Origin: Candidatus Endolissoclinum faulkneri L2
Lineage (GTDB): Bacteria; Pseudomonadota; Alphaproteobacteria; Thalassobaculales; Thalassobaculaceae
Length of the DNA: 64,000 bases
Assembly: GCF_000319385.1 (NCBI RefSeq)
Contig: NC_019566.1
Location: 1,007,266 to 1,071,265 of the forward strand
Direction of reading: 5' to 3'
The notes under the pieces are model-generated. The model was not told where the DNA came from. It worked only from the letters and a program-made list of their open reading frames with translations, and searched no databases. Shown in pieces: positions 1-64,000 of the stretch (within the stretch, counting starts at the first letter, position 1; every line of letters starts with the position of its first letter). Made by a program: the position numbers and the translations under genes.

Positions 1-562
1 CAGGCTGGGAAATCGACATTTTATTGTCGTTCAAAATTACTAAAATGCTACTGGCAGATGCCCCAGCATTATTTATAGCCTCATAAGCCATACCAGCACT
101 CATTGCGCCATCACCAATCACCGAAACCACATCAAAATCCTTGCCCAATAGATCACGCGCCGCAATCATACCAAGGCCGGAGGAAATAGAAGTTGAACTA
201 TGCCCAGCACCAAAAGAGTCATATTTGCTCTCGGAGCGCTTGGTAAAGCCTGACAGCCCCCCTCCTTGACGCAGTGTACGGATGCGGTCGCGCCGACCAG
301 TTAATATTTTATGCGGATAAGCTTGATGCCCAACATCCAAAATCACTTTGTCGTACGGTGTATCAAACACATGATGCAAAGCTACTGTTAACTCAACTAT
401 ACCAAGACTGGCACCTAAATGCCCGCCAGTAATTGATACCGCTGAAATTGTCTCAGCACGCAGCTCATCGGCCACTTGACGTAATTGGCTAACGCTCAAC
501 TCCTTCAAATCATCAGGAGTAGAGATTACATCCAGGAGCGGAGTATCTGGCCGATAGCTCAT
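1..562 (-). CDS. dxs: 1-deoxy-D-xylulose-5-phosphate synthase, N-terminal part (cut by window edge)
   Basis: Makes 1-deoxy-D-xylulose 5-phosphate from pyruvate and glyceraldehyde 3-phosphate with thiamine diphosphate, the first step of the MEP isoprenoid pathway. It also feeds thiamine and pyridoxal synthesis. The first 187 codons are present, starting at the ATG whose first base is 562; the gene continues past position 1. Visible family marks are [12 protein letters not shown] (about 43-54), [14 protein letters not shown] (about 77-90), [15 protein letters not shown] (about 117-131) and the ThDP/Mg site [18 protein letters not shown] (150-167) followed by NDNKMSIS (178-185). It is the last gene of an xseB-ispA-dxs cluster, 24 bases downstream of ispA, an order also known from E. 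coli and many proteobacteria. The frame is intact throughout the visible part. Confidence 0.97.
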
Positions 563-586
563 AATTTATTAACCATACCAAGTCCG

Positions 587-1480
587 TCAGTTAATGCTAT
601 TTGTAAAATAGTGAGCGGCCTCACGTAGCGGATCAGCTACTTCATCGAATACTTCGAGCTGAGTGATAGCATTATCAACTAACAAACTAACATGAGCTCG
701 CGTCCTCTCCACTCCTAAAACTGAAACGAAAGTTGCCTTGCCGTCTACAACATTTTGTCCAACTGAATTACAAAGTTTTTTCCGATCGCCTTCCACGTCC
801 AGTAAATCATCAGCAATCTGAAAAGCTAAACCAAAGTCCTGCGCAAAATTATGTAATGCCATATAAGATCTATGAGAACCTTTACCCAAAATAGATCCAG
901 CAACTGAAGAAAATGCAAACATTTTACTAGTTTTTAAGTGCTGTAAGCGAGTAATTTTGCTAATGTTTAACTCACCCGTACGCTCAGCAAGCAAGTCAAT
1001 CATTTGACCACCGCACATACCATTTACACCAGCTGCTTGAGACAATCCTCGCACCAGTTCTACTCGTACAGCAGGATCAACATGAGTCTCCGGTGCGGTA
1101 AGAACCTCAAAAGCTAGAGCCTGAAGCGCATCACCAGCCAGAATGGCCGTTGCTTCATCGAATTGCCTGTGGCAACTTGGCTTGCCTCGTCGAATATCAG
1201 CATTATCCATCGCTGGTAAATCATCATGAATTAAAGAATAGGTGTGCATAAATTCTACAGCAGCTGCAACTCGAGCTGCACAACGCTGATCAACACTAAA
1301 TAGTGCTGAAGAATGAGTTACAAGAAACGGTCGCAGCCTTTTGCCCCCTGTCGTATAGGAGTAACGCATTGCTTCAAAAAGCCGCATCTCAGTATCTTTG
1401 GTTTGCGATAGCAGTATTACATCCATAATTTCATCAACGACGGTAGTACACTCCGCTAGCAACGTTGGCAGATCAGACAT
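587..1480 (-). CDS. ispA: Polyprenyl (farnesyl/geranyl) diphosphate synthase
   Basis: Condenses isopentenyl diphosphate with allylic diphosphates to make C10-C15 (possibly C20) prenyl diphosphates for quinones and undecaprenyl carriers. The protein is 297 residues, normal for short-chain trans-prenyltransferases. It carries GGKRLRP (45-51), the first aspartate-rich motif DDLPAMD (86-92) in the bacterial DDxxxxD form, GQMID (158-162) and the second aspartate-rich motif DDLLDVEGD (224-232). It lies between xseB (22 bases upstream) and dxs (24 bases downstream) on the same strand, so all three are probably co-transcribed. Chain length (farnesyl versus geranyl or geranylgeranyl) cannot be settled by eye; farnesyl is the usual product of the gene in this position. 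Confidence 0.95.
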   Translation of the reverse strand: MSDLPTLLAECTTVVDEIMDVILLSQTKDTEMRLFEAMRYSYTTGGKRLRPFLVTHSSALFSVDQRCAARVAAAVEFMHTYSLIHDDLPAMDNADIRRGKPSCHRQFDEATAILAGDALQALAFEVLTAPETHVDPAVRVELVRGLSQAAGVNGMCGGQMIDLLAERTGELNISKITRLQHLKTSKMFAFSSVAGSILGKGSHRSYMALHNFAQDFGLAFQIADDLLDVEGDRKKLCNSVGQNVVDGKATFVSVLGVERTRAHVSLLVDNAITQLEVFDEVADPLREAAHYFTNSIN

Positions 1481-1502
1481 TCAGTTTCTCCTAATGACAT
1501 TT

Positions 1503-1748
1503 TTAATCTTTATTACCAGAATGCTGAATGCTTTCATTAAGACTAACATGCTTAGCCTGAAACAAGGCCTTCTTTAATTCATTTTGGCAATATTTTTTTA
1601 AAGCAATGCCACGATCGTAAGCGGCAATAGTATCATGCAACGAAGACTCACCTTGCTGCAAATTATCAACGATTACTTCAAGCTCGCACAAAGCCTTTTC
1701 GAAGGTTATAGTATCAATAGGTTCCGCTGGATGGGGTAAATTGTACAT
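1503..1748 (-). CDS. xseB: Exodeoxyribonuclease VII small subunit
   Basis: Small subunit of exonuclease VII, which degrades single-stranded DNA from both ends together with several copies per XseA large subunit. The protein is 81 residues, typical for the family. The core from about residue 15 reads TFEKALCELEVIVDNLQQGE, followed by the SLHDTIAAYDRGIALKKYCQNEL helix that defines the family. It is the first gene of the xseB-ispA-dxs cluster. The promoter must lie in the AT-rich 865 bases upstream, where I could not pick out a convincing site. xseA is not in the window. Confidence 0.92.
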   Translation of the reverse strand: MYNLPHPAEPIDTITFEKALCELEVIVDNLQQGESSLHDTIAAYDRGIALKKYCQNELKKALFQAKHVSLNESIQHSGNKD

Positions 1749-2613
1749 GATTCATACCTGTCCTCTGGAAAATGCAAGAAAATTTATGTACTCTAATTTA
1801 CCAATTTATAAAATTTGTTTTTTCTCTTTAATCATGAAGAGACAAATCTTATGAAAAACAAGACAATCAAGCAAATATCTTGCCTTTTTCTATAAATAAA
1901 CATAAAAATAAACCAACGATTATCTGGAGTTAATAAATAAATTGTTTAGAATGGTTTATAGTGTTAGTATCAAACATCGCTAAATAATGAGATTTTTACT
2001 GTTTGGCGTAAGTTTAATACCATTTTTTGAGGTAATCTATGGATGGAATTTTCCAGGATTACCCATTAGCAAAATCTGATCTCCAACAAATATCATTAAC
2101 ATTCTCATAAAACCTCATAGTTTAATTTATACGACTTTAACTTAGCTTCAAGCTTACTATACAGACCATATAATACTGACTAAAAACTTGAATATTAAAC
2201 TTATATAATTGCATGTATTGCACTACTAGAATTACTAAAGAAAATCATTATCTAAGCGAAATTAAATGACTTGGCGGCCACATAACTTTTTTTGACATTT
2301 ACGACACGCTAAGTACGTAAATGTAAACAGACTCGGATTAGCTATAGGGATGCGGTATTAAAATATGCTAATACAACTACCTTAAAACTAAATTACAACT
2401 TAATACACCAGCTTAAACAAGTAAATTTTGCGTTGTAGTCTTTAGTAAATGAATATTAAAAAACTACTAGTTCAATAAAAATAGAAAATAATATCACTTT
2501 TTAAGTTTGATCTAGATTAACAAGGATTATTTGTTAAAATAAACATGCTAAGGTCATTACTATGAATATTATACTAAAAACGGGCTATAAAATTAAGTTA
2601 CAAATGTAATTAT
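1749..2613. other. Intergenic region, no gene seen
   Basis: AT-rich DNA between xseB and the metallo-hydrolase gene, both on the minus strand. No open frame with recognisable protein sequence was seen on either strand. It should contain the promoter of the xseB-ispA-dxs cluster. Confidence 0.7.
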
Positions 2614-3645
2614 TTACTTAATTTTATAGCGCCAAAACCCGCTTGCATCTAAGTTTCGTTCTATTTTTCCAATCCCCATCAAATAATTTAGATGTGCGAG
2701 AGATTCGCCAATAGCAAAGCTAAGTTGATTGGGATCAAACTGACGTTTAAACATCTTATAAGTAACATCTAGGACGGTCGAAGGCAAGGAACAAGCCTCT
2801 AGTACTAATTGAAGTTGCTCCTTGTGATGAGCAAGCAGAGCAGAACAGCGTTTCTGCAAACCACGGTAGGGTAGTTCATGTGCCGGTAAAACCAGAATGC
2901 TTGATTGCATGTAGTTTAAGTTTTCCAGAAATTGAATGTAGTCCGCTAGTGGGTTAACTTCCGGTTCATTCCACCAAACAGATACGTTTGGTGAGATCTG
3001 CGGTAGTAAAAAATCACCGCCAATTAAAATATTACCTTCACTACAATATAGGCAAATGTGTTCAGGCGAATGCCCTTCGGAGAGGATAGGGGTCCAAGTC
3101 TTACCGCTAATTACCAAGGAAGTTTTTTCTCTTATCCGTCTATAGAGCGGTGGTACTGGCGAAACGATTCGATGAAATTGAGCAGCGAAATCATTCACTT
3201 CAAAACTAGATAAGTCAGATATCCCAGTTAAACTATAAAAATTTTGAATATCTTCTTGAAAATCTTCTTGCCGCTCTGCCAAAGTAATTCTGGCTGACAG
3301 CCACTCAGTGCGGCTCATGTATAACTGCGCACCAGTACGTTTACACAACCAGCCAGCATTGCCAATATGATCTGGATGAAAATGAGTAATCAAAATACGT
3401 GATATATGCTTATCACATAATTCGTTAGCTAAAATCAACTCCCATAGATCTTGAGTCGTCTTCGATGCAAGACCAGTATCTACTAGAACCCAACCTTCTA
3501 TACCGTCATCTAGCAAAAATAAGTTAACATGGTCTAGAGCAAACGGAAGCGGCATTCTGATCCAACGAATTCCAGGAGAGACTTCCATGGCTGTACCTGG
3601 ATTAGGGAGGGTATTACCGTAGATGTAATCAATGTCAGTTTTCAT
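2614..3645 (-). CDS. Metallo-beta-lactamase-fold hydrolase (glyoxalase II / LACTB2-like)
   Basis: A 343-residue zinc-dependent hydrolase of the MBL fold; the substrate is unknown. The metal motif THFHPDH (87-93) is complete. Later ligands are visible as GHSPEH (191-196) and GGDFLLP (209-215), and PAHELPYRG (254-262) matches the late histidine region of glyoxalase-II-like members. The C-terminal 80 residues look like the small helical, winged-helix-like tail found in LACTB2-type proteins. Likely roles are thioester or phosphoester hydrolysis. The start is the ATG at 3645; an internal Met at residue 20 is a possible alternative. It stands alone, with 0.87 kb empty downstream and 2.6 kb empty upstream. 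All active-site residues are kept, in contrast to the broken MBL gene at 12.4-13.3 kb. Confidence 0.85.
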   Translation of the reverse strand: MKTDIDYIYGNTLPNPGTAMEVSPGIRWIRMPLPFALDHVNLFLLDDGIEGWVLVDTGLASKTTQDLWELILANELCDKHISRILITHFHPDHIGNAGWLCKRTGAQLYMSRTEWLSARITLAERQEDFQEDIQNFYSLTGISDLSSFEVNDFAAQFHRIVSPVPPLYRRIREKTSLVISGKTWTPILSEGHSPEHICLYCSEGNILIGGDFLLPQISPNVSVWWNEPEVNPLADYIQFLENLNYMQSSILVLPAHELPYRGLQKRCSALLAHHKEQLQLVLEACSLPSTVLDVTYKMFKRQFDPNQLSFAIGESLAHLNYLMGIGKIERNLDASGFWRYKIK

Positions 3646-6242
3646 TAGATAAAACAGTAAAAACTTTCTAAGTACACTATATTTGGGTTAATCAAAAGTA
3701 AAAACTATTTATTTAGACTATTTTAAATCAATCCTTTCTAAGGAGAAAGAATATAAACAGTGACCTACCAAAATTATTACTCTTTATTAACTAATACACC
3801 TTCATGCATAAAATAAAGTGTTGAGAAATGCAACTATTAAAAATATTCCTCGATACATTGAAGATAGCATGTATTGATATTGGTTGCCATCATAGACAAA
3901 ACGCTCAAAGCATTAAAAACAACTGTATGCTCGTTTAATAGCAAACTATTTGACAATAGTATACAAAAAAAACAAATTAGATTTATAACAATACTATATT
4001 ATTTATACTTCATAACAAATCTTGCTTAAGATACATTAAATATTATTTTAACTTATGAATCTAAATCATAACAAACAGCATACAACCTAATAACCGTCTA
4101 TCTTTATTAATTAAATTATCCTTCGCTGAAAAACTGTCATTATGTGTTTCTTGCGATAAAATTAAAAACAACTGTGCAGCGTAAATTTTGCAAAAAAAAT
4201 TAACTTATGATATAATAATCTGTTTTAAGGTAAAATACTTCGCTTAAGCAAATGTAACATAGTGCGTATGTACCATAAATTATGACTCTTTTTAAAGGCT
4301 TGATAGCGAGCTCAAATCATCAATAGGTTGTGCTTAATTGATGATTTGCTAATCATAATAATACTTACTTCAGAAAGTAATTATTATGTCAAAAAAAATC
4401 TAATTACTATCCGGCTGGAGAATAAACAACGCATTAAAATCTAAACAGCTTTTGTCAAGCTTTATAGTTAAGTATACAAAGCAATAATTACGCTACAAAA
4501 ATACATAAACTAATTATAAATTAACAAAAATTTGTAGTATACAATGTCGGTAAAGATTCTTATGCTTCAAGAAGATGTATTAATTAGCATAGCTATAATA
4601 CAGAAACATGAACAAATACAATTTTCGACTATATTTTAATATACAACTATATACATACCTGATAAATATCCAAATTGTCAAATCATTCATAAAAATTACT
4701 CAAATTTCCCAAGCAACCTTAATGCTATCTTTTTTACAATGTAAATTTGTCCTTTTTCTTTCAAAGAAAGAAGAACGGGAATTTAAGTAATTCAATATTA
4801 TACTGAACTACTTTTAGCAAAAAACATTCCTTAACAGGACATCGATCAAGTATATAAAATAACAGTTATTTCATTATAAAATAACAGTTATTTCATTTGT
4901 CGATAGATAGTAAATTAATTAAGCAAAAACCGAAAATCATCAACAACAAATAAGGTAGAAATCGTTATATAGTTTATACTGAAGAAAACTAGGATAAAAT
5001 AATTACGCTTTATGGCATAATACTGACTTGTTGAGCTTTTACGATATAAAAAAATCTATTAATGTAAAAGCGACCATATCAGTTTAATCGTATTTTTTTA
5101 AATACGGCATATTATTTTACCCAATGCCCAATTATCTTGGACATAATCTGTGCTAATTGCTGATATAATCTCATGCACAAGTAAAGCTTGAGAGTAAATT
5201 TAACGTATTCCAAAAATTTGATTGACGCATATTCACAACTACAATTAGCACAAAGCATCAAAAAATAGACACAGCATTGATTAAACTCGGTAATAAATTC
5301 AGCAGAAAATACTACATTAATGCAAGCTTACAACAATATACTTAAATAGACTTCACCAATAGCCTTGCTTACATTATGTTACAATCATTAATTAGCTTTA
5401 ATTATATCCTATTGTATACTAGTTTGAAAGAACATAGTTATAATTCTGAATCACTGAAAAAGTCAATGATCAAGCTTAATACATGCAGTTTCGTAAAAAA
5501 TTAGCTAAATAATCATGTCTAGATGATGAATTAGATAGTTTATATAGTAATTTTTACTGAAAAATCCCTTTCATCGTGCAATCATTATTAGATCCATAAA
5601 TAATAACAGTACACAAAAATGCCAATATAACAAATCTCCTTAGTAATTTCGCATAAATATTATGTTAATTAAAAATTTGCTCAAATAAATTACTCATTTT
5701 TCTCGTGCCAACTGCCCACAAATCTAAAATTTTTTAGATAATTTTGGTATTTTACGACAAAACTTTTGCCAAATATGTCTTAAAAGGTTAAATTATAGAT
5801 ATTACAAAATTAGATCAATTAGCGTTGGATCCAGCAAGTATCAATAATCCAATAAAAGTAATTCAAAACGCATAATAGTATGCAGCAGTAAATTATTCAA
5901 AATATACCGTTTGATCAAATCAAACTCTTGTTGTCGGCAGCGAAAATAAAAGGATTATCTATTAATATAATGCGTACGATTAATAATCCTCATCAGAGTT
6001 TTATTAATTGTTAGAATAAAATTGATAATAATATGCTAAATAATTTTTTTGCTAAATATCTTGAAGTATTCAAATTATTCGAGTATAATTAATAAATAGA
6101 ATGAATGTTCTTTTTACAATCAGTTTGATTAGATGGCTAATAATAAAAGTCAAACTGTAAATCAGTTATTAAATTATCTATAGAAATATTATCTTCTCTT
6201 TGTTAATTAGCGATTTTTGTGCATAAAATAATCTTGAATAAT
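3646..6242. other. Long non-coding region with a 22-bp tandem duplication
   Basis: About 2.6 kb of very AT-rich DNA. The only open frame of note (4608-4790) has a low-complexity Ile/Tyr/Asn/Phe composition and no recognisable family, so I treat it as chance. A perfect 22-bp tandem duplication is at 4853-4896. No tRNA or other structured RNA was recognised. Confidence 0.65.
4853..4896. repeat. Perfect 22-bp tandem duplication
   Basis: Two identical back-to-back copies at 4853-4874 and 4875-4896; each contains the core AATAACAGTTATTTC. There are two copies only and no coding context. It looks like a recent slippage or template-switch duplication. Confidence 0.9.
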
Positions 6243-6911
6243 ATGATCCAAGGGAATAATAATTCGAAAGAAGAACTTGCTTTGGCTCGTTTTTTATTCG
6301 CCCATAACTGCAGCTTTGTCGCCTCATCAGCGACAAGTTTGCAATTGCCAATGGAAAAGCTACCAGAAGTTGCCTTCATGGGACGCTCTAATGTAGGCAA
6401 ATCAAGTTTAGTTAATGCGCTTACAGGACGTAAAACTATGGCAAGACAATCAAATACTCCTGGGCGTACTCAAGAAATCATTTTCTTTAACTTAAGCGAG
6501 AAAATAATCCTGGTAGACTTACCAGGATATGGCTATGCAAAAGCCTCGAAGGTGAAGCAAGCCATTTGGATAAAAAATATATTCAACTATCTACGTTATA
6601 GGACAACATTACGTAGAGTTAGTCTACTGATCGACAGCCGACGTGGGTTAAAAGATATAGATGATGTAATCATGAACATTTTAGATAAAATCGCTATTTC
6701 TTATCAAGTAGTATTAACTAAGGTAGACAAAGTTAAGCAAATTGAACTTGCCATAATGATTGAAAAAATTATCACCAAGATATTGTATCGGCCAGCAGCA
6801 TATCCTATAGTAGGAGCAACTAGCGTTGTTAGTGGCATTGGTATTCTAGAATTACAAGTAGAATTAACTCGCTTTGCTAACATTAAATTAAGTGACTTAA
6901 AAAAGATTTAA
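6243..6911 (+). CDS. engB: Ribosome biogenesis GTPase EngB (YihA/YsxC)
   Basis: Small GTPase needed for assembly of the large ribosomal subunit in many bacteria. The G motifs are in order (numbered from the upstream GTG at 6219): G1 GRSNVGKSS (55-63), the G2 threonine within NTPGRTQ (79-85), G3 DLPGYG (100-105), G4 TKVDK (167-171) and a G5-like GATSVVSG (199-206). The frame opens with a GTG at 6219, but the ATG at 6243 (MIQGNNNSKEEL) also fits the family length of about 200-220 residues. Neither has a clear Shine-Dalgarno, so the start is uncertain by 8 codons. In many alphaproteobacteria engB follows yidC; here the 2.6 kb upstream is empty. Confidence 0.95.
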   Translation: MIQGNNNSKEELALARFLFAHNCSFVASSATSLQLPMEKLPEVAFMGRSNVGKSSLVNALTGRKTMARQSNTPGRTQEIIFFNLSEKIILVDLPGYGYAKASKVKQAIWIKNIFNYLRYRTTLRRVSLLIDSRRGLKDIDDVIMNILDKIAISYQVVLTKVDKVKQIELAIMIEKIITKILYRPAAYPIVGATSVVSGIGILELQVELTRFANIKLSDLKKI

Positions 6912-7528
6912 CTTCTAAGTTAGATGAATTTATTGCTATTAGGTATTTAATAGTAAAAACTATAAGTTTTTATTTGACTTATGGATGTTTTCGACAGTAA
7001 AATAATGAGAAACGATTTTTCATTTTTTTTCAAGAAAAAACGCCAACCTTTCGCCCAATACATGATTAAACGCTGTGAATTATTATGTTTTTTTAACGCA
7101 AAAAATATCCTTGTCAGATGAATTAATGCGAAGAAACCAACTTATAATTTTAAACCAGTCTGGTAAACGGTTAGCAAAAATTTTTCATCCCTGTTTTAAC
7201 TTATATTATGTCATGATCGATGTAAATTACTTTGATTTTTTAGATATCATAAAAATACTAATACAGTAAAGAGATAATATTTAAAGACAATAAATAAGGA
7301 AATAAAACTAAAATATATTTAAAGCATGTTTTAATTACGAGCAGTAATTTTAATTATTGGTGTTTTTAATTTGTAAAAACATTGCTGCATATCTTTTTTT
7401 CTAAAATCAAGTTTGATTGAAAAAATTTGAATTAGAAGTTATTGTACGTAAATTTCATATTACGTTGTTTTTGAAAACACATCGGTAAATTACCACTTTC
7501 CGCTGCCGTTCTATTGATTGTTAATTTG
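6912..7528. other. Intergenic region engB-aguB
   Basis: About 0.6 kb, AT-rich. A 64-codon GTG-started frame (7075-7269) lies here; its composition (Ile, Tyr, Leu, Asn, Phe) is that of random AT-rich DNA and I recognise no family. It must hold the aguB promoter, which I could not place. Confidence 0.6.
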
Positions 7529-8389
7529 ATGTCACGAATTGTTACTATCGCTGCTACTCAAATGTCCTGTGGTGATAATTGTGCTGATAATCTTGACCAC
7601 GCTGAAGAAATGGTGCGCCACGCGGTAAAAGATGGAGCGCAAATCGTCTTGCTGCAGGAGTTGTTTGAGACGCAATATTTTTGCAAAGATCAGGATGCAT
7701 CTTATTTTCAGTTAGCACGACCATTGAAGGGTAATCCGATCATTGCTCGTTTCTCGAGCATCGCTCGAGAATTATCTGTCGTGTTACCGTTTAGTTTTTT
7801 TGAAGAGACTTATAATACGCATTTCAATAGCCTGGTAATGATAGACGCTGATGGATCTGTTCTCGATCTGTACCGTAAGTCGCATATCCCCGATGGACCA
7901 GGATATCAAGAGAAATTCTACTTTACTCCTGGCAATACTGGCTTTCGAGTTTGGGATACCGCTTATGGCTGTATTGGATGCGCGATTTGTTGGGATCAAT
8001 GGTTTCCTGAAGCTGCTCGCGCTATGGCTTTACAGGGTGCGGAGCTTTTGCTGTATCCAAGCGCTATAGGCAACGAACCGTTGGCGAATTCGCAAGTTGA
8101 TAGCTCTGCTCATTGGCGTAGAGTTATGCAGGGACATGCAGGCGCTAACTTAATTCCTGTTATTGTCAGTAATCGTACAGGTATAGAGATTGGTCATACA
8201 TTGGATGTTACTTTCTACGGTTCTTCTTTTATCACCGACGCAACTGGAGCAGTGATAGCTGATGCCAAGCAAAAAAAAGAAGCGGTAATTCTTGGAACTT
8301 TTGATTTAGACGAGTTGCGAGCTGAAAGAATCAAATGGGGTGTATTTCGTGACCGTCGACCACAATTATATAATATTATTACGGCCTAA
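7529..8389 (+). CDS. aguB: N-carbamoylputrescine amidase
   Basis: Nitrilase-superfamily amidase that hydrolyses N-carbamoylputrescine to putrescine, CO2 and ammonia, the last step of the agmatine route to putrescine. Starting at the ATG at 7529 gives 286 residues beginning MSRIVTIAATQ, the normal family start; the frame stays open 5 codons further to a TTG at 7514. The catalytic triad is visible: Glu44 (LLQELF), Lys117 (LYRKSHIPDGPGY) and Cys154 (CAICWDQWFPE). The surrounding sequences DQWFPEAARAMALQGAELLLYPSAIG and the conserved HWRRVMQGHA region match AguB rather than generic nitrilases. The agmatine deiminase gene (aguA), often adjacent, is not in the window. The product would feed SpeE, encoded at 54.7 kb. 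Confidence 0.93.
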   Translation: MSRIVTIAATQMSCGDNCADNLDHAEEMVRHAVKDGAQIVLLQELFETQYFCKDQDASYFQLARPLKGNPIIARFSSIARELSVVLPFSFFEETYNTHFNSLVMIDADGSVLDLYRKSHIPDGPGYQEKFYFTPGNTGFRVWDTAYGCIGCAICWDQWFPEAARAMALQGAELLLYPSAIGNEPLANSQVDSSAHWRRVMQGHAGANLIPVIVSNRTGIEIGHTLDVTFYGSSFITDATGAVIADAKQKKEAVILGTFDLDELRAERIKWGVFRDRRPQLYNIITA

Positions 8390-11300
8390 GTGGTTTAAGT
8401 GATAAAAAACTACTGTAATTGTTTATAATCTACAAATAGTTAGTTTTCTAAGTAATTTATTTAATTAGCTTAATTTAATTAAGCTTGCATTACTAAGCTG
8501 ATTTGTTCTTATGTTAAAACTCATAGGGTAAATAATATTTTACTAATATTTATATCTACTGTACAGATCTTATTAGAAGCAATCATTTTTAATGAAAGTA
8601 CTGCTTACTAAATAATAAAATTGTATAGTACACCAATGATATGATAACTTATCAATAGAATATTGATAGACAATCAATGATAATTGACAATAAAAAATGC
8701 TAATTTGTTGATGTAAGTATGTAGTTATAGTAACTAAGAAAAATTCTTGTCGGCAAATAAATAGCCAAATTTGTTAATGATTAACTTAAACTAGCAAGCT
8801 TTTATTATAACATTGGAATTAATTGCATACTTTAATTAAAATTATTTGCTTGCTTAATAGAATGCTGTTGGCGGTTAATTAGATTTTTTGGTAAATTTTG
8901 TTATAGCAATTTGTGTAAAATACTTTTTTAAATTAATAAACAAGCATATTATCAAGTATATTTTAATAATTGAATTACCTAATCATATTAAATTAATGTA
9001 ATTTACTATATTTTGAATGATTCTTATGTTTTTTTCTCCATTAATGAGGGAAATAGATAATTGTTAATGGATAAATCTATTTTAGACTATTTAACTTAAA
9101 ATAAGATTACCACTTTTACTAAAGTGACTAGAATGTAAATTCTTGCTATCACTTTTGCTTTATTCGGCGGTATTTTTATACTGAATAATGCGATTAAATA
9201 GATTAAACATAATACCAAAGAAAGCCAAAGTATTTAATATATAGCAAATTTAATAAATGTTTAACTGTTAACAAATAAAAATTTTTACTTGTAGGTACAT
9301 AAATTAAGTCATTGTTAATAATGATATAACTGATATTCACTCTTAGATTGATTGAGCAGCTAAGCATTTTTACTTTAAACTCAAATGCGTTCATTGCTTA
9401 AATCCTAATTCGCATTATAATCTCAACGAATTTTTGTTAAAGCTAATGACTAGGTTAAAGGCAAAAATCTCCTTAAGAAAAAACAGTTAGATGTACTAAC
9501 CATCATAACTTTTATTTTTAGCTATCTTTTACAATAATGTTAGATGATCTATGAGAATATTTGCTCTCTATTCTACATTAAAGTTATTAACTTTATCATA
9601 AAAATAATTTTCTTTAAAAGAAAGATAACTCCGTCGTCTTAGACAGAGAGCATATCATAAAGCATTATTTTATTCTAGTAATTGAAGGCATTACTTTATG
9701 GAATATAAACTTTTTACTATCGCAAACAAAACTACCAACTTAGCTCACTTAGTTTATTTTAGTAGTTTGAATGTTTCGCATAATCATACTTATATGCAAG
9801 TTGACGAGTTAAAAAAAATAATAACTAACTAGACAAATCTTCGCAATGTCGAACTGCCTTCAGTTTTGCTGCGTTAAGCAAAATAATACTACCAAGCTTA
9901 AATTGAGTACATTTAACTTGCATACTAGAACTAATAAATTACATCGTCATTTTTGTTTAAAAATAATTAAATATCGATCTTAGGATATTGCATTAAAAAA
10001 TAGTGCAAGCGTAACCTATTTACGCTTAGGTTGTTAATTTAATTAACGAGAATACAAAAATTTTTTTTAAACAGTTCACAGTTAATCATTTAACATAGGT
10101 AATAAAGTTTTTTTTGAAAAGTTAATAATATTAATAAAATAATTATAGAAATTTAATACAAGTGATTAATAAATATAAAATGTCTTTAAGCATTATTGAT
10201 ACATCCTTGCTATCTAAATAATATACTTAGATTTCTATCTAGATCAATAAATTGCTTGTGTAGTAATGTCTATTTAAAAAAATAGAGCAAATAATTTTCT
10301 TATAGAAAGATTTGGATCTAAACAAAGCAAATTGTGCTGTTTGCAGATATAAAGGAATATGTTATTAATTTTTAGTTTTAAATATAACTAACCTTTCAAT
10401 TATCTATCCAGCGTACTAGTATACGCTATTGTCTAGTAAAATATGCTATGCATATATAAAATATTATGCTAGGTAAATATAATCATTTAAAATCTACAGC
10501 TGAAGAATTTTTTTGGAATAAAATGCAATAATATTTATGTTATAAAACATATTATGCATAATATTTGCTAAATTTATTAGTTAATGCATTTTTGCTAATT
10601 ACAATACTATATAATATAGTACTAATATTTCATTAACTAAAATATTGCTTTTATGCAAAGACGTCTTAAACTTAGCTATATCAGTGGATTGACTGGTTAA
10701 GTGCATAATTATCTTACTTAGTTAGCTAAGTATAGCAACCTTTAGCCAAATCTTAACAAACAATATTAGTCTTAACTAATTGACTGATATCTTGCTTTTT
10801 AAACACTATGTTATCAAAAACAACAATAAAAGCGCCAGTATACTATATAGTATTTAAAATATTAATCTTAATATAGTATGGATTACAATAATTAACTTTA
10901 GAGCAGTGGTTGCCAAGGGTTAAAATTAACTTGTTTTATATACAATGTGCTTAATAAAATATAAAGCAGATTTTCTTTTCACTAAATATACCTATTTTTC
11001 TTAACTGACATATTAAATATAATATCAATAAGTTACACCATATTAAATGCTTCTAAGAAGGAAATTAAAAATTTTTAATGTTTTCATTGGAAACCATAAC
11101 AACTTTTTGCTTATTATTGTATCCGTAAAAACTCATTTTAGTATCAAAGTTAAATTTTTATGTTAACTAATCCATCTGGAAAGAATAAGTAATGTTATGA
11201 ACAAAAACATTATTCGCTTTATTTCATAATCTTAATATTTAAAGTAATTTCTATTTAGTATCATAACTAATAAGAATAAGGCTTAAAATATGCGCATTTT

Positions 11301-12407
11301 CATTTATGATCTAGTAGATATAACTCGATAGTACTATACTTATTGTTGCCAAAATTTTATATAAGGACTATACTATTCATTATCCATAGTATTTTTGTAA
11401 AAACCTAATAGCAATTCTAAGCTTAATCAACAGCCCATCCGTATGGAAAACAAGTTAGTTTATATAGAAATGCTTGATAAAAATTAAAAATTCTCATAAT
11501 TTATCAGGCAGCTCACCATAGTATTAATAATACATCGCAGCTAAATTAACATTGCTACCCTAGATAATAGTCGAATAATACCAAAAAAAAATTACGACAC
11601 AAAAACTTTATCGATTCTACATAAAAACACTAACAGTCTTGTATTTGTTTTTAAAAAGCACCAATGCTTATTTAAAATTAGCATTTAGTTTATTTATTAA
11701 TTTTTATTTTAAGTTATTGCTAGATTTTTTGTAAATTATTAAAATTGAATATTATACCTATTTATGTCTAAAAAATTTAATTTTTTTATTAAAATAATTT
11801 AACAATGAATGAAATTGCAATTGGCAAATTATTAGTACAATGCGTAATAAAATACAAACCTAGTTAATACAAAGAAACAATAAATATGCAAGAAAAATTT
11901 TGGTATTAAATACGAATTGATACGACCGTCAAAAAGTTCAACATAATTTTTTTTAAAATAAACTTATTGCATTATGCTCAAATAGTATATCTATAATCTT
12001 ATTATAGTAATCTAGATTTACTTAAATAAGATTTTTCTTAAATGATAACAGTATCATAATAAGCGGACTGTTTTGAATTTTGCATTGTGAAAAAGCTATT
12101 AATTAAATTGTCAGAGCAAATTAACTTTATGTTTCATGTAAATGCACTTAGGATAATCCTCATTATCGTCAAAAAAGTAGATATAAAAACTCAATAGTGT
12201 GCTATTAAATAGCATTATTGAGTGATGATTTTTCTAACTACATAGTAAATTATTTTTACATCTTAATATTGCTAATCAAAGATTATCCAAGTTTATTGGC
12301 TGTAGCTAACCATTTTAAGTTTAAAAATAGGCTAGGATCGGGTGCTAATAAAAATACTTTTTAATTAAAGTAACAAAGCATTATATAAAAAACCATAGGA
12401 AAATATA
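8390..12407. other. 4.0-kb non-coding desert
   Basis: The longest gene-free stretch in the window. Only AT-rich low-complexity chance frames occur (for example minus 9203-9394). There is an exact 9-bp inverted repeat with a one-base centre at 8467-8485, and a weaker hairpin around 12190-12224 just before the pseudogene. No tRNA, structured RNA or mobile element was recognised. Confidence 0.65.
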
Positions 12408-13301
12408 ATGGATGGCTATCCCATTGATATGACGATAATCCCTAATATAGAAGTTTTTTTGAGCCAGAAACCAATACAATAAGTTATGTAGTAAGTGACC
12501 CAGACTCGTTATCTTGCGCTGTGATTGACTATGTAATGGATATAAATTACGCGGTAGGTGAAATAAACTATTACCATGCAAATAAAATGATTGATTATAT
12601 TCGCAGCAATAGCTTAAAAACAGATTCGATTATTGGTACTAATATTCATGCTGAACACCTCTCAGGAGGAAGTTATATACAGAGCAATCTAGGAGGTAAA
12701 TTAGGAATCAGCGAAGAGATCAAAATCGTGCAGAATATTTTTGGTGTGTTATTTAACGAAGGAAGCGAATTCAAGAGGGACGATAGCTAATTTGATTATC
12801 TTTTTGGCGACGGTGATACTTATCACATAGGTAACATGACTGCATTTACTATACATACCCCCGGGCCATACGCCAACCTGTATGACATATGTTATAGGCA
12901 ACTCAGCCTTTATCGGAAATACCTTGTTTATGTCAAATAGCGGAAGCGCACGAACCGACTTTCCTGCCAGTGATTCCGGTAAATTATACGATTCAATCCA
13001 AAAGTTACTAAACTTACCAAATAATATGCGTCTATTTATGTGTCATGATTATGAACCAAATGGTCGAGCTTTTCAATGGGAAGCACTGTTAGTGTAGAAA
13101 AAGAAACTAATAGCCACGTAGGCAGAGGGAATATCTCGTAAAAATTTCATAGCAATGCGAGAAGATAATGACGCTAAACTAGAAATGCCACGTCTTATCA
13201 GACTTTCTTTACAGATAAACATGCGTGCTGGCCAAATGCAGCCTCCAGATAAAGAAGGCTATACTTTTTTAAAGGTACCGATGAATAGACTATTGAGATA
13301 A
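12408..13301 (+). pseudogene. Decayed MBL-fold persulfide dioxygenase-like (ETHE1/Blh-type) gene
   Basis: Piecing three frames together recovers a nearly complete protein of the MBL family related to bacterial persulfide (sulfur) dioxygenases. Recovered stretches include SYVVSDP, SGGSYIQSNLGGKLGISEEI, FDYLFGDGDTYHIGNM, TCMTYVIGNSAFIGNTLF, RLFMCHDYEPNGRAFQWE and the C-terminal INMRAGQMQPPDKEGYTFLKVPMNRLLR. Lesions seen: a one-base loss in the T-run at 12454-12460; an in-frame TAA at 12788-12790; a one-base gain in the C/G run at 12858-12867; and a TAG at 13095-13097 with a further frame change and its reversal between about 13090 and 13130. Metal-site motifs have also eroded: the expected HxHxDH is NIHAEH, and GDTLF is GNTLF. 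This is a clear pseudogene, not a sequencing slip at one site. Confidence 0.9.
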
Positions 13302-15161
13302 CAAAAAACAAGGAAAGCAAACTTTAATAGAATTACATAAATGATAAAAATAGCAAGTTTAATCAATTGATGATTTTTAGTGCTTATAATCTAGCTTTAA
13401 AAAATATTAAAGCATAAATCAGTGCAGGCATTATAAAATAATGTCATTATCGTTAATTTTTTAATTATAATAACTTTGCGATCTTGTGCAGATAAACCAA
13501 GGATTTTCTGATGATTCAAGTTAATTTTGGCTAATATTTATTGTTATCTATTTATAATGTACTCAAAAAGTATATTCAACGTTATCTTCCTAATATCAAC
13601 AATCATATCAATTATTGATATTAGGAGCGCAATCGTCTGAAGTAGCATCCAGTTATTGCTAAGTTTTTAACTCGATCGTCTTTAAAAGAAAAAGTTTATT
13701 ATGGTTAATAACATGAGTTTTTCTTCAATAGTCCCGTGATAGTTCATCAGATCTAAATTACCTTATAAGCTATTTCTTTATATTACACTAATTGTTACAA
13801 ATCTAGTAAATTTATCCTCGTAATAACATTTGTGTTTTTCTCTGCTGTATACTACAATTATTATGGTGATATAATATTCTATTTAAATTTTTAATTCTAA
13901 TTTTTTAAATTTATTTAAAATCCACCAAAGAAGTTATGGGTTGTTAATTTATCGTTAAACTAAACTAGTGTCTGACGTAGAATTTTTACGTGCAATCGTT
14001 AAGATTATACGCTTATGTTAGAATTATCTTTCTGAAATCATTAAAACTGGAATTAAGCATTTTCTTATTTTCCAGCTTGGAAGTAAAACTAAAACAACTG
14101 CATTTAACTCACACCAATCAGGTAAAAATTTAGAAAAATTTCTCTAGGAAATGCTGCCTATATGGTTAATAATTTTTTATTCATTCTCATTAAATATTAT
14201 ATGTTATAATGTATTAGTGTGGTAGATGTAAGCTTGTATCACCTAATATGCATTATTTATGTGATTTTAAATAGCCAGCAATCCGATGAATGGCATTATT
14301 CATACTATGAAAGTGATATAGAGTTTATTTAGCTAAAATAGTTGATTTCTATTTAATTAATTATTAAGACCTACACCAATTTGGTGGATAAGTATCAACT
14401 TATTAGTGTAAAGATTAATACTTTATTATTTCAATGCATAAACGTAAAATTGATATGCCATAACTTATTATAAATTAGTTACAGCAGATATTTATATTAT
14501 AAGGTTTTTTACAATTTATTTTGATTTAATAGCTCAACAGTTTAATCAATTATGGATATTTGTTTCATCACAAGCTTTTTTAAAAGGCCTTATAGATTAC
14601 AACATCAGGAATACTATCAAGCTAGTTGATAAACCAGCAATATGAAATTCTACGACAATCAGTCCTAAATAACTTTAAGCAAAGCATATCTAATCATTTC
14701 TATAAATTATATAGCGCTAGATTACCGCATGACTAAAATTTTAGTTTTATAGATAAAGACTTAAAATACTAGGTAATTGAAGGTCTAAAACCCATGTTAT
14801 TCATTTTTTCTTTTCCAACAAAGGAAAGCAATTTGCTAGTACTGAGAAACAAACTAAAGAAATCAATTTATTATCAAATTGATTTCTTTAGTTTGTTTCT
14901 CAGTACTAGCAGTGTTTATAGAAACCTTAAATTCTTTGCCAATACTGTATAAACATTAAATATATGATAAATTGAGGTTTAAAAGAATAGCTTTATGATG
15001 AATAAATTAACTAAATACCAATCGAATCGTCTATTATGTTAGTAATAGGCTATTTATATTTATGGCAAAAACATACTTTTATTAAAATTTAACTAGAATT
15101 AGTTCAGTTAGACAGTCAACGAAAACTGGGTATTGATCTACTAACTTGGAGATCACATTAA
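13302..15161. other. Non-coding region with a very long perfect hairpin
   Basis: About 1.9 kb between the pseudogene and purC. No coding signal was seen. It contains the 36-bp perfect inverted repeat at 14834-14911. A GGAG ribosome-binding site for purC lies at the right end. Confidence 0.65.
14834..14911. repeat. 36-bp perfect inverted repeat with 6-nt loop
   Basis: The left arm 14834-14869 is exactly complementary to the right arm 14876-14911; the loop is ATTATC. The outer part of the stem is comparatively GC-containing (GCTAGTACTGAG). There is no run of T after either arm, so it is not a standard intrinsic terminator. It lies about 250 bases before purC. Confidence 0.95.
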
Positions 15162-15947
15162 ATGTCTAAACGTTACAAGCTCTACGAAGGTAAAGCTAAA
15201 ATCATGTATGAAGGGCCAGAACCAGGCACGATCATTCAATACTTCAAAGACGATGCTACAGCTTTTAACAATCAAAAGCATGATCTAATTGCTGGAAAGG
15301 GTGTTATTAACAATCGCATTAGCGAATATTTGATGACAAAATTGACAGAGATTGGTGTGCCTAACCACTTCATTCGTCGACTTAATATGCGTGAACAGCT
15401 TATACATGAGGTAGAAATGCTTCCGCTTGAAGTTGCAGTACGAAACGTAGTTGCTGGTTCATTAGCAAAAAGATTTGGATTAGAAGAAAGTACTCAACTT
15501 CAGCGCTCTATCATTGAGTACTATTACAAATCAGATGAACTAGGTGATCCACTAATTTCTGAAGGACATATTAATTGTTTTGGTTGGGCTACTAATCAAG
15601 AGATAGACGATATGATTATTTTGTCTCTCCGAGTAAACGATTTTTTAGTTGGCTTGTTTCTTGGGGTTGGAATAAGACTGGTTGACTTTAAACTAGAATT
15701 TGGTCGTTGGCACAATAGTAATGAGGAAGTGCAGATCGTACTTGCTGATGAGATCAGTCCGGATAATTGCCGATTATGGGATATTAAAACCAACGAAAAA
15801 ATGGATAAGGATCGCTTTAGGCGTGATCTAGGTGGCGTTAAGGAAGCCTATCAGGAGGTAGCACGCCGTCTAGGAGTGCTAACGGAAATTAATAACATTG
15901 ATTTGAATAATCACAATAGCCTTTCAGTACAAGATGGATTAGCATAA
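15162..15947 (+). CDS. purC: SAICAR synthetase (phosphoribosylaminoimidazole-succinocarboxamide synthase)
   Basis: Ligates aspartate to CAIR with ATP in purine biosynthesis. The protein is 261 residues, close to the usual 240-260. It begins with the family start [17 protein letters not shown] (2-18). [26 protein letters not shown] (about 29-54), the substrate-site [17 protein letters not shown] (about 90-106) and the aspartate/ATP segment VDFKLEFGR (about 178-186) to [14 protein letters not shown] (about 196-209) are intact. The start is chosen at 15162, where GGAG lies about 8 bases upstream. In alphaproteobacteria purC is normally followed immediately by purS and purQ; here the same order is kept, but purS is 2.2 kb away. 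Confidence 0.96.
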
Positions 15948-16754
15948 TGCTAAATAATTTAATAATTATAGCTGATCAGTCTTTTTATTGAATTTTTTAA
16001 AAATTACTGCAACCAGATTTAGTTAATACTAATAAATTATAAAATGTTGTATACTAATTGAAATTTATACAGCAGAGATAATTAGCTACAAACTTCAACA
16101 ATAAGCATCATGTGATATCTAGATATCTTGCAGATTTGTAGCTAATCCAAGGGTAGAGTCTACTAAGTCTCTCATCAAGAAATAGCTAATTCGGATATTG
16201 ATATAATTCTATGGATATTCTTATGAAAGCAAACTGATTAAGTAGATGAATTTTAAAATGCAATGTTACTGCACTAAATGAGATAATCTGCATAAGCAAT
16301 TTACATTTTTCAAGTTCTATGTTGGCATTTTTAACGATGATATGCAGATAAATCTCGAAAAAGTAAACTACTCTGTTAGAAATACTTTTGGTAAGAAATG
16401 TATTTAGTATACGTTATTTGAATAAATAACAGCATTAAAATTTCAAAAAAAGCAATATAATCAATTTAAAATATTTTCAATCTTTAAGCGCTTAATTATT
16501 TTATCAATCTTCTTGCTGATTTTTATTATTACTTAATACAGTAGGCAAAGTCACTTTACTTGACAATGCATTGCTGTAACCACACTGCTGCATCAAAATA
16601 ATTTATCATTATTGATCTTAAGAATAATTGAGAGTACTTCTTTAGCATTGTACCAATTGCAATTAATAAACCTAACGATACAAAACAATTATGCGCAAAT
16701 TAATTTGCTTTAATGTCATTCCATGGCATTGAAGTAGCTACCATTGAAATAATA

Positions 16755-16791
16755 TACCTCCCTAACGGATAATATTTATCCTTGTGAGGTA
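16755..16791. repeat. Two-tier hairpin
   Basis: The outer stem TACCTC/GAGGTA and inner stem GGATAA/TTATCC are separated by a small asymmetric internal loop and closed by a TAT loop. It could form in RNA of either strand. There is no T-run after it, and it is not recognised as a known RNA family. Confidence 0.5.
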
Positions 16792-17715
16792 GATATTACT
16801 GATAGCATAAAAAAACCTAATTATTATTAGTTTAGCAGTTATGCAATCACTTAAATATTATTGTAAAAAACCTTCGATTTAGTCGATTGGTGATTTATTA
16901 GCGATTATAATTAGTATTGGAGATACTAATTATAACAAAGGATATGGTTAATTTTCATATTAAAACTTAATTTGGAAATGTTAATAATTTGGAACCTTTA
17001 TGATCTATTCTACGATAAAAAACTAATTCTAGAAAAAAATAAATCGCCGATAGGTGGTATTTTATTTATAATTACAGTAGGTTATCGAGTGATATAATTA
17101 AGTAGCATTAACAATATGTCGGATAGTTATTTTTTTATTCCATTTTATCCACTGCTAAAATTGCCTTATGTTAAAACAGCGCGCTGATATTTCTATTAAT
17201 TGATCACTAATCAACCGATATATGATATGATTGACGTTAAGCCCACAAACGGTAGATTTTATACAAAAAAATTAAGCGGTTCCACACAATTAGTATAGTT
17301 AATTATAATTTTATATTAAAACATAAGATTGCTGTATAATCATTAAAAACTTAAGATTTTATTCTATGAGTAAATATATAATAAAAATAAATTTTTACCT
17401 TTCAAAGCCGATAGGTATTGAAGCAATAACTATAAAACTAATATTCAATAGACTGGTAAAAAATTGCTATGATCCATAAAAAAGTTTATAAGTAATAAAC
17501 TATACTAACAAATATTAAGTATGTTAGCAAAAATCAAGTTTAAGCTTCAAAATACTTGCTACCTTGGCATAAAAAATACTTAATATGCTTAAGGAAAATA
17601 CATTCATAAATCTATACTACAACACATATAGATTACTAATTAAAATATTTTTAAATTTATCTACACAACGGTAGTTAAATATTAATAAGAAAAGTTCTAT
17701 AATTGCTACATATTC

Positions 17716-17765
17716 CATTTTAACACAATAATATATAATTCTTTATATATTATTGTGTTAAAATG
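17716..17765. repeat. 22-bp perfect inverted repeat with 6-nt loop
   Basis: The left arm 17716-17737 is exactly complementary to 17744-17765; the loop is ATTCTT. The stem is very AT-rich, with CATTTTAACACAATA at its base. It lies about 360 bases before purS. Confidence 0.92.
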
Positions 17766-18059
17766 AGCGAAAGATATAATTTTCTCGCAAGGAAAACCAA
17801 AAAAATCTTATTTCTACCTACTAAATTAAAAATAAACTATCTTCATTATTATACTCTAGTATAAATTAACTTTCCTAATCGGCAATGATACGTTTACATT
17901 TTGTTTAAACAAAAGATTTCAGTTATTTTCTTTGCAAATTTCCACATCAACGGCTGCATTAGATTATTGTCATGATAATTTCACGAATTTACTTAAGTTA
18001 GCTATAACAGCATTAACAAACTTATTTTGTAAAAAAATAAACTTAATTATACGATTAAT

Positions 18060-18088
18060 TTGACTAAAAAGTAGTAGAATTTTATCGT
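18060..18088 (+). promoter_or_regulatory. Possible purS promoter
   Basis: TTGACT at 18060-18065, a 17-base spacer, then TATCGT at 18083-18088, about 40 bases before the purS ATG. This is a reasonable sigma-70 layout, and a separate promoter is expected because purS is so far from purC. AT-rich DNA yields such matches by chance. Confidence 0.3.
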
Positions 18089-18128
18089 AATAATAAAAAT
18101 TACTACACTAAATAATTTGGATAATATT

Positions 18129-18371
18129 ATGAAGGTTACTATTTATCTCAAACTTAAGCTAGAAGTACTTGATCCACAAGGAAAAGTAATTGCTCGTGCC
18201 CTTTCCGATTTGGGATTTGTTGGTATCAACGAAGTTCGTCAAGGAAAAATAATTGAAATTGATCTTGACGAAACGGATTCCGTTAAAGCTTTATCCTATA
18301 CAAAAAACATGTGCGAACGTCTATTAGCAAATACGATTATCGAAAATTATAGTGTTAGCATCGACGACTAA
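18129..18371 (+). CDS. purS: Phosphoribosylformylglycinamidine synthase subunit PurS
   Basis: Small structural subunit that bridges PurL and the glutaminase PurQ in FGAM synthase, the fourth purine step. The preferred start is the ATG at 18129, giving 80 residues beginning MKVTIYLKLKLEVLDPQGK, which matches the family; the frame is open 4 codons further upstream. The diagnostic segments DPQGKVIARALSDLGFVGINEVRQGKIIEIDL and CERLLANTIIENYSV are present. It lies between purC and purQ in conserved order, but with 2.2 kb before and 1.6 kb after. Confidence 0.94.
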   Translation: MKVTIYLKLKLEVLDPQGKVIARALSDLGFVGINEVRQGKIIEIDLDETDSVKALSYTKNMCERLLANTIIENYSVSIDD

Positions 18372-19998
18372 TCCAATTAGTACTTTTCTTTACTTATTAA
18401 AGTTTAACTAATGATGTATGTCACATTAGATGGCTTATATTAATTATCGATTAACATATCGAATATTTCATTGATTAGTATAAATAAAGCGCTAATAAAT
18501 ACCCTCTCTTAAATAGAGATCAACTAATAATTACCAAGAACAATAGATAATATTTTGCTTAAAAATTAAGCAACCGCAATTTATCACTTAATCTTGATTG
18601 CACAGCTGCAGTTGTTAATATAGCACATCTAGTTTTACCAGATGGATTATTGTACGATCCACAATATATTATATTAAAACAGATTAAGTTCACCGTTTGA
18701 GATATAAAATACTTATTTAATGATTTTTTAAAAGTGCTGATGCAGAAATACAAATATACTTTAAATACTTAATATTTTAGTTTAATGCGCAACTATATTA
18801 CAAAGCAATAGAAGCCGCAAAAACTAGTGAATATATTGTACAATACTCGCACAATTTAATTATTTAACATAAGACAACCCCACAGCACATTTATTTTTAG
18901 ATTAATAATTAGTATCCGACTATTGATTACAACTAACAGCTAAAGTAAAATCAATATAAATTGATTAGAAAAATAAAAAGCAAAATGAATAATATCCTGA
19001 ATAAAATATAGTTAAATTATTTTGCTAAAATTGTATACAAGCATTAGACATTAAATATTGAAACTAATCTCTATGCTTCCAAACGCAATACTATTAAATC
19101 CTAGATTAGATACATTAAAAATTATTGCTTAAGGAATTTTCTTTAAAAAATAAACTAATAAATTATTACGATCCTATGGTGTGGTATTATCTGACAAGGT
19201 AGTTTTGTAATAAGAGTAACATCATCGATTAATAAATCGAAAACAATACAAAAATTCATGACTATTTAATATCATTATTAATTACAAAAAGCGCAATTGT
19301 CAATTTTCTAGTTATTATATCGATTAAATCAGCTAATCATATATATAAAATAATTAATCGCGCAATTATATAGATTGAGTTTTTCTATGTTTTGTAGGCC
19401 AATGCTCTATGTTAATCAAAGGAATAAATTACATTTACTATATTCTATTAATTAGGCAAGTATACTAGTTTAGCTCAAATTACAAATAGCATTTCTTAAT
19501 GCTAATTATAAATATAACGACGATACTTTGAACGAAAATTAATCGAATTAGTACAAGTGAGATATTAAACAATATATTAGCTGCTAATGCAGAGAAGCAC
19601 ATTATTATTTACATATTTCTTATATAAATGCATAATTTTTTATGCTAAATTTAAGTGATAAAATTTTTTATAGATGAAAAATCAATATTTAAGTTATGTG
19701 ATTAATGATAATTGTTAACATTTAAATAATGTATAGAATACATCTTAGTTAGATGTGAGTTCAATTAATTAATGCTTCACTAAGCATCTTAGTTAAATAA
19801 ATTTTTTAAAATCGAGAGCAATCTTGACATCTAAACTAATATCATCAAATGAATTTTTATTTAGTAATTTATCTATTAAAATATTAATATCGATCACTTA
19901 CTAAGCTATACTATTTTTAACTTGTTCAATTATAAGAATTATGCGATCACTTATCCGCTGAATATTCCAATAATTGGATGTTTCCCGGAGAGCAAAAA
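18372..19998. other. Expanded purS-purQ gap
   Basis: 1.6 kb of AT-rich DNA separating two subunits of the same enzyme. A short coding-like island at about 18563-18701 on the plus strand (peptide containing LDCTAAVVNIAHLVLPDG) is the only stretch that does not look random; I do not recognise it. Confidence 0.6.
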
Positions 19999-20691
19999 AT
20001 GAAAACGGCGATTGTTCTATTTCCCGGATCTAACCGAGATCGGGATATGTCTATAGCCATACGCCAATCTTTCGGTAATGACCCACTCTTTATTTGGCAT
20101 AAAGAAACCGAAATTCCCAAAGTAGATTTAATTATTATTCCAGGCGGGTTTTCTTATGGAGATTACCTACGCTCCGGTGCAATCAGCGCACTATCACCTG
20201 TAATGCGTACGGTTGAGAAACAAGCCAGAAATGGTGTACCAGTGTTAGGAGTTTGTAACGGCTTCCAGATTTTAACCGAAGCTAGAATATTACCAGGCGT
20301 TCTTATGCGTAATATTACATTAAAGTTTGTGTGTAAAACAATCAGTTTGAAGGTAGAAAACTCTTCTAGTATATTCAGCAATCGCTATAGTCGGGGACAA
20401 ATTCTTTCACTACCCGTTGCACATAACGATGGTAATTATTTTGCTGACGATGACACACTTAATAGGATAGAGGATAATGACCAGGTAGCTTTTCGCTATG
20501 TTACAAATGAGAATGGTTTGCTTGGAAACCCAAACGGATCTATGCGTGATATCGCTGGCGTTTATAACGAAAATAAGACAGTTTTGGGTTTAATGCCTCA
20601 TCCTGAGAATGCTATTTACTCTTTTTTCGGAAGAGCGGATGGTAGAGATTTTTTTGATAATTTAATAAAATCATTGTATTTAATATCTTGA
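19999..20691 (+). CDS. purQ: Phosphoribosylformylglycinamidine synthase subunit PurQ (glutaminase)
   Basis: Class I glutamine amidotransferase that supplies ammonia to PurL in FGAM synthesis. The ATG at 19999 is chosen because GGAGAG lies about 8 bases upstream and the protein then begins [16 protein letters not shown], the normal start; it is 230 residues. The nucleophile Cys86 sits in GVCNGFQ, the oxyanion and glycine-rich loop is [17 protein letters not shown] (about 47-63), and the His201/Glu203 pair is in MPHPENA. purL, which usually follows, is not in the 2.7 kb downstream and must be elsewhere if the pathway is complete. Confidence 0.96.
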
Positions 20692-23141
20692 GATGTTGAT
20701 TTTTTTTTGTAAAATTAATTACATGTTTTATCTTGTTAAATTATAGATCTAAGTTATGGATAGTTTAAGTAAACTGCGTTCATTGATAGATCTAATATTA
20801 ATCAAGCAACTACTTATAAATAGTTAGACGTAATGCATTCCATAAACCAAATCTCTGCCACTAAATTCTCATTAAAACAAAGTCTAAAGTTGATAGCGCA
20901 ACGATGAAAAAATTCCTATTAAACCACCTGGAGTATATTATCAAATAAGAATAAATCCGGATGTTATTTTTACTGATAGCTAGGCTAAAATTCTAAAGAT
21001 TATCATAATAACAATGTTATACTTATAGGCTGGACAAAAAAACTACACTAGCGTTTGATGTATAATAAATAACAATGTAGCAATGTATCTTTGTTGTTTA
21101 TATTATTTGATTATTCAACAAAATGATATTCATTTCCGCGGCAGCCACATGTATTTTTGATATATTATGATATTATGTAATCCATATAATAGTAAAGAAG
21201 TTAGCTTAAAAATTAAACACTTTACACCCATCGTAAGATAGTTTTACTGTTTAAAATGTGTTTGCATTAGTGTAATAAAATGTACAGCTTAAAATTTAAA
21301 AAAATTATCTATGTAATGAAATTTATTTGAATGTTGAAACATCTGCTACAAATTAATGAATTAATACTCATTCCTGGAGATAGATTCTATCTTGGATAAT
21401 TTATAAATCAAAGGTTGGTTTCTAGAAATCAATAAAATTAATCTCAAGATTAAGAGCATTAAGAAAACGTAACTAATACTTGTCAAGATGAGATGAAGCT
21501 TAGAATAAAAGAATAATAGAAAATTATAATTCAAAAATATCAGTTACATTCGCTTTGATTTTGTCAAAATACTAAATTTTATTATAAAATAGTATCTATT
21601 TATAGATACTATAATAAATAACTAAAAATTTTAAATAATTTGTAGAATGAAATTAAATATTTTTACTTTTATAATAAAACTACAATACCAATGCAATAAA
21701 TGTTCTGTAATAAATATCAATAAATTTAGACTAAAATAGTCTTAGTAAATAAGAACAATAAAGTTTAAAACGAAAATTAGGCGAAATATTTGGCACAAGC
21801 CAATTTAACAGTGAAGTAAATATTAACTAAGTATTAATACCTTTTTATAATTAAAAATTACCTAAAAGACATTTTTTACATAATTGATGAGAAAATCCTA
21901 ATATTTATCTCTATAAGAAAGAGACATATTAACAAATATAGCACATTTTATAAACTTAAAATAATCTTAGCAGAGCTATAATTAACTATTTAATAGCTAA
22001 TTATACAAGCTGATACTTATTAATTCGTCAATTTTAATTTTAACTAATCATATAATAATATACATAAATTACTTAATACGATACTAAACAAGCATAGTTA
22101 TGTTACGAGATTAATCAAATAATCCTAGAATATGCTCTAGGCTAAAACGTCCATAAAAATTATAATAAAATTCTATACAAGCGTAAAGAAAAACTTAATG
22201 GTAAGTTTATAGAATATAATAACTCCTATATACTAATACTCTACGATTCATTTAGTTCAAATTTAATTGCGATAATGCATAAAATTATCAAATATCAATC
22301 AAATAAAATATTAAAAATGAATAAATAATTTTTATATAAAAAATATTGCAATATAACCTATGATATAAAATGTATATTTGCTTATTTAGCAATAAACTAA
22401 ACCAGCCATGACTACAGATAAATTAAAGTATTACCGTTTTATAATTGCATAAATTATATTATAAGTATTATAATTTTTATTATATAAAATGAATTATTAA
22501 CCAATAGATTTAAATGTAATATTGTTTTTCCTATTATTTATAAAATCATTAAACAATTCTAACATCTAGGTTATCTTATAGCAATGACGATAAGTCAGTA
22601 TTCAAATAATAGGAGCTAACTTTTTAACGCACTAAAAATATACTAATCAACTAGATTAGGAATTCATAAAAGTGAATTTAAGGATAAGTCAACAGAGTAT
22701 ATTCTGACCAAATTTCAGCTCTGAAAGTATCTTTTATTATAGTAACAAAAGAAACCATAAATTTTACTTCTTTTAACTCACAACCTGAAAGCTAAGAATA
22801 AAACGAATCTATCTTCGCACCACGTAAAAATATTACTTAATGCTATATTAACCGTCTTTAGCTCTTTTTATCTTAATTATTGTAAAATTTGTGGATGCGA
22901 ACAAGTTTGGGAAATTGTGATATTATTCACTTACGTAATAAAAACTACTGAAATTACGGCTGCTTAATACGTGTAAGGCCTTATGCATTATACAAAACAA
23001 AGCAGCTCATGTGTAAAAATTAACGCTGGTTTTTGAAAAAAAACATCAGAAAAGTTGTAACAAAAATTGATTAGGACTCACTTAAAGCATTGTAAATACC
23101 AATTTAGGTACGTATAAAAGGCGGGTCAGTAGGCTATTTCA

Positions 23142-23175
23142 AGTACTAATTTATATTAGAAGATAAATTAGTACT
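23142..23175. repeat. 13-bp perfect inverted repeat
   Basis: Arms 23142-23154 and 23163-23175 are exactly complementary around an 8-nt loop; the outer end is AGTACTAAT. First of a pair of hairpins downstream of hemF. There is no T-run. Confidence 0.8.
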
Positions 23176-23217
23176 CAGCAGCGTTTTACATACAAAAGCT
23201 TAACAATTTCTTATGTT

Positions 23218-23264
23218 ACAATACTAATAAAGAATCAATTTAATTGATTCTTTATTAGTATTGT
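23218..23264. repeat. 23-bp near-uninterrupted palindrome
   Basis: Arms 23218-23240 and 23242-23264 are exactly complementary with a single central T. The inner arm AATAAAGAATCAATT resembles the inner arm of the 36-bp hairpin at 14.8 kb (ACTAAAGAAATCAATT). It lies about 105 bases beyond the hemF stop. Confidence 0.92.
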
Positions 23265-23368
23265 TGGTACAATTAGCACAATTTAGGCTAATTCAATTAG
23301 TTAAACAAAGTAGCATTATACAAAACTTTAATGGCTAAGATTTCATTAATTAACCTTTAACAAAGCAA

Positions 23369-24217
23369 TCACGGCCAGCGTACTTCTGGAGGTAAGCTCA
23401 TCATAATTGCTTCCACATTACCTCCAGTCTCCAATCCAAAAATAGTACCACGATCATATAGTAAATTAAATTCCACATAGCGGCCGCGTCGCACAAGCTG
23501 ATGATCACGCTCTTCTGATGTCCAATCCTCGTTCATCCGCCTAGCAGCTATTTTGGGGTAAATTGCAAGAAATGCGAGTCCAACATCCTTAGTAAAAGCA
23601 AAAGTACTATCAAAGTCTTCATCTAAATAGTCATAAAATATCCCACCACTTCCACGTGGCTCATCTCTATGCTTAATGTAAAAGTATTCATCGCACCATT
23701 TTTTAAATTTAGGGTAGTATCCTAGATTATGTCGATCACAAGCAGCCTTTAGACCTGCATGGAAAAAATTAGTATCAATTGGATCAAAAACTGTATGAGT
23801 TAAATCAGTCCCTCCGCCAAACCAACTTTTACTGGTAGTAATATAGCGATTATTCATATGGACTGCAGGCACTTTCGGTGATCGCATATGTGCTACCAGT
23901 GATATGCCTGTGGCAAAGAAACGAGGGTCTTGATTCGCGCCAGGAATCTGTTTGCGAAATTCTCCAGATAATTCACCATATACAGTCGAGACGTTGACAC
24001 CCACTTTGTCAAATACACGCCCTTTCATTATTGACATCACGCCGCCGCCGCCACCATTACGCTCCCATCTCTTAGCCTTAAACCTTCCAGGTTCCCAACT
24101 CTTTAACTTGCCATCGTATGCGTCTTCTAAAGATTCAAATACCTTGCAAATTTGATTACGCAAACTTTCAAACCAGGTTTGGGCAGTAATTTGTTGATTA
24201 TCTGATGCAAGATACAT
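23369..24217 (-). CDS. hemF: Oxygen-dependent coproporphyrinogen III oxidase, apparently shortened at the C-terminus
   Basis: Converts coproporphyrinogen III to protoporphyrinogen IX with O2, a late heme step. The protein is 282 residues. Conserved blocks are [16 protein letters not shown] (about 111-126), WFGGGTDLT (about 132-140) and the family signature [20 protein letters not shown] (about 240-260). The reading frame ends LPPEVRW followed by Pro and TGA. Family members normally continue after the RW with about 20-25 more residues (a YDW...EP...RDW-type tail); no such tail is seen in the other frames just after the stop. The product therefore seems C-terminally truncated, although all the signature region is intact. 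It implies aerobic heme synthesis. It stands alone with large gaps on both sides. Confidence 0.93.
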
Positions 24218-26494
24218 ACGATATCCTTATCTTAATTTTTAACTGTACGATTAATAATATAATTAAACTATTTCAGTGCCAAGCATAAAGTAATACTAAT
24301 CTTTACTAGTGTAGGATTAAGCAAATAGCGTAAATAGCAAAAAAATACAAGACACTCACATTAAACATGTAATATAGAGATAATCATATGCATAATCTTG
24401 ACTACAATTCTTAAAAACTACTTAAAAAAACCATCCTTAAGTCTGCTTTATAAAAAGCAAGTAAAATAATGTCTGTTCGCTTAGAAATAGCTTGTTATAT
24501 ATTCGTAATATCTATATTAAATCCTCAATAATTTTTTACTTTCATAATAGAACTAAACTTAGATGTTTGAATCATTAAACTAATCAACCATAATTATAAT
24601 ATGTTATCTATGTAATTTCTCTACCTAAACAATTAATTAATATTAATTAAGTAAAATATTGGATCAAATAAACTATTTATTACTAACCAAAATTAATCCT
24701 ATTATAGATAATAAGTTTAATTGAAAACAATGATATCTCGAGAAAAATTTTTACATTTAAAGAGTAATATATTTCGTAATATATAACTAATGTTAAAAAT
24801 ATTTAAGTTATCACAATAATTGATAAAATATTTTACTCCAATCTTTTTTTTGTAACACAAAACCATAATAGTGATTAATAATAATTTTAAAAAAGCGGTT
24901 AAATAAAGAATGACAAGATATAATATGTAGTATTAAATTTTATATTTATAAAACCATTTACCATTAATATTAATTAATATTTACTGGGAATTATAAATTT
25001 ATAGTTTATTAGATCATCTAACCGCTAATTCAATCTAAAAAAACAACATATACAAAACTTTTTGATCTTTCATTTATTACATAAGCTATTTAATCTTATT
25101 TATTAAAGTAGCTAATATCTGGATTTTTATAAAATTTTTAGTAAATTGTGGCTTATTCAAAATACTAATTTACTACATTTCTTTTGCCAAAAGCGCACAA
25201 TATTATAAACATAATATTAGTAAAAGAAAAAGATAAAAAAGGATATCTAAAATAGAAAGTCATGTTTATGCTGCTTGTGGTTTATTCGAGTTTCTCTTGT
25301 TTAGCTTTTATAGATCGTATATGATAAAACTGCATTTTATGCTTTAATCGGACATTAAAAGCTCTTTTTCATTACTAAATTCCAAAAAGATAAAAATTAT
25401 GTCAATCGTACTATAAATTTATCTCAGTAGAGCACTGTAGTATAGATTACAGCATAAAACAAAAAAAATTAAGCTAACTTGGATAAACAAGTTGTAAATT
25501 CTTTAAATAAAGTAAATTCTCTTCTGTAAGAAAATTATTTTGATAAATTAAAAGAAAAAACTAAACATTTCGTAGATCTTCTATTGGCAAATTACAATTA
25601 TCTTCTCTTTTATTTATCGATAATTTTTTTATATTACTATTACTTATAGATATGATAGCTTATAGAATAATTTATTTTATCAAAATAAAGCTTAGTAATA
25701 AAAATATCCGTAATGAATCATTTTATAAAAATAATTCTATTATACTATCGATTAAACGATATTTTACTTCAATTTACTAGTTAATTTTTATAGTTATTAA
25801 AAGTAATTGCAGAAATTGTATATTATAAAATCCAAAAATACAATTTAAATATATAAAGTTATGATCGATAGCTAATTGATAGATTATTCTAAATACATGA
25901 TGTAAAAAGCATTTTAAAGATAGTCAGAATGACAAAAGAAAAATTGTTTTGAGCAAACGTTAAATTATATAATTTATTATACTATCAGAGAAAAAATTAT
26001 TTGTGCTATCAGCTATTTTAGTAATTAATCTATTCATACATCCAATATCATCTATAAGGCGATATCATTGAAATCTTTTCGATGATATTAGAATGAGTGA
26101 AATATATACAATTTTTAATTATACTATTCGTTAATCCTAGTAAAAAAAATAAACAACATAATAAACAACATCAGATAATTAATATGCAAGTAATTTTACA
26201 AAACTTTTTATTAATTTTTTCTGTTTTACTTTAAATTACATATGTATTTTTTTAGACTATTATTATCTTTTTATCGCCTAAAAAATCTTTTTTTATACCA
26301 TAAAATAAAGAGTTTTTATTATAATTTTCACCCGATCAACATGGCTACAGGAAAATTAACAATTTTAATAATTTTTATTAAAAAAAACAAACTAATTAGT
26401 TCGACAGTAAAAAATTTTGCTAAATAAAAATTACTAGGATAATAATATTTATCCTTCCGCATATTCTGTGAATATAATAAAAATTATAGCTATA
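24218..26494. other. 2.3-kb non-coding region
   Basis: Very AT-rich. Only chance frames are present (for example plus 26242-26427, rich in Phe, Ile, Lys and Tyr). A perfect 12-bp tandem duplication (AATAAACAACAT, two copies) is at 26148-26171. Confidence 0.65.
26148..26171. repeat. 12-bp tandem duplication
   Basis: Two perfect copies of AATAAACAACAT in tandem, in non-coding DNA downstream of nrdJ. Simple slippage is the likely origin. Confidence 0.8.
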
Positions 26495-29400
26495 TTAGCT
26501 ACAACCGCTAGTAGAACCACAAGTAACACATTTTAAGCAACTTCCATTGTGTATTAGAGTAAAGTTACCGCACTCAATACAACCTTCACCTTGATAACCC
26601 TTAATCTTTGCTTCCATTTTCATTGATAAATCCATCTCATTAACATCGTTAATTGCCCTATTGCTAGCAGCTATAGAATAATTACTCCCAGCAACATCAT
26701 CAGATTTAACCGTAGCATCCTTCATATGGCTATCAGAAAGCACGTTAGCCCCATCACTCATATGGGTGATGGGGCTACTACGTTGTTGATGAGCCAATGT
26801 AATATTTGGCTCAATCAACGATGATAATATCGGTACTCGCTCATCGACATTTTTCTTAGAAGAAGAGACAAAATGCTGCGTATTACGGGTTATAACATCT
26901 ACTAAATTCGAGCGAACATCAGATCGCATAAAACCACGACTAGCAAGGTCAATAACTTTATCTAAGATTGCATCCGCCCTGCAATGATCATATTCCTCGC
27001 CTTGACCATCACCAACAGTATCCGGAGTTAAATCTTCTTGCTTCACATGAGCTAAATCATGGCGATCCAAATAAGAAATAGCTAATTCGCGAAACATATA
27101 GTCAAGAATTGAAGTTGACATCTTAATGGCGTCATTACCTTGAACTACACCTTGCGGCTCAAATCTGGTAAATGTAAAAGCATCTACATATTCGTCTAGT
27201 GGCACACCGTATTGCAAACCAATAGATACTGCAATAGCGAAATTATTCATCAACGATCGAAAGGCAGCGCCTTCTTTGTGCATGTCTATAAAAATTTCAC
27301 CAAGCGAACCATCCGAATATTCTCCGGTACGTAAATAAACTTTATGGCCACCAACAACTGCTTTCTGGGTATAACCCTTACGACGCTGAGGCAAACGATC
27401 ACGTTCCGCGCGCTTTTTTATAATCTTATTTACCACCTTGTCAACAACACGTTCTACAGTTAATCCAACCTTTCCCGTACTTGACGGAGTGATAAATTCG
27501 TTAATTTCCTCCTCATCGTCAAAACCAAATACTGCAGCAGAAAGCGGCTGGCTAAGCTTAGATCCATTACGGTACAAAGCATTAGCTTTCAGACCTAATC
27601 GCCAAGATAACATGTAAGCGTTTTTACAATCCTCAACCGTAGCACTCTCAGGCAAATTAATAGTTTTTGATATTGCTCCAGAAATGAATGGCTGAGCTGC
27701 AGCCATCATATAAATATGGCTTTCCACCGAAAGATAACGCTTACCCCCACGACCACATGGGTTAGCACAGTCAAATACAGCTAAATGCTTCTCTTTTAAG
27801 TGTGGCGCACCTTCCAAAGTCATCGCGCCACAAACATATTTGTTAGCGCTTTCAATTTCTAACTTAGAAAAACCAATACTACTCAGTACATCAAAGGAAC
27901 TATCATTAACTTGTTTGTCAGTTAAATTAAGTACTTCTTTGCAAAATTTTTCTCCCAACGTCCACTTGTTAAAAACAAACCTTAGATCAAAAGCCGATAC
28001 TATCGCTTGTTCTAAAGCGGCAATTTGTTCATCAGCAAATCCCTTAGCCAGTAGTGAAGAATGCCCCATAACAGGAGCATTCTTCAAAGAACCGTGACCT
28101 ATAGCATAACGGACAATATCCTGAATATGTTCATCACTATAGCCCAATCTGCGCAATGCTATGGGTATAACACCATTAATTATCTTTAAATAGCCACCTC
28201 CCGCCAGCTTCTTGAATTTCACAATCGCGAAATCTGGCTCAATGCCTGTAGTATCACAATCCATGACTAAGCCAATCGTACCAGTTGGCGCAATAGCTGT
28301 AACCTGAGCATTCCGGAAGCCATTTTTTTCGCCTAGATCTAAAGCTGTACTCCAAGACGCTCGTGCAGCTGTGATCAAAGACCTCTGAGAACAATTGCTA
28401 GCATCCAGCGCAACAGGAGATATAGAAAGATTTTCATAACCGTCATTATCGCCATAAGCAGCACGACAATGATTGCGAATTACCCGAAGCATATCATTAG
28501 CGTTGGATTGGTATTTAGAAAAAGCTCCAATTTCGCCAGCAATTTCAGCAGAAGTAGCATAGGCAACGCCAGTCATCAAAGCAGTAATTGCACCGCAAAT
28601 CGCACGACCATTATCACTATCGTATGGCAATCCCATTGCGATTAGAAGACCGCCAATATTAGCGTAACCTAATCCTAGTGTGCGATATTCATAGGAAAGC
28701 TTAGCAATTTTCCTGGAAGGAAATTGCGCCATAAGCACTGAGATCTCTAATGTAATAGTCCATAGCCGAGAGGCGTGGGTGAATTTAGCAACGTTAAAGC
28801 TACCATCATCGTCTAAAAAGCGAATTAAATTTATCGAAGCCAGATTACAAGCAGTGTCATCAAGAAACATATATTCTGAGCAAGGATTAGAAGCGTTAAT
28901 GCGACCACCAGTTGGACAAGTATGCCAAGAGTTGATTGTACTATCATATTGTAAGCCTGGATCTGCACTATGCCAAGCGGCCTCAGCGATCTTTTCCCAG
29001 AGATCTCTAGCCCGCAAAGTTGCATGTATTTTACCATCAGTACGACGAATCAAATTCCATTCGCCATCAACCTCAACGGCGTTCAAAAATTCATCACTAA
29101 CACGTACTGAATTGTTTGAGTTTTGCCCAGAGACAGTAAGATAGGCTTCACTATCCCAGTCAGTTTCATAGGTGTCAAACTCAACTTCTGTAAATCCCTG
29201 ACGAGCAAATTGAATAGCTCGCTGTATGTAACTTATCGGTAACATAGCATTTTTAGCAGCCTGAATAGCTACTTTCAGCTCAGGATTTTTATTTGGTTCA
29301 AAGGCATTATCGCCAAGGATTTTGACCCCACCGACACAAGCTGCCATTATAGCTTTCATAGAATTAACGATAAGCTTAGAGCCAGAAACAAGTGCTGCAA

Positions 29401-30310
29401 CCTTTTGCTCTTCAACTACTTTCCACTTAATGTATGCTACAATATCAGGATGATTGATATCGACAACGACCATCTTAGCAGCACGACGAGTGGTACCACC
29501 TGACTTAATAGCACCGGCAGCCCTATCTCCAATCTTTAGAAAACTGAGTAAACCTGAAGATTTGCCTCCGCCGGATAGCGGTTCACTTTCACCGCGCAAT
29601 TGGGAAAAGTTAGAACCAGTTCCCGAGCCATACTTAAATAAACGTGCCTCACGAATCCAAAGGTCCATTATGCCACCATCTTGCACCAGATTGTCTTGTA
29701 CGCTCTGTATAAAACATGCGTGAGGTTGGGGATGCTCGTAGGCGGATTGCGAAAAAGTCAATTTGCCAGTCTCAAAATCAACGTAGTAATGACCTTGGGC
29801 TGGACCATTGATACCGTATGCCCAGTACAAACCAGTATTAAACCACTGTGGAGAATTTGGTGCTGCTATTTGACGAGCAAGCATTACATACATCTCGTCA
29901 TAATAAACACGAGCATCTTGTTCAGTGTCAAAGTAACCACCTTTCCAGCCCCAATAGGTCCAAGTACCTGCTAAACGGTTAAAAATCTGTTTAGCGCTGT
30001 TTTCACCAGTGGTACGCCTTTCTTTCGGTAAAGCAGCAAGCTTTTCTTCATCTGGAACTGCCCGACATAACCAACTGGGAATATTCTCTTCTTGTAGCTT
30101 TTTAAGGGCAACAGGAACACCTGCCTTACGAAAATACTTCTGTGCCAAAATATCGCTTGCAACTTGAGACCAATCGCTTGGTACCTCTATGCTATCGCAA
30201 TGAAATATAACACTCCCGTCTAGGTGCCGAATCTCACTAGTTGTTCTCCGAAAATTGATTTCATCTAGTACATCCTTACCAGCTGTTGTGAAGCATCGTT
30301 CAACCTTCAT
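26495..30310 (-). CDS. nrdJ: Adenosylcobalamin-dependent (class II) ribonucleoside-diphosphate reductase
   Basis: Reduces ribonucleotides to deoxyribonucleotides using adenosylcobalamin to generate the radical, so it works with or without oxygen. The protein is 1271 residues, the long NrdJ form common in alphaproteobacteria. The first active-site cysteine is Cys199 (PQPHACFIQ). The radical/catalytic motif NPCSE is at 475-479 (Cys477, Glu479), and APTGTIG and the [11 protein letters not shown] region are present. The tail is a zinc-ribbon with Cys1244/1247/1258/1261/1264 ending CGSTSGCS, as in canonical members. No frameshift is seen over 3.8 kb. It is monocistronic, with 1.9 kb empty upstream containing a 32-bp perfect palindrome 66 bases before the ATG. 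It implies need for B12, made or imported. No class I genes are in the window. Confidence 0.97.
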
Positions 30311-30375
30311 CCTAAAGCTCCCATATGAGATGGGTAATGCCGCATTGATTGTTTAAAAATTAAAACACACATTAA

Positions 30376-30407
30376 TATCAACTACATATCTAGATATGTA
30401 GTTGATA
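30376..30407. promoter_or_regulatory. 32-bp perfect palindrome upstream of nrdJ
   Basis: Uninterrupted self-complementary sequence of two 16-bp halves (TATCAACTACATATCT and its complement), 66 bases before the nrdJ start. It could be an operator for a dimeric regulator or part of the 5' leader. It does not look like an NrdR box, and I see no cobalamin-riboswitch conserved core. The function is a guess; the palindrome itself is certain. Confidence 0.5.
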
Positions 30408-31561
30408 AAGAAAGATTAAAATTTAATAAATTAATCAAAATAGTATACTACAATAGAATTAATATTCATAAATTAATATACTCTTTGGTAATAAAATAAT
30501 GATTTGCCTAATTATGAATAATAATGCTGATTAAACAATAACTTGCAATAAATCCAGCTTTGTTATATGTAAACTAATTAATCATCAAATAAAAGTTGAT
30601 TAAGTCTGTTCCCAATGAACCAGGATGGTTTATTTAAAAGGTTTAAAATCTCCATACAGGCTTAATAACATCAATACGTTGACTTAATTTACAGAATTAT
30701 AAACTCGCTCAAATTGCTGATTGCCGAAAAGCAAATATAAAAATGAGCAGTAGCTCCTTAATAAATCTATTTAGTACAAGCAATATTAAAATGCTCCTTA
30801 TTAAAATCGCGTTTTATGTAATTACCTCTCTGTCTAAGACATATAAGCGATATTATTACTACGATATCTTCTTTGCAAGAAGTGACAGCAATAAATACTT
30901 TATAAATAATAATAACAAAAGATTATCTGTCTTATTAATAGCAAGCGTGCTGGATAAATCGCTAATGTTTAAGCAAATTATTTGCTGTCTTGTATTGACA
31001 ATATCTTAAAAATGATGATCTGTTTGCGTATAGATAAGTACATTGAGTTAAAAATCACCGCGGATTGTATCAATAACAAGTTATTGCGAGAAATTTATTC
31101 GTCAACAAAAAACTATGATAAGTATTTTAGAGAACGTTTGTTCTAGGGTAGCTTCAAATATAATTTTTTTTTCTCGCGTTAAAACAATATAAAAAGGTAC
31201 TTAAAGTAAAAATACCAAGTATAAAGATTAGAATTAATACAAGTATCACAGTTATATAAAGACAGATCTACTCCCTACGTCTTAACAAGATATAAAGCAA
31301 AGATTCTTAATATTTTAAAGAAATACGTCAAATATCTCATCAATTAGCCACCCATTAAGTAAACAAATGAATTAAATCTTATTTAAATAAGATTTACATA
31401 AATAATGTAGCTATTTAATGTTAAATTAGAACAGAACGCATATTCAAATTAATACATTTTTCCGGTACAAACAAGCTAACCTTAATAAATGATGCAACTT
31501 TCATTGCAACACCTTTTGTAGCGTAAAGTAAATATTACTCGTTCGTTTACGTAGAGGTAAG

Positions 31562-31594
31562 ATAATTATGCTATCAATCTAATAGCATAATTAT
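31562..31594. repeat. 13-bp perfect inverted repeat
   Basis: Arms 31562-31574 and 31582-31594 (ATAATTATGCTAT and its complement) around a 7-nt loop. It is about 570 bases before the lipoprotein gene, with no T-run. Confidence 0.75.
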
Positions 31595-32161
31595 ACAAAA
31601 TAGTAGAAATTTACGATATTAAATTAATAAATTAGTCTTATTATTATAGATTATGGGTAAATTATAGAAATAATACGATACAAATTTTAATTAAGTGTTA
31701 ATATTTTATAAAAATTTATCCTATTTTATATGCTATAATTAAAGAAGTTTATTAGCCTAGCCAATAATAATTAGCAAAATCTACAGCAATAAAAGTGCAT
31801 AATGAATAACAGCAAATTTCAGGTAAAGTTAGAGTAATCTATTAGATTAGTTTGGAGAAGTTTCGTTAGATTCAGCAATTTGCTATCAAAATACATTTTT
31901 TATATAATAAAAATCATCTACAAATAATTAGCGTTACAAAGATTTTTTAATCTAAAATACTCAGCTAATTGCTAGGAAGATAGCATTGTAGTAAAACCAC
32001 CTTTAAAAGTGATATTGATACCTTTGTTGTACATTTATTGTAATATGTTTGGTTTACAAATAATGATAAATATTTGGCGTTGAATCGTTAATGAAAGCTT
32101 AGTACACAATTATGAATTTCAGTACTATCCGATTAATGGAGTTAAATTAAAAAAAATCTGA

Positions 32162-33382
32162 ATGCTAATAGTCTACGTACGATTAAATAGTTTATTTATA
32201 GCATTGCTTAGTTTGTTTGCAGTTTTTTCAGCATGTTCCATGCAAAAACAATCAGTGTCACAACTTGGTACATACTGGCAGGGTGATTGGTTAAATTCTA
32301 AACAAGATGAAACAAAAAAAAAATTTTCTGAATCGCCAAAAGTAGCAATTCTATTACCTATGAGCGGTCGAGCTATGATGATTGGTAAGGCGATGCGCAA
32401 TGCTGCAGAATTAGCTTTATTCGATAAAGCATCTGACAATTTTACTTTGTCATTTTATGATACTGTTTCTGATCCTCAAACGGCAGCAGTTATGGCCGAA
32501 ATTGCTATTAACGAAGGGGCTGACATGATTATTGGTCCACTTTTTTCCGATGCGGTCTTAGCCATTCGCCCGATTACTCAAGCAGCTGGCATTCCAGTTT
32601 TGTCATTTTCTAATGATCGATCGATCGCTAGCGATGGTGTATGGATACTTGGCATTTTGCCAAGTGAACAAATTAAATTAATAGTTTGTTACGCAGCTAT
32701 GAAAGAGTACCGCCGCATCGCTATGTTGGCCCCTTGTAATGCATATGGATTTGAAACGAGACGCGCAGCGCAAGAGACTGCGACAATTGCTGGGGCAATT
32801 ATTCATCCAATATGTTTATATAAATCGGAGTCATTCAGCTCATTGTCTGATATGATTAAGAGTTTAGCTGCATCTCGTGACTATGATGCAGTTTTATTAC
32901 CAGAAGGAGGAAAAACGATACTTAATGTAGCATCTCTTATGGTCTATTATGATATTGATCCAAGTAAGGTAAAATTTCTTGGCTCCTCCCTATGGGCAAA
33001 TCCAGCTCTTCTGCATGAGCCAACACTAAATGGCGGATGGTTTGTCGCACCAGATCCAGCAAACCGTAAACCATTTATCGAACACTATTTGTCAGTTTAC
33101 GGAAATTTGCCAGAAGGCCTAGCCTCGTTAGCTTATGATACCGTAAGTTTAGCAGCGAAACTAGCTCAGCAGCCAAACAAATCTGGCTTTTCCGCAAACT
33201 ACCTCACTCAGCCATCCGGGTTCAATGGGGTTGATGGTCAATTTCGTCTGTTAGAAGATGGGACAAATCAACGCAACCTTGCAATCTTACAGATTACTAC
33301 AAACGGAATCAGACTGATAGAGCCTCCATCAACTAGTTTTCTTGAACCTTACTATTCAACAGTTCATAAACTATTACAATAG
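32162..33382 (+). CDS. Penicillin-binding protein activator / LppC-family lipoprotein
   Basis: A 406-residue outer-membrane lipoprotein with a periplasmic-binding-protein type I fold; the family includes LpoA, which activates PBP1A in E. coli. The N-terminal hydrophobic segment (about 10-24) ends in the lipobox-like VFSAC, making Cys25 the lipidated residue. The mature part begins its fold at KVAILLPMSGRAMMIGKAMRNAAELALF, a hallmark of the alphaproteobacterial members, with ADMIIGPLFSDAV and the central FVAPDP region following. It is shorter than gammaproteobacterial LpoA, which has an extra N-terminal TPR domain. The neighbourhood with rdgB and grpE fits alphaproteobacterial gene order. A direct role in activating a PBP here is by family analogy only. 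Confidence 0.88.
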   Translation: MLIVYVRLNSLFIALLSLFAVFSACSMQKQSVSQLGTYWQGDWLNSKQDETKKKFSESPKVAILLPMSGRAMMIGKAMRNAAELALFDKASDNFTLSFYDTVSDPQTAAVMAEIAINEGADMIIGPLFSDAVLAIRPITQAAGIPVLSFSNDRSIASDGVWILGILPSEQIKLIVCYAAMKEYRRIAMLAPCNAYGFETRRAAQETATIAGAIIHPICLYKSESFSSLSDMIKSLAASRDYDAVLLPEGGKTILNVASLMVYYDIDPSKVKFLGSSLWANPALLHEPTLNGGWFVAPDPANRKPFIEHYLSVYGNLPEGLASLAYDTVSLAAKLAQQPNKSGFSANYLTQPSGFNGVDGQFRLLEDGTNQRNLAILQITTNGIRLIEPPSTSFLEPYYSTVHKLLQ

Positions 33383-34078
33383 AAACCATGAAAACTACAG
33401 CTTTCAAAGAAAAAATTGATACCATTAATTAACAATTCAATCTCTTCACGCAAGAGAAACCTCAATAAGAATGAGTTTTACTAAAAGATTTATTAAAATT
33501 AAAAGAGTTTAGCAGAGCATAGTAATTGATAAGGCGCTAATAAAATGCAGATTAATAAAGTAATCTACATTAATTATTTAGCATTGTGCTTAATCTAAAG
33601 TTATATTATTAAAGTAAATTTTTTACTAAAATAGCATACTTTATACACTGTATAACAAAACAGTTGGATGTTTTTCAAACAGATTATTAAGTAATAATTT
33701 CCTGCAATTAATAAAATTAAACTTTATCAAGCCTATCGGAAATAGCTAACAATTAATAATTGAAAGATGATTTGCATAACTTAGTTAAGTAAAATAATTT
33801 TGTTATGGACATTAGATTCATGGCAATAAGATTATTAGATTAATGTTTTTTTTTGATCTTGGAAATTCTAACTCGAAAATGAGCATAAGTTAAATACAAG
33901 AACTTAGTAAAATAAATAAAGATTTGAATGCTTAACATTTTCTTGTAAAGCAAGAGCAGAATTTTGTTGTATGCTTAACAACAAAACTATTGGCGTTAGC
34001 TAATAGTAGATGCTAGAATGTGTAAGTGAAAAATAGATTAAAAATAAGTTGTAATCTTACGTATATGCTACAAAAATT
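33383..34078. other. Intergenic region between convergent lipoprotein gene and rdgB
   Basis: 0.7 kb, AT-rich. No coding sequence and no clear intrinsic terminator was recognised between these convergent genes. Confidence 0.65.
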
Positions 34079-34717
34079 TCACTTTTGTCTAAAAGATAAC
34101 AATCTTTTTCCGTCAAAATTTCTACCCTTAAAGCATCGGTTAACAAGCCGTGAAAAAGCGTCAGCTCTATGACTTATTAATTTTTTTCTATTTATATTAC
34201 ACTCGCCAAAAGTTTCCATATTTTTACCATCTGGTACAAACATCGAATCGTAACCAAAACCATTGTCGCCTCGCGGTGGCCATACGACGCGACCATAAAC
34301 ATAACCTTCAACACTTTCACAATAACCGTCTGGCCAAGCTAAGGCGAGTGCGCAAGTAAACCAGGCTTGAGTATCGTCAGATTTACTAATTATCATTTTA
34401 TAGTGAACCAATTGCATAGCCAAATTAAAATCTTTTTGTGGGCCAGCCCAACGCGCTGAATATATTCCCGGAGCAGCTTCAAGAGCAGCAACACTGAATC
34501 CAGAGTCATCGGCCATAGCAGGTATTCCTGAGGCCTGTGCGGCTGTCAGGGCTTTTATTTTAGCATTAGCGATAAAAGTACTTCCAGTTTCTTCAGGATC
34601 AGGTAGTAAAAGATCTTTCGTTGAAAGTACACGCAGATGATAAGGCTTTAACAAATCAGTAAGCTCTACGATTTTTCCTCGATTATCGGTGGCAAGAACT
34701 AATACTTCACTATCCAT
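34079..34717 (-). CDS. rdgB: dITP/XTP pyrophosphatase (RdgB/HAM1 family)
   Basis: Hydrolyses non-canonical purine nucleoside triphosphates (ITP, dITP, XTP), keeping them out of DNA and RNA. The start is placed at the Met whose codon begins at 34717, giving 212 residues beginning MDSEVLVLATDNRGKIVE; the frame is open 14 codons upstream to 34759. Motifs: TDNRGKIVEL (substrate/metal site), ADDSGFSVAALEAAPGIYSARWAG (signature), GDNGFGYDSMFVP, and the C-terminal ISHRADAF with the conserved SHR. In alphaproteobacteria rdgB usually follows rph and precedes hemW; neither is present here. It is divergent from grpE. Confidence 0.95.
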   Translation of the reverse strand: MDSEVLVLATDNRGKIVELTDLLKPYHLRVLSTKDLLLPDPEETGSTFIANAKIKALTAAQASGIPAMADDSGFSVAALEAAPGIYSARWAGPQKDFNLAMQLVHYKMIISKSDDTQAWFTCALALAWPDGYCESVEGYVYGRVVWPPRGDNGFGYDSMFVPDGKNMETFGECNINRKKLISHRADAFSRLVNRCFKGRNFDGKRLLSFRQK

Positions 34718-35610
34718 CTTCCGCACCAACATTAAGATAATTTCCTCCGCCAGTACCACATAAAGTTTGGAATATCTTGGTAGTATATCATATGTGATCC
34801 TAACTTGAGAACTTAAAAGTATCGATTAGTGTTAATTACCAGATTGTGCTAAAATTAAAGAAAACAAACATCAAAATAATCGCTAAAAACTAACATCCTT
34901 AACATTTTAATGATTAAAATTTTTTTGCTAAAAGTTTAGCAACTTACTGATAAACGATAAATTAAGTAGTTTGAGTAAACATTATTGTAATTTAATAATG
35001 TCTAAATTTTGAGCAGTTATTTATAACTAACAAAAGTCATAGATAAAAATATTATTGCTTTAATTGTTCATTAAATTATGTGTTTTTAAAGTAAAGCCCT
35101 AAGGGCAATTCAATGAATAAATCCTCGTTAAATTTCTACATTTAGATTATAGAGCAATAGTAAAAAAATAGACAAATTTACGATTGTAATAATTGCGTTT
35201 TTATTAAGTAAAATATAAAATACGAAAATTGTTTTTTTCACATAAAATCAAATGTTCTTTAGACATAGTAAAATAAAAATATCATACCAAACTAAATAGT
35301 TACCAATCTTCAAAATCATCACTTTCATTTTGGATGCAGAAATAACACTTTGTTTACTTAAGATTCTATCCTTGCTAATTTATTCCTAGTTGTTTATAGT
35401 TGTCATAATAGATGATTTAAAGCAAATTAATTCTATTTTCATTAGTTTAATTTCAAGCATAATTGTCAATAATGAATGTAAACGAAAGGTTAATTTAATG
35501 GTTTTTGACACTCTTTAAATCGTGCAAAAACCTGCAAAAGTGCAACCAGTATGTTCTTATATGTGTTTGGATTATAGACTATTATAACTGAATAATTATG
35601 AGTAGTGATT
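34718..35610. other. 0.9-kb divergent intergenic region rdgB-grpE
   Basis: In related alphaproteobacteria rph and hrcA commonly occupy this position. No remnant of either could be read in any frame. No CIRCE-type inverted repeat or obvious heat-shock promoter was recognised ahead of grpE. Confidence 0.6.
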
Positions 35611-36324
35611 ATGACAAAAAACATAAAAAATAATAAAACGTCTGCACAAAACTTATTTGATGATCCGCAGCAATCAGTGGATGATTTGCAGGATAAAATA
35701 GTCGATACATTGGTTACCGAAGAATTTGATTTGAAAGAGAAAGAGACAATTGAATCTAATGAGCAGGAAGAGACGATTGATACTGATAGTATAGAAGAAG
35801 ATTCCCAAGTCATGCGGATCGCAAATCTTGAACAACAGTTAGCAAGATTTAAAGATCAAGCACTAAGAGCCTTAGCAGAAGCAGAAAACTTACGCAAACG
35901 CACTGAACGTGAAAAAGAGCAATGGAGTAGACTAGCATGCGCTGATCTTGCTAAAGATTTACTCAACGCAGTTGACAATTTGCATCGAGCGATAGATGCT
36001 CTGCCTGTTGATCGTGAATTGCTTGAGGATTCAATAAAGAACGTCATCATTGGAGTAGAGATGACTGAAAAAGAAATACTGTCTGCTTTTGACAAGCATA
36101 ATATAAAACAAATTAACCCGCTCGGCGAAAAGTTCGATTATAACATCCACCAAGCAATGTTTGAAGTTGAAGATGCAAGCAAACCGCTGGGCACTGTGGT
36201 ACAAGTACTAGCTCCTGGTTATGTTTTACACGATCGTCTATTACGCCCTGCGCTAGTTGGAGTTTCCAAGATCATCAATCAGAAGAAACAAACAATCGAC
36301 TCAGATACACCATCAATAACATGA
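35611..36324 (+). CDS. grpE: Nucleotide exchange factor GrpE
   Basis: Releases ADP from DnaK in the Hsp70 chaperone cycle. The ATG at 35611 (MTKNIKNNKTSA) gives 237 residues; a GTG two codons upstream (35605) is also possible. An acidic, disordered N-terminus is followed by the long dimer helix (about 70-110, LEQQLARFKDQALRALAEAENLRKRTEREKEQ). The C-terminal beta domain has the family signature in FDYNIHQAMFEVEDASKPLGTVVQVLAPGYVLHDRLLRPALVGVSK. dnaK/dnaJ and hrcA are not in the window. Confidence 0.96.
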   Translation: MTKNIKNNKTSAQNLFDDPQQSVDDLQDKIVDTLVTEEFDLKEKETIESNEQEETIDTDSIEEDSQVMRIANLEQQLARFKDQALRALAEAENLRKRTEREKEQWSRLACADLAKDLLNAVDNLHRAIDALPVDRELLEDSIKNVIIGVEMTEKEILSAFDKHNIKQINPLGEKFDYNIHQAMFEVEDASKPLGTVVQVLAPGYVLHDRLLRPALVGVSKIINQKKQTIDSDTPSIT

Positions 36325-37054
36325 TTATTTTTAATTTATTTTATTCGGCGGTTATATATTTATCAAGATACCTGAAGACTGTGGTATATAACTTTAGCAG
36401 TATTCCTTAGATTATAAAGTTATATACTAATCATTGTTATGACCGCAAATGTCTGCAAAATATTTTTATATCCCAGTGCATTCAGCCGTCTTCTAATTGG
36501 CAATTTTTAAAAATCATTGCAATCGTTGTTTTGTTTGTATGCATGTAAATATAACTGTTCGTTAAGCTGATGACAGATAATCTATACGATATAAATATTG
36601 CTTTGTATGTGAAATTATGATCATTGATTAATCAACTTTTAATTACGCTTTTACTAAACAAAAAATCAAAGATTGACTTAAATAGATATGCTTGATATTT
36701 TAGTTAACTTATTTAAGAATAACATTTTTTTTGTAAAAAACATATAGCAATGTTATCTCTGCAGACTAATTTAACGGATTGCGATTGATATTTAACTGAT
36801 TTGTACTTAGTTACCGGTGCAGTATTAATAAATATTACTTTACACAATTATCCTATAAAAAAATAGCACAGTTTTACTTTGACAACCTTAGACAAATTAA
36901 TTTTAAAAAGATTAGTGATATAATCTTTATTATTGTCTTACTTAAACTATCAGTAATATATCGAAGATATGGCATATTTATTAATATAATTTAAAAAGCT
37001 TTATTCATTCTCTAAGATAATAAATTTGTAAATCGCAAAATTTAGCGCATAATT
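36325..37054. other. Intergenic region grpE-pheS
   Basis: 0.7 kb, AT-rich. Just after grpE an 8-bp inverted pair (GTTATATA / TATATAAC, about 36351 and 36385) could form a loose hairpin. No infC-rpmI-rplT genes, which often precede pheS, are here. Confidence 0.55.
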
Positions 37055-38125
37055 ATGTTTAACATCAAAGCGTTAGAAACTGAATTATTGGCTAGGATCG
37101 CTCGTGCCGAAGACCTTGATTCATTGGAACAAATTCGAATTTTTGCTCTAGGAAAAAAAGGGCGAATTACTACAGCAATGAGCAATTTAGCTGGTATGAA
37201 TATGAATACTCGCAAAAAGACAGGCAAAGCACTTAATTCGCTTAAGTGCCTAGTGAAAAACGCATTAGTTGCTCGCAAGATTGCGCTATCTTCAGCAATA
37301 CTGAATAATCGCATCGTCGCAGATAGAGTAGATATATCATTGCCGGCTCCTCCAGAAATGAAAGGCCGTATCCATCCCATTACCCAAACCACGGACGAAA
37401 TAGTAACTATTTTCGCAGAGATGGGATTCGTAGTCGTAGAAGGGCCAGACATAGAAAGTGATTACTATAATTTTGAAGCGCTTAACTTTACACCTGACCA
37501 CCCAGCTCGTCAAGATCAAGATACTTTGTATTTAAAGCCTGATAAAAATGGTAAACGCAAGGTTTTACGTACTCATACTAGTCCAGTACAAATTCGTACA
37601 ATGGAGAAACAGTCTCCCCCGATTCGCATAATTGTACCTGGGCGCACTTTTCGTTCCGACCACGATGCTACCCATTCACCGATGTTTCATCAACTAGAAG
37701 GTCTGGTCGTCGACAAAGTAAGCCATATGGGGCACTTAAAGGGATGCTTGATTGATTTTTGTCACGCATTCTTTAGTATTAAGGATTTACCACTACGTTT
37801 TCGTCCTAGCTACTTCCCCTTTACTGAGCCATCAGCTGAATTAGACATTGGCTGTTTGCGAATCGGCACTGAAGTAAAGATTGGTGATTATGGTAATTGG
37901 TTAGAAATTCTTGGTTGTGGCATGGTGCATCCAAATGTCCTCCATAATTCTGGAATTAATCCAAACAAGTATCAAGGATTTGCTTTTGGCATTGGGATAG
38001 AACGGGTTAGTATGCTGAAATATGGCATTCCTGACTTGCGTCCGTTTTATGAGAGTAATCTACGCTGGATGCGTCATTATGGATTTTTATCATTTGCTCA
38101 ACCGACTATTGCCGGAGGAGTTTAA
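37055..38125 (+). CDS. pheS: Phenylalanine-tRNA ligase alpha subunit
   Basis: Catalytic subunit of the heterotetrameric PheRS, charging tRNA-Phe. The protein is 356 residues, normal length. It has an N-terminal coiled-coil tRNA-binding arm (about 1-85), then the class II catalytic core. Motif 2 is FRSDHDATHSPMFHQLEG (199-216), and motif 3 is in GFAFGIGIERVSMLKYGIPDLRPFY (about 309-333). HPITQTTDEI and the GPDIESDYYNFEALNFTPDHPARQDQDT block are typical. It is followed after 3 bases by pheT, so the two are translationally coupled. Confidence 0.98.
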   Translation: MFNIKALETELLARIARAEDLDSLEQIRIFALGKKGRITTAMSNLAGMNMNTRKKTGKALNSLKCLVKNALVARKIALSSAILNNRIVADRVDISLPAPPEMKGRIHPITQTTDEIVTIFAEMGFVVVEGPDIESDYYNFEALNFTPDHPARQDQDTLYLKPDKNGKRKVLRTHTSPVQIRTMEKQSPPIRIIVPGRTFRSDHDATHSPMFHQLEGLVVDKVSHMGHLKGCLIDFCHAFFSIKDLPLRFRPSYFPFTEPSAELDIGCLRIGTEVKIGDYGNWLEILGCGMVHPNVLHNSGINPNKYQGFAFGIGIERVSMLKYGIPDLRPFYESNLRWMRHYGFLSFAQPTIAGGV

Positions 38126-38128
38126 AAC

Positions 38129-40528
38129 ATGAAGTTTACTCTATCTTGGCTGAATGATCATTTAAATACTGATTTATCTCTCAAAGCAATCACCGATAAA
38201 CTTACTATGTTAGGCTTTGAGGTTGAAAAAGTGCAAGCTCCATCAAAAGTTTTTTCTACTTTTTTTGTAGCCCAAGTTGTGGAAGTAATGCCGGATCCCA
38301 CAGTTGATCAACTCAATATATGTAAAGTCGATATTGGCAAAACCGTTCTACAAGTAACATCTCATGCTAAAAATACACGTATCGGAATGAAAAGCATTTT
38401 TGCTCCAGCTGGAACCTATGTACCAAGCTATGACTTTAGATTAAAGCAATATAAGAATTACAATGAAATTCATAACGGCATGTTGATGTCCGAAGGACAT
38501 TTAGGGATGAGCAATAATCATGACAATATCATTGACCTACCAAAAGATGCACCGATAGGGATAGATTATGCTACCTATGCTGGTTTAGATGAGGTAATTA
38601 TTGAAATTAGCGTCACTCCAAATCGAGGCGATTGTCTTAGTGTGCGTGGTATCGCTCGCGATTTAGCTGCTTCTGGGATTGGTACTTTGAAACCTCTTGA
38701 TACTTCACCAATGAATGGAACTTTTATAAGCCCACTACGCTTTGAGATCGATTTACCACTGAAACAAACATACGTTTGCCCAGTAGTCATTGGCCGTTAT
38801 TTTCGTAATGTCAAAAATGGCCCATCTCCATTCTGGATGCAAAAGCGGTTGCGTGCAGTGGATATATCTCCTATCTCCGCTTTAGTCGATATCACAAACT
38901 ACTTTATGCTTGATCTTGGGTGCCCTATACATGCTTATGATGCCGCTAAGTTACATGGTAATCCAAGTATTCGTTTAGCAAAAAATGGAGAAAAGTGTTT
39001 AGGTATAAATGACAAAGAATACACATTAGAAACTGATATGCTGGTAATTAGTGATGCTAAAGGAATCGAAGGTATAGCTGGCATCATGGGTGGCAAGAGA
39101 ACTAGTGTAAACGATAATACAACTTGCATGTTCTTAGAAGCTGCAATTTTTAACGCGTTTTCTATTGCTAGCACTGGACGTAAGCTTGGCATCTTATCAG
39201 AATCTCGCTATCGGTTTGAACGTGGGCTTGACTATACGAGTCCATGGTGGGGAGTAGAAATTGTTGCTCGTATGATACTGAAAATTTGTGGAGGTGAAGC
39301 TAGCGACATTGTTGTAAATGGCAAAGAAAATTTATGCCAACGCAAAATAACACTGCGCTATTCTCGAATTGCAGCTCTTTGTGGAGTCGATGTGCCGAAT
39401 AAGAAAACCGATAGCATCTTATCCGCTCTAGGATTTGAAGTCAATAGCTTAGGCGAGAGCATAAGCGTTATTCCTCCACCTTGGCGGAGTGACGTGATGG
39501 GAGAAGCTGAGTTAGTAGAAGAGATCGTTAGGGTGTTTGGTTATGATAAAATACCACCGGTATCTATGGAACATATCAACGTAATTAACCAACCGGCCTT
39601 AACCTTTGAACAAAATTTTCGCCGTATTGTTAAGCGATCCTTAGTAAGTCGGGGCATGATGGAAGCAGTGACTTTCTCTTTTTTGCCTTTGAAGCATGCA
39701 GAACTTTTTGGCGGTGGGAAGCAAGCTTTGCAAATAGTTAATCCAATTAGCAGCGATTTAGCAGCTATGCGTCCGTCAATTTTACCAAACTTAATTACCG
39801 CTGCTACCCGCAACATTAATTCAGGTCATCCTGATATCGCAATGTTTGAAGTTGGCCCAAAATATATTGGTGATCAGCCGGAAGACCAATGCCAAGAAGC
39901 TGTTGGTTTAAGAGTCGGTCGTACAGGTCGACGTGATTGGCGCAATTTTGATCGAGCAGTAGACGTTTTCGACGCCAAAGCCGATGTAATTAATCTATTA
40001 GAAATGATTGAAATATCGATCATTAATTTGCATTTATCTCAAGAAACGCCAAGTTGGTATCATCCAGGTCGTTCAGGATGTTTTTATCTCGGATCCAAAA
40101 TTATGGCCTATTTTGGTGACTTACATCCTTACATTCTCAAGTATTTTAATCTTAATGGCCCAGCAGTAGCTTTTGAAGTATTGTTAGATAATCTTCCAAT
40201 ACCAAAGCACAACAACCCGCAACGTCCACTACTAGAAAATAATACGTTTCAGTCAATAGTTCGTGACTTCGCTTTTATAGTAGCAGAGGATTTACCAGCA
40301 GACAGAATTACCCAAGCAGTGGGAAGTGCCGACAAGGCTATTATCAATAGTGTTCATATATTTGACCAATATACCGGACCTAATCTTCCTCAAGGGACAA
40401 AATCTATCGCAGTGGAAGTAACTATGCAACCACGCTATGGAAATATGAAGAATGAGCAAATTGAAGCAATTTCTGCTAAAATCATTGCTAGTGTGAAAAA
40501 AAATACCAATGGGATATTAAGAGATTAG
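38129..40528 (+). CDS. pheT: Phenylalanine-tRNA ligase beta subunit
   Basis: Non-catalytic partner of PheS that binds tRNA-Phe and carries editing activity. The protein is 799 residues, the usual length. Domains in order: B1 and OB-fold tRNA-binding region (about 1-150), B3/B4 editing region (about 210-400, including LVDITNYFMLDLGCPIHAYDAAKL), B5 (about 405-475), class-II-like core (about 490-690), and C-terminal FDX-ACB anticodon-binding domain (about 705-799, starting FQSIVRDFAFIV). No frameshift is seen over 2.4 kb. ihfA, which often follows in other bacteria, is absent. Confidence 0.98.
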   Translation: MKFTLSWLNDHLNTDLSLKAITDKLTMLGFEVEKVQAPSKVFSTFFVAQVVEVMPDPTVDQLNICKVDIGKTVLQVTSHAKNTRIGMKSIFAPAGTYVPSYDFRLKQYKNYNEIHNGMLMSEGHLGMSNNHDNIIDLPKDAPIGIDYATYAGLDEVIIEISVTPNRGDCLSVRGIARDLAASGIGTLKPLDTSPMNGTFISPLRFEIDLPLKQTYVCPVVIGRYFRNVKNGPSPFWMQKRLRAVDISPISALVDITNYFMLDLGCPIHAYDAAKLHGNPSIRLAKNGEKCLGINDKEYTLETDMLVISDAKGIEGIAGIMGGKRTSVNDNTTCMFLEAAIFNAFSIASTGRKLGILSESRYRFERGLDYTSPWWGVEIVARMILKICGGEASDIVVNGKENLCQRKITLRYSRIAALCGVDVPNKKTDSILSALGFEVNSLGESISVIPPPWRSDVMGEAELVEEIVRVFGYDKIPPVSMEHINVINQPALTFEQNFRRIVKRSLVSRGMMEAVTFSFLPLKHAELFGGGKQALQIVNPISSDLAAMRPSILPNLITAATRNINSGHPDIAMFEVGPKYIGDQPEDQCQEAVGLRVGRTGRRDWRNFDRAVDVFDAKADVINLLEMIEISIINLHLSQETPSWYHPGRSGCFYLGSKIMAYFGDLHPYILKYFNLNGPAVAFEVLLDNLPIPKHNNPQRPLLENNTFQSIVRDFAFIVAEDLPADRITQAVGSADKAIINSVHIFDQYTGPNLPQGTKSIAVEVTMQPRYGNMKNEQIEAISAKIIASVKKNTNGILRD

Positions 40529-41461
40529 AATTTTAGATAAAAAACAAATGATTGACCAAGAAATTGCCATTAACTTACCATCACTTTATCAGAGTAGAGT
40601 ACAAAATCCTACTAAAATTTAATTATATTAGAAATGTATCGTTACAATCGCAGAATCAGATCATAATGATCATTATTTAAAGCAATTTAGTTAAATTAAC
40701 ACAGAATTTTTAGCACCTACGGTTTTCAACACGAATTTTGTTTGAGAACGATAAATATAAATACCTAGACTATCACATTACAAGGCATAACAAATTTATT
40801 TCCATTAGAGCTCATCAAACTAATTACATCCAATTGTTTATCTGTGATAAATATCACTCGTATATTTCAGTAGCACATGATGTGCTAAAGGATGACATTA
40901 GCTTTGATAAATAATAAAATTGACTATGTTCTAATATAATTTATACCAGAAACCATAATAATTAATATCCTAGCTAGATTATTAATTATTAGGCACCTAC
41001 TTGTCTTAAATGAAAGACATAGGCTGAATAATAAGCAAAACTATCCTTAACATAGTAGTTGATCGATAATATTAATATATAGTTATTACAAACATATAAT
41101 ATACGTATTATACTATAAAAAGTAAAATGTTGCGTTATTTAAAATAATATCTTTTATTGATTGCTTTAAAAAGCATTAAATATATATTCTAATAATTTTT
41201 TTAAATTGATTGCTTATTATCATAATAAATCAATTATGGCTTGATAAGCTATAAAGCATTTTATAAAGTAATTAATAAAAATATTTTAGAACTTTTTGTA
41301 AAATCTTTAATTATTAAAAATGTAAAACTGCTAAGCTGTAATATCTTTTTACGAACTTTAGCAAAAATAACTTATCCGAATATGATCGTTATCATATTGC
41401 GTCAAGGTTTTAGTGTCAATTTGTAACTTTATTACGTAAAACAGCTAAAAACTTTTCTTAG
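40529..41461. other. Intergenic region pheT-glycosyltransferase
   Basis: 0.9 kb, AT-rich. A 61-codon frame (41241-41426) just before the glycosyltransferase has random AT-rich composition and is not supported. A small hairpin (TAGCACAT/ATGTGCTA, around 40871-40887) was noticed. Confidence 0.6.
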
Positions 41462-42388
41462 GTGGTGATTTACGACTTGGAATCCAACATAGCTCATAGC
41501 TGCACAGTAGTAATTGTCTCTTATCACACAGGTATAATACTTGTACAAAGCGTAAAATCAGCTCTTCAGCAAGATGGAGTATGTTCTGTTATCCTAGTAG
41601 ATAATGGAAATTCGTTAAATACACAGTGCTCTATAGATGCACTCGCCGCACAGAATCGAACTCTGATAGTTATTCGTGGACAAGGTAATGTCGGTTTTGC
41701 TCGTGGATGCAATATAGGAGTTATTCATGCTTATACTGGTTATGTACTTTTGCTAAATCCTGACTGCATCCTACATCCTAATGTAGTAACGCGCGTCTTC
41801 TCGGCATTTGACGCAAACCCTGCTGCGGCAATGGCAACAGTATTAATCAAAAACCCTGATGGTACTGAACAGAGTGAATGTCATCGCAATTTAATGACAC
41901 CATGGTCATGCGTCATAGATTTATTTAATCTACAATGGTTAACTTTTAATTATATAAATTTAAAACATTTTAATGTAAAAAAAAATCAAACACTTAGGGA
42001 AGTTAGTACTGTTCAGTGTATTTCTGGAGCTTTCATGATGATATCAACCAATATTTATAATAAGTTAGGCGGTATGGACGAAGATTACTTTTTACACGTG
42101 GAAGATATAGACTTATGTATGCGAATAACTAAATACGGTAGGGACATTCTTTACGTTCCTGATGCTTTTGTTACTCATGTAAAGAGTACTAGTCAAGTTT
42201 CACCCTTTACGATAGAATGGCATAAGTCAATAAGCGCTATAAAATATTTTCGCAAACACTTCCAAAATAAATATAATTATTTTGCCTTGCTGCTTATTGG
42301 TGTAGCGATATTTATTCGCCTAGCCGTGCGAATATTTCCAATAGTTTTATACGGCATTAATAAAAGATTACTTAGTAGTATTCGTTAG
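41462..42388 (+). CDS. Family 2 glycosyltransferase (rhamnosyltransferase-like)
   Basis: A 308-residue inverting glycosyltransferase with a GT-A fold; donor and acceptor sugars are unknown. The start is GTG at 41462 (a second GTG follows directly); the ribosome-binding site is poor. Marks: TVVIVSYHTG near the N-terminus, VDNGN (46-50), NVGFARGCNIG (76-86), the metal/nucleotide motif LLLNPDC (97-102), and the acceptor-side block GGMDEDYFLHVEDIDLCMRI (about 206-225). The C-terminus (about 274-300) is hydrophobic and likely membrane-associated. The pattern resembles WbbL/rhamnosyltransferases of O-antigen or capsule synthesis. No other polysaccharide genes are adjacent. Confidence 0.88.
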   Translation: MVIYDLESNIAHSCTVVIVSYHTGIILVQSVKSALQQDGVCSVILVDNGNSLNTQCSIDALAAQNRTLIVIRGQGNVGFARGCNIGVIHAYTGYVLLLNPDCILHPNVVTRVFSAFDANPAAAMATVLIKNPDGTEQSECHRNLMTPWSCVIDLFNLQWLTFNYINLKHFNVKKNQTLREVSTVQCISGAFMMISTNIYNKLGGMDEDYFLHVEDIDLCMRITKYGRDILYVPDAFVTHVKSTSQVSPFTIEWHKSISAIKYFRKHFQNKYNYFALLLIGVAIFIRLAVRIFPIVLYGINKRLLSSIR

Positions 42389-44598
42389 GTATAATTACTG
42401 TACAATTCTCGCTAAGTTGAAATAATCATAAAGTTTAATAAAGATAAAGTAAAATATTTTATGTATATTTTAACATTTGAGGTAATTGTTAAAGTTATTT
42501 TTTGTTTTAGTAACAAATAACTTGATATTATTTTATTTATTTAGCAATAAAACAATTGCGGAAACATTATTTATAGATAGTAGGCAATATTGATTTTCTC
42601 ATTAAGTATGCAATTCTTTAGGAAGAATTGAAAAGTTCGTTTTTATCTTAATAACAAAAGGAATCAATCAAATAAAATATTAATACGCATAATCTCTAGT
42701 GTATTAGTGTTTATCATCAAGCGTTAATTTAATTGTAAAACAATAGCTATAAATAACCTGATACAATAAAAATAAATTTATTCTTTAGTTAAATAAGCAG
42801 TAAAGAGTGATTAGTTGTTTAAGTTTAAGACGTAATATTATGCTTAGTGCCAGCTTGTAATAAGCAATGCTTCTGGCTTGTTTTTGAACAACTGTAATAG
42901 AAAATTAATTCAATTTTACTTGATCTACTCCCGTGTAATCTCGAATTATAAATAATTTTTGCTTTAAGTGCATGCTTAATTAACTTTTATGTTGACTAAA
43001 AATTAATTGTTAGTTTTTTAAAATAAAAAATCTTATTCCTGTAGTGTAAATTAAAAAATACTTTATTTAGCTTTAATATAAAAAAACTTTTTAAGGTTAT
43101 TATTGTACTTTTACAATAGTAAATTGTAAGAAAAGAATATTTTATTACTTTAATATCCTTTAAAAAAATAATTTTTAACCATTATCATAACTTTATGAAA
43201 GTTAATGATGATTCATTTCAACGAAATGATATTATCGAAATAATTTCAAAACTAATTATAGCATCATTGAAATAGCATACAGTTAGGCAGTATTAGTATA
43301 TACTGTAAAATAGCATTTTAGGATAAAATTTTAAAATCAAAACAATTATTATTCAATAATCGTAAAAGATTTGTGTTGTTATCTTCTTAAACAGCATAAT
43401 TATAAAAATTTATTATTTATTAAATCTCCTTGAATCATATAAAGATTAGAAAATTTTATACTCTTGTAAATTACTTGTGATTTTAATAATCGCAATATAC
43501 TCTTCAGTTAAGTTAACAAAGTGATTTTGGTGAAATTAGATGCTCTAGCATCGTTATAACCATGTTGTAGTTTCATTTGTTGTTTATTAGGTAAAACCAT
43601 TATACTCACAGAAATATCTACTGTCTCAAATTAGTTTTACAAAGAGCTAAATTTAACGGTTAATATTCAAGGGTTTTTAACTTAGTATAAGTAAAATTGC
43701 TTTTATAACTATTATCCTAGATAATATAAAATATTATTTATATCAATTTTATATGTTACTTGGTAAAAAAAGTCTGCTTGCTCTACCTAAATTTTCTTGT
43801 TAAATGTAATTCAAGATCATACTAATAATTATTAAGTAATATTCAATTATAGATATGAATTGAAGAATTTTAGTATGAAAATAATTTATCTTAATAAAAG
43901 CAAGTAAACTTTCTGTAAAATTCTTTTAGAGATAGCGATAAGTATAGAGATTTGTTTTGTATTTACAAAAGATAAGTTAGTATCAATTGTTGGATAGTAT
44001 GGTAAAATAATCAGTTAAATTAGAAATATTTTATTTGTAAAAATAGCATCGTATTATCGGAAAATTATATACTCTAATTATTATCAAAATATGATATAAT
44101 CAGTCATATAAAAAAACATGCATGAGACTAATAAGCTAAAGAAACGATTTATATAACTAATCAGTGAATTGCTGATTTTTGTGAGTAAAATAAGATTTAT
44201 AAATGTAATTTATTTATTTTATGATTAACTATTGCACATCTTGTTTTGCTTACTTATGTGCTGCACTATTGTTATTCACGTATTGACTAAATGGTAATTT
44301 TTATATCCAACAAGTACAATCAAAAAAGTAAAATACTGCGTCGATCAATATGACAAACAATATTCATTCAATAATAAAGTAGCTAAACTTGTTTTGATAA
44401 CAAAATAGCAAAAATGCATTTACTTTTGAAGTATCTTGTCTTTTTTAAAATATAAACAAATAAAAAACATGCATTTGTATTCAAAACTAGAAAATATAAT
44501 TTATTCCTGGTTTGCAAGAGATTATTCTTGTTAGCCATTTCCTTTATTGGCGCTGAAGCTAGTGCTAATAATTAAATACACCTAATAATGTTTTAGCT
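42389..44598. other. 2.2-kb non-coding region
   Basis: Very AT-rich, no recognisable coding sequence. Immediately before the HNH gene (about 44504-44575) one frame without a start reads RLFLLAISFIGAEASANN and stop, which looks like the end of a signal peptide; it could be a relic but is too short to call. Confidence 0.6.
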
Positions 44599-45300
44599 AT
44601 GCCGCGCCGCAGATCAAACTCGCGTAAATTTATCCGCTATCGGCAAAACTTTTTCTGGAGGCCTAGTAGAGGGAAAATACTGCGACACAGCGCAGTATTT
44701 ATCAGCGCTATAATGGCTTTAATCTATGGTTTTCAAAAATTTGAGATTGTTTACCCAATACACAAGCCATTCAATCGTGCGCTTTATCGTCACTGGACTG
44801 ATCACGATAAAGATTGCCAAGATACTCGTCAGGAAGTTTTGATTTCCGAAAGCTTAACAACGCCGGTGCTCCGTCGTGACGGATGTAAGGTAATATCTGG
44901 CAAATGGTACGACTCATTTACCGGCAAGATCTTTACTAATCCTTTTGAGCTTGATATCGATCATCTAGTGCCATTATCAGAAGCACACCGCTCAGGTGCT
45001 TATAAATGGAACGCTGCCCGGCGTGAAGCTTATGCTAACGATCTTTCACATCCTGATACACTAATAGCCATTGATAAAAAAGTAAACAGATCTAAGAGAG
45101 ATTCCGATCCACTATCTTGGATGCCGCCAAGGCTGAGTTATTGGTGCCAATATGTAGCTAGCTGGCGCGCCACAAAAAAACGTTGGAAGTTGCAAGAGGA
45201 CTTATTGGAAAGCTTGTGGATTGATATAATAATAAAAAGCTGCTCGCTTATAGACAATCATAATAAGCTCATTACAATCCTTAGATCTTATTTAACTTAG
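44599..45300 (+). CDS. Membrane-anchored or secreted HNH-family endonuclease (DUF1524/GmrSD-like)
   Basis: A 233-residue protein with a very basic N-terminus (PRRRSNSRKFIRYRQ) and one hydrophobic segment (about 31-45), so it is probably exported or anchored in the inner membrane with the nuclease outside. The catalytic block is ELDIDHLVPLSEAHRSG (117-133; His122 as general base) followed by NDLSHPDTLIAIDKKVNRSKRDSDPLSWMPP (148-177), with the asparagine at 163 and the downstream basic residues in the usual HNH spacing. RHWTDHDKDCQDTRQEVL (64-81) and the Cys96 region match exported HNH proteins of proteobacteria and actinobacteria. The target is likely DNA. The start is the ATG at 44599; no strong Shine-Dalgarno. 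It is a solitary gene. Confidence 0.85.
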   Translation: MPRRRSNSRKFIRYRQNFFWRPSRGKILRHSAVFISAIMALIYGFQKFEIVYPIHKPFNRALYRHWTDHDKDCQDTRQEVLISESLTTPVLRRDGCKVISGKWYDSFTGKIFTNPFELDIDHLVPLSEAHRSGAYKWNAARREAYANDLSHPDTLIAIDKKVNRSKRDSDPLSWMPPRLSYWCQYVASWRATKKRWKLQEDLLESLWIDIIIKSCSLIDNHNKLITILRSYLT

Positions 45301-45977
45301 TATTATATACTATGTGCTATACTTTACTTAAAAAAAAATTGAGCGCTAGTATTAAGCTAAATGAATATTGTGTAATTTGGTACACTTAAAGCTAAACAAA
45401 GGGTTTTTCTACGAAAATAGAGATTGATTACACGATTAATGCTATAAATAATTAAACGAAAACTTAATTACCTAACTTATAAAAGTTTAAGACAATTGCG
45501 AATTTATTAAATTTTCCTATAGTAAAATTAATTTGAATTAAATCAGAAACAATTCTTTATTAGATAAAAATTAGTTTTAGTGTTTGCAAAATTGACAAAA
45601 GTATTGGAATACTGAAATTCCTTATTTCTAGATTAAATCACATAATTTCCTAATATTGTCAATAGTTCTTTGTCAGAAGACTGCTAGTAGCCGTATTATT
45701 ACTGTGGATTTTTATCCATCTTCTCTAATAGAGAATAAAGCAATGAACTATTTTATAAAATATTAACAAATAGCGCGTATAAGAGGCTTATTATATAGAA
45801 AAAGCTAGATATAGTAGCACATAAGTGAAACAAAACAACAATTTGTACTTTCTAAGTAAGTACAAATTAACATGCTAATCTGTGAATTTTTGGATGAGTC
45901 GTTCAAAATGAACACATGTGAAATGATAACACTTTTGAAAGAAAATTTAAGTAAAAAAAGTTGATAATTTCATGCTA
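45301..45977. other. Intergenic region between convergent HNH gene and xthA
   Basis: 0.7 kb. Contains an 11-bp perfect hairpin at 45840-45868, about 110 bases past the xthA stop. No coding sequence was seen. Confidence 0.6.
45840..45868. repeat. 11-bp perfect hairpin downstream of xthA
   Basis: Arms AATTTGTACTT and its complement at 45840-45850 and 45858-45868, with a 7-nt loop. A terminator role for xthA is possible but no T-run follows. Confidence 0.5.
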
Positions 45978-46757
45978 TTAATGATCAGCTAGGTCTGCTA
46001 GAGTACACCAGACTGGAGTGTGGTCGCTTGCCTTCTTTTGACCACGAGGCGTAATATCAATACCAGCATCCTCCAGTCTATCAGCTGCTTGAGGCGACAA
46101 GAGCAAATGATCGATAAGAAAGCCATGGTCATTTTGCCAAGCACCACCGCTGTAATCCCAGTAACTGTATTTGTGCTTAGTATGGTCTTTAGCACGAAAA
46201 GCATTGGTATATCCCAACCAAAGAATTTCACGAAAAGCAGCCCTAATCTCCGGCTTGATAAGTGCGTTTCCTTGTAATGCATCGTGATCATATACATCAT
46301 CATCAGTAGGAATCACGTTATAGTCACCACCAAGAATAACTGGCATTTCCTCAATCAACAATTCCTCTGCACGCGCTTTTAAACGCTTCATCCAGTTAAG
46401 TTTATAAACGTATTTTTTGCTATTGACTGGATTACCATTAGGCATATATATATTGGCTACACGTATACCATCTATCGTAGCTTCTAAATAGCGTGCATCT
46501 TCCTCTTCACCACCAGGAAGACAAGACAAAACGTTATCAAAGCCACGATTAGAAAGTATAGCTACACCGTTATATCCTTTCTGACCATGAACAGCGCACT
46601 GGTATCCTAATTCTTGAATCTTTAAGCGCGGGAAATATTCATCAAGTACCTTAATTTCTTGTAACATAACTACATCTGGATTGGCTGTTTTCAGCCAGCT
46701 TAAAACGTTTGAAATACGAGCTCTAATTGAATTGACGTTCCAAGTAGCAAACTTCAC
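45978..46757 (-). CDS. xthA: Exodeoxyribonuclease III (AP endonuclease)
   Basis: Class II AP endonuclease and 3'-5' exonuclease of base excision repair. The protein is 259 residues, normal length. Catalytic residues are visible: Asn7 (TWNVNS), Glu34 (LQEIK), the GGDYNVIPTDDD block (143-154; Asp145 and Asn147) and the terminal SDHTPVWCTL with the catalytic Asp-His pair. It lies 95 bases from erpA (counting from its preferred stop) on the same strand, an arrangement seen in alphaproteobacteria, so the two are probably co-transcribed. Confidence 0.97.
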   Translation of the reverse strand: MKFATWNVNSIRARISNVLSWLKTANPDVVMLQEIKVLDEYFPRLKIQELGYQCAVHGQKGYNGVAILSNRGFDNVLSCLPGGEEEDARYLEATIDGIRVANIYMPNGNPVNSKKYVYKLNWMKRLKARAEELLIEEMPVILGGDYNVIPTDDDVYDHDALQGNALIKPEIRAAFREILWLGYTNAFRAKDHTKHKYSYWDYSGGAWQNDHGFLIDHLLLSPQAADRLEDAGIDITPRGQKKASDHTPVWCTLADLADH

Positions 46758-46852
46758 AAAATTTAACCCGCCTTAACTCACCGAAAAGCAAATCATCAAT
46801 GCTTAACAGGTATTTTATTATCAATAAACTAAATAAAAGGGCAAGGAACTAT

Positions 46853-47209
46853 TCAACTTACCGCAAAACTTGTACCGCAACCGCAGGATGATTTAGCATT
46901 AGGATTTTTGACAGCAAAATAAGCACCTATAAGCTCTTCCTTGTAATCAAGCTGAGCACCTGTTAATAAATCTAGCGATAGATCATCCACCAACACCTCA
47001 ACTCCGTTATGCTCGAAAATATGATCATCATCGTTCATCGTACCGTCGAAATCAAAAACGTAATGAAATCCAGCACACCCTCCGCCTAGAACAGATACTC
47101 TCATCCTTAAATCACGCAAACTACTTTCTTTACTTTTTAAGAAAGCAATTCGCTTAGCTGCACTTTCCGTAATAATAAATGTACGACCTTGCGATGTGCA
47201 TTTTGTCAT
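46853..47209 (-). CDS. erpA: A-type iron-sulfur carrier/insertion protein (ErpA/IscA family)
   Basis: Delivers Fe-S clusters to apo-enzymes, including the MEP enzymes IspG and IspH that act downstream of Dxs. The ATG at 47209 gives 118 residues beginning MTKCTSQGRTFIITESAAKRI, the family length. The frame is open 37 codons further to 47320, but that extension is hydrophobic and matches nothing. The three cluster-binding cysteines are Cys45 (GGGCAGF) and Cys109/Cys111 (SSCGCGTSF). VDDLSLDLLTGAQLDY is typical. ErpA is named from the alphaproteobacterial erpA-xthA context; IscA cannot be fully excluded. Confidence 0.92.
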   Translation of the reverse strand: MTKCTSQGRTFIITESAAKRIAFLKSKESSLRDLRMRVSVLGGGCAGFHYVFDFDGTMNDDDHIFEHNGVEVLVDDLSLDLLTGAQLDYKEELIGAYFAVKNPNAKSSCGCGTSFAVS

Positions 47210-47944
47210 TTTGCGTTTCCCGTAAAAATAAACAAAGACTAACGTAATAGCTGCAACCTTCGGCTTCAATAAGTAATTTAATGAAAATATAAAAGCCAGT
47301 CTGCTTGAAACAAATATCAAAAAAATTCCGTAAGATTAAGATACTGTAATAAAGCTATATTAAAAGAAAATTTAATTTTTAAAGTTAAAAATTAGTCTAA
47401 TAAATACTAATCCAGCGTATCATAAATCTAAATTCAAATGTTAATCGATTTATTCAAAAATTCGTAATGATCTAAAATTAGGCCCATTCGCATACTATTA
47501 CAATATTGAGCAATTAGGTGAAGAACTTTTGTAATTAATTTTACTAACGCCAAAAATAAAAACCAACAAAATATAATCAGGCATTGCTTTTAAATACTAA
47601 ACAAAGCATCCTTTAAAAAGAGCAATCTATCAACGAATGGTAAATTCGTTAACTAATCACATCTCTATTTTAGATAATCTTTATTGTAACAAATTTTTCT
47701 TTTTGTAATTATTAACAAAACTGATCATTAGTATGTAATTAATAATTTGATATTAGTGTTTAGATTTAATCCTCTCCTTATTCTTACAAAAATACCATGC
47801 ATAAGATTACTTAACCTACCTTACGAGACGCGTATTATATAATGTACTCATGTTTAATTATTAGTTGAGATTTTGCTACACAATTAATACTTATTGTTTT
47901 CTGCTGCTGTCTATCTCATCTTGAAAAGATGCTAAAGAGCTTGC

Positions 47945-48010
47945 CTATAAATTGGCAATAGCCATGATCACAAACAACCTCATAAAAGCTACACAATAGT
48001 CAAAAATCAT
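47945..48010 (-). other. Orphan Shine-Dalgarno with 21-codon hydrophobic frame (gene remnant or tiny ORF)
   Basis: On the minus strand AAGGAGGT (48016-48023) lies 5 bases before an ATG at 48010. It opens the peptide MIFDYCVAFMRLFVIMAIANL and stops at TAG; the same frame then continues 17 codons. The ribosome-binding site is stronger than that of most real genes here. The peptide could be a small membrane protein or the dead start of a lost gene. Not recognised. Confidence 0.2.
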
Positions 48011-49141
48011 TAAGTACCTCCTTTTGTTCTACCTGTAGCATAGATCATTTATTTTCTCTCAGGATCTTTTTAAATTTCGTATAAAATATTCAGTATACAT
48101 GGAAGAAAAGTATTGCTGATAACACGTACATACTTAATTTTTCATTCTGGATCTTTTCAAAATAAAATCCTACAATTAATTACTTGCTTAATTAATTTTA
48201 AACTAGTTGCCAATAGACTGTTTGGAACTAATTTCAACAAATTACCGACTTAAACCGTAAAAATCTTTAAATCTATTTTTACTTTAAAATAATACTAGCT
48301 AAAACAAATTCCTTTCGTTTGAAATTTGCTTACAAAAACTAGAAAAATAATATTTTCAATATAGCATTCTAAACATGCCAATGCATTGTAGTAAACTCCC
48401 AGTTTATTAACTGTAGGCCATCAATATTTTCTTAATTAACGAAATACCTCAGACGAAAACTAACTTAATATAACGATACTAAAATTATGTAGTATACTAT
48501 AATTACTTTAGTAAAAGTCTTTATATTTAATTTTTAATAGCAGTCTAGCCATTAAAAGGATATGTAAAAATAGTATGCTAATGATTAGCTAATTTTTAGA
48601 ATAATGTAATTAACATTAATTGCAGCAAATAGTTAATGTTGTTAATCAAACAAATGCCTTACACCTCATAGTCTAATGTTAAGGATCCTTATGATCAACT
48701 GCTCATGCACATGATTGGCAATGTGAGAATAATTGATGCAATTGCTTTATTTTGCTAGAATCTTAGTTTTAGTTTTTAAATACTTCCTAGTATTATAAAA
48801 TAATAACTTATTTAACTGTATATAGCAGTTGATGTCCTTGTTATTTCTAAGCAACCAACAGTCAAAATATCTGCAACGATTATAATAAGCCAAATACGAG
48901 ACAGTATATGACTATATTTTCAATGCAATATTTTCTAAAGGTAAAATGTAATTGACCCCTAGGTTTTCGATCCAATGATCTTCAATCACTTAAAGACCAA
49001 CAAAAGATTATGCTCATGCTGTTAAAATTAATATTATGTTGCTTGTTTTATAATTAGGATAAAATTTTGAATTTCGCTAATAATTAAATTGCCAATTTAT
49101 GGGCGTTAGCGTATGTATATCTTAACATTTTGGATCAACTA

Positions 49142-49213
49142 GACTTCTTGAGCTTTAATTAAATTTAACCACTAAAAGACTTCTTGAGCTTTAATTAAAT
49201 TTAACCACTAAAA
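49142..49213. repeat. Perfect 36-bp tandem duplication
   Basis: Copies at 49142-49177 and 49178-49213 are identical; each starts GACTTCTTGAGC. There are two copies only, in non-coding DNA 0.5 kb before the carbonic anhydrase gene. Likely a recent duplication. Confidence 0.93.
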
Positions 49214-49738
49214 ATAAAATTCAAGTTCACGATAAGGATCTTATAATGTTATAATTTATCTAACACAACAATAAGCAACTTCTGTTCGGTGCTGATTTTG
49301 ACAAAAAATACTATGCAATCTAACTTGTTCGCTGCAAATTTTAGATGATTATAGAGTACAATGCAATTTTATTAAGCACTTAGTTTGAGGTTTATAATTT
49401 TATTCATATTGCCCTAATAAATAACCATGATTATTCTTATGACGATCATACGGAAAATAGTTAAGGTGAATATCTTCAACGATTTTAAAAAATAAAACCA
49501 TAAATTTACAGCATTTTATAATAAAAATCTTGCTAGATAGTGATTATTATAAAACGATGTTGAAATGTATTCACCTACCTATTGATATATAGCTTAACAA
49601 TATAAGAAATGTAGCCAAAGATAAATGATTGGCAATCTAAATAACAATAACAATAGTCACCTCATGCGACTAAACGACAAATATTTCAACATTATAAACA
49701 ATGTACAAAATACTAATTGAGCTATTTTTAGATTATTG

Positions 49739-50332
49739 ATGAATAATATTAACCGAATCATAGATCGCAACCGTCAGTGGGCAAATCGTATAAAAGAAGC
49801 TAATCCTAGTTATTTTGATCAAAATTCTCTTCAACAAAATCCAGATATTTTGTGGATAGGCTGCTCGGATAGTCGATTACCTGTCAATCAAATTTTGGAT
49901 CTACCTTCTGGAGAAGTATTTGTGCATCGCAATATAGCAAACCTAGTTGTGCCCTCCGACTTAAATTGTCTATCTGTTCTACAGTTTGCCGTAGAAGTGC
50001 TGGGCGTCATTAACATTTTAGTATGCGGCCACTATGGCTGCGGTGGTATACGTGCGGCAATGACTGGTAGTAATGGCAATTTAATTGACAACTGGCTAAA
50101 TCACATAAGACTAGTGCACCGCTTACATGCACGAGAATTGCCAGAAAATATGCTCGAGGAAAAATCCCTCGAACAGCTTGCAGAGCTTAATGTTATCGAG
50201 CAAGTAAATAATGTGTGTCGTACTACGATTGTGCAAAATGCTTGGTCAAATTGTAGTAATTTACAGGTTTACGGAGTAATATATGACATGAAAAAAGGCA
50301 TTTTAAGTGAATTGTGCCGGCGGGATTCTTAA
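49739..50332 (+). CDS. Beta-class carbonic anhydrase
   Basis: Interconverts CO2 and bicarbonate, supplying bicarbonate for carboxylases such as those of purine, pyrimidine and fatty-acid synthesis. The ATG at 49739 (preceded by an in-frame TTG) gives 197 residues. Zinc ligands are Cys42 (in GCSDSR), His98 and Cys101 (in CGHYGCGG); the catalytic dyad is Asp44-Arg46. VFVHRNIANLV and the C-terminal VYGVIYDMKKG are standard. It may correspond to can (cynT-like), but the exact orthologue is not assigned. A solitary gene, with 2.5 kb empty before it and 1.6 kb after. Confidence 0.95.
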   Translation: MNNINRIIDRNRQWANRIKEANPSYFDQNSLQQNPDILWIGCSDSRLPVNQILDLPSGEVFVHRNIANLVVPSDLNCLSVLQFAVEVLGVINILVCGHYGCGGIRAAMTGSNGNLIDNWLNHIRLVHRLHARELPENMLEEKSLEQLAELNVIEQVNNVCRTTIVQNAWSNCSNLQVYGVIYDMKKGILSELCRRDS

Positions 50333-51931
50333 GCAATGTATCTATGAAAGAATTTACTATTCACAACTTTTTTGTAAAATGTTGAATAGCTTTTTGTGGA
50401 AAGATTATTTTGATCGACTGCTGACAAAGCAATACGAAGTTGTATATGAATTTATAATTTTTGACGATCTAGCTTAAATGTTATTCTAAGTTAAAGTTTG
50501 TTTTGAAAATTAAAGAAATTTGTTGCTTGTTAATAATGCGTGTAAAAATTAATTTAATATTAATTATTTTGCGTAGTATTGCAGTCTAAAAAAATTAAGG
50601 TATCTACAATACATGAGCTTAACGCCTCATTGCTTTAAAGACAAATTAATACGATAAAAATATCGCTAGCAACTGAACCTCAGAAAATCAATTTATACAG
50701 CCTATTCATCTACAAAACAAAAATCGCTTTCTCTTAGTTATTAAGAGAAGTTTAATTAACTAAAAGATTAGCAGATATTCAATAATTGATAAATTATGTG
50801 TTTTAACGTTTGTTTTTCTGTAATAAAAACAAAAGAAAGAATGCGTTTTGCTGAGCAAAATTAGATTTTTTTATATAACCCGCTGATTAGTTTATTATGA
50901 TGAAATTCATATTTACACGATTCGTATTGTAATGAAAAAGATTATCAGTAAACTATCGAAGGTATTTGCGAACATATCTTTTATAATTGCTTATGCGGAC
51001 GAAATTTAAGTATTACTATATTTAGAATAATATATTTGTTCAAAACAATAGCACAAATAAAACTATATGTAAATTAAGCATAACTACTCTTTTTTTTAAA
51101 AGATAAATTGTGAATTTTCATATTCATACTAATGATTATTAGTTTTCCTAAGAATTTTAACAAACTAATGCAACAATTATATAACTTGATTGCTTTTACA
51201 CAACTAATCAATCAATTAACTTAAAATAGCTTAAGAAATATTTATCGTCATACTAACTAACAAAATAAAATGCAAATATTTTTAAAACTACTAATCTCTG
51301 ATTGGAAAATCAATAAAACACTTGAGCTATTCAATATTCGACTCGTGCCTAAAATGAAATGATAACACCAAAATTAACCTTGATAATTTGCAGGCCTTAA
51401 TTTTACAAAAAGCTATAGATATTCCTTAATATTAAAAATAAAATATTCTTAATATTAGCAAGTAAAAAAATTTTATTTTTAATATTATTGCATGAATTAA
51501 AAACACAAATATAATAAAGTTTTTGGTAATATTATTATAGTTTGCAATGCGCGGAAAAGCTAAATTACTTAATTAGCATAAACAATCTATACTGGACAAT
51601 AAAAGTTAATAAATTTTCTAAGCAAAATTGCACAAAATTCCTAGATAAAATAATAGATTTACCTATACGCCCATAGCCAGTCAATTAATTTTTCAGTAAA
51701 AATTTATATCATGACTAATGAGCAGTACGCTAACACAGCCCTTCATTTTCTAAGCATAATAATAGACTAGGTGTACGTAACACAATTCTTTTTGCATAAA
51801 AACTAACTGCTGATTTTTGATTAACTGCAGGTATTTTCAAGCATAACAGATTTATCTATTTGAATAGGAAACATCTTAAGCTTTAAGATACATCTTAAGA
51901 CAAACAGCGCACAAATTACATTACCAAAATA
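50333..51931. other. 1.6-kb non-coding region
   Basis: AT-rich DNA between convergent carbonic anhydrase and pyrF genes. No coding sequence, tRNA or clear terminator was recognised. Confidence 0.65.
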
Positions 51932-52645
51932 CTATGATATCAATTTATCTGATATCAATTGAGCAGCAGCAGCGGGATTAGGAGCTTGAGTTATGGGCCT
52001 ACCAATGATTAGATAGTCAGCCCCAGCAGCAATAGCTGCTTCTGGGGTCATTTTTCTTTTTTGGTCATCTCTGATCAAATCAGATGGACGTATACCTGGC
52101 ACAATCAAACTAAATCCAGCACCACAATTTAGCCTAAGTATATCGATCTCATGAGGAGAACAAACTACACCGTCGCAACCCGACCTTTTGGCTAGTAGTG
52201 CTAAACGTTTAACCTGAATATAAGATGGATAATCTTGTCCAATCATTGCAAGATCATCATCGTTAATGCTTGTAAGCACAGTAACTGCGATCATCAGAGG
52301 TGGAATAATGCCTATCTTGTTTGCGGCTTCTAGATTCGCTTCGACTGCTGCTAGCATCATCGCTAATCCGCCTGAGGCGTGAATATTAATTATCTTTGGC
52401 CGAGAAATGGTCACTGCGGAACGCACAGCTCCTGCAACCGTATTCGGAATATCGTGATATTTTAGATCAAGAAAAAGCGGTATATCGTCGGCAATTTTTC
52501 TAACTCCGTTAAGTCCATTAATGTTATGGAACTTGATACCTAACTTAATGCCACCTACGTACTTACGCACGCTGGTGGCTAAAAATTTAGCTTCTTCCAT
52601 GTCCGTAGTATCAATAGCAACAAATATTCTTTCACGAGGATTCAT
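51932..52645 (-). CDS. pyrF: Orotidine 5'-phosphate decarboxylase
   Basis: Last step of UMP synthesis. The protein is 237 residues, normal. The catalytic DxKxxD motif is LFLDLKYHDIPNT (Asp60, Lys62, Asp65). IDTTDMEEA at the N-terminus and the phosphate-binding region LIVPGIRPSD followed by IIGRPITQAPNPAAAA are intact. Its ATG overlaps the stop of lapA by one base (TAATG), so the two are translationally coupled. trpF, often next in alphaproteobacteria, is not present downstream. Confidence 0.97.
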   Translation of the reverse strand: MNPRERIFVAIDTTDMEEAKFLATSVRKYVGGIKLGIKFHNINGLNGVRKIADDIPLFLDLKYHDIPNTVAGAVRSAVTISRPKIINIHASGGLAMMLAAVEANLEAANKIGIIPPLMIAVTVLTSINDDDLAMIGQDYPSYIQVKRLALLAKRSGCDGVVCSPHEIDILRLNCGAGFSLIVPGIRPSDLIRDDQKRKMTPEAAIAAGADYLIIGRPITQAPNPAAAAQLISDKLIS

Positions 52646-53013
52646 TAGCTTACTTGTTTGTCAAGAAAATCAAAACCTTTTGGTGACTTTGACAACTGAG
52701 CGCGGATCTCTTCTTCACGAACGCGCATCAAAGTAAGTTCACGTTCCAAAGTTCTTAATCGCTTCTCGGCCCGATTGGCACGTATATTGTGATCAAACCC
52801 CCAGATCCAAGCGATCACCGCCCCTGTTATAAAACCAACAACAAGTGACAGCATGAATATCAGAGATATCGGAACATCTAAAACTCCCGGCAAAGGCCAC
52901 AACTCCAATGATATAAGTTTCCAATTAGACACGGCAAAAAGCACTACCGCAACAGTAATTGGAAGCTTAATGCAGAAAAAAATTAAAGTAAGCATCCAAT
53001 TAATATGCCTCAT
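52645..53013 (-). CDS. lapA: LapA-domain (DUF1049) inner-membrane protein
   Basis: A 122-residue inner-membrane protein with two hydrophobic segments (about 7-28 and 47-72, the latter VPISLIFMLSLVVGFITGAVIAWIWG), followed by a charged coiled-coil tail (about 75-110, RANRAEKRLRTLERELTLMRVREEEIRAQL). In E. coli LapA works with LapB to control LpxC turnover and so LPS amount; in alphaproteobacteria a member sits upstream of pyrF, as here. The one-base stop/start overlap with pyrF indicates one transcript. The function in LPS control is by analogy only. Confidence 0.85.
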   Translation of the reverse strand: MRHINWMLTLIFFCIKLPITVAVVLFAVSNWKLISLELWPLPGVLDVPISLIFMLSLVVGFITGAVIAWIWGFDHNIRANRAEKRLRTLERELTLMRVREEEIRAQLSKSPKGFDFLDKQVS

Positions 53014-54165
53014 TATGAACCTCTACAGTTACTGTAAAATGAAGGCAAATACAATGCCGTAATCGAATTCTAAGCTATAGAATAAGCATAGTTTTAATTA
53101 AGTTTGCACGGATTTTATAAACCAAATACATGTACTATTTTTTAAGTAAAACATTATCTATGGACGAATAGTTTTTTTTCTATCAAACAATAAACAAAAT
53201 TTATTGGTAATATAACTGTTTCGCAATTATATTTCAGGTAACCATATATTAAACTTCTGACTATCTTTAAGACTATAGTTTGAGTTATAATTTACTATAT
53301 TATTATATATTAAAAAAATTTTTAAATATAATAAGGTAGACAGAATGCGAATAAATAATTTATTGCAGACTAATCAAAATGGTCTACTTGTGAGATTTAG
53401 CAAACAAAAATTAACTTAAAACTTAAGATCAAGTATTCATAATAGCTAGAATTTAACTATTAAAGTAATAACTTCAATAATAAAATAATAGATCAACTAT
53501 TATGTAATTTTTTTAATTAACTGTTCTGGATCATTCAAGAAGGAGAAAAATAGTATTCTATACAGACATTAATGAACTATTTTGTAGACATATAACTCAT
53601 GAAAGCCAAAATTGATTATTTGGAAACTAAATTCAAAATATATTTGACAATAGTTTACTCAAATGAAAATCATTTTGGTAAAAATCTATCAGTTCTAGAT
53701 TCGCATCAGGGATATTACAATCCCTGCAGGCTAACAGTATTACCAATCTAAAATTTTAAAAAATCTTGATATTAAGATAATATCCTAAAAGTTCAAGTAT
53801 TAACCTGCTTATTGATTTACTATTATTTAATACCAGATGGAAAATTGTTCTCATTGAGAACAGCAAAATAAATCAAGGTGAATGACAGCTAGGATAATTT
53901 AGAAAAAAATTTCCTTAAATAAATAAAATGTTGAATTTTCTTGACTTTTTACCTTAATGCAAGATATTAATGAAATATATTGTTTAAGATTTTACTTAGG
54001 TTACTTTATTTCGTAATATTATTGTTGATTGTATTTGTAAGTATTTATCTAAGATAAATTATAGATATTATTTCTGATATTTTGCTTCTATGCTTATTTA
54101 GAAAAGCATAGCTAATTAAGTTTTTTCAGTAAAACTACTTAATCTTAATAAGGGGTTAATTTGTT
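53014..54165. other. 1.15-kb divergent intergenic region lapA-speD
   Basis: Holds promoters for both directions. Two compact hairpins stand out: CAGGGAT/ATCCCTG at 53707-53726 with a 6-nt loop, and a 17-bp palindrome TGTTCTCA-T-TGAGAACA near 53847-53863. No riboswitch family was recognised. Confidence 0.55.
53707..53726. repeat. Compact GC-containing hairpin upstream of speD
   Basis: 7-bp stem CAGGGAT/ATCCCTG with loop ATTACA, about 440 bases before speD. It is unusually GC-containing for this non-coding DNA. No T-run; the role is unknown. Confidence 0.4.
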
Positions 54166-54672
54166 ATGGAAATTACGCAGTCATTGGGGTTTGATTCAAA
54201 AATTAAAGCGGAACGTTACAGTGATAAATTAGATTGCAATCAACGCAATGACAACATTGTTCTTCTTCCTTCGACTGGCTTTAGTAGTTCAGATGAGCGG
54301 TTCGATCATTTTATTAAACGTGATGGACTAACGTTTGCTGGCGTTCATCTTATCATTGATCTTTGGGGAGCATCACGCATTAATGATATAGAGCATATCG
54401 AAATAGCACTAAAGCAATGTGTAAAGGAAGCTGGAGCAACATTATTAAACATTCACTTGCATCATTTCGCACCAAATGGCGGTGTATCTGGCGTAGCTGT
54501 ACTGGCAGAATCTCATATCTCAGTACATACCTGGCCAGAATGCAAGTATGCGGCATTTGATATTTTTATGTGCGGAGAAGCTCAACCATACAAGTCAGTT
54601 GATGTGCTCAAAATGGCCTTTAAGCCTGATATCATTAATATAGGAGATCATCGTCGAGGTATTGTAGCATGA
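54166..54672 (+). CDS. speD: S-adenosylmethionine decarboxylase proenzyme (prokaryotic class 1B)
   Basis: Self-cleaving pyruvoyl enzyme that makes decarboxylated SAM, the aminopropyl donor for spermidine. The protein is 168 residues. The cleavage site is Glu115-Ser116 in LAESHISVHTWPE, so Ser116 becomes the pyruvoyl group. His121 and Cys136 fall at the spacing of the catalytic His68 and Cys83 of the Thermotoga enzyme (Ser63). The N-terminal 55 residues are an extension relative to the minimal class 1B enzymes. Its stop overlaps the speE start (ATGA), so the two are translationally coupled. Confidence 0.96.
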   Translation: MEITQSLGFDSKIKAERYSDKLDCNQRNDNIVLLPSTGFSSSDERFDHFIKRDGLTFAGVHLIIDLWGASRINDIEHIEIALKQCVKEAGATLLNIHLHHFAPNGGVSGVAVLAESHISVHTWPECKYAAFDIFMCGEAQPYKSVDVLKMAFKPDIINIGDHRRGIVA

Positions 54673-55517
54673 CTAATTGGTTTATCGAAACTTTACACCC
54701 CTGGTGGAACCAGGGTCTTCGTACAGAAAAATTTCTTTACCGTGGAGAGACTGAACATCAAGAACTAGTCATATTTGAAAATGCAAAATTTGGCAGAGTG
54801 CTTGCGCTTGATGGTGTAATCCAAACTACTGAGGGAGATGAATTTATTTATCACGAGATGCTTACTCATGTGCCATTAACTGCACACGGCAATGCTAAAC
54901 ATGTATTAATAATTGGTGGTGGCGATGGTGGCATGGCTCGTGAAGTACTTAAACATCCTGAAGTCCAACACGTAACGATGGTCGAAATTGATCGCACAGT
55001 AGTTGATATGAGTAGAGTCTACCTACCGTCTCTTAACGATGGTGCATTTACGGATCAGCGTTTGGAAATAATAATTACGAACGGTGCTAACTACATAGCT
55101 GAAACACGTCATCAATTTGATGTTATTATAATCGATAGCACCGACCCTGTTGGTCCAGGTGCAGTTTTATTCAGTGAAGAATTCTACAGCACATGTAGTC
55201 GGTGTCTAACGGATAACGGAATTTTAGTAACACAGAATGGTGTTCCTTACCTACAATCCTCATTGATAACCGATTCTTGGAATCGTCTTAGAAAAAGTTT
55301 TATAGATGTTTACTTCTTTGTTGCTCCGATACCGACCTATCAAGGTGGTTTTATGGCCTTTGGTTGGGCATGTAATCACAAGAACGTACGTAATGCTGAA
55401 CTATGTATCATTGAAGATAGATTTGCTAGTTCTCCTTTTAAAACTCAATACTACACGCCGTCGATTCATTTAGGTAGTTTTGCTTTACCAAAGTTTATCT
55501 TAAACTTACTGCAATAG
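54669..55517 (+). CDS. speE: Spermidine synthase
   Basis: Transfers aminopropyl from decarboxylated SAM to putrescine. The protein is 282 residues, the normal length. Motifs: LHPWWNQGLRTEKFLYRGETEHQELVIFEN (9-38), LDGVIQTTEGDEFIYHEMLTHVPL (48-71), nucleotide-site GGGDGG (83-88), and the catalytic DSTDPVGPG (156-164). It overlaps speD by 4 bases. The putrescine substrate would come from AguB encoded at 7.5 kb, so the window holds the last three steps of agmatine-derived spermidine synthesis. Confidence 0.97.
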   Translation: MTNWFIETLHPWWNQGLRTEKFLYRGETEHQELVIFENAKFGRVLALDGVIQTTEGDEFIYHEMLTHVPLTAHGNAKHVLIIGGGDGGMAREVLKHPEVQHVTMVEIDRTVVDMSRVYLPSLNDGAFTDQRLEIIITNGANYIAETRHQFDVIIIDSTDPVGPGAVLFSEEFYSTCSRCLTDNGILVTQNGVPYLQSSLITDSWNRLRKSFIDVYFFVAPIPTYQGGFMAFGWACNHKNVRNAELCIIEDRFASSPFKTQYYTPSIHLGSFALPKFILNLLQ

Positions 55518-55566
55518 ATTTTGACCATGAATAAGTATGCAATTAAGTTTTTTTTTTGATAATCTT

Positions 55567-55589
55567 CACTACATCCTCCATATGTAGTG
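55567..55589 (+). terminator. Possible speDE terminator hairpin
   Basis: 8-bp stem CACTACAT/ATGTAGTG with a 7-nt loop, 50 bases after the speE stop. It is followed by CTTTGAATTTA, only weakly T-rich. Plausible but not classic. Confidence 0.4.
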
Positions 55590-55630
55590 CTTTGAATTTA
55601 CTTTAAAATATTAATTAGTTTTGATTATCT

Positions 55631-55691
55631 TGATATAATCTGTACGTTTAATAACCTGCTTCGATAATCTTCTTACTTTTATTAGGAGGAG
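55631..55691 (+). promoter_or_regulatory. Extended -10 promoter followed by an orphan Shine-Dalgarno
   Basis: TGATATAAT at 55631-55639 is a perfect extended -10; the -35 is poor. AGGAGGAG is at 55684-55691. The frame from the TTG at 55701 reads MSIAILVSR then TGA. It may be the relic of a lost gene, or a distant promoter for the glycosyltransferase starting at 56239. Confidence 0.3.
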
Positions 55692-56238
55692 AATAAAACT
55701 TTGTCAATAGCGATACTTGTTTCCCGATGAATGTATTTTTAGAATTAAATTTCGTTATTTTTATGATTAGTTGAAAGCTTTACTTAATTTTTTAAAAATT
55801 CCTTTTAATAAGCTATCGCGCTAGCGCTACACATTATTGACGTCTTAAATTCATCGACCATTAACTTGTACTCAATTATTTATTTTAGGCTAAGCTTAAT
55901 TTATTATCAAACAAACATTTATGATGTCTAGCTTAGTGAGATATTTCATTGATTTTATGATAGATAAAGTACTAAAATATCTAGGGTCAATATTGTAAAG
56001 TGAATTAACTTTTTTAGTAAAATGTATATTTATTTGATCATTATTTTATGTCAAAATTAAATGTATGTTCTAGAGCTTCCTTCCTGAAAGTAAGGCAAAT
56101 ATCCCATCAAGATCATTCTTAATGGGATAAAGATAAATAGTTTATCCTGGTTTGATAATCTTAACAATTAGTGAATAGCTTCGAGGGAAGCTTTCTATAT
56201 GTTGTGTTATAAATTTCTTGGTAGTGTAGAGTAAGCCA

Positions 56239-58167
56239 GTGAAGGAGGCTACGACGATATCCCACACAGTTGTATCTATTTTAATTGTGGCGTATCAGTC
56301 TGGTTTTAATCTAAACAGGTGCCTAAAAGCGCTAGATTATCAGAGTATGAGAGCGTTTGAGGTGATTCTGGTTGATAATGCGTCAACAGATGGTTCAATC
56401 GAATCAATCCCTTATTACAATTGGCTACACCTAGTTCGTTTAATAGATAATGTAGGCTTTGCCGCCGGCAGTAATTTGGCAGCAAAATTAGCAAAAGGAA
56501 ATTATTTAGTAACGCTCAACCCAGATGCTTTCGCCACACCAGGATGGTTAGATGCTCTAGTTAATGCCGCTAATCGTCATCCCGAAGCCGCTGCTATTGC
56601 CTCCGTACAACTTAGCGCGAAGAATATAAATAGACTAGACGGAATGGGCGACATGTATTCCCCTTGGGGGGCAGCATGGCGAGGTGGCAAGAATAGTCTT
56701 GCACTGCCAATAGCAGAAAGCATAATTTTTGGAGCATGCGCTACTGCTGCATTGTACCGACGTGAAGCATTCGATATGGTAGGAGGATTTTGCGAGCGAT
56801 TTTTTTGTTATTATGAGGATGTAGACCTTGCCATACGATTAAGAAGAGCTGGATGGCAGGCTCTAATTACCCCATGGGCTGTCGTACATCATGTGGGATC
56901 AAGCTCAGCATCTTCAAATTTTGTCTTACGATTTGCCACGAGAAACCGTGTTTTGACTTATGCTAGATGTATGCCTGGCTTAGCAGCGTTAATGTTTTCT
57001 CCAGTAATGATCGCTTTAGCAGTTGCAGGTGTGTTAACAGAACTTTTTCGTGGTGAATTGGCCAATGCAAAAATACGACTGAGTGCACTACTAGAGGCGG
57101 TTGAGGCTTTTCCAGAAACCTTACAAGAACGTTCAATTATTTCTCGAACGGCTAAAGTAAGTGCGCTTGATGCTATGACTTGGTCTCCGCTAAGTTTCTT
57201 ACAACGAAGCATTGATGCGCGCCCGATTTCTAATGGCCTACAATACCGTAGCCTAACAATCAACTCAGATGGTGAGATTATTATCTCAGTAGTTGTTAGT
57301 CATGACCCGGATACAAGATTAAATGATGTCCTCAAATCTGCTTTAGCACAAAGTGCTAAAGTTATTCTGGTGGATAATGCAAGCGCAAAAAATGTACGCC
57401 AGAATCTGCACGAGTGGATAATAGCAGATCCAGGGTTAATGATTATCGAAAATACTACTAATCTGGGAATAGCGGCTGCTCAGAATCATGGTCTAGAGAT
57501 TGCTCGTGCTGCAGGAGCTGACTGGATTTTGCTTCTAGATGATGATAGTGTACCGGCAGATGATATGGTGATTAAATTGCTCGATGCTTGGCGGTCAATG
57601 GCTTCAGATCGTAAATACGTTGGTCTAGTATCCCCACAACTCCGCGATGCAAGGGGTAGACTAAAACAATATATGTTATCCAGCAAGACGGGTTGGGATT
57701 TACATCGCACTCCAATGCTGCCTGGACAATTGGTGCGTTTTGGTATTTTCGCCATCGCCTCAGGCAGCCTAATTAGGCGAAACGTGCTTGATATAGTTGG
57801 ATGGATGCCTGTGCCGTTCTTTATCGATTACGTTGATATCGAGTTTTGCCTACGCATGCGAGAGATAAAATTTGAGATAATTGGCGTAGGTAATGCAATA
57901 CTCGATCATCGGTTAGGAGATTTTCAGCACATCAAATTATTTGGATATACATTAGGAATGTATACTCATCCACCATGGCGAATTTATATGATTTACCGCA
58001 ACCGGGTAAGAGTTTGGCGAAGATTTTTCTTTGAGGTTCCGGCATGGATCGCGTGGGATTTTTTTGCTGCAATGTACAATATATGGAAAGTGATAGTCTA
58101 TGATACTAACAAAATCGCTAAACTCTATGCTATTATTCGCGGGTTTTTAGCTGGCTGGCGAGAATAG
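56239..58167 (+). CDS. Tandem two-domain family 2 glycosyltransferase
   Basis: A 642-residue protein with two GT-A family 2 domains in one chain. Domain 1 (about 10-250) has VVSILIVAYQSG, LVDNASTDGS (45-54), NVGFAAGSNLAA (71-82), the metal motif TLNPDA (92-97) and GGFCERFFCYYEDVDLAIRLRRAGW. A hydrophobic stretch follows (about 253-270). Domain 2 (about 350-600) has SVVVSHDPDTR, LVDNASAKN, NLGIAAAQNHGLEIA, LLLDDDSVP and the block PFFIDYVDIEFCLRMREI. Such dual enzymes often make alternating-sugar polymers or add two sugars in sequence (compare galactofuranosyl- or rhamnosyltransferases). The start is a GTG at 56239 with a weak ribosome-binding site. Solitary gene; sugars unknown. Confidence 0.88.
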   Translation: MKEATTISHTVVSILIVAYQSGFNLNRCLKALDYQSMRAFEVILVDNASTDGSIESIPYYNWLHLVRLIDNVGFAAGSNLAAKLAKGNYLVTLNPDAFATPGWLDALVNAANRHPEAAAIASVQLSAKNINRLDGMGDMYSPWGAAWRGGKNSLALPIAESIIFGACATAALYRREAFDMVGGFCERFFCYYEDVDLAIRLRRAGWQALITPWAVVHHVGSSSASSNFVLRFATRNRVLTYARCMPGLAALMFSPVMIALAVAGVLTELFRGELANAKIRLSALLEAVEAFPETLQERSIISRTAKVSALDAMTWSPLSFLQRSIDARPISNGLQYRSLTINSDGEIIISVVVSHDPDTRLNDVLKSALAQSAKVILVDNASAKNVRQNLHEWIIADPGLMIIENTTNLGIAAAQNHGLEIARAAGADWILLLDDDSVPADDMVIKLLDAWRSMASDRKYVGLVSPQLRDARGRLKQYMLSSKTGWDLHRTPMLPGQLVRFGIFAIASGSLIRRNVLDIVGWMPVPFFIDYVDIEFCLRMREIKFEIIGVGNAILDHRLGDFQHIKLFGYTLGMYTHPPWRIYMIYRNRVRVWRRFFFEVPAWIAWDFFAAMYNIWKVIVYDTNKIAKLYAIIRGFLAGWRE

Positions 58168-59458
58168 TTTTAAATTACTAATCTAAAACCAAATCAATCT
58201 CCAGATTATTATAATCTGTCTTTCCTCCAACATACAATACTTTTTTCTCGTTCGAGCTGAATTACTTTTTAGTAAGTTAAATGTTTAATTAAGCATCCTA
58301 TAGCAGAGATTTAATAATTTTTAAAAGATCATCGCTTTCTAATCTAGAATATTACATAACGTCAGACTCTTTATTCAATAATTAGCTATAGTACTTTTTT
58401 AGGAGATAATATTTTCCATTAAAATAACTCATATATAATATCTTTATGAGAAATAGGAAGATTTCTAGATGACTTTGAATAAATTTTTAGTGGGGTATGA
58501 ATATAAAAACGCTGTAAAATAAATCATAATTTTTAGTAAAAATAGTGCTCGTTACATCACTTCCACTTACAAATTATATTAGGAAATAATTTTATATATA
58601 TAAAAATAATACAAAACACTACTCTTTAGTTTGTATGAAATGATAAATGAAGATTTGTGATCTATTTGATATTTAGAATAACGTTTTTATTAATTTATTT
58701 ATAAAAATTAAATTTAATTCATAAATTAATTGTATATTTTATTGTTTCTAGATTGACAATATTGTTATAATTTTACGCTTATTTTGCAAAAAGCTGCATA
58801 AAGTGGATCTAGCAAATACAGCTCATCTATAAATTAAACATTAAGATCGTAATTTTTTATCTAAAAAACAATAGTAAACAAAAAAGCATTTACTATAATT
58901 ACTTTCAAAGAAATAGCACCTGAGCTTTTTTATTTTGATTTTAAAATAACCATGAAATAAATTGAGCAAGCTTTGTTATTGGCCCTTTTCAGAAGAAAAG
59001 TTTGCTAAATACACAATCTACAATTTTATTTATTTCTATAATTATCGACAACTTTATGTGGGGAAAATTTACAATATTTTTGGCCGCAATCAGATAAATT
59101 ACATAATACTAAAATCTCTAAATTTGAAGGGAATAACAATAACCGTACAAATTAACTCTGGTTATTGATTTAAACTTATTGCTTATTAAATTTTGGACGG
59201 GATTTTGCATAGTGACTGATTAAAACTTTAATCAGTCACTATGCAAAATAATTAAACGAAAGCCATTATATATCATTATGCTTGTTTAATCAATCAATTT
59301 AATGCCTCTAAGAGGTTATTCGCCCACTATAGAATCCTTTATCATAATAATTCATGACGGTAATCTGATTTATTGTTCAATAAGCTAAGCTTAGAAAGCT
59401 TATAGCTAATTACTTTGCAAGTAAAGACTACACACCTAATAAATTTAAGGTATTTGTT
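58168..59458. other. 1.3-kb non-coding region with a long hairpin
   Basis: AT-rich. A 68-codon frame (58962-59168) has random composition. Contains the 23-bp inverted repeat at 59202-59249, about 210 bases before the pcm-like gene. Confidence 0.65.
59202..59249. repeat. 23-bp perfect inverted repeat with 2-nt centre
   Basis: Arms 59202-59224 and 59227-59249 are exactly complementary around AC. The arm includes TTTTGCATAGTGACTGATT. On the plus strand the right arm ends GCAAAAT with no T-run; read on the minus strand it ends with TTTTG-like bases only inside the stem, so it is not a clean terminator. Confidence 0.93.
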
Positions 59459-60118
59459 ATGGACAAGTTTGCTATAGCAAGAATGAATATGGTTACAAGC
59501 CAAATTCAAACTAATAAAGTGACTAATAAAGATTTGATCAGCATCTTTTATAGCATCCCCCGTGAACTCTTCGTACCGAAATCTATGCAAAGCATTGCTT
59601 ATGTAGATAAAGCACTAGAAATTGGTGATGGCCGTTACATGTTGGAACCAATGCTGTTAGCACGTTTATTACAGGCATCTTTGCCAAAATCAAACGATGT
59701 GGTGTTAGATATTGCCTGTGGAACTGGCTACTCTACTGCCATTATATCTAAATTAGTCTCTTGTGTCATAGGCGTAGATGACATGCAAGACATGGTAGAT
59801 GCAGGAAATTTTAATCTACAAACTATGACTATAGAAAACGCACGTATTATTAATAGTCCTCTTTCTTTGGGATATAATGAGCAGGCTCCTTATGACATAA
59901 TCGTAATTGGCGGTGGTGTTCAAACTGTTTCACAGAGTCTATTAGATAAACTATCTAATAAAGGAAGACTTGTCACGGTTGAGTATACTTTACCTAGCGG
60001 ACCTGGTCTAGCGGTACTATATGAAAAAATCCGATCGCGTATAGGGAGAAGAGTTCTTTTTAACGCGAGCACTCCTTTACTCTCTGAGTTCTGTACAAAG
60101 ACAAGATTCGTATTTTAA
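59459..60118 (+). CDS. pcm: Protein-L-isoaspartate O-methyltransferase-like SAM methyltransferase
   Basis: A 219-residue Rossmann-fold methyltransferase of the PCMT family, whose classic members repair isoaspartyl residues with SAM. SAM motif I is VLDIACGTGYSTA (about 82-94), followed by the acidic IGVDD (about 104-108). It begins DKFAIARMNMVTSQIQTNKV and has IPRELFVP and AYVDKALEIGDGRYMLEP. In canonical PCMT the position of MLEP reads (T/I)SQP; the change is typical of the alphaproteobacterial branch encoded next to tolC, so true isoaspartyl activity is uncertain. tolC starts 67 bases downstream, and the two are probably one transcript. Confidence 0.87.
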   Translation: MDKFAIARMNMVTSQIQTNKVTNKDLISIFYSIPRELFVPKSMQSIAYVDKALEIGDGRYMLEPMLLARLLQASLPKSNDVVLDIACGTGYSTAIISKLVSCVIGVDDMQDMVDAGNFNLQTMTIENARIINSPLSLGYNEQAPYDIIVIGGGVQTVSQSLLDKLSNKGRLVTVEYTLPSGPGLAVLYEKIRSRIGRRVLFNASTPLLSEFCTKTRFVF

Positions 60119-60185
60119 AAAATTATATACTATATTAATTTATGATATTTTACTCTTTTATAAAATGCACCCCAAAAGGAGTACC

Positions 60186-61589
60186 ATGATATTATTCGCT
60201 AAGTTGCTCAGTTTGCCGGCCACATGCTTGGCCCTGATAACCTTAGCAGCTGTGATAAGCAGCATTTCAATTGCTCACGGACAAAATTTAAAGGAAGTTT
60301 TATCAATAACTTATGAAAATAATCCTGAATTGTTGGCGGCGCGCGCACGTCTACGTCAAACAGATGAATATGTTACTCAAGCCAAAAGCGGTTGGCGGCC
60401 CACAATCAACGTTTCAGCTAATTTTGGAATTACCCATGTTAATGCAGGCAGCCGTGGTGTAAAAACAGCAGATAGTAGTTCTTACCCGATTACTGGATTG
60501 CTCACTGCTAATCAACCTCTTTACACATTTGGCAGAGTTGATTCAGAAATCAATAAGGCAAAACTCAATGTCAAGATCGCTCGTGCTGATCTGTTTGAAA
60601 TGGAACAAAATACTTTATACAACGCAGTTGTTTCATATATGAACGTCATACGCGATGCTGCGATTCTCGATCTACAAATAAACAATAGTAAGCACTTGAA
60701 TAAGCAGCTAGAAGCTACGAAGGAGAGGCTAAAATTAGGTGAAATCACGCGTACAGACGTCGCGCAATCTGAAGCACGCCAAGCTAGCGCAGACGCAGAA
60801 CGAACTAAAGCAGAAAGCAATTTAACCAAGTCACGCACTGCTTTTGAAAGCGTTATCGGTAGCGCGCCAACGATCTTAACTAAACCTGAAATCCCACCTG
60901 GCTTGCCAAATACCAGAAAAGAAGCTGTTAGTATTGCACTACGCGAAAACTATAGTATAAGTCAAGCAAAATCAAAGGAAATGGAAGCAAAATATGTAGT
61001 ATCTCACGCTGAGTCTGAGCTTTTACCCAAAATTTCGTTAATTGCTCAAGCAGAACAATCTTATAATACAAGAGGATACGACAATAATACAAGCGCTCTC
61101 AGCGCTGAGGTTCAACTTTTTGTACCAATTTACCAGAAAGGTACTGTGTATTCTCAAATTAGATCAGCTAAGGAAGAAGTTAATCGACTACACTTATTAG
61201 TAGATGCTACACGCCGCGGGGTAATAGAAAAAGCTACTCGCACCTATGAAGACTATAAAGCTGCAATAGAGCAAATTAAATCCCTAAGATTAGCGGTTAG
61301 CTCCTCTCAACTAGCGCTTGAAGGAATACGTCAAGAAGCAAATATCGGTAATCGTAGCGTCCTAGACATTCTAGATGCTGAACACGAGCAATTGGAAGCT
61401 AAAGTTGCTTTAGTCAGCGCTGATAGGAATGCTATTGTCGCAGCTTTCTCACTGCTTGCTTCATTGGGTCGTTTATCAGCTCAAGAACTAGCTTTGCCTG
61501 TCAAGATTTATGACTATAATTGGCACTATACAGAGACTGTATCTCAATATTATGGCACCAAAATTTCGCAATCTGTATCTAGCAATTAA
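60186..61589 (+). CDS. tolC: TolC-family outer-membrane efflux/secretion channel
   Basis: Trimeric outer-membrane channel for efflux pumps and type I secretion. The ATG at 60186 is chosen over 60165 because AAAAGGAG lies 5 bases upstream; the protein is 467 residues. A signal peptide (about 1-32, LLSLPATCLALITLAAVISS, ending SIAHG) precedes two repeats of the OEP domain. Family marks: YENNPELLAARARLRQTDEYV, NQPLYTFGRVDSEINKAKLNV, LGEITRTDVAQSEARQASADAER and, in the second repeat, EANIGNRSVLDILDAEHEQLEAKVALV. It follows the pcm-like gene, a conserved alphaproteobacterial pair. No inner-membrane or adaptor partner is in the window. Confidence 0.95.
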   Translation: MILFAKLLSLPATCLALITLAAVISSISIAHGQNLKEVLSITYENNPELLAARARLRQTDEYVTQAKSGWRPTINVSANFGITHVNAGSRGVKTADSSSYPITGLLTANQPLYTFGRVDSEINKAKLNVKIARADLFEMEQNTLYNAVVSYMNVIRDAAILDLQINNSKHLNKQLEATKERLKLGEITRTDVAQSEARQASADAERTKAESNLTKSRTAFESVIGSAPTILTKPEIPPGLPNTRKEAVSIALRENYSISQAKSKEMEAKYVVSHAESELLPKISLIAQAEQSYNTRGYDNNTSALSAEVQLFVPIYQKGTVYSQIRSAKEEVNRLHLLVDATRRGVIEKATRTYEDYKAAIEQIKSLRLAVSSSQLALEGIRQEANIGNRSVLDILDAEHEQLEAKVALVSADRNAIVAAFSLLASLGRLSAQELALPVKIYDYNWHYTETVSQYYGTKISQSVSSN

Positions 61590-63109
61590 TTAAAAGTTCA
61601 TAGAAAATATTATTTCAAGCAAGTATGTTTAGATAAACTAATGTATAAATTTTATGTTGCTAACCATTGCTAGTTTCTCAACTGAAAACATCCCGTAACG
61701 AATTATGAATCTATTGAGAAAGAATTATCAAGGTATTCGATTGGGTGGTGTACATCCAATTTACACCCAGATCTACAATCGCTAATAATTTCTGATAAAA
61801 TTATCAAACTGCTTTTAAGTTAGATATCGATAGCATAGCCTGAGGGATAATTTTTCTGAAAGATTTGTTGCTGTATTGGCCAGTATAAATAAAATAAGAT
61901 TACTTAAAATATCATTATTGTTTATGTCAATACATACTTAATTCAGAAAGGGAATATTTAAGCAATCTTACATTTAATTTAATTCGGTAAAAAAGATGGC
62001 ATAATTTTATTTTGATGAGTCAGCATTGCTTTTTGTAAAATATTATCAGGAAATTATACAAGTAAGCCGTTAATTGCTCGTAACCATGCTCTAAAAGATG
62101 AATTCTTTGATAACCAAATTGCGTGTCTGTATTTCATAGAAATAAATGCCAACTTAATCTAAAAATAAATTACTTTAAAATAGAAGTTTTTTAGAATACT
62201 TGTCTATGATTTGATCGATAATACAGAAAATTAAAAATTAAATTTATCATTGTAAATGAATACTTGTCCTCTATAATTTGCACGTTTTTATTTTAAAATA
62301 TATCTATAAAATGATAAAATCACTCTCAATAAAAAACTCATTTGAGATTTTTATTTAACTATTAATTTTTATTTAGTAGTAATTGATGAATTGTGCCTTA
62401 AAATATTAAAAGTAAAATACTATACTCTATGGTATAGAGCAGATAATGAAATTAAAATTTATGTGATTGTAAACTAGACTGAAACTGATTTAAATAATTT
62501 AATGCTAAATTACATTACTAGCTAGTTGTAAAAAAAATTTATAAATGCAATTTATTCGTTGTATAATATGCTTATATAAACTAAGATAAGCGAAAATAAA
62601 TAATCAATACACTAAATTAGCTTGATGATTTAATTCACTGATTAAATATGCAAAGAATCGAATTAATTTGAGGTATTTTACTATTATTAAATAATAAGTT
62701 TAATAGTAACAGTTAAATATTATTTACATCTTATTAAAGTAAGATTAAGTAAATATTACGCTAAGTGAAGTAAAAATTAATTCATAATCTCTACACAGCC
62801 GTTATATTTATCAATATTGTTTCTTAAAGCATAGATTTAACTAAAAATTAACAAATTTACCTTAAAATTTGTTAATTACTAAAGTAACTACTTCTTTTAT
62901 TACTTAAGTTTTTTTTGATTTAGAAAGAAATTTTACTATTCTAGTAAATACAAAAAACTGCTTATTAAGCTAAAGCAATAATTTAATCACGGTCAATTCA
63001 TACTGATCGCTTTGCTATAAAATTGTTTATCTGTATTTATTTTATCATGCTTAATAAATTACGTGAGTGTTTATAGTTTAGTTATAATTGACCGTAAAAG
63101 GAATATAAA
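61590..63109. other. 1.5-kb non-coding region
   Basis: AT-rich. About 155 bases after tolC a short inverted pair GGGTG/CACCC (61743-61768) could form a weak hairpin. An exact TATAAT lies at 63083-63088, 22 bases before the aldehyde dehydrogenase start, without a good -35. Confidence 0.55.
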
Positions 63110-64000
63110 ATGCTACGTAAAACTAACTTCTACATCAATGGAGCTTGGATTCCACCTACCTTACCTAACGATTTCGATGTAATTAACCCAGCGACTGAAA
63201 AGCCCGTCTGTGTAATCTCGTTAGGATCTAGCAAAGATGTTAACAAAGCAGTTACTGCAGCAAAAAATTCGTTCGATATCTGGAATAATACCCCTATAAA
63301 AGAACGCATACTAAAAATCGAGAAGCTGGCAGAGATTTATGAAATTCGTGTTGACGAAATGGCAAAAGCAATTTCTATGGAGATGGGTGCTCCTATTGAT
63401 TTGGCAATCAACTCTCAAGCTGCAGCTGGCATAGGACACATTAGATCATTTATTCGCGTGCTGAAAGAGTTCAAATTTGAGCATTATCTACGTGATGACA
63501 CCCCAGATGAATTCCTTATACACGAGGCGGTAGGCGTTTGTGGTTTAATTACTCCATGGAATTGGCCAATGAATCAAGTAACAATGAAAGTTATACCCGC
63601 GCTAGGAGTTGGTTGTACCGTAGTTCTTAAGCCATCAGAGATTGCACCTATGTCTTCGCTGCTTTTTGCAGAGTTTATGGATGAAGCTGGTTTTCTAGAT
63701 GGTGTGTTCAACTTGATAAATGGTGATGGCCCAACCGTTGGTGATGCAATAGGCCGACATCCTGATATTGACATGATAAGCTTTACCGGATCTACAAAAG
63801 TTGGCATTGGATTAACTCGATCCTCTGCGGATACAGTTAAACGCGTAGCTTTAGAGATGGGTGGAAAAGGAGCGAACATTATATTCGCCGATGCTAATAT
63901 CACTGAAGCAGTAAAGCGCGGTGCTATTCACTGCTTTAACAATACCGGACAATCTTGCAACGCTCCAAGCAGAATGCTAGTAGAGCGCTCAGTCTATGAT
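63110..64000 (+). CDS. NAD(P)-dependent aldehyde dehydrogenase, N-terminal part (cut by window edge)
   Basis: Oxidises an aldehyde to the acid. The first 297 codons are visible, starting at the ATG at 63110 with AAAGGAA about 8 bases before. Motifs: FYINGAWIPP (7-16), TPWNWP (148-153), cofactor residues KPSE (174-177), FTGST (225-229), the glutamate block LEMGGKG (248-254, Glu249) and the catalytic Cys283 in NTGQSCNAPSR. The FNNTGQSCNAPSRMLVERSVYD style is that of broad-substrate family members such as those acting on aliphatic or amino-aldehydes; the substrate cannot be told. The frame is intact to the edge. Confidence 0.95.
   Translation, partial: MLRKTNFYINGAWIPPTLPNDFDVINPATEKPVCVISLGSSKDVNKAVTAAKNSFDIWNNTPIKERILKIEKLAEIYEIRVDEMAKAISMEMGAPIDLAINSQAAAGIGHIRSFIRVLKEFKFEHYLRDDTPDEFLIHEAVGVCGLITPWNWPMNQVTMKVIPALGVGCTVVLKPSEIAPMSSLLFAEFMDEAGFLDGVFNLINGDGPTVGDAIGRHPDIDMISFTGSTKVGIGLTRSSADTVKRVALEMGGKGANIIFADANITEAVKRGAIHCFNNTGQSCNAPSRMLVERSVYD

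Follow-up and report, generated by a model that had tools for sequence, protein, structure and literature searches.

The 64-kb window, by which we mean the whole stretch of DNA analysed, belongs to the genome of Candidatus Endolissoclinum faulkneri L2, a tunicate symbiont with ~43% non-coding DNA and a GC content of 0.342 in the sampled sequence; Table 4 of PMC5698493 lists the strain with 1.48 Mbp, 34.1% GC and 57.2% coding DNA. By PurC, the closest named relative was Candidatus Endolissoclinum faulkneri L5 (NZ_CP006745, 89% identical), and identity between the two strains in non-coding DNA was ~0.65–0.7. The accessible text of PMC3851785 describes L2 and L5 as syntenic and their intergenic DNA as strongly degraded and probably formerly coding. 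In the window, purC, purS (18117–18371, with a TTG start) and purQ are scattered across 5.5 kb (15162–20691) with ORF-poor gaps between them, their homologues being more tightly spaced at a Thalassobaculum litoreum locus (L022). The region at 12311–14088 contains no long ORF yet shares 74% nucleotide identity with L5, which exceeds the expectation for a neutral spacer. An inverted repeat lies in ORF-poor DNA upstream of purC, with the following layout:

14834..14869, + strand: left arm (36 nt) of a perfect inverted repeat, probably the one newly written
14870..14875, + strand: loop ATTATC, 6 nt
14876..14911, + strand: right arm (36 nt) of the same repeat, probably older and used as the template
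15162..15947, + strand: purC (SAICAR synthase), an intact gene beginning 250 bp beyond the stem

The two 36-nt arms are 100% complementary and 6 nt apart, as described in the first-pass annotation of this DNA, and form the longest inverted repeat of the window. The 36-bp stem is far outside chance expectation: the longest stems were 11–13 bp in five second-order Markov controls of the window and 14 bp in five local dinucleotide shuffles. The annotation had also noted an absence of terminator features and of flanking coding sequence. No terminator-like site was found at 14300–15300, the stem itself ending without a T-run tail, and the surroundings are poor in ORFs, with the purC start 250 bp on. 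Rfam families and tRNAs gave no match anywhere in the window. A search of the whole genome (1,481,191 bp, both strands) brought up no copies of the stem, which strongly matched only itself, the next-best match being 26 nt long at 88% identity (E 0.006). When the locus was compared between strains, the purC leader of L5 was alignable at the focal site with an interval of equal length (net change 0) and the stem was absent, so that a simple insertion is disfavoured. The best inverted-repeat score at the L5 site was 6, equal to background, and no quasipalindrome rose above background there.

The analysis was extended to perfect stems 16 bp or longer whose loops did not exceed 20 nt, using ORFs of at least 110 codons as a proxy for coding sequence, in 20 systematic 20-kb stretches of L2 (400 kb) and 16 stretches of L5 (320 kb). 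The L2 sample contained 30 such stems (27 outside the coding proxy) and the L5 sample 42 (40 outside), with 0 in the shuffles of either, giving a density of ~7–13 per 100 kb in the two strains. Stems were 10- to 20-fold scarcer in the coding proxy (1.4 and 1.2 per 100 kb, against 14.6 and 27 in non-coding DNA), coding DNA being also less AT-rich. A free-living relative (G004) had 4 stems in 360 kb, with 2 in its ~13 kb of non-coding proxy, so that a higher rate in the symbionts than in free-living relatives is not evident per non-coding base. Perfect stems with at least 16 matched pairs numbered 0 in 150 kb of E. coli K-12 and, among small alphaproteobacterial controls covering just 40, 31 and 100 kb (stretches from G020 and G028 were left out), 1 in G023 (40 kb), 0 in G024 (31 kb) and 0 in G026 (100 kb). 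Further hairpins were located in the window itself, none with an assigned strand:

17716..17765, unstranded: perfect hairpin, 23-bp arms, 4-nt loop
23218..23264, unstranded: perfect hairpin, 23-bp arms, 1-nt loop
30376..30407, unstranded: perfect hairpin, 16-bp arms, loopless
51427..51487, unstranded: hairpin with 18 perfect outer pairs and a 25-nt interior (25-bp arms, 92%)
59202..59249, unstranded: perfect hairpin, 23-bp arms, 2-nt loop; the left arm aligns to L5, the right arm does not

Together, the L2 samples, the window and the L5 samples provided 87 stems with a mean arm GC of 0.22. Comparison of the 87 arms gave just three weak pairs (10–15 nt) and no families. The focal hairpin belongs to a large set of hairpins in decaying non-coding DNA, each unique in sequence and specific to its strain. 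Hairpins of Endolissoclinum were not named in a literature search confined to titles and abstract openings, most subscription papers being beyond reach, and the text of PMC3851785 gave 0 matches to “palindrom”, “hairpin” and “inverted repeat”.

Several individual stems outside the window are also worth describing. A perfect 37-bp stem with a loop of 7 in L5 (L134:12616, ~G001:C1:1012316) exceeds the focal stem in length and could not be aligned to a sister site within the stretches compared. Another L5 stem, perfect over 19 bp (L131:11021), lies within a 762-codon reading frame that shows a 6-base in-frame shortening relative to L2 (L111). In one orthologous region, different strain-specific stems occur ~100 bp apart in L5 (L132:14799, 27 bp) and in L2 (L112:16714, 22 bp), which suggests local recurrence.

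The uniqueness of the stem bears on the mobile-element remnant listed in the first-pass annotation. Long terminal inverted repeats can resemble such a stem, but an origin from a mobile element or a MITE- or REP-like repeat is extremely improbable, as the stem is single copy in a complete genome, the 87 arms fall into no families, the locus carries no net insertion relative to L5, and the authors of PMC3851785, in its accessible text, report no evidence of such elements in L2 or L5. Preservation by selection for an RNA role in the purC leader (as an attenuator, processing site or stabilizer) would accord with the position 250 bp upstream of purC and with a very stable predicted RNA fold (–57.4 kcal/mol, z –14.3). 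However, the orthologous place in L5 lacks the stem although purC is intact there, neither an Rfam match nor a terminator tail was found at the stem, and similar stems occur in unrelated non-coding DNA of both genomes, with a T tract on either side in only 3 of 87, making a leader element very unlikely. The functional RNA hairpin considered in the first-pass annotation is thus left unsupported by the absence of the stem from L5; the stem probably has no function of its own, and no functional element is indicated.

A stem that is perfect, unique and strain-specific could also be produced by an assembly or library artefact, such as a fold-back chimera or a mis-joined contig. Against this, both flanks are collinear with L5 over an equal length, which a fold-back join would not give, and the class is present in both genomes, the L5 assembly having been built from that strain's own Illumina data, with read mapping giving 96 variant sites, according to the accessible text of PMC3851785. 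The scarcity of stems in the coding proxy likewise fits selection on real mutations, with the proviso that coding DNA is also less AT-rich. We therefore regard an artefact as unlikely, and a replication template switch as the better account of the stem.

Sister sites were compared for the whole set, in which 54 of the 87 stems could be aligned to the other strain and 33 had no usable alignment (32 without a match and one at an edge). Among the 46 aligned stems with a flank identity of at least 0.5, no sister site kept a perfect stem of at least 13 bp (0/46), two reaching a score of 12 or 13. The inverted-repeat potential of the sister sites was above the local background (mean 7.24 vs 6.24, n = 46 vs 276, p = 5e-5); the background was drawn first from random positions and then locally, the local one shrinking the difference but preserving it. 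This slight excess is what imperfect precursors (quasipalindromic seeds) or decayed relics would leave. As no stems are common to the two strains, stem lifetimes must be shorter than the time since the L2–L5 split, a result that does not discriminate between correction and fast deletion.

The proportion of perfect to near-perfect stems was then considered for stems with 18 or more matched pairs. L2 (samples and window) had 19 perfect stems, none with one mismatch, three with two and two with three, and L5 had 28, 4, 2 and 1, respectively, giving pooled values of 47 perfect, 4 one-mismatch, 5 two-mismatch and 3 three-mismatch stems. Simulated constant birth with neutral decay yielded 22–66% perfect and 25–34% one-mismatch stems for ages up to 0.02–0.2 substitutions per site, and this model was rejected on the observed perfect to one-mismatch ratio of 47:4. 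The excess of perfect stems over the neutral simulation implies that near-perfect stems do not last, being either corrected until perfect or lost as a whole. In bacteria, imperfect inverted repeats have been described as scarcer than perfect ones and as seeming to mutate toward perfection (van Noort 2003, as cited in PMC6060812). For stems in coding regions, pairing was also possible in the sister strain for 142 of 199 stem pairs (13 loci, hand-picked from 16 rows after dropping two extra frames of L103:13212 and L119:3599, a match to a distant paralogue); this is about what divergence alone predicts, and coding stems were therefore not used as evidence for correction.

The stems could also owe their perfection purely to youth, having arisen by template switching but with frequent birth and fast deletion in place of ongoing correction. 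Palindromes are known deletion hotspots, and retention of the stem at 0 of 46 sister sites agrees with rapid turnover. Even at the youngest simulated age (T 0.02), however, ~25% of stems would carry one mismatch, against 4 of 59 seen (0–3 mismatches), so that removal much faster than mutation would be required; we hold this explanation to be rather unlikely.

Under a template switch one arm would be the template and the other the copy. At the focal site, the right arm was ~24/36 identical to L5, roughly background identity, and the left arm 17/36 (MAFFT alignment, hand counts); right and left arm identities were 0.64 and 0.58 in four of five other scoring schemes and 0.75 and 0.61 in the fifth. 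Simulation densities were 54–56 for an old right arm with a new left arm, 11–37 for symmetric ancestry, 8–17 for an old left arm and ~35 for neither arm being old, favouring an old right arm ~1.5- to 5-fold over symmetric ancestry and ~1.6-fold over neither being old. On this alignment evidence the left arm was probably newly written from an older right arm, a polarity that is weakly resolved. Genome-wide, arm polarity gave p values of 0.001–0.012 in a first run and of 0.03–0.24 with a stricter aligner, L2 and L5 being strongly diverged. In the 44 of 54 aligned stems used for comparison with simulations (flank identity of at least 0.55), the observed mean arm difference of 0.13 fell between the values of symmetric (0.11) and template-switch (0.16–0.17) models, and sister pairing (0.63) was higher than in either. 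Individual stems gave clearer contrasts: the arms of L108:9102 were 19/23 and 12/23 identical to L5, with one arm keeping 18 consecutive L5 bases, and the right arm of L123:3296 adjoins a fully conserved stretch, the edge of which is copied by the left arm. This conserved stretch resembles a tRNA gene. A further case is the window hairpin at 59202, where the left arm alone aligns to L5. No replication arm could be read clearly from the GC skew of the samples.

Template switching is expected to be held in check by mismatch repair, by fork repair that depends on RecA, and by single-strand exonucleases, such as ExoI and ExoVII in E. coli. Profile searches for xseA, recA and mutL gave no match in L2 or L5 and found all three in 7/7 other genomes searched, and mutS, present in the same 7/7 proportion, had no intact match in either strain. 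A mutS remnant with four stops (one TAG, three TAA) was detected in L2 at G000:C1:1004828-1004968 (–) (E 6.5e-5), and none in L5; it lies ~2.3 kb before the start of the window and is the sole trace of mutS in L2. By contrast with these losses, recJ and polA are retained. ExoI was not found in any of nine genomes and is therefore not a symbiont-specific loss, and the SbcC and SbcD profiles were uninformative, scoring below cut-off in L2, L5 and every other genome searched. The loss of recA and the absence of mutSLH are also stated for L2 and L5 in the accessible text of PMC3851785.

From these observations we infer that the focal stem is, with good probability, the product of a replication template switch (quasipalindrome correction) fixed by drift, and not an element. 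A template-switch product had been one of the options in the first-pass annotation, and it is the best supported of them, the stem being strain-specific and unique, the L5 interval equal in length, and perfect stems far outnumbering near-perfect ones genome-wide. In the proposed sequence of events, the replication fork would pause and the nascent strand come off the template where a short imperfect inverted repeat occurs, the nascent 3' end pairing with a short complement on its own new strand or on the opposite parental strand. The polymerase would copy ~36 nt there before returning to the original template, so that one arm, more likely the left, would be overwritten by the reverse complement of its partner, with no net insertion. 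The change would have landed in non-coding DNA, where drift could fix it. The same process would make and perfect hairpins across the genomes of both strains, near-perfect stems being either restored to perfect or quickly lost, and its rate may be increased by the absence of mismatch repair, of RecA and of exonuclease VII.

This type of mutation is already known, and what stands out here is how dense the class is in both strains, together with the near absence of one-mismatch stems. Quasipalindrome correction and template-switch mutation have been described in bacteria (van Noort 2003, via PMC6060812) and followed with E. coli reporters (PMC7202029). As far as these sources could be consulted, the bacterial cases resemble the present one in having inverted repeats with short spacers, perfect repeats in excess of imperfect ones, and intra- or intermolecular strand switching as the explanation. 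They differ in that the stems described here reach 36–37 bp at ~7–13 per 100 kb, E. coli K-12 having 0 in 150 kb. De novo hairpins of RNA genes (Monttinen and Loytynoja 2022, PMC8794818, accessible part) are similar in that a single event writes a perfect stem by copying one arm, although ancestors were reconstructed there from close relatives, whereas one strongly diverged relative alone was available here. Nematomorpha mitochondria (PMC6649704, accessible part) likewise combine many perfect stems with a small genome, template switching being one offered cause; their stems, however, lie within coding genes and have arms that change in concert, whereas the symbiont stems are nearly all non-coding.

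Taken alone, the focal locus is ordinary, a neutral mutation product and not a regulator. A broader proposal, which we put forward tentatively and consider somewhat doubtful, is that, once MutS/MutL, RecA and exonuclease VII were gone, template switching may have become a dominant mutation mode of dying DNA in this symbiont lineage. Hairpins would arise, stay perfect through repeated self-templating and finally vanish, with the result that decaying genes would go through a hairpin-rich stage before deletion. Two syntenic, repair-poor sister genomes with ~43% unconstrained DNA offer a natural record of template-switch mutation under little selection. Should the missing repair genes be responsible, hairpin density in a degraded genome would mark which repair step went, and could shed light on the way non-coding DNA is altered and eliminated as genomes shrink.
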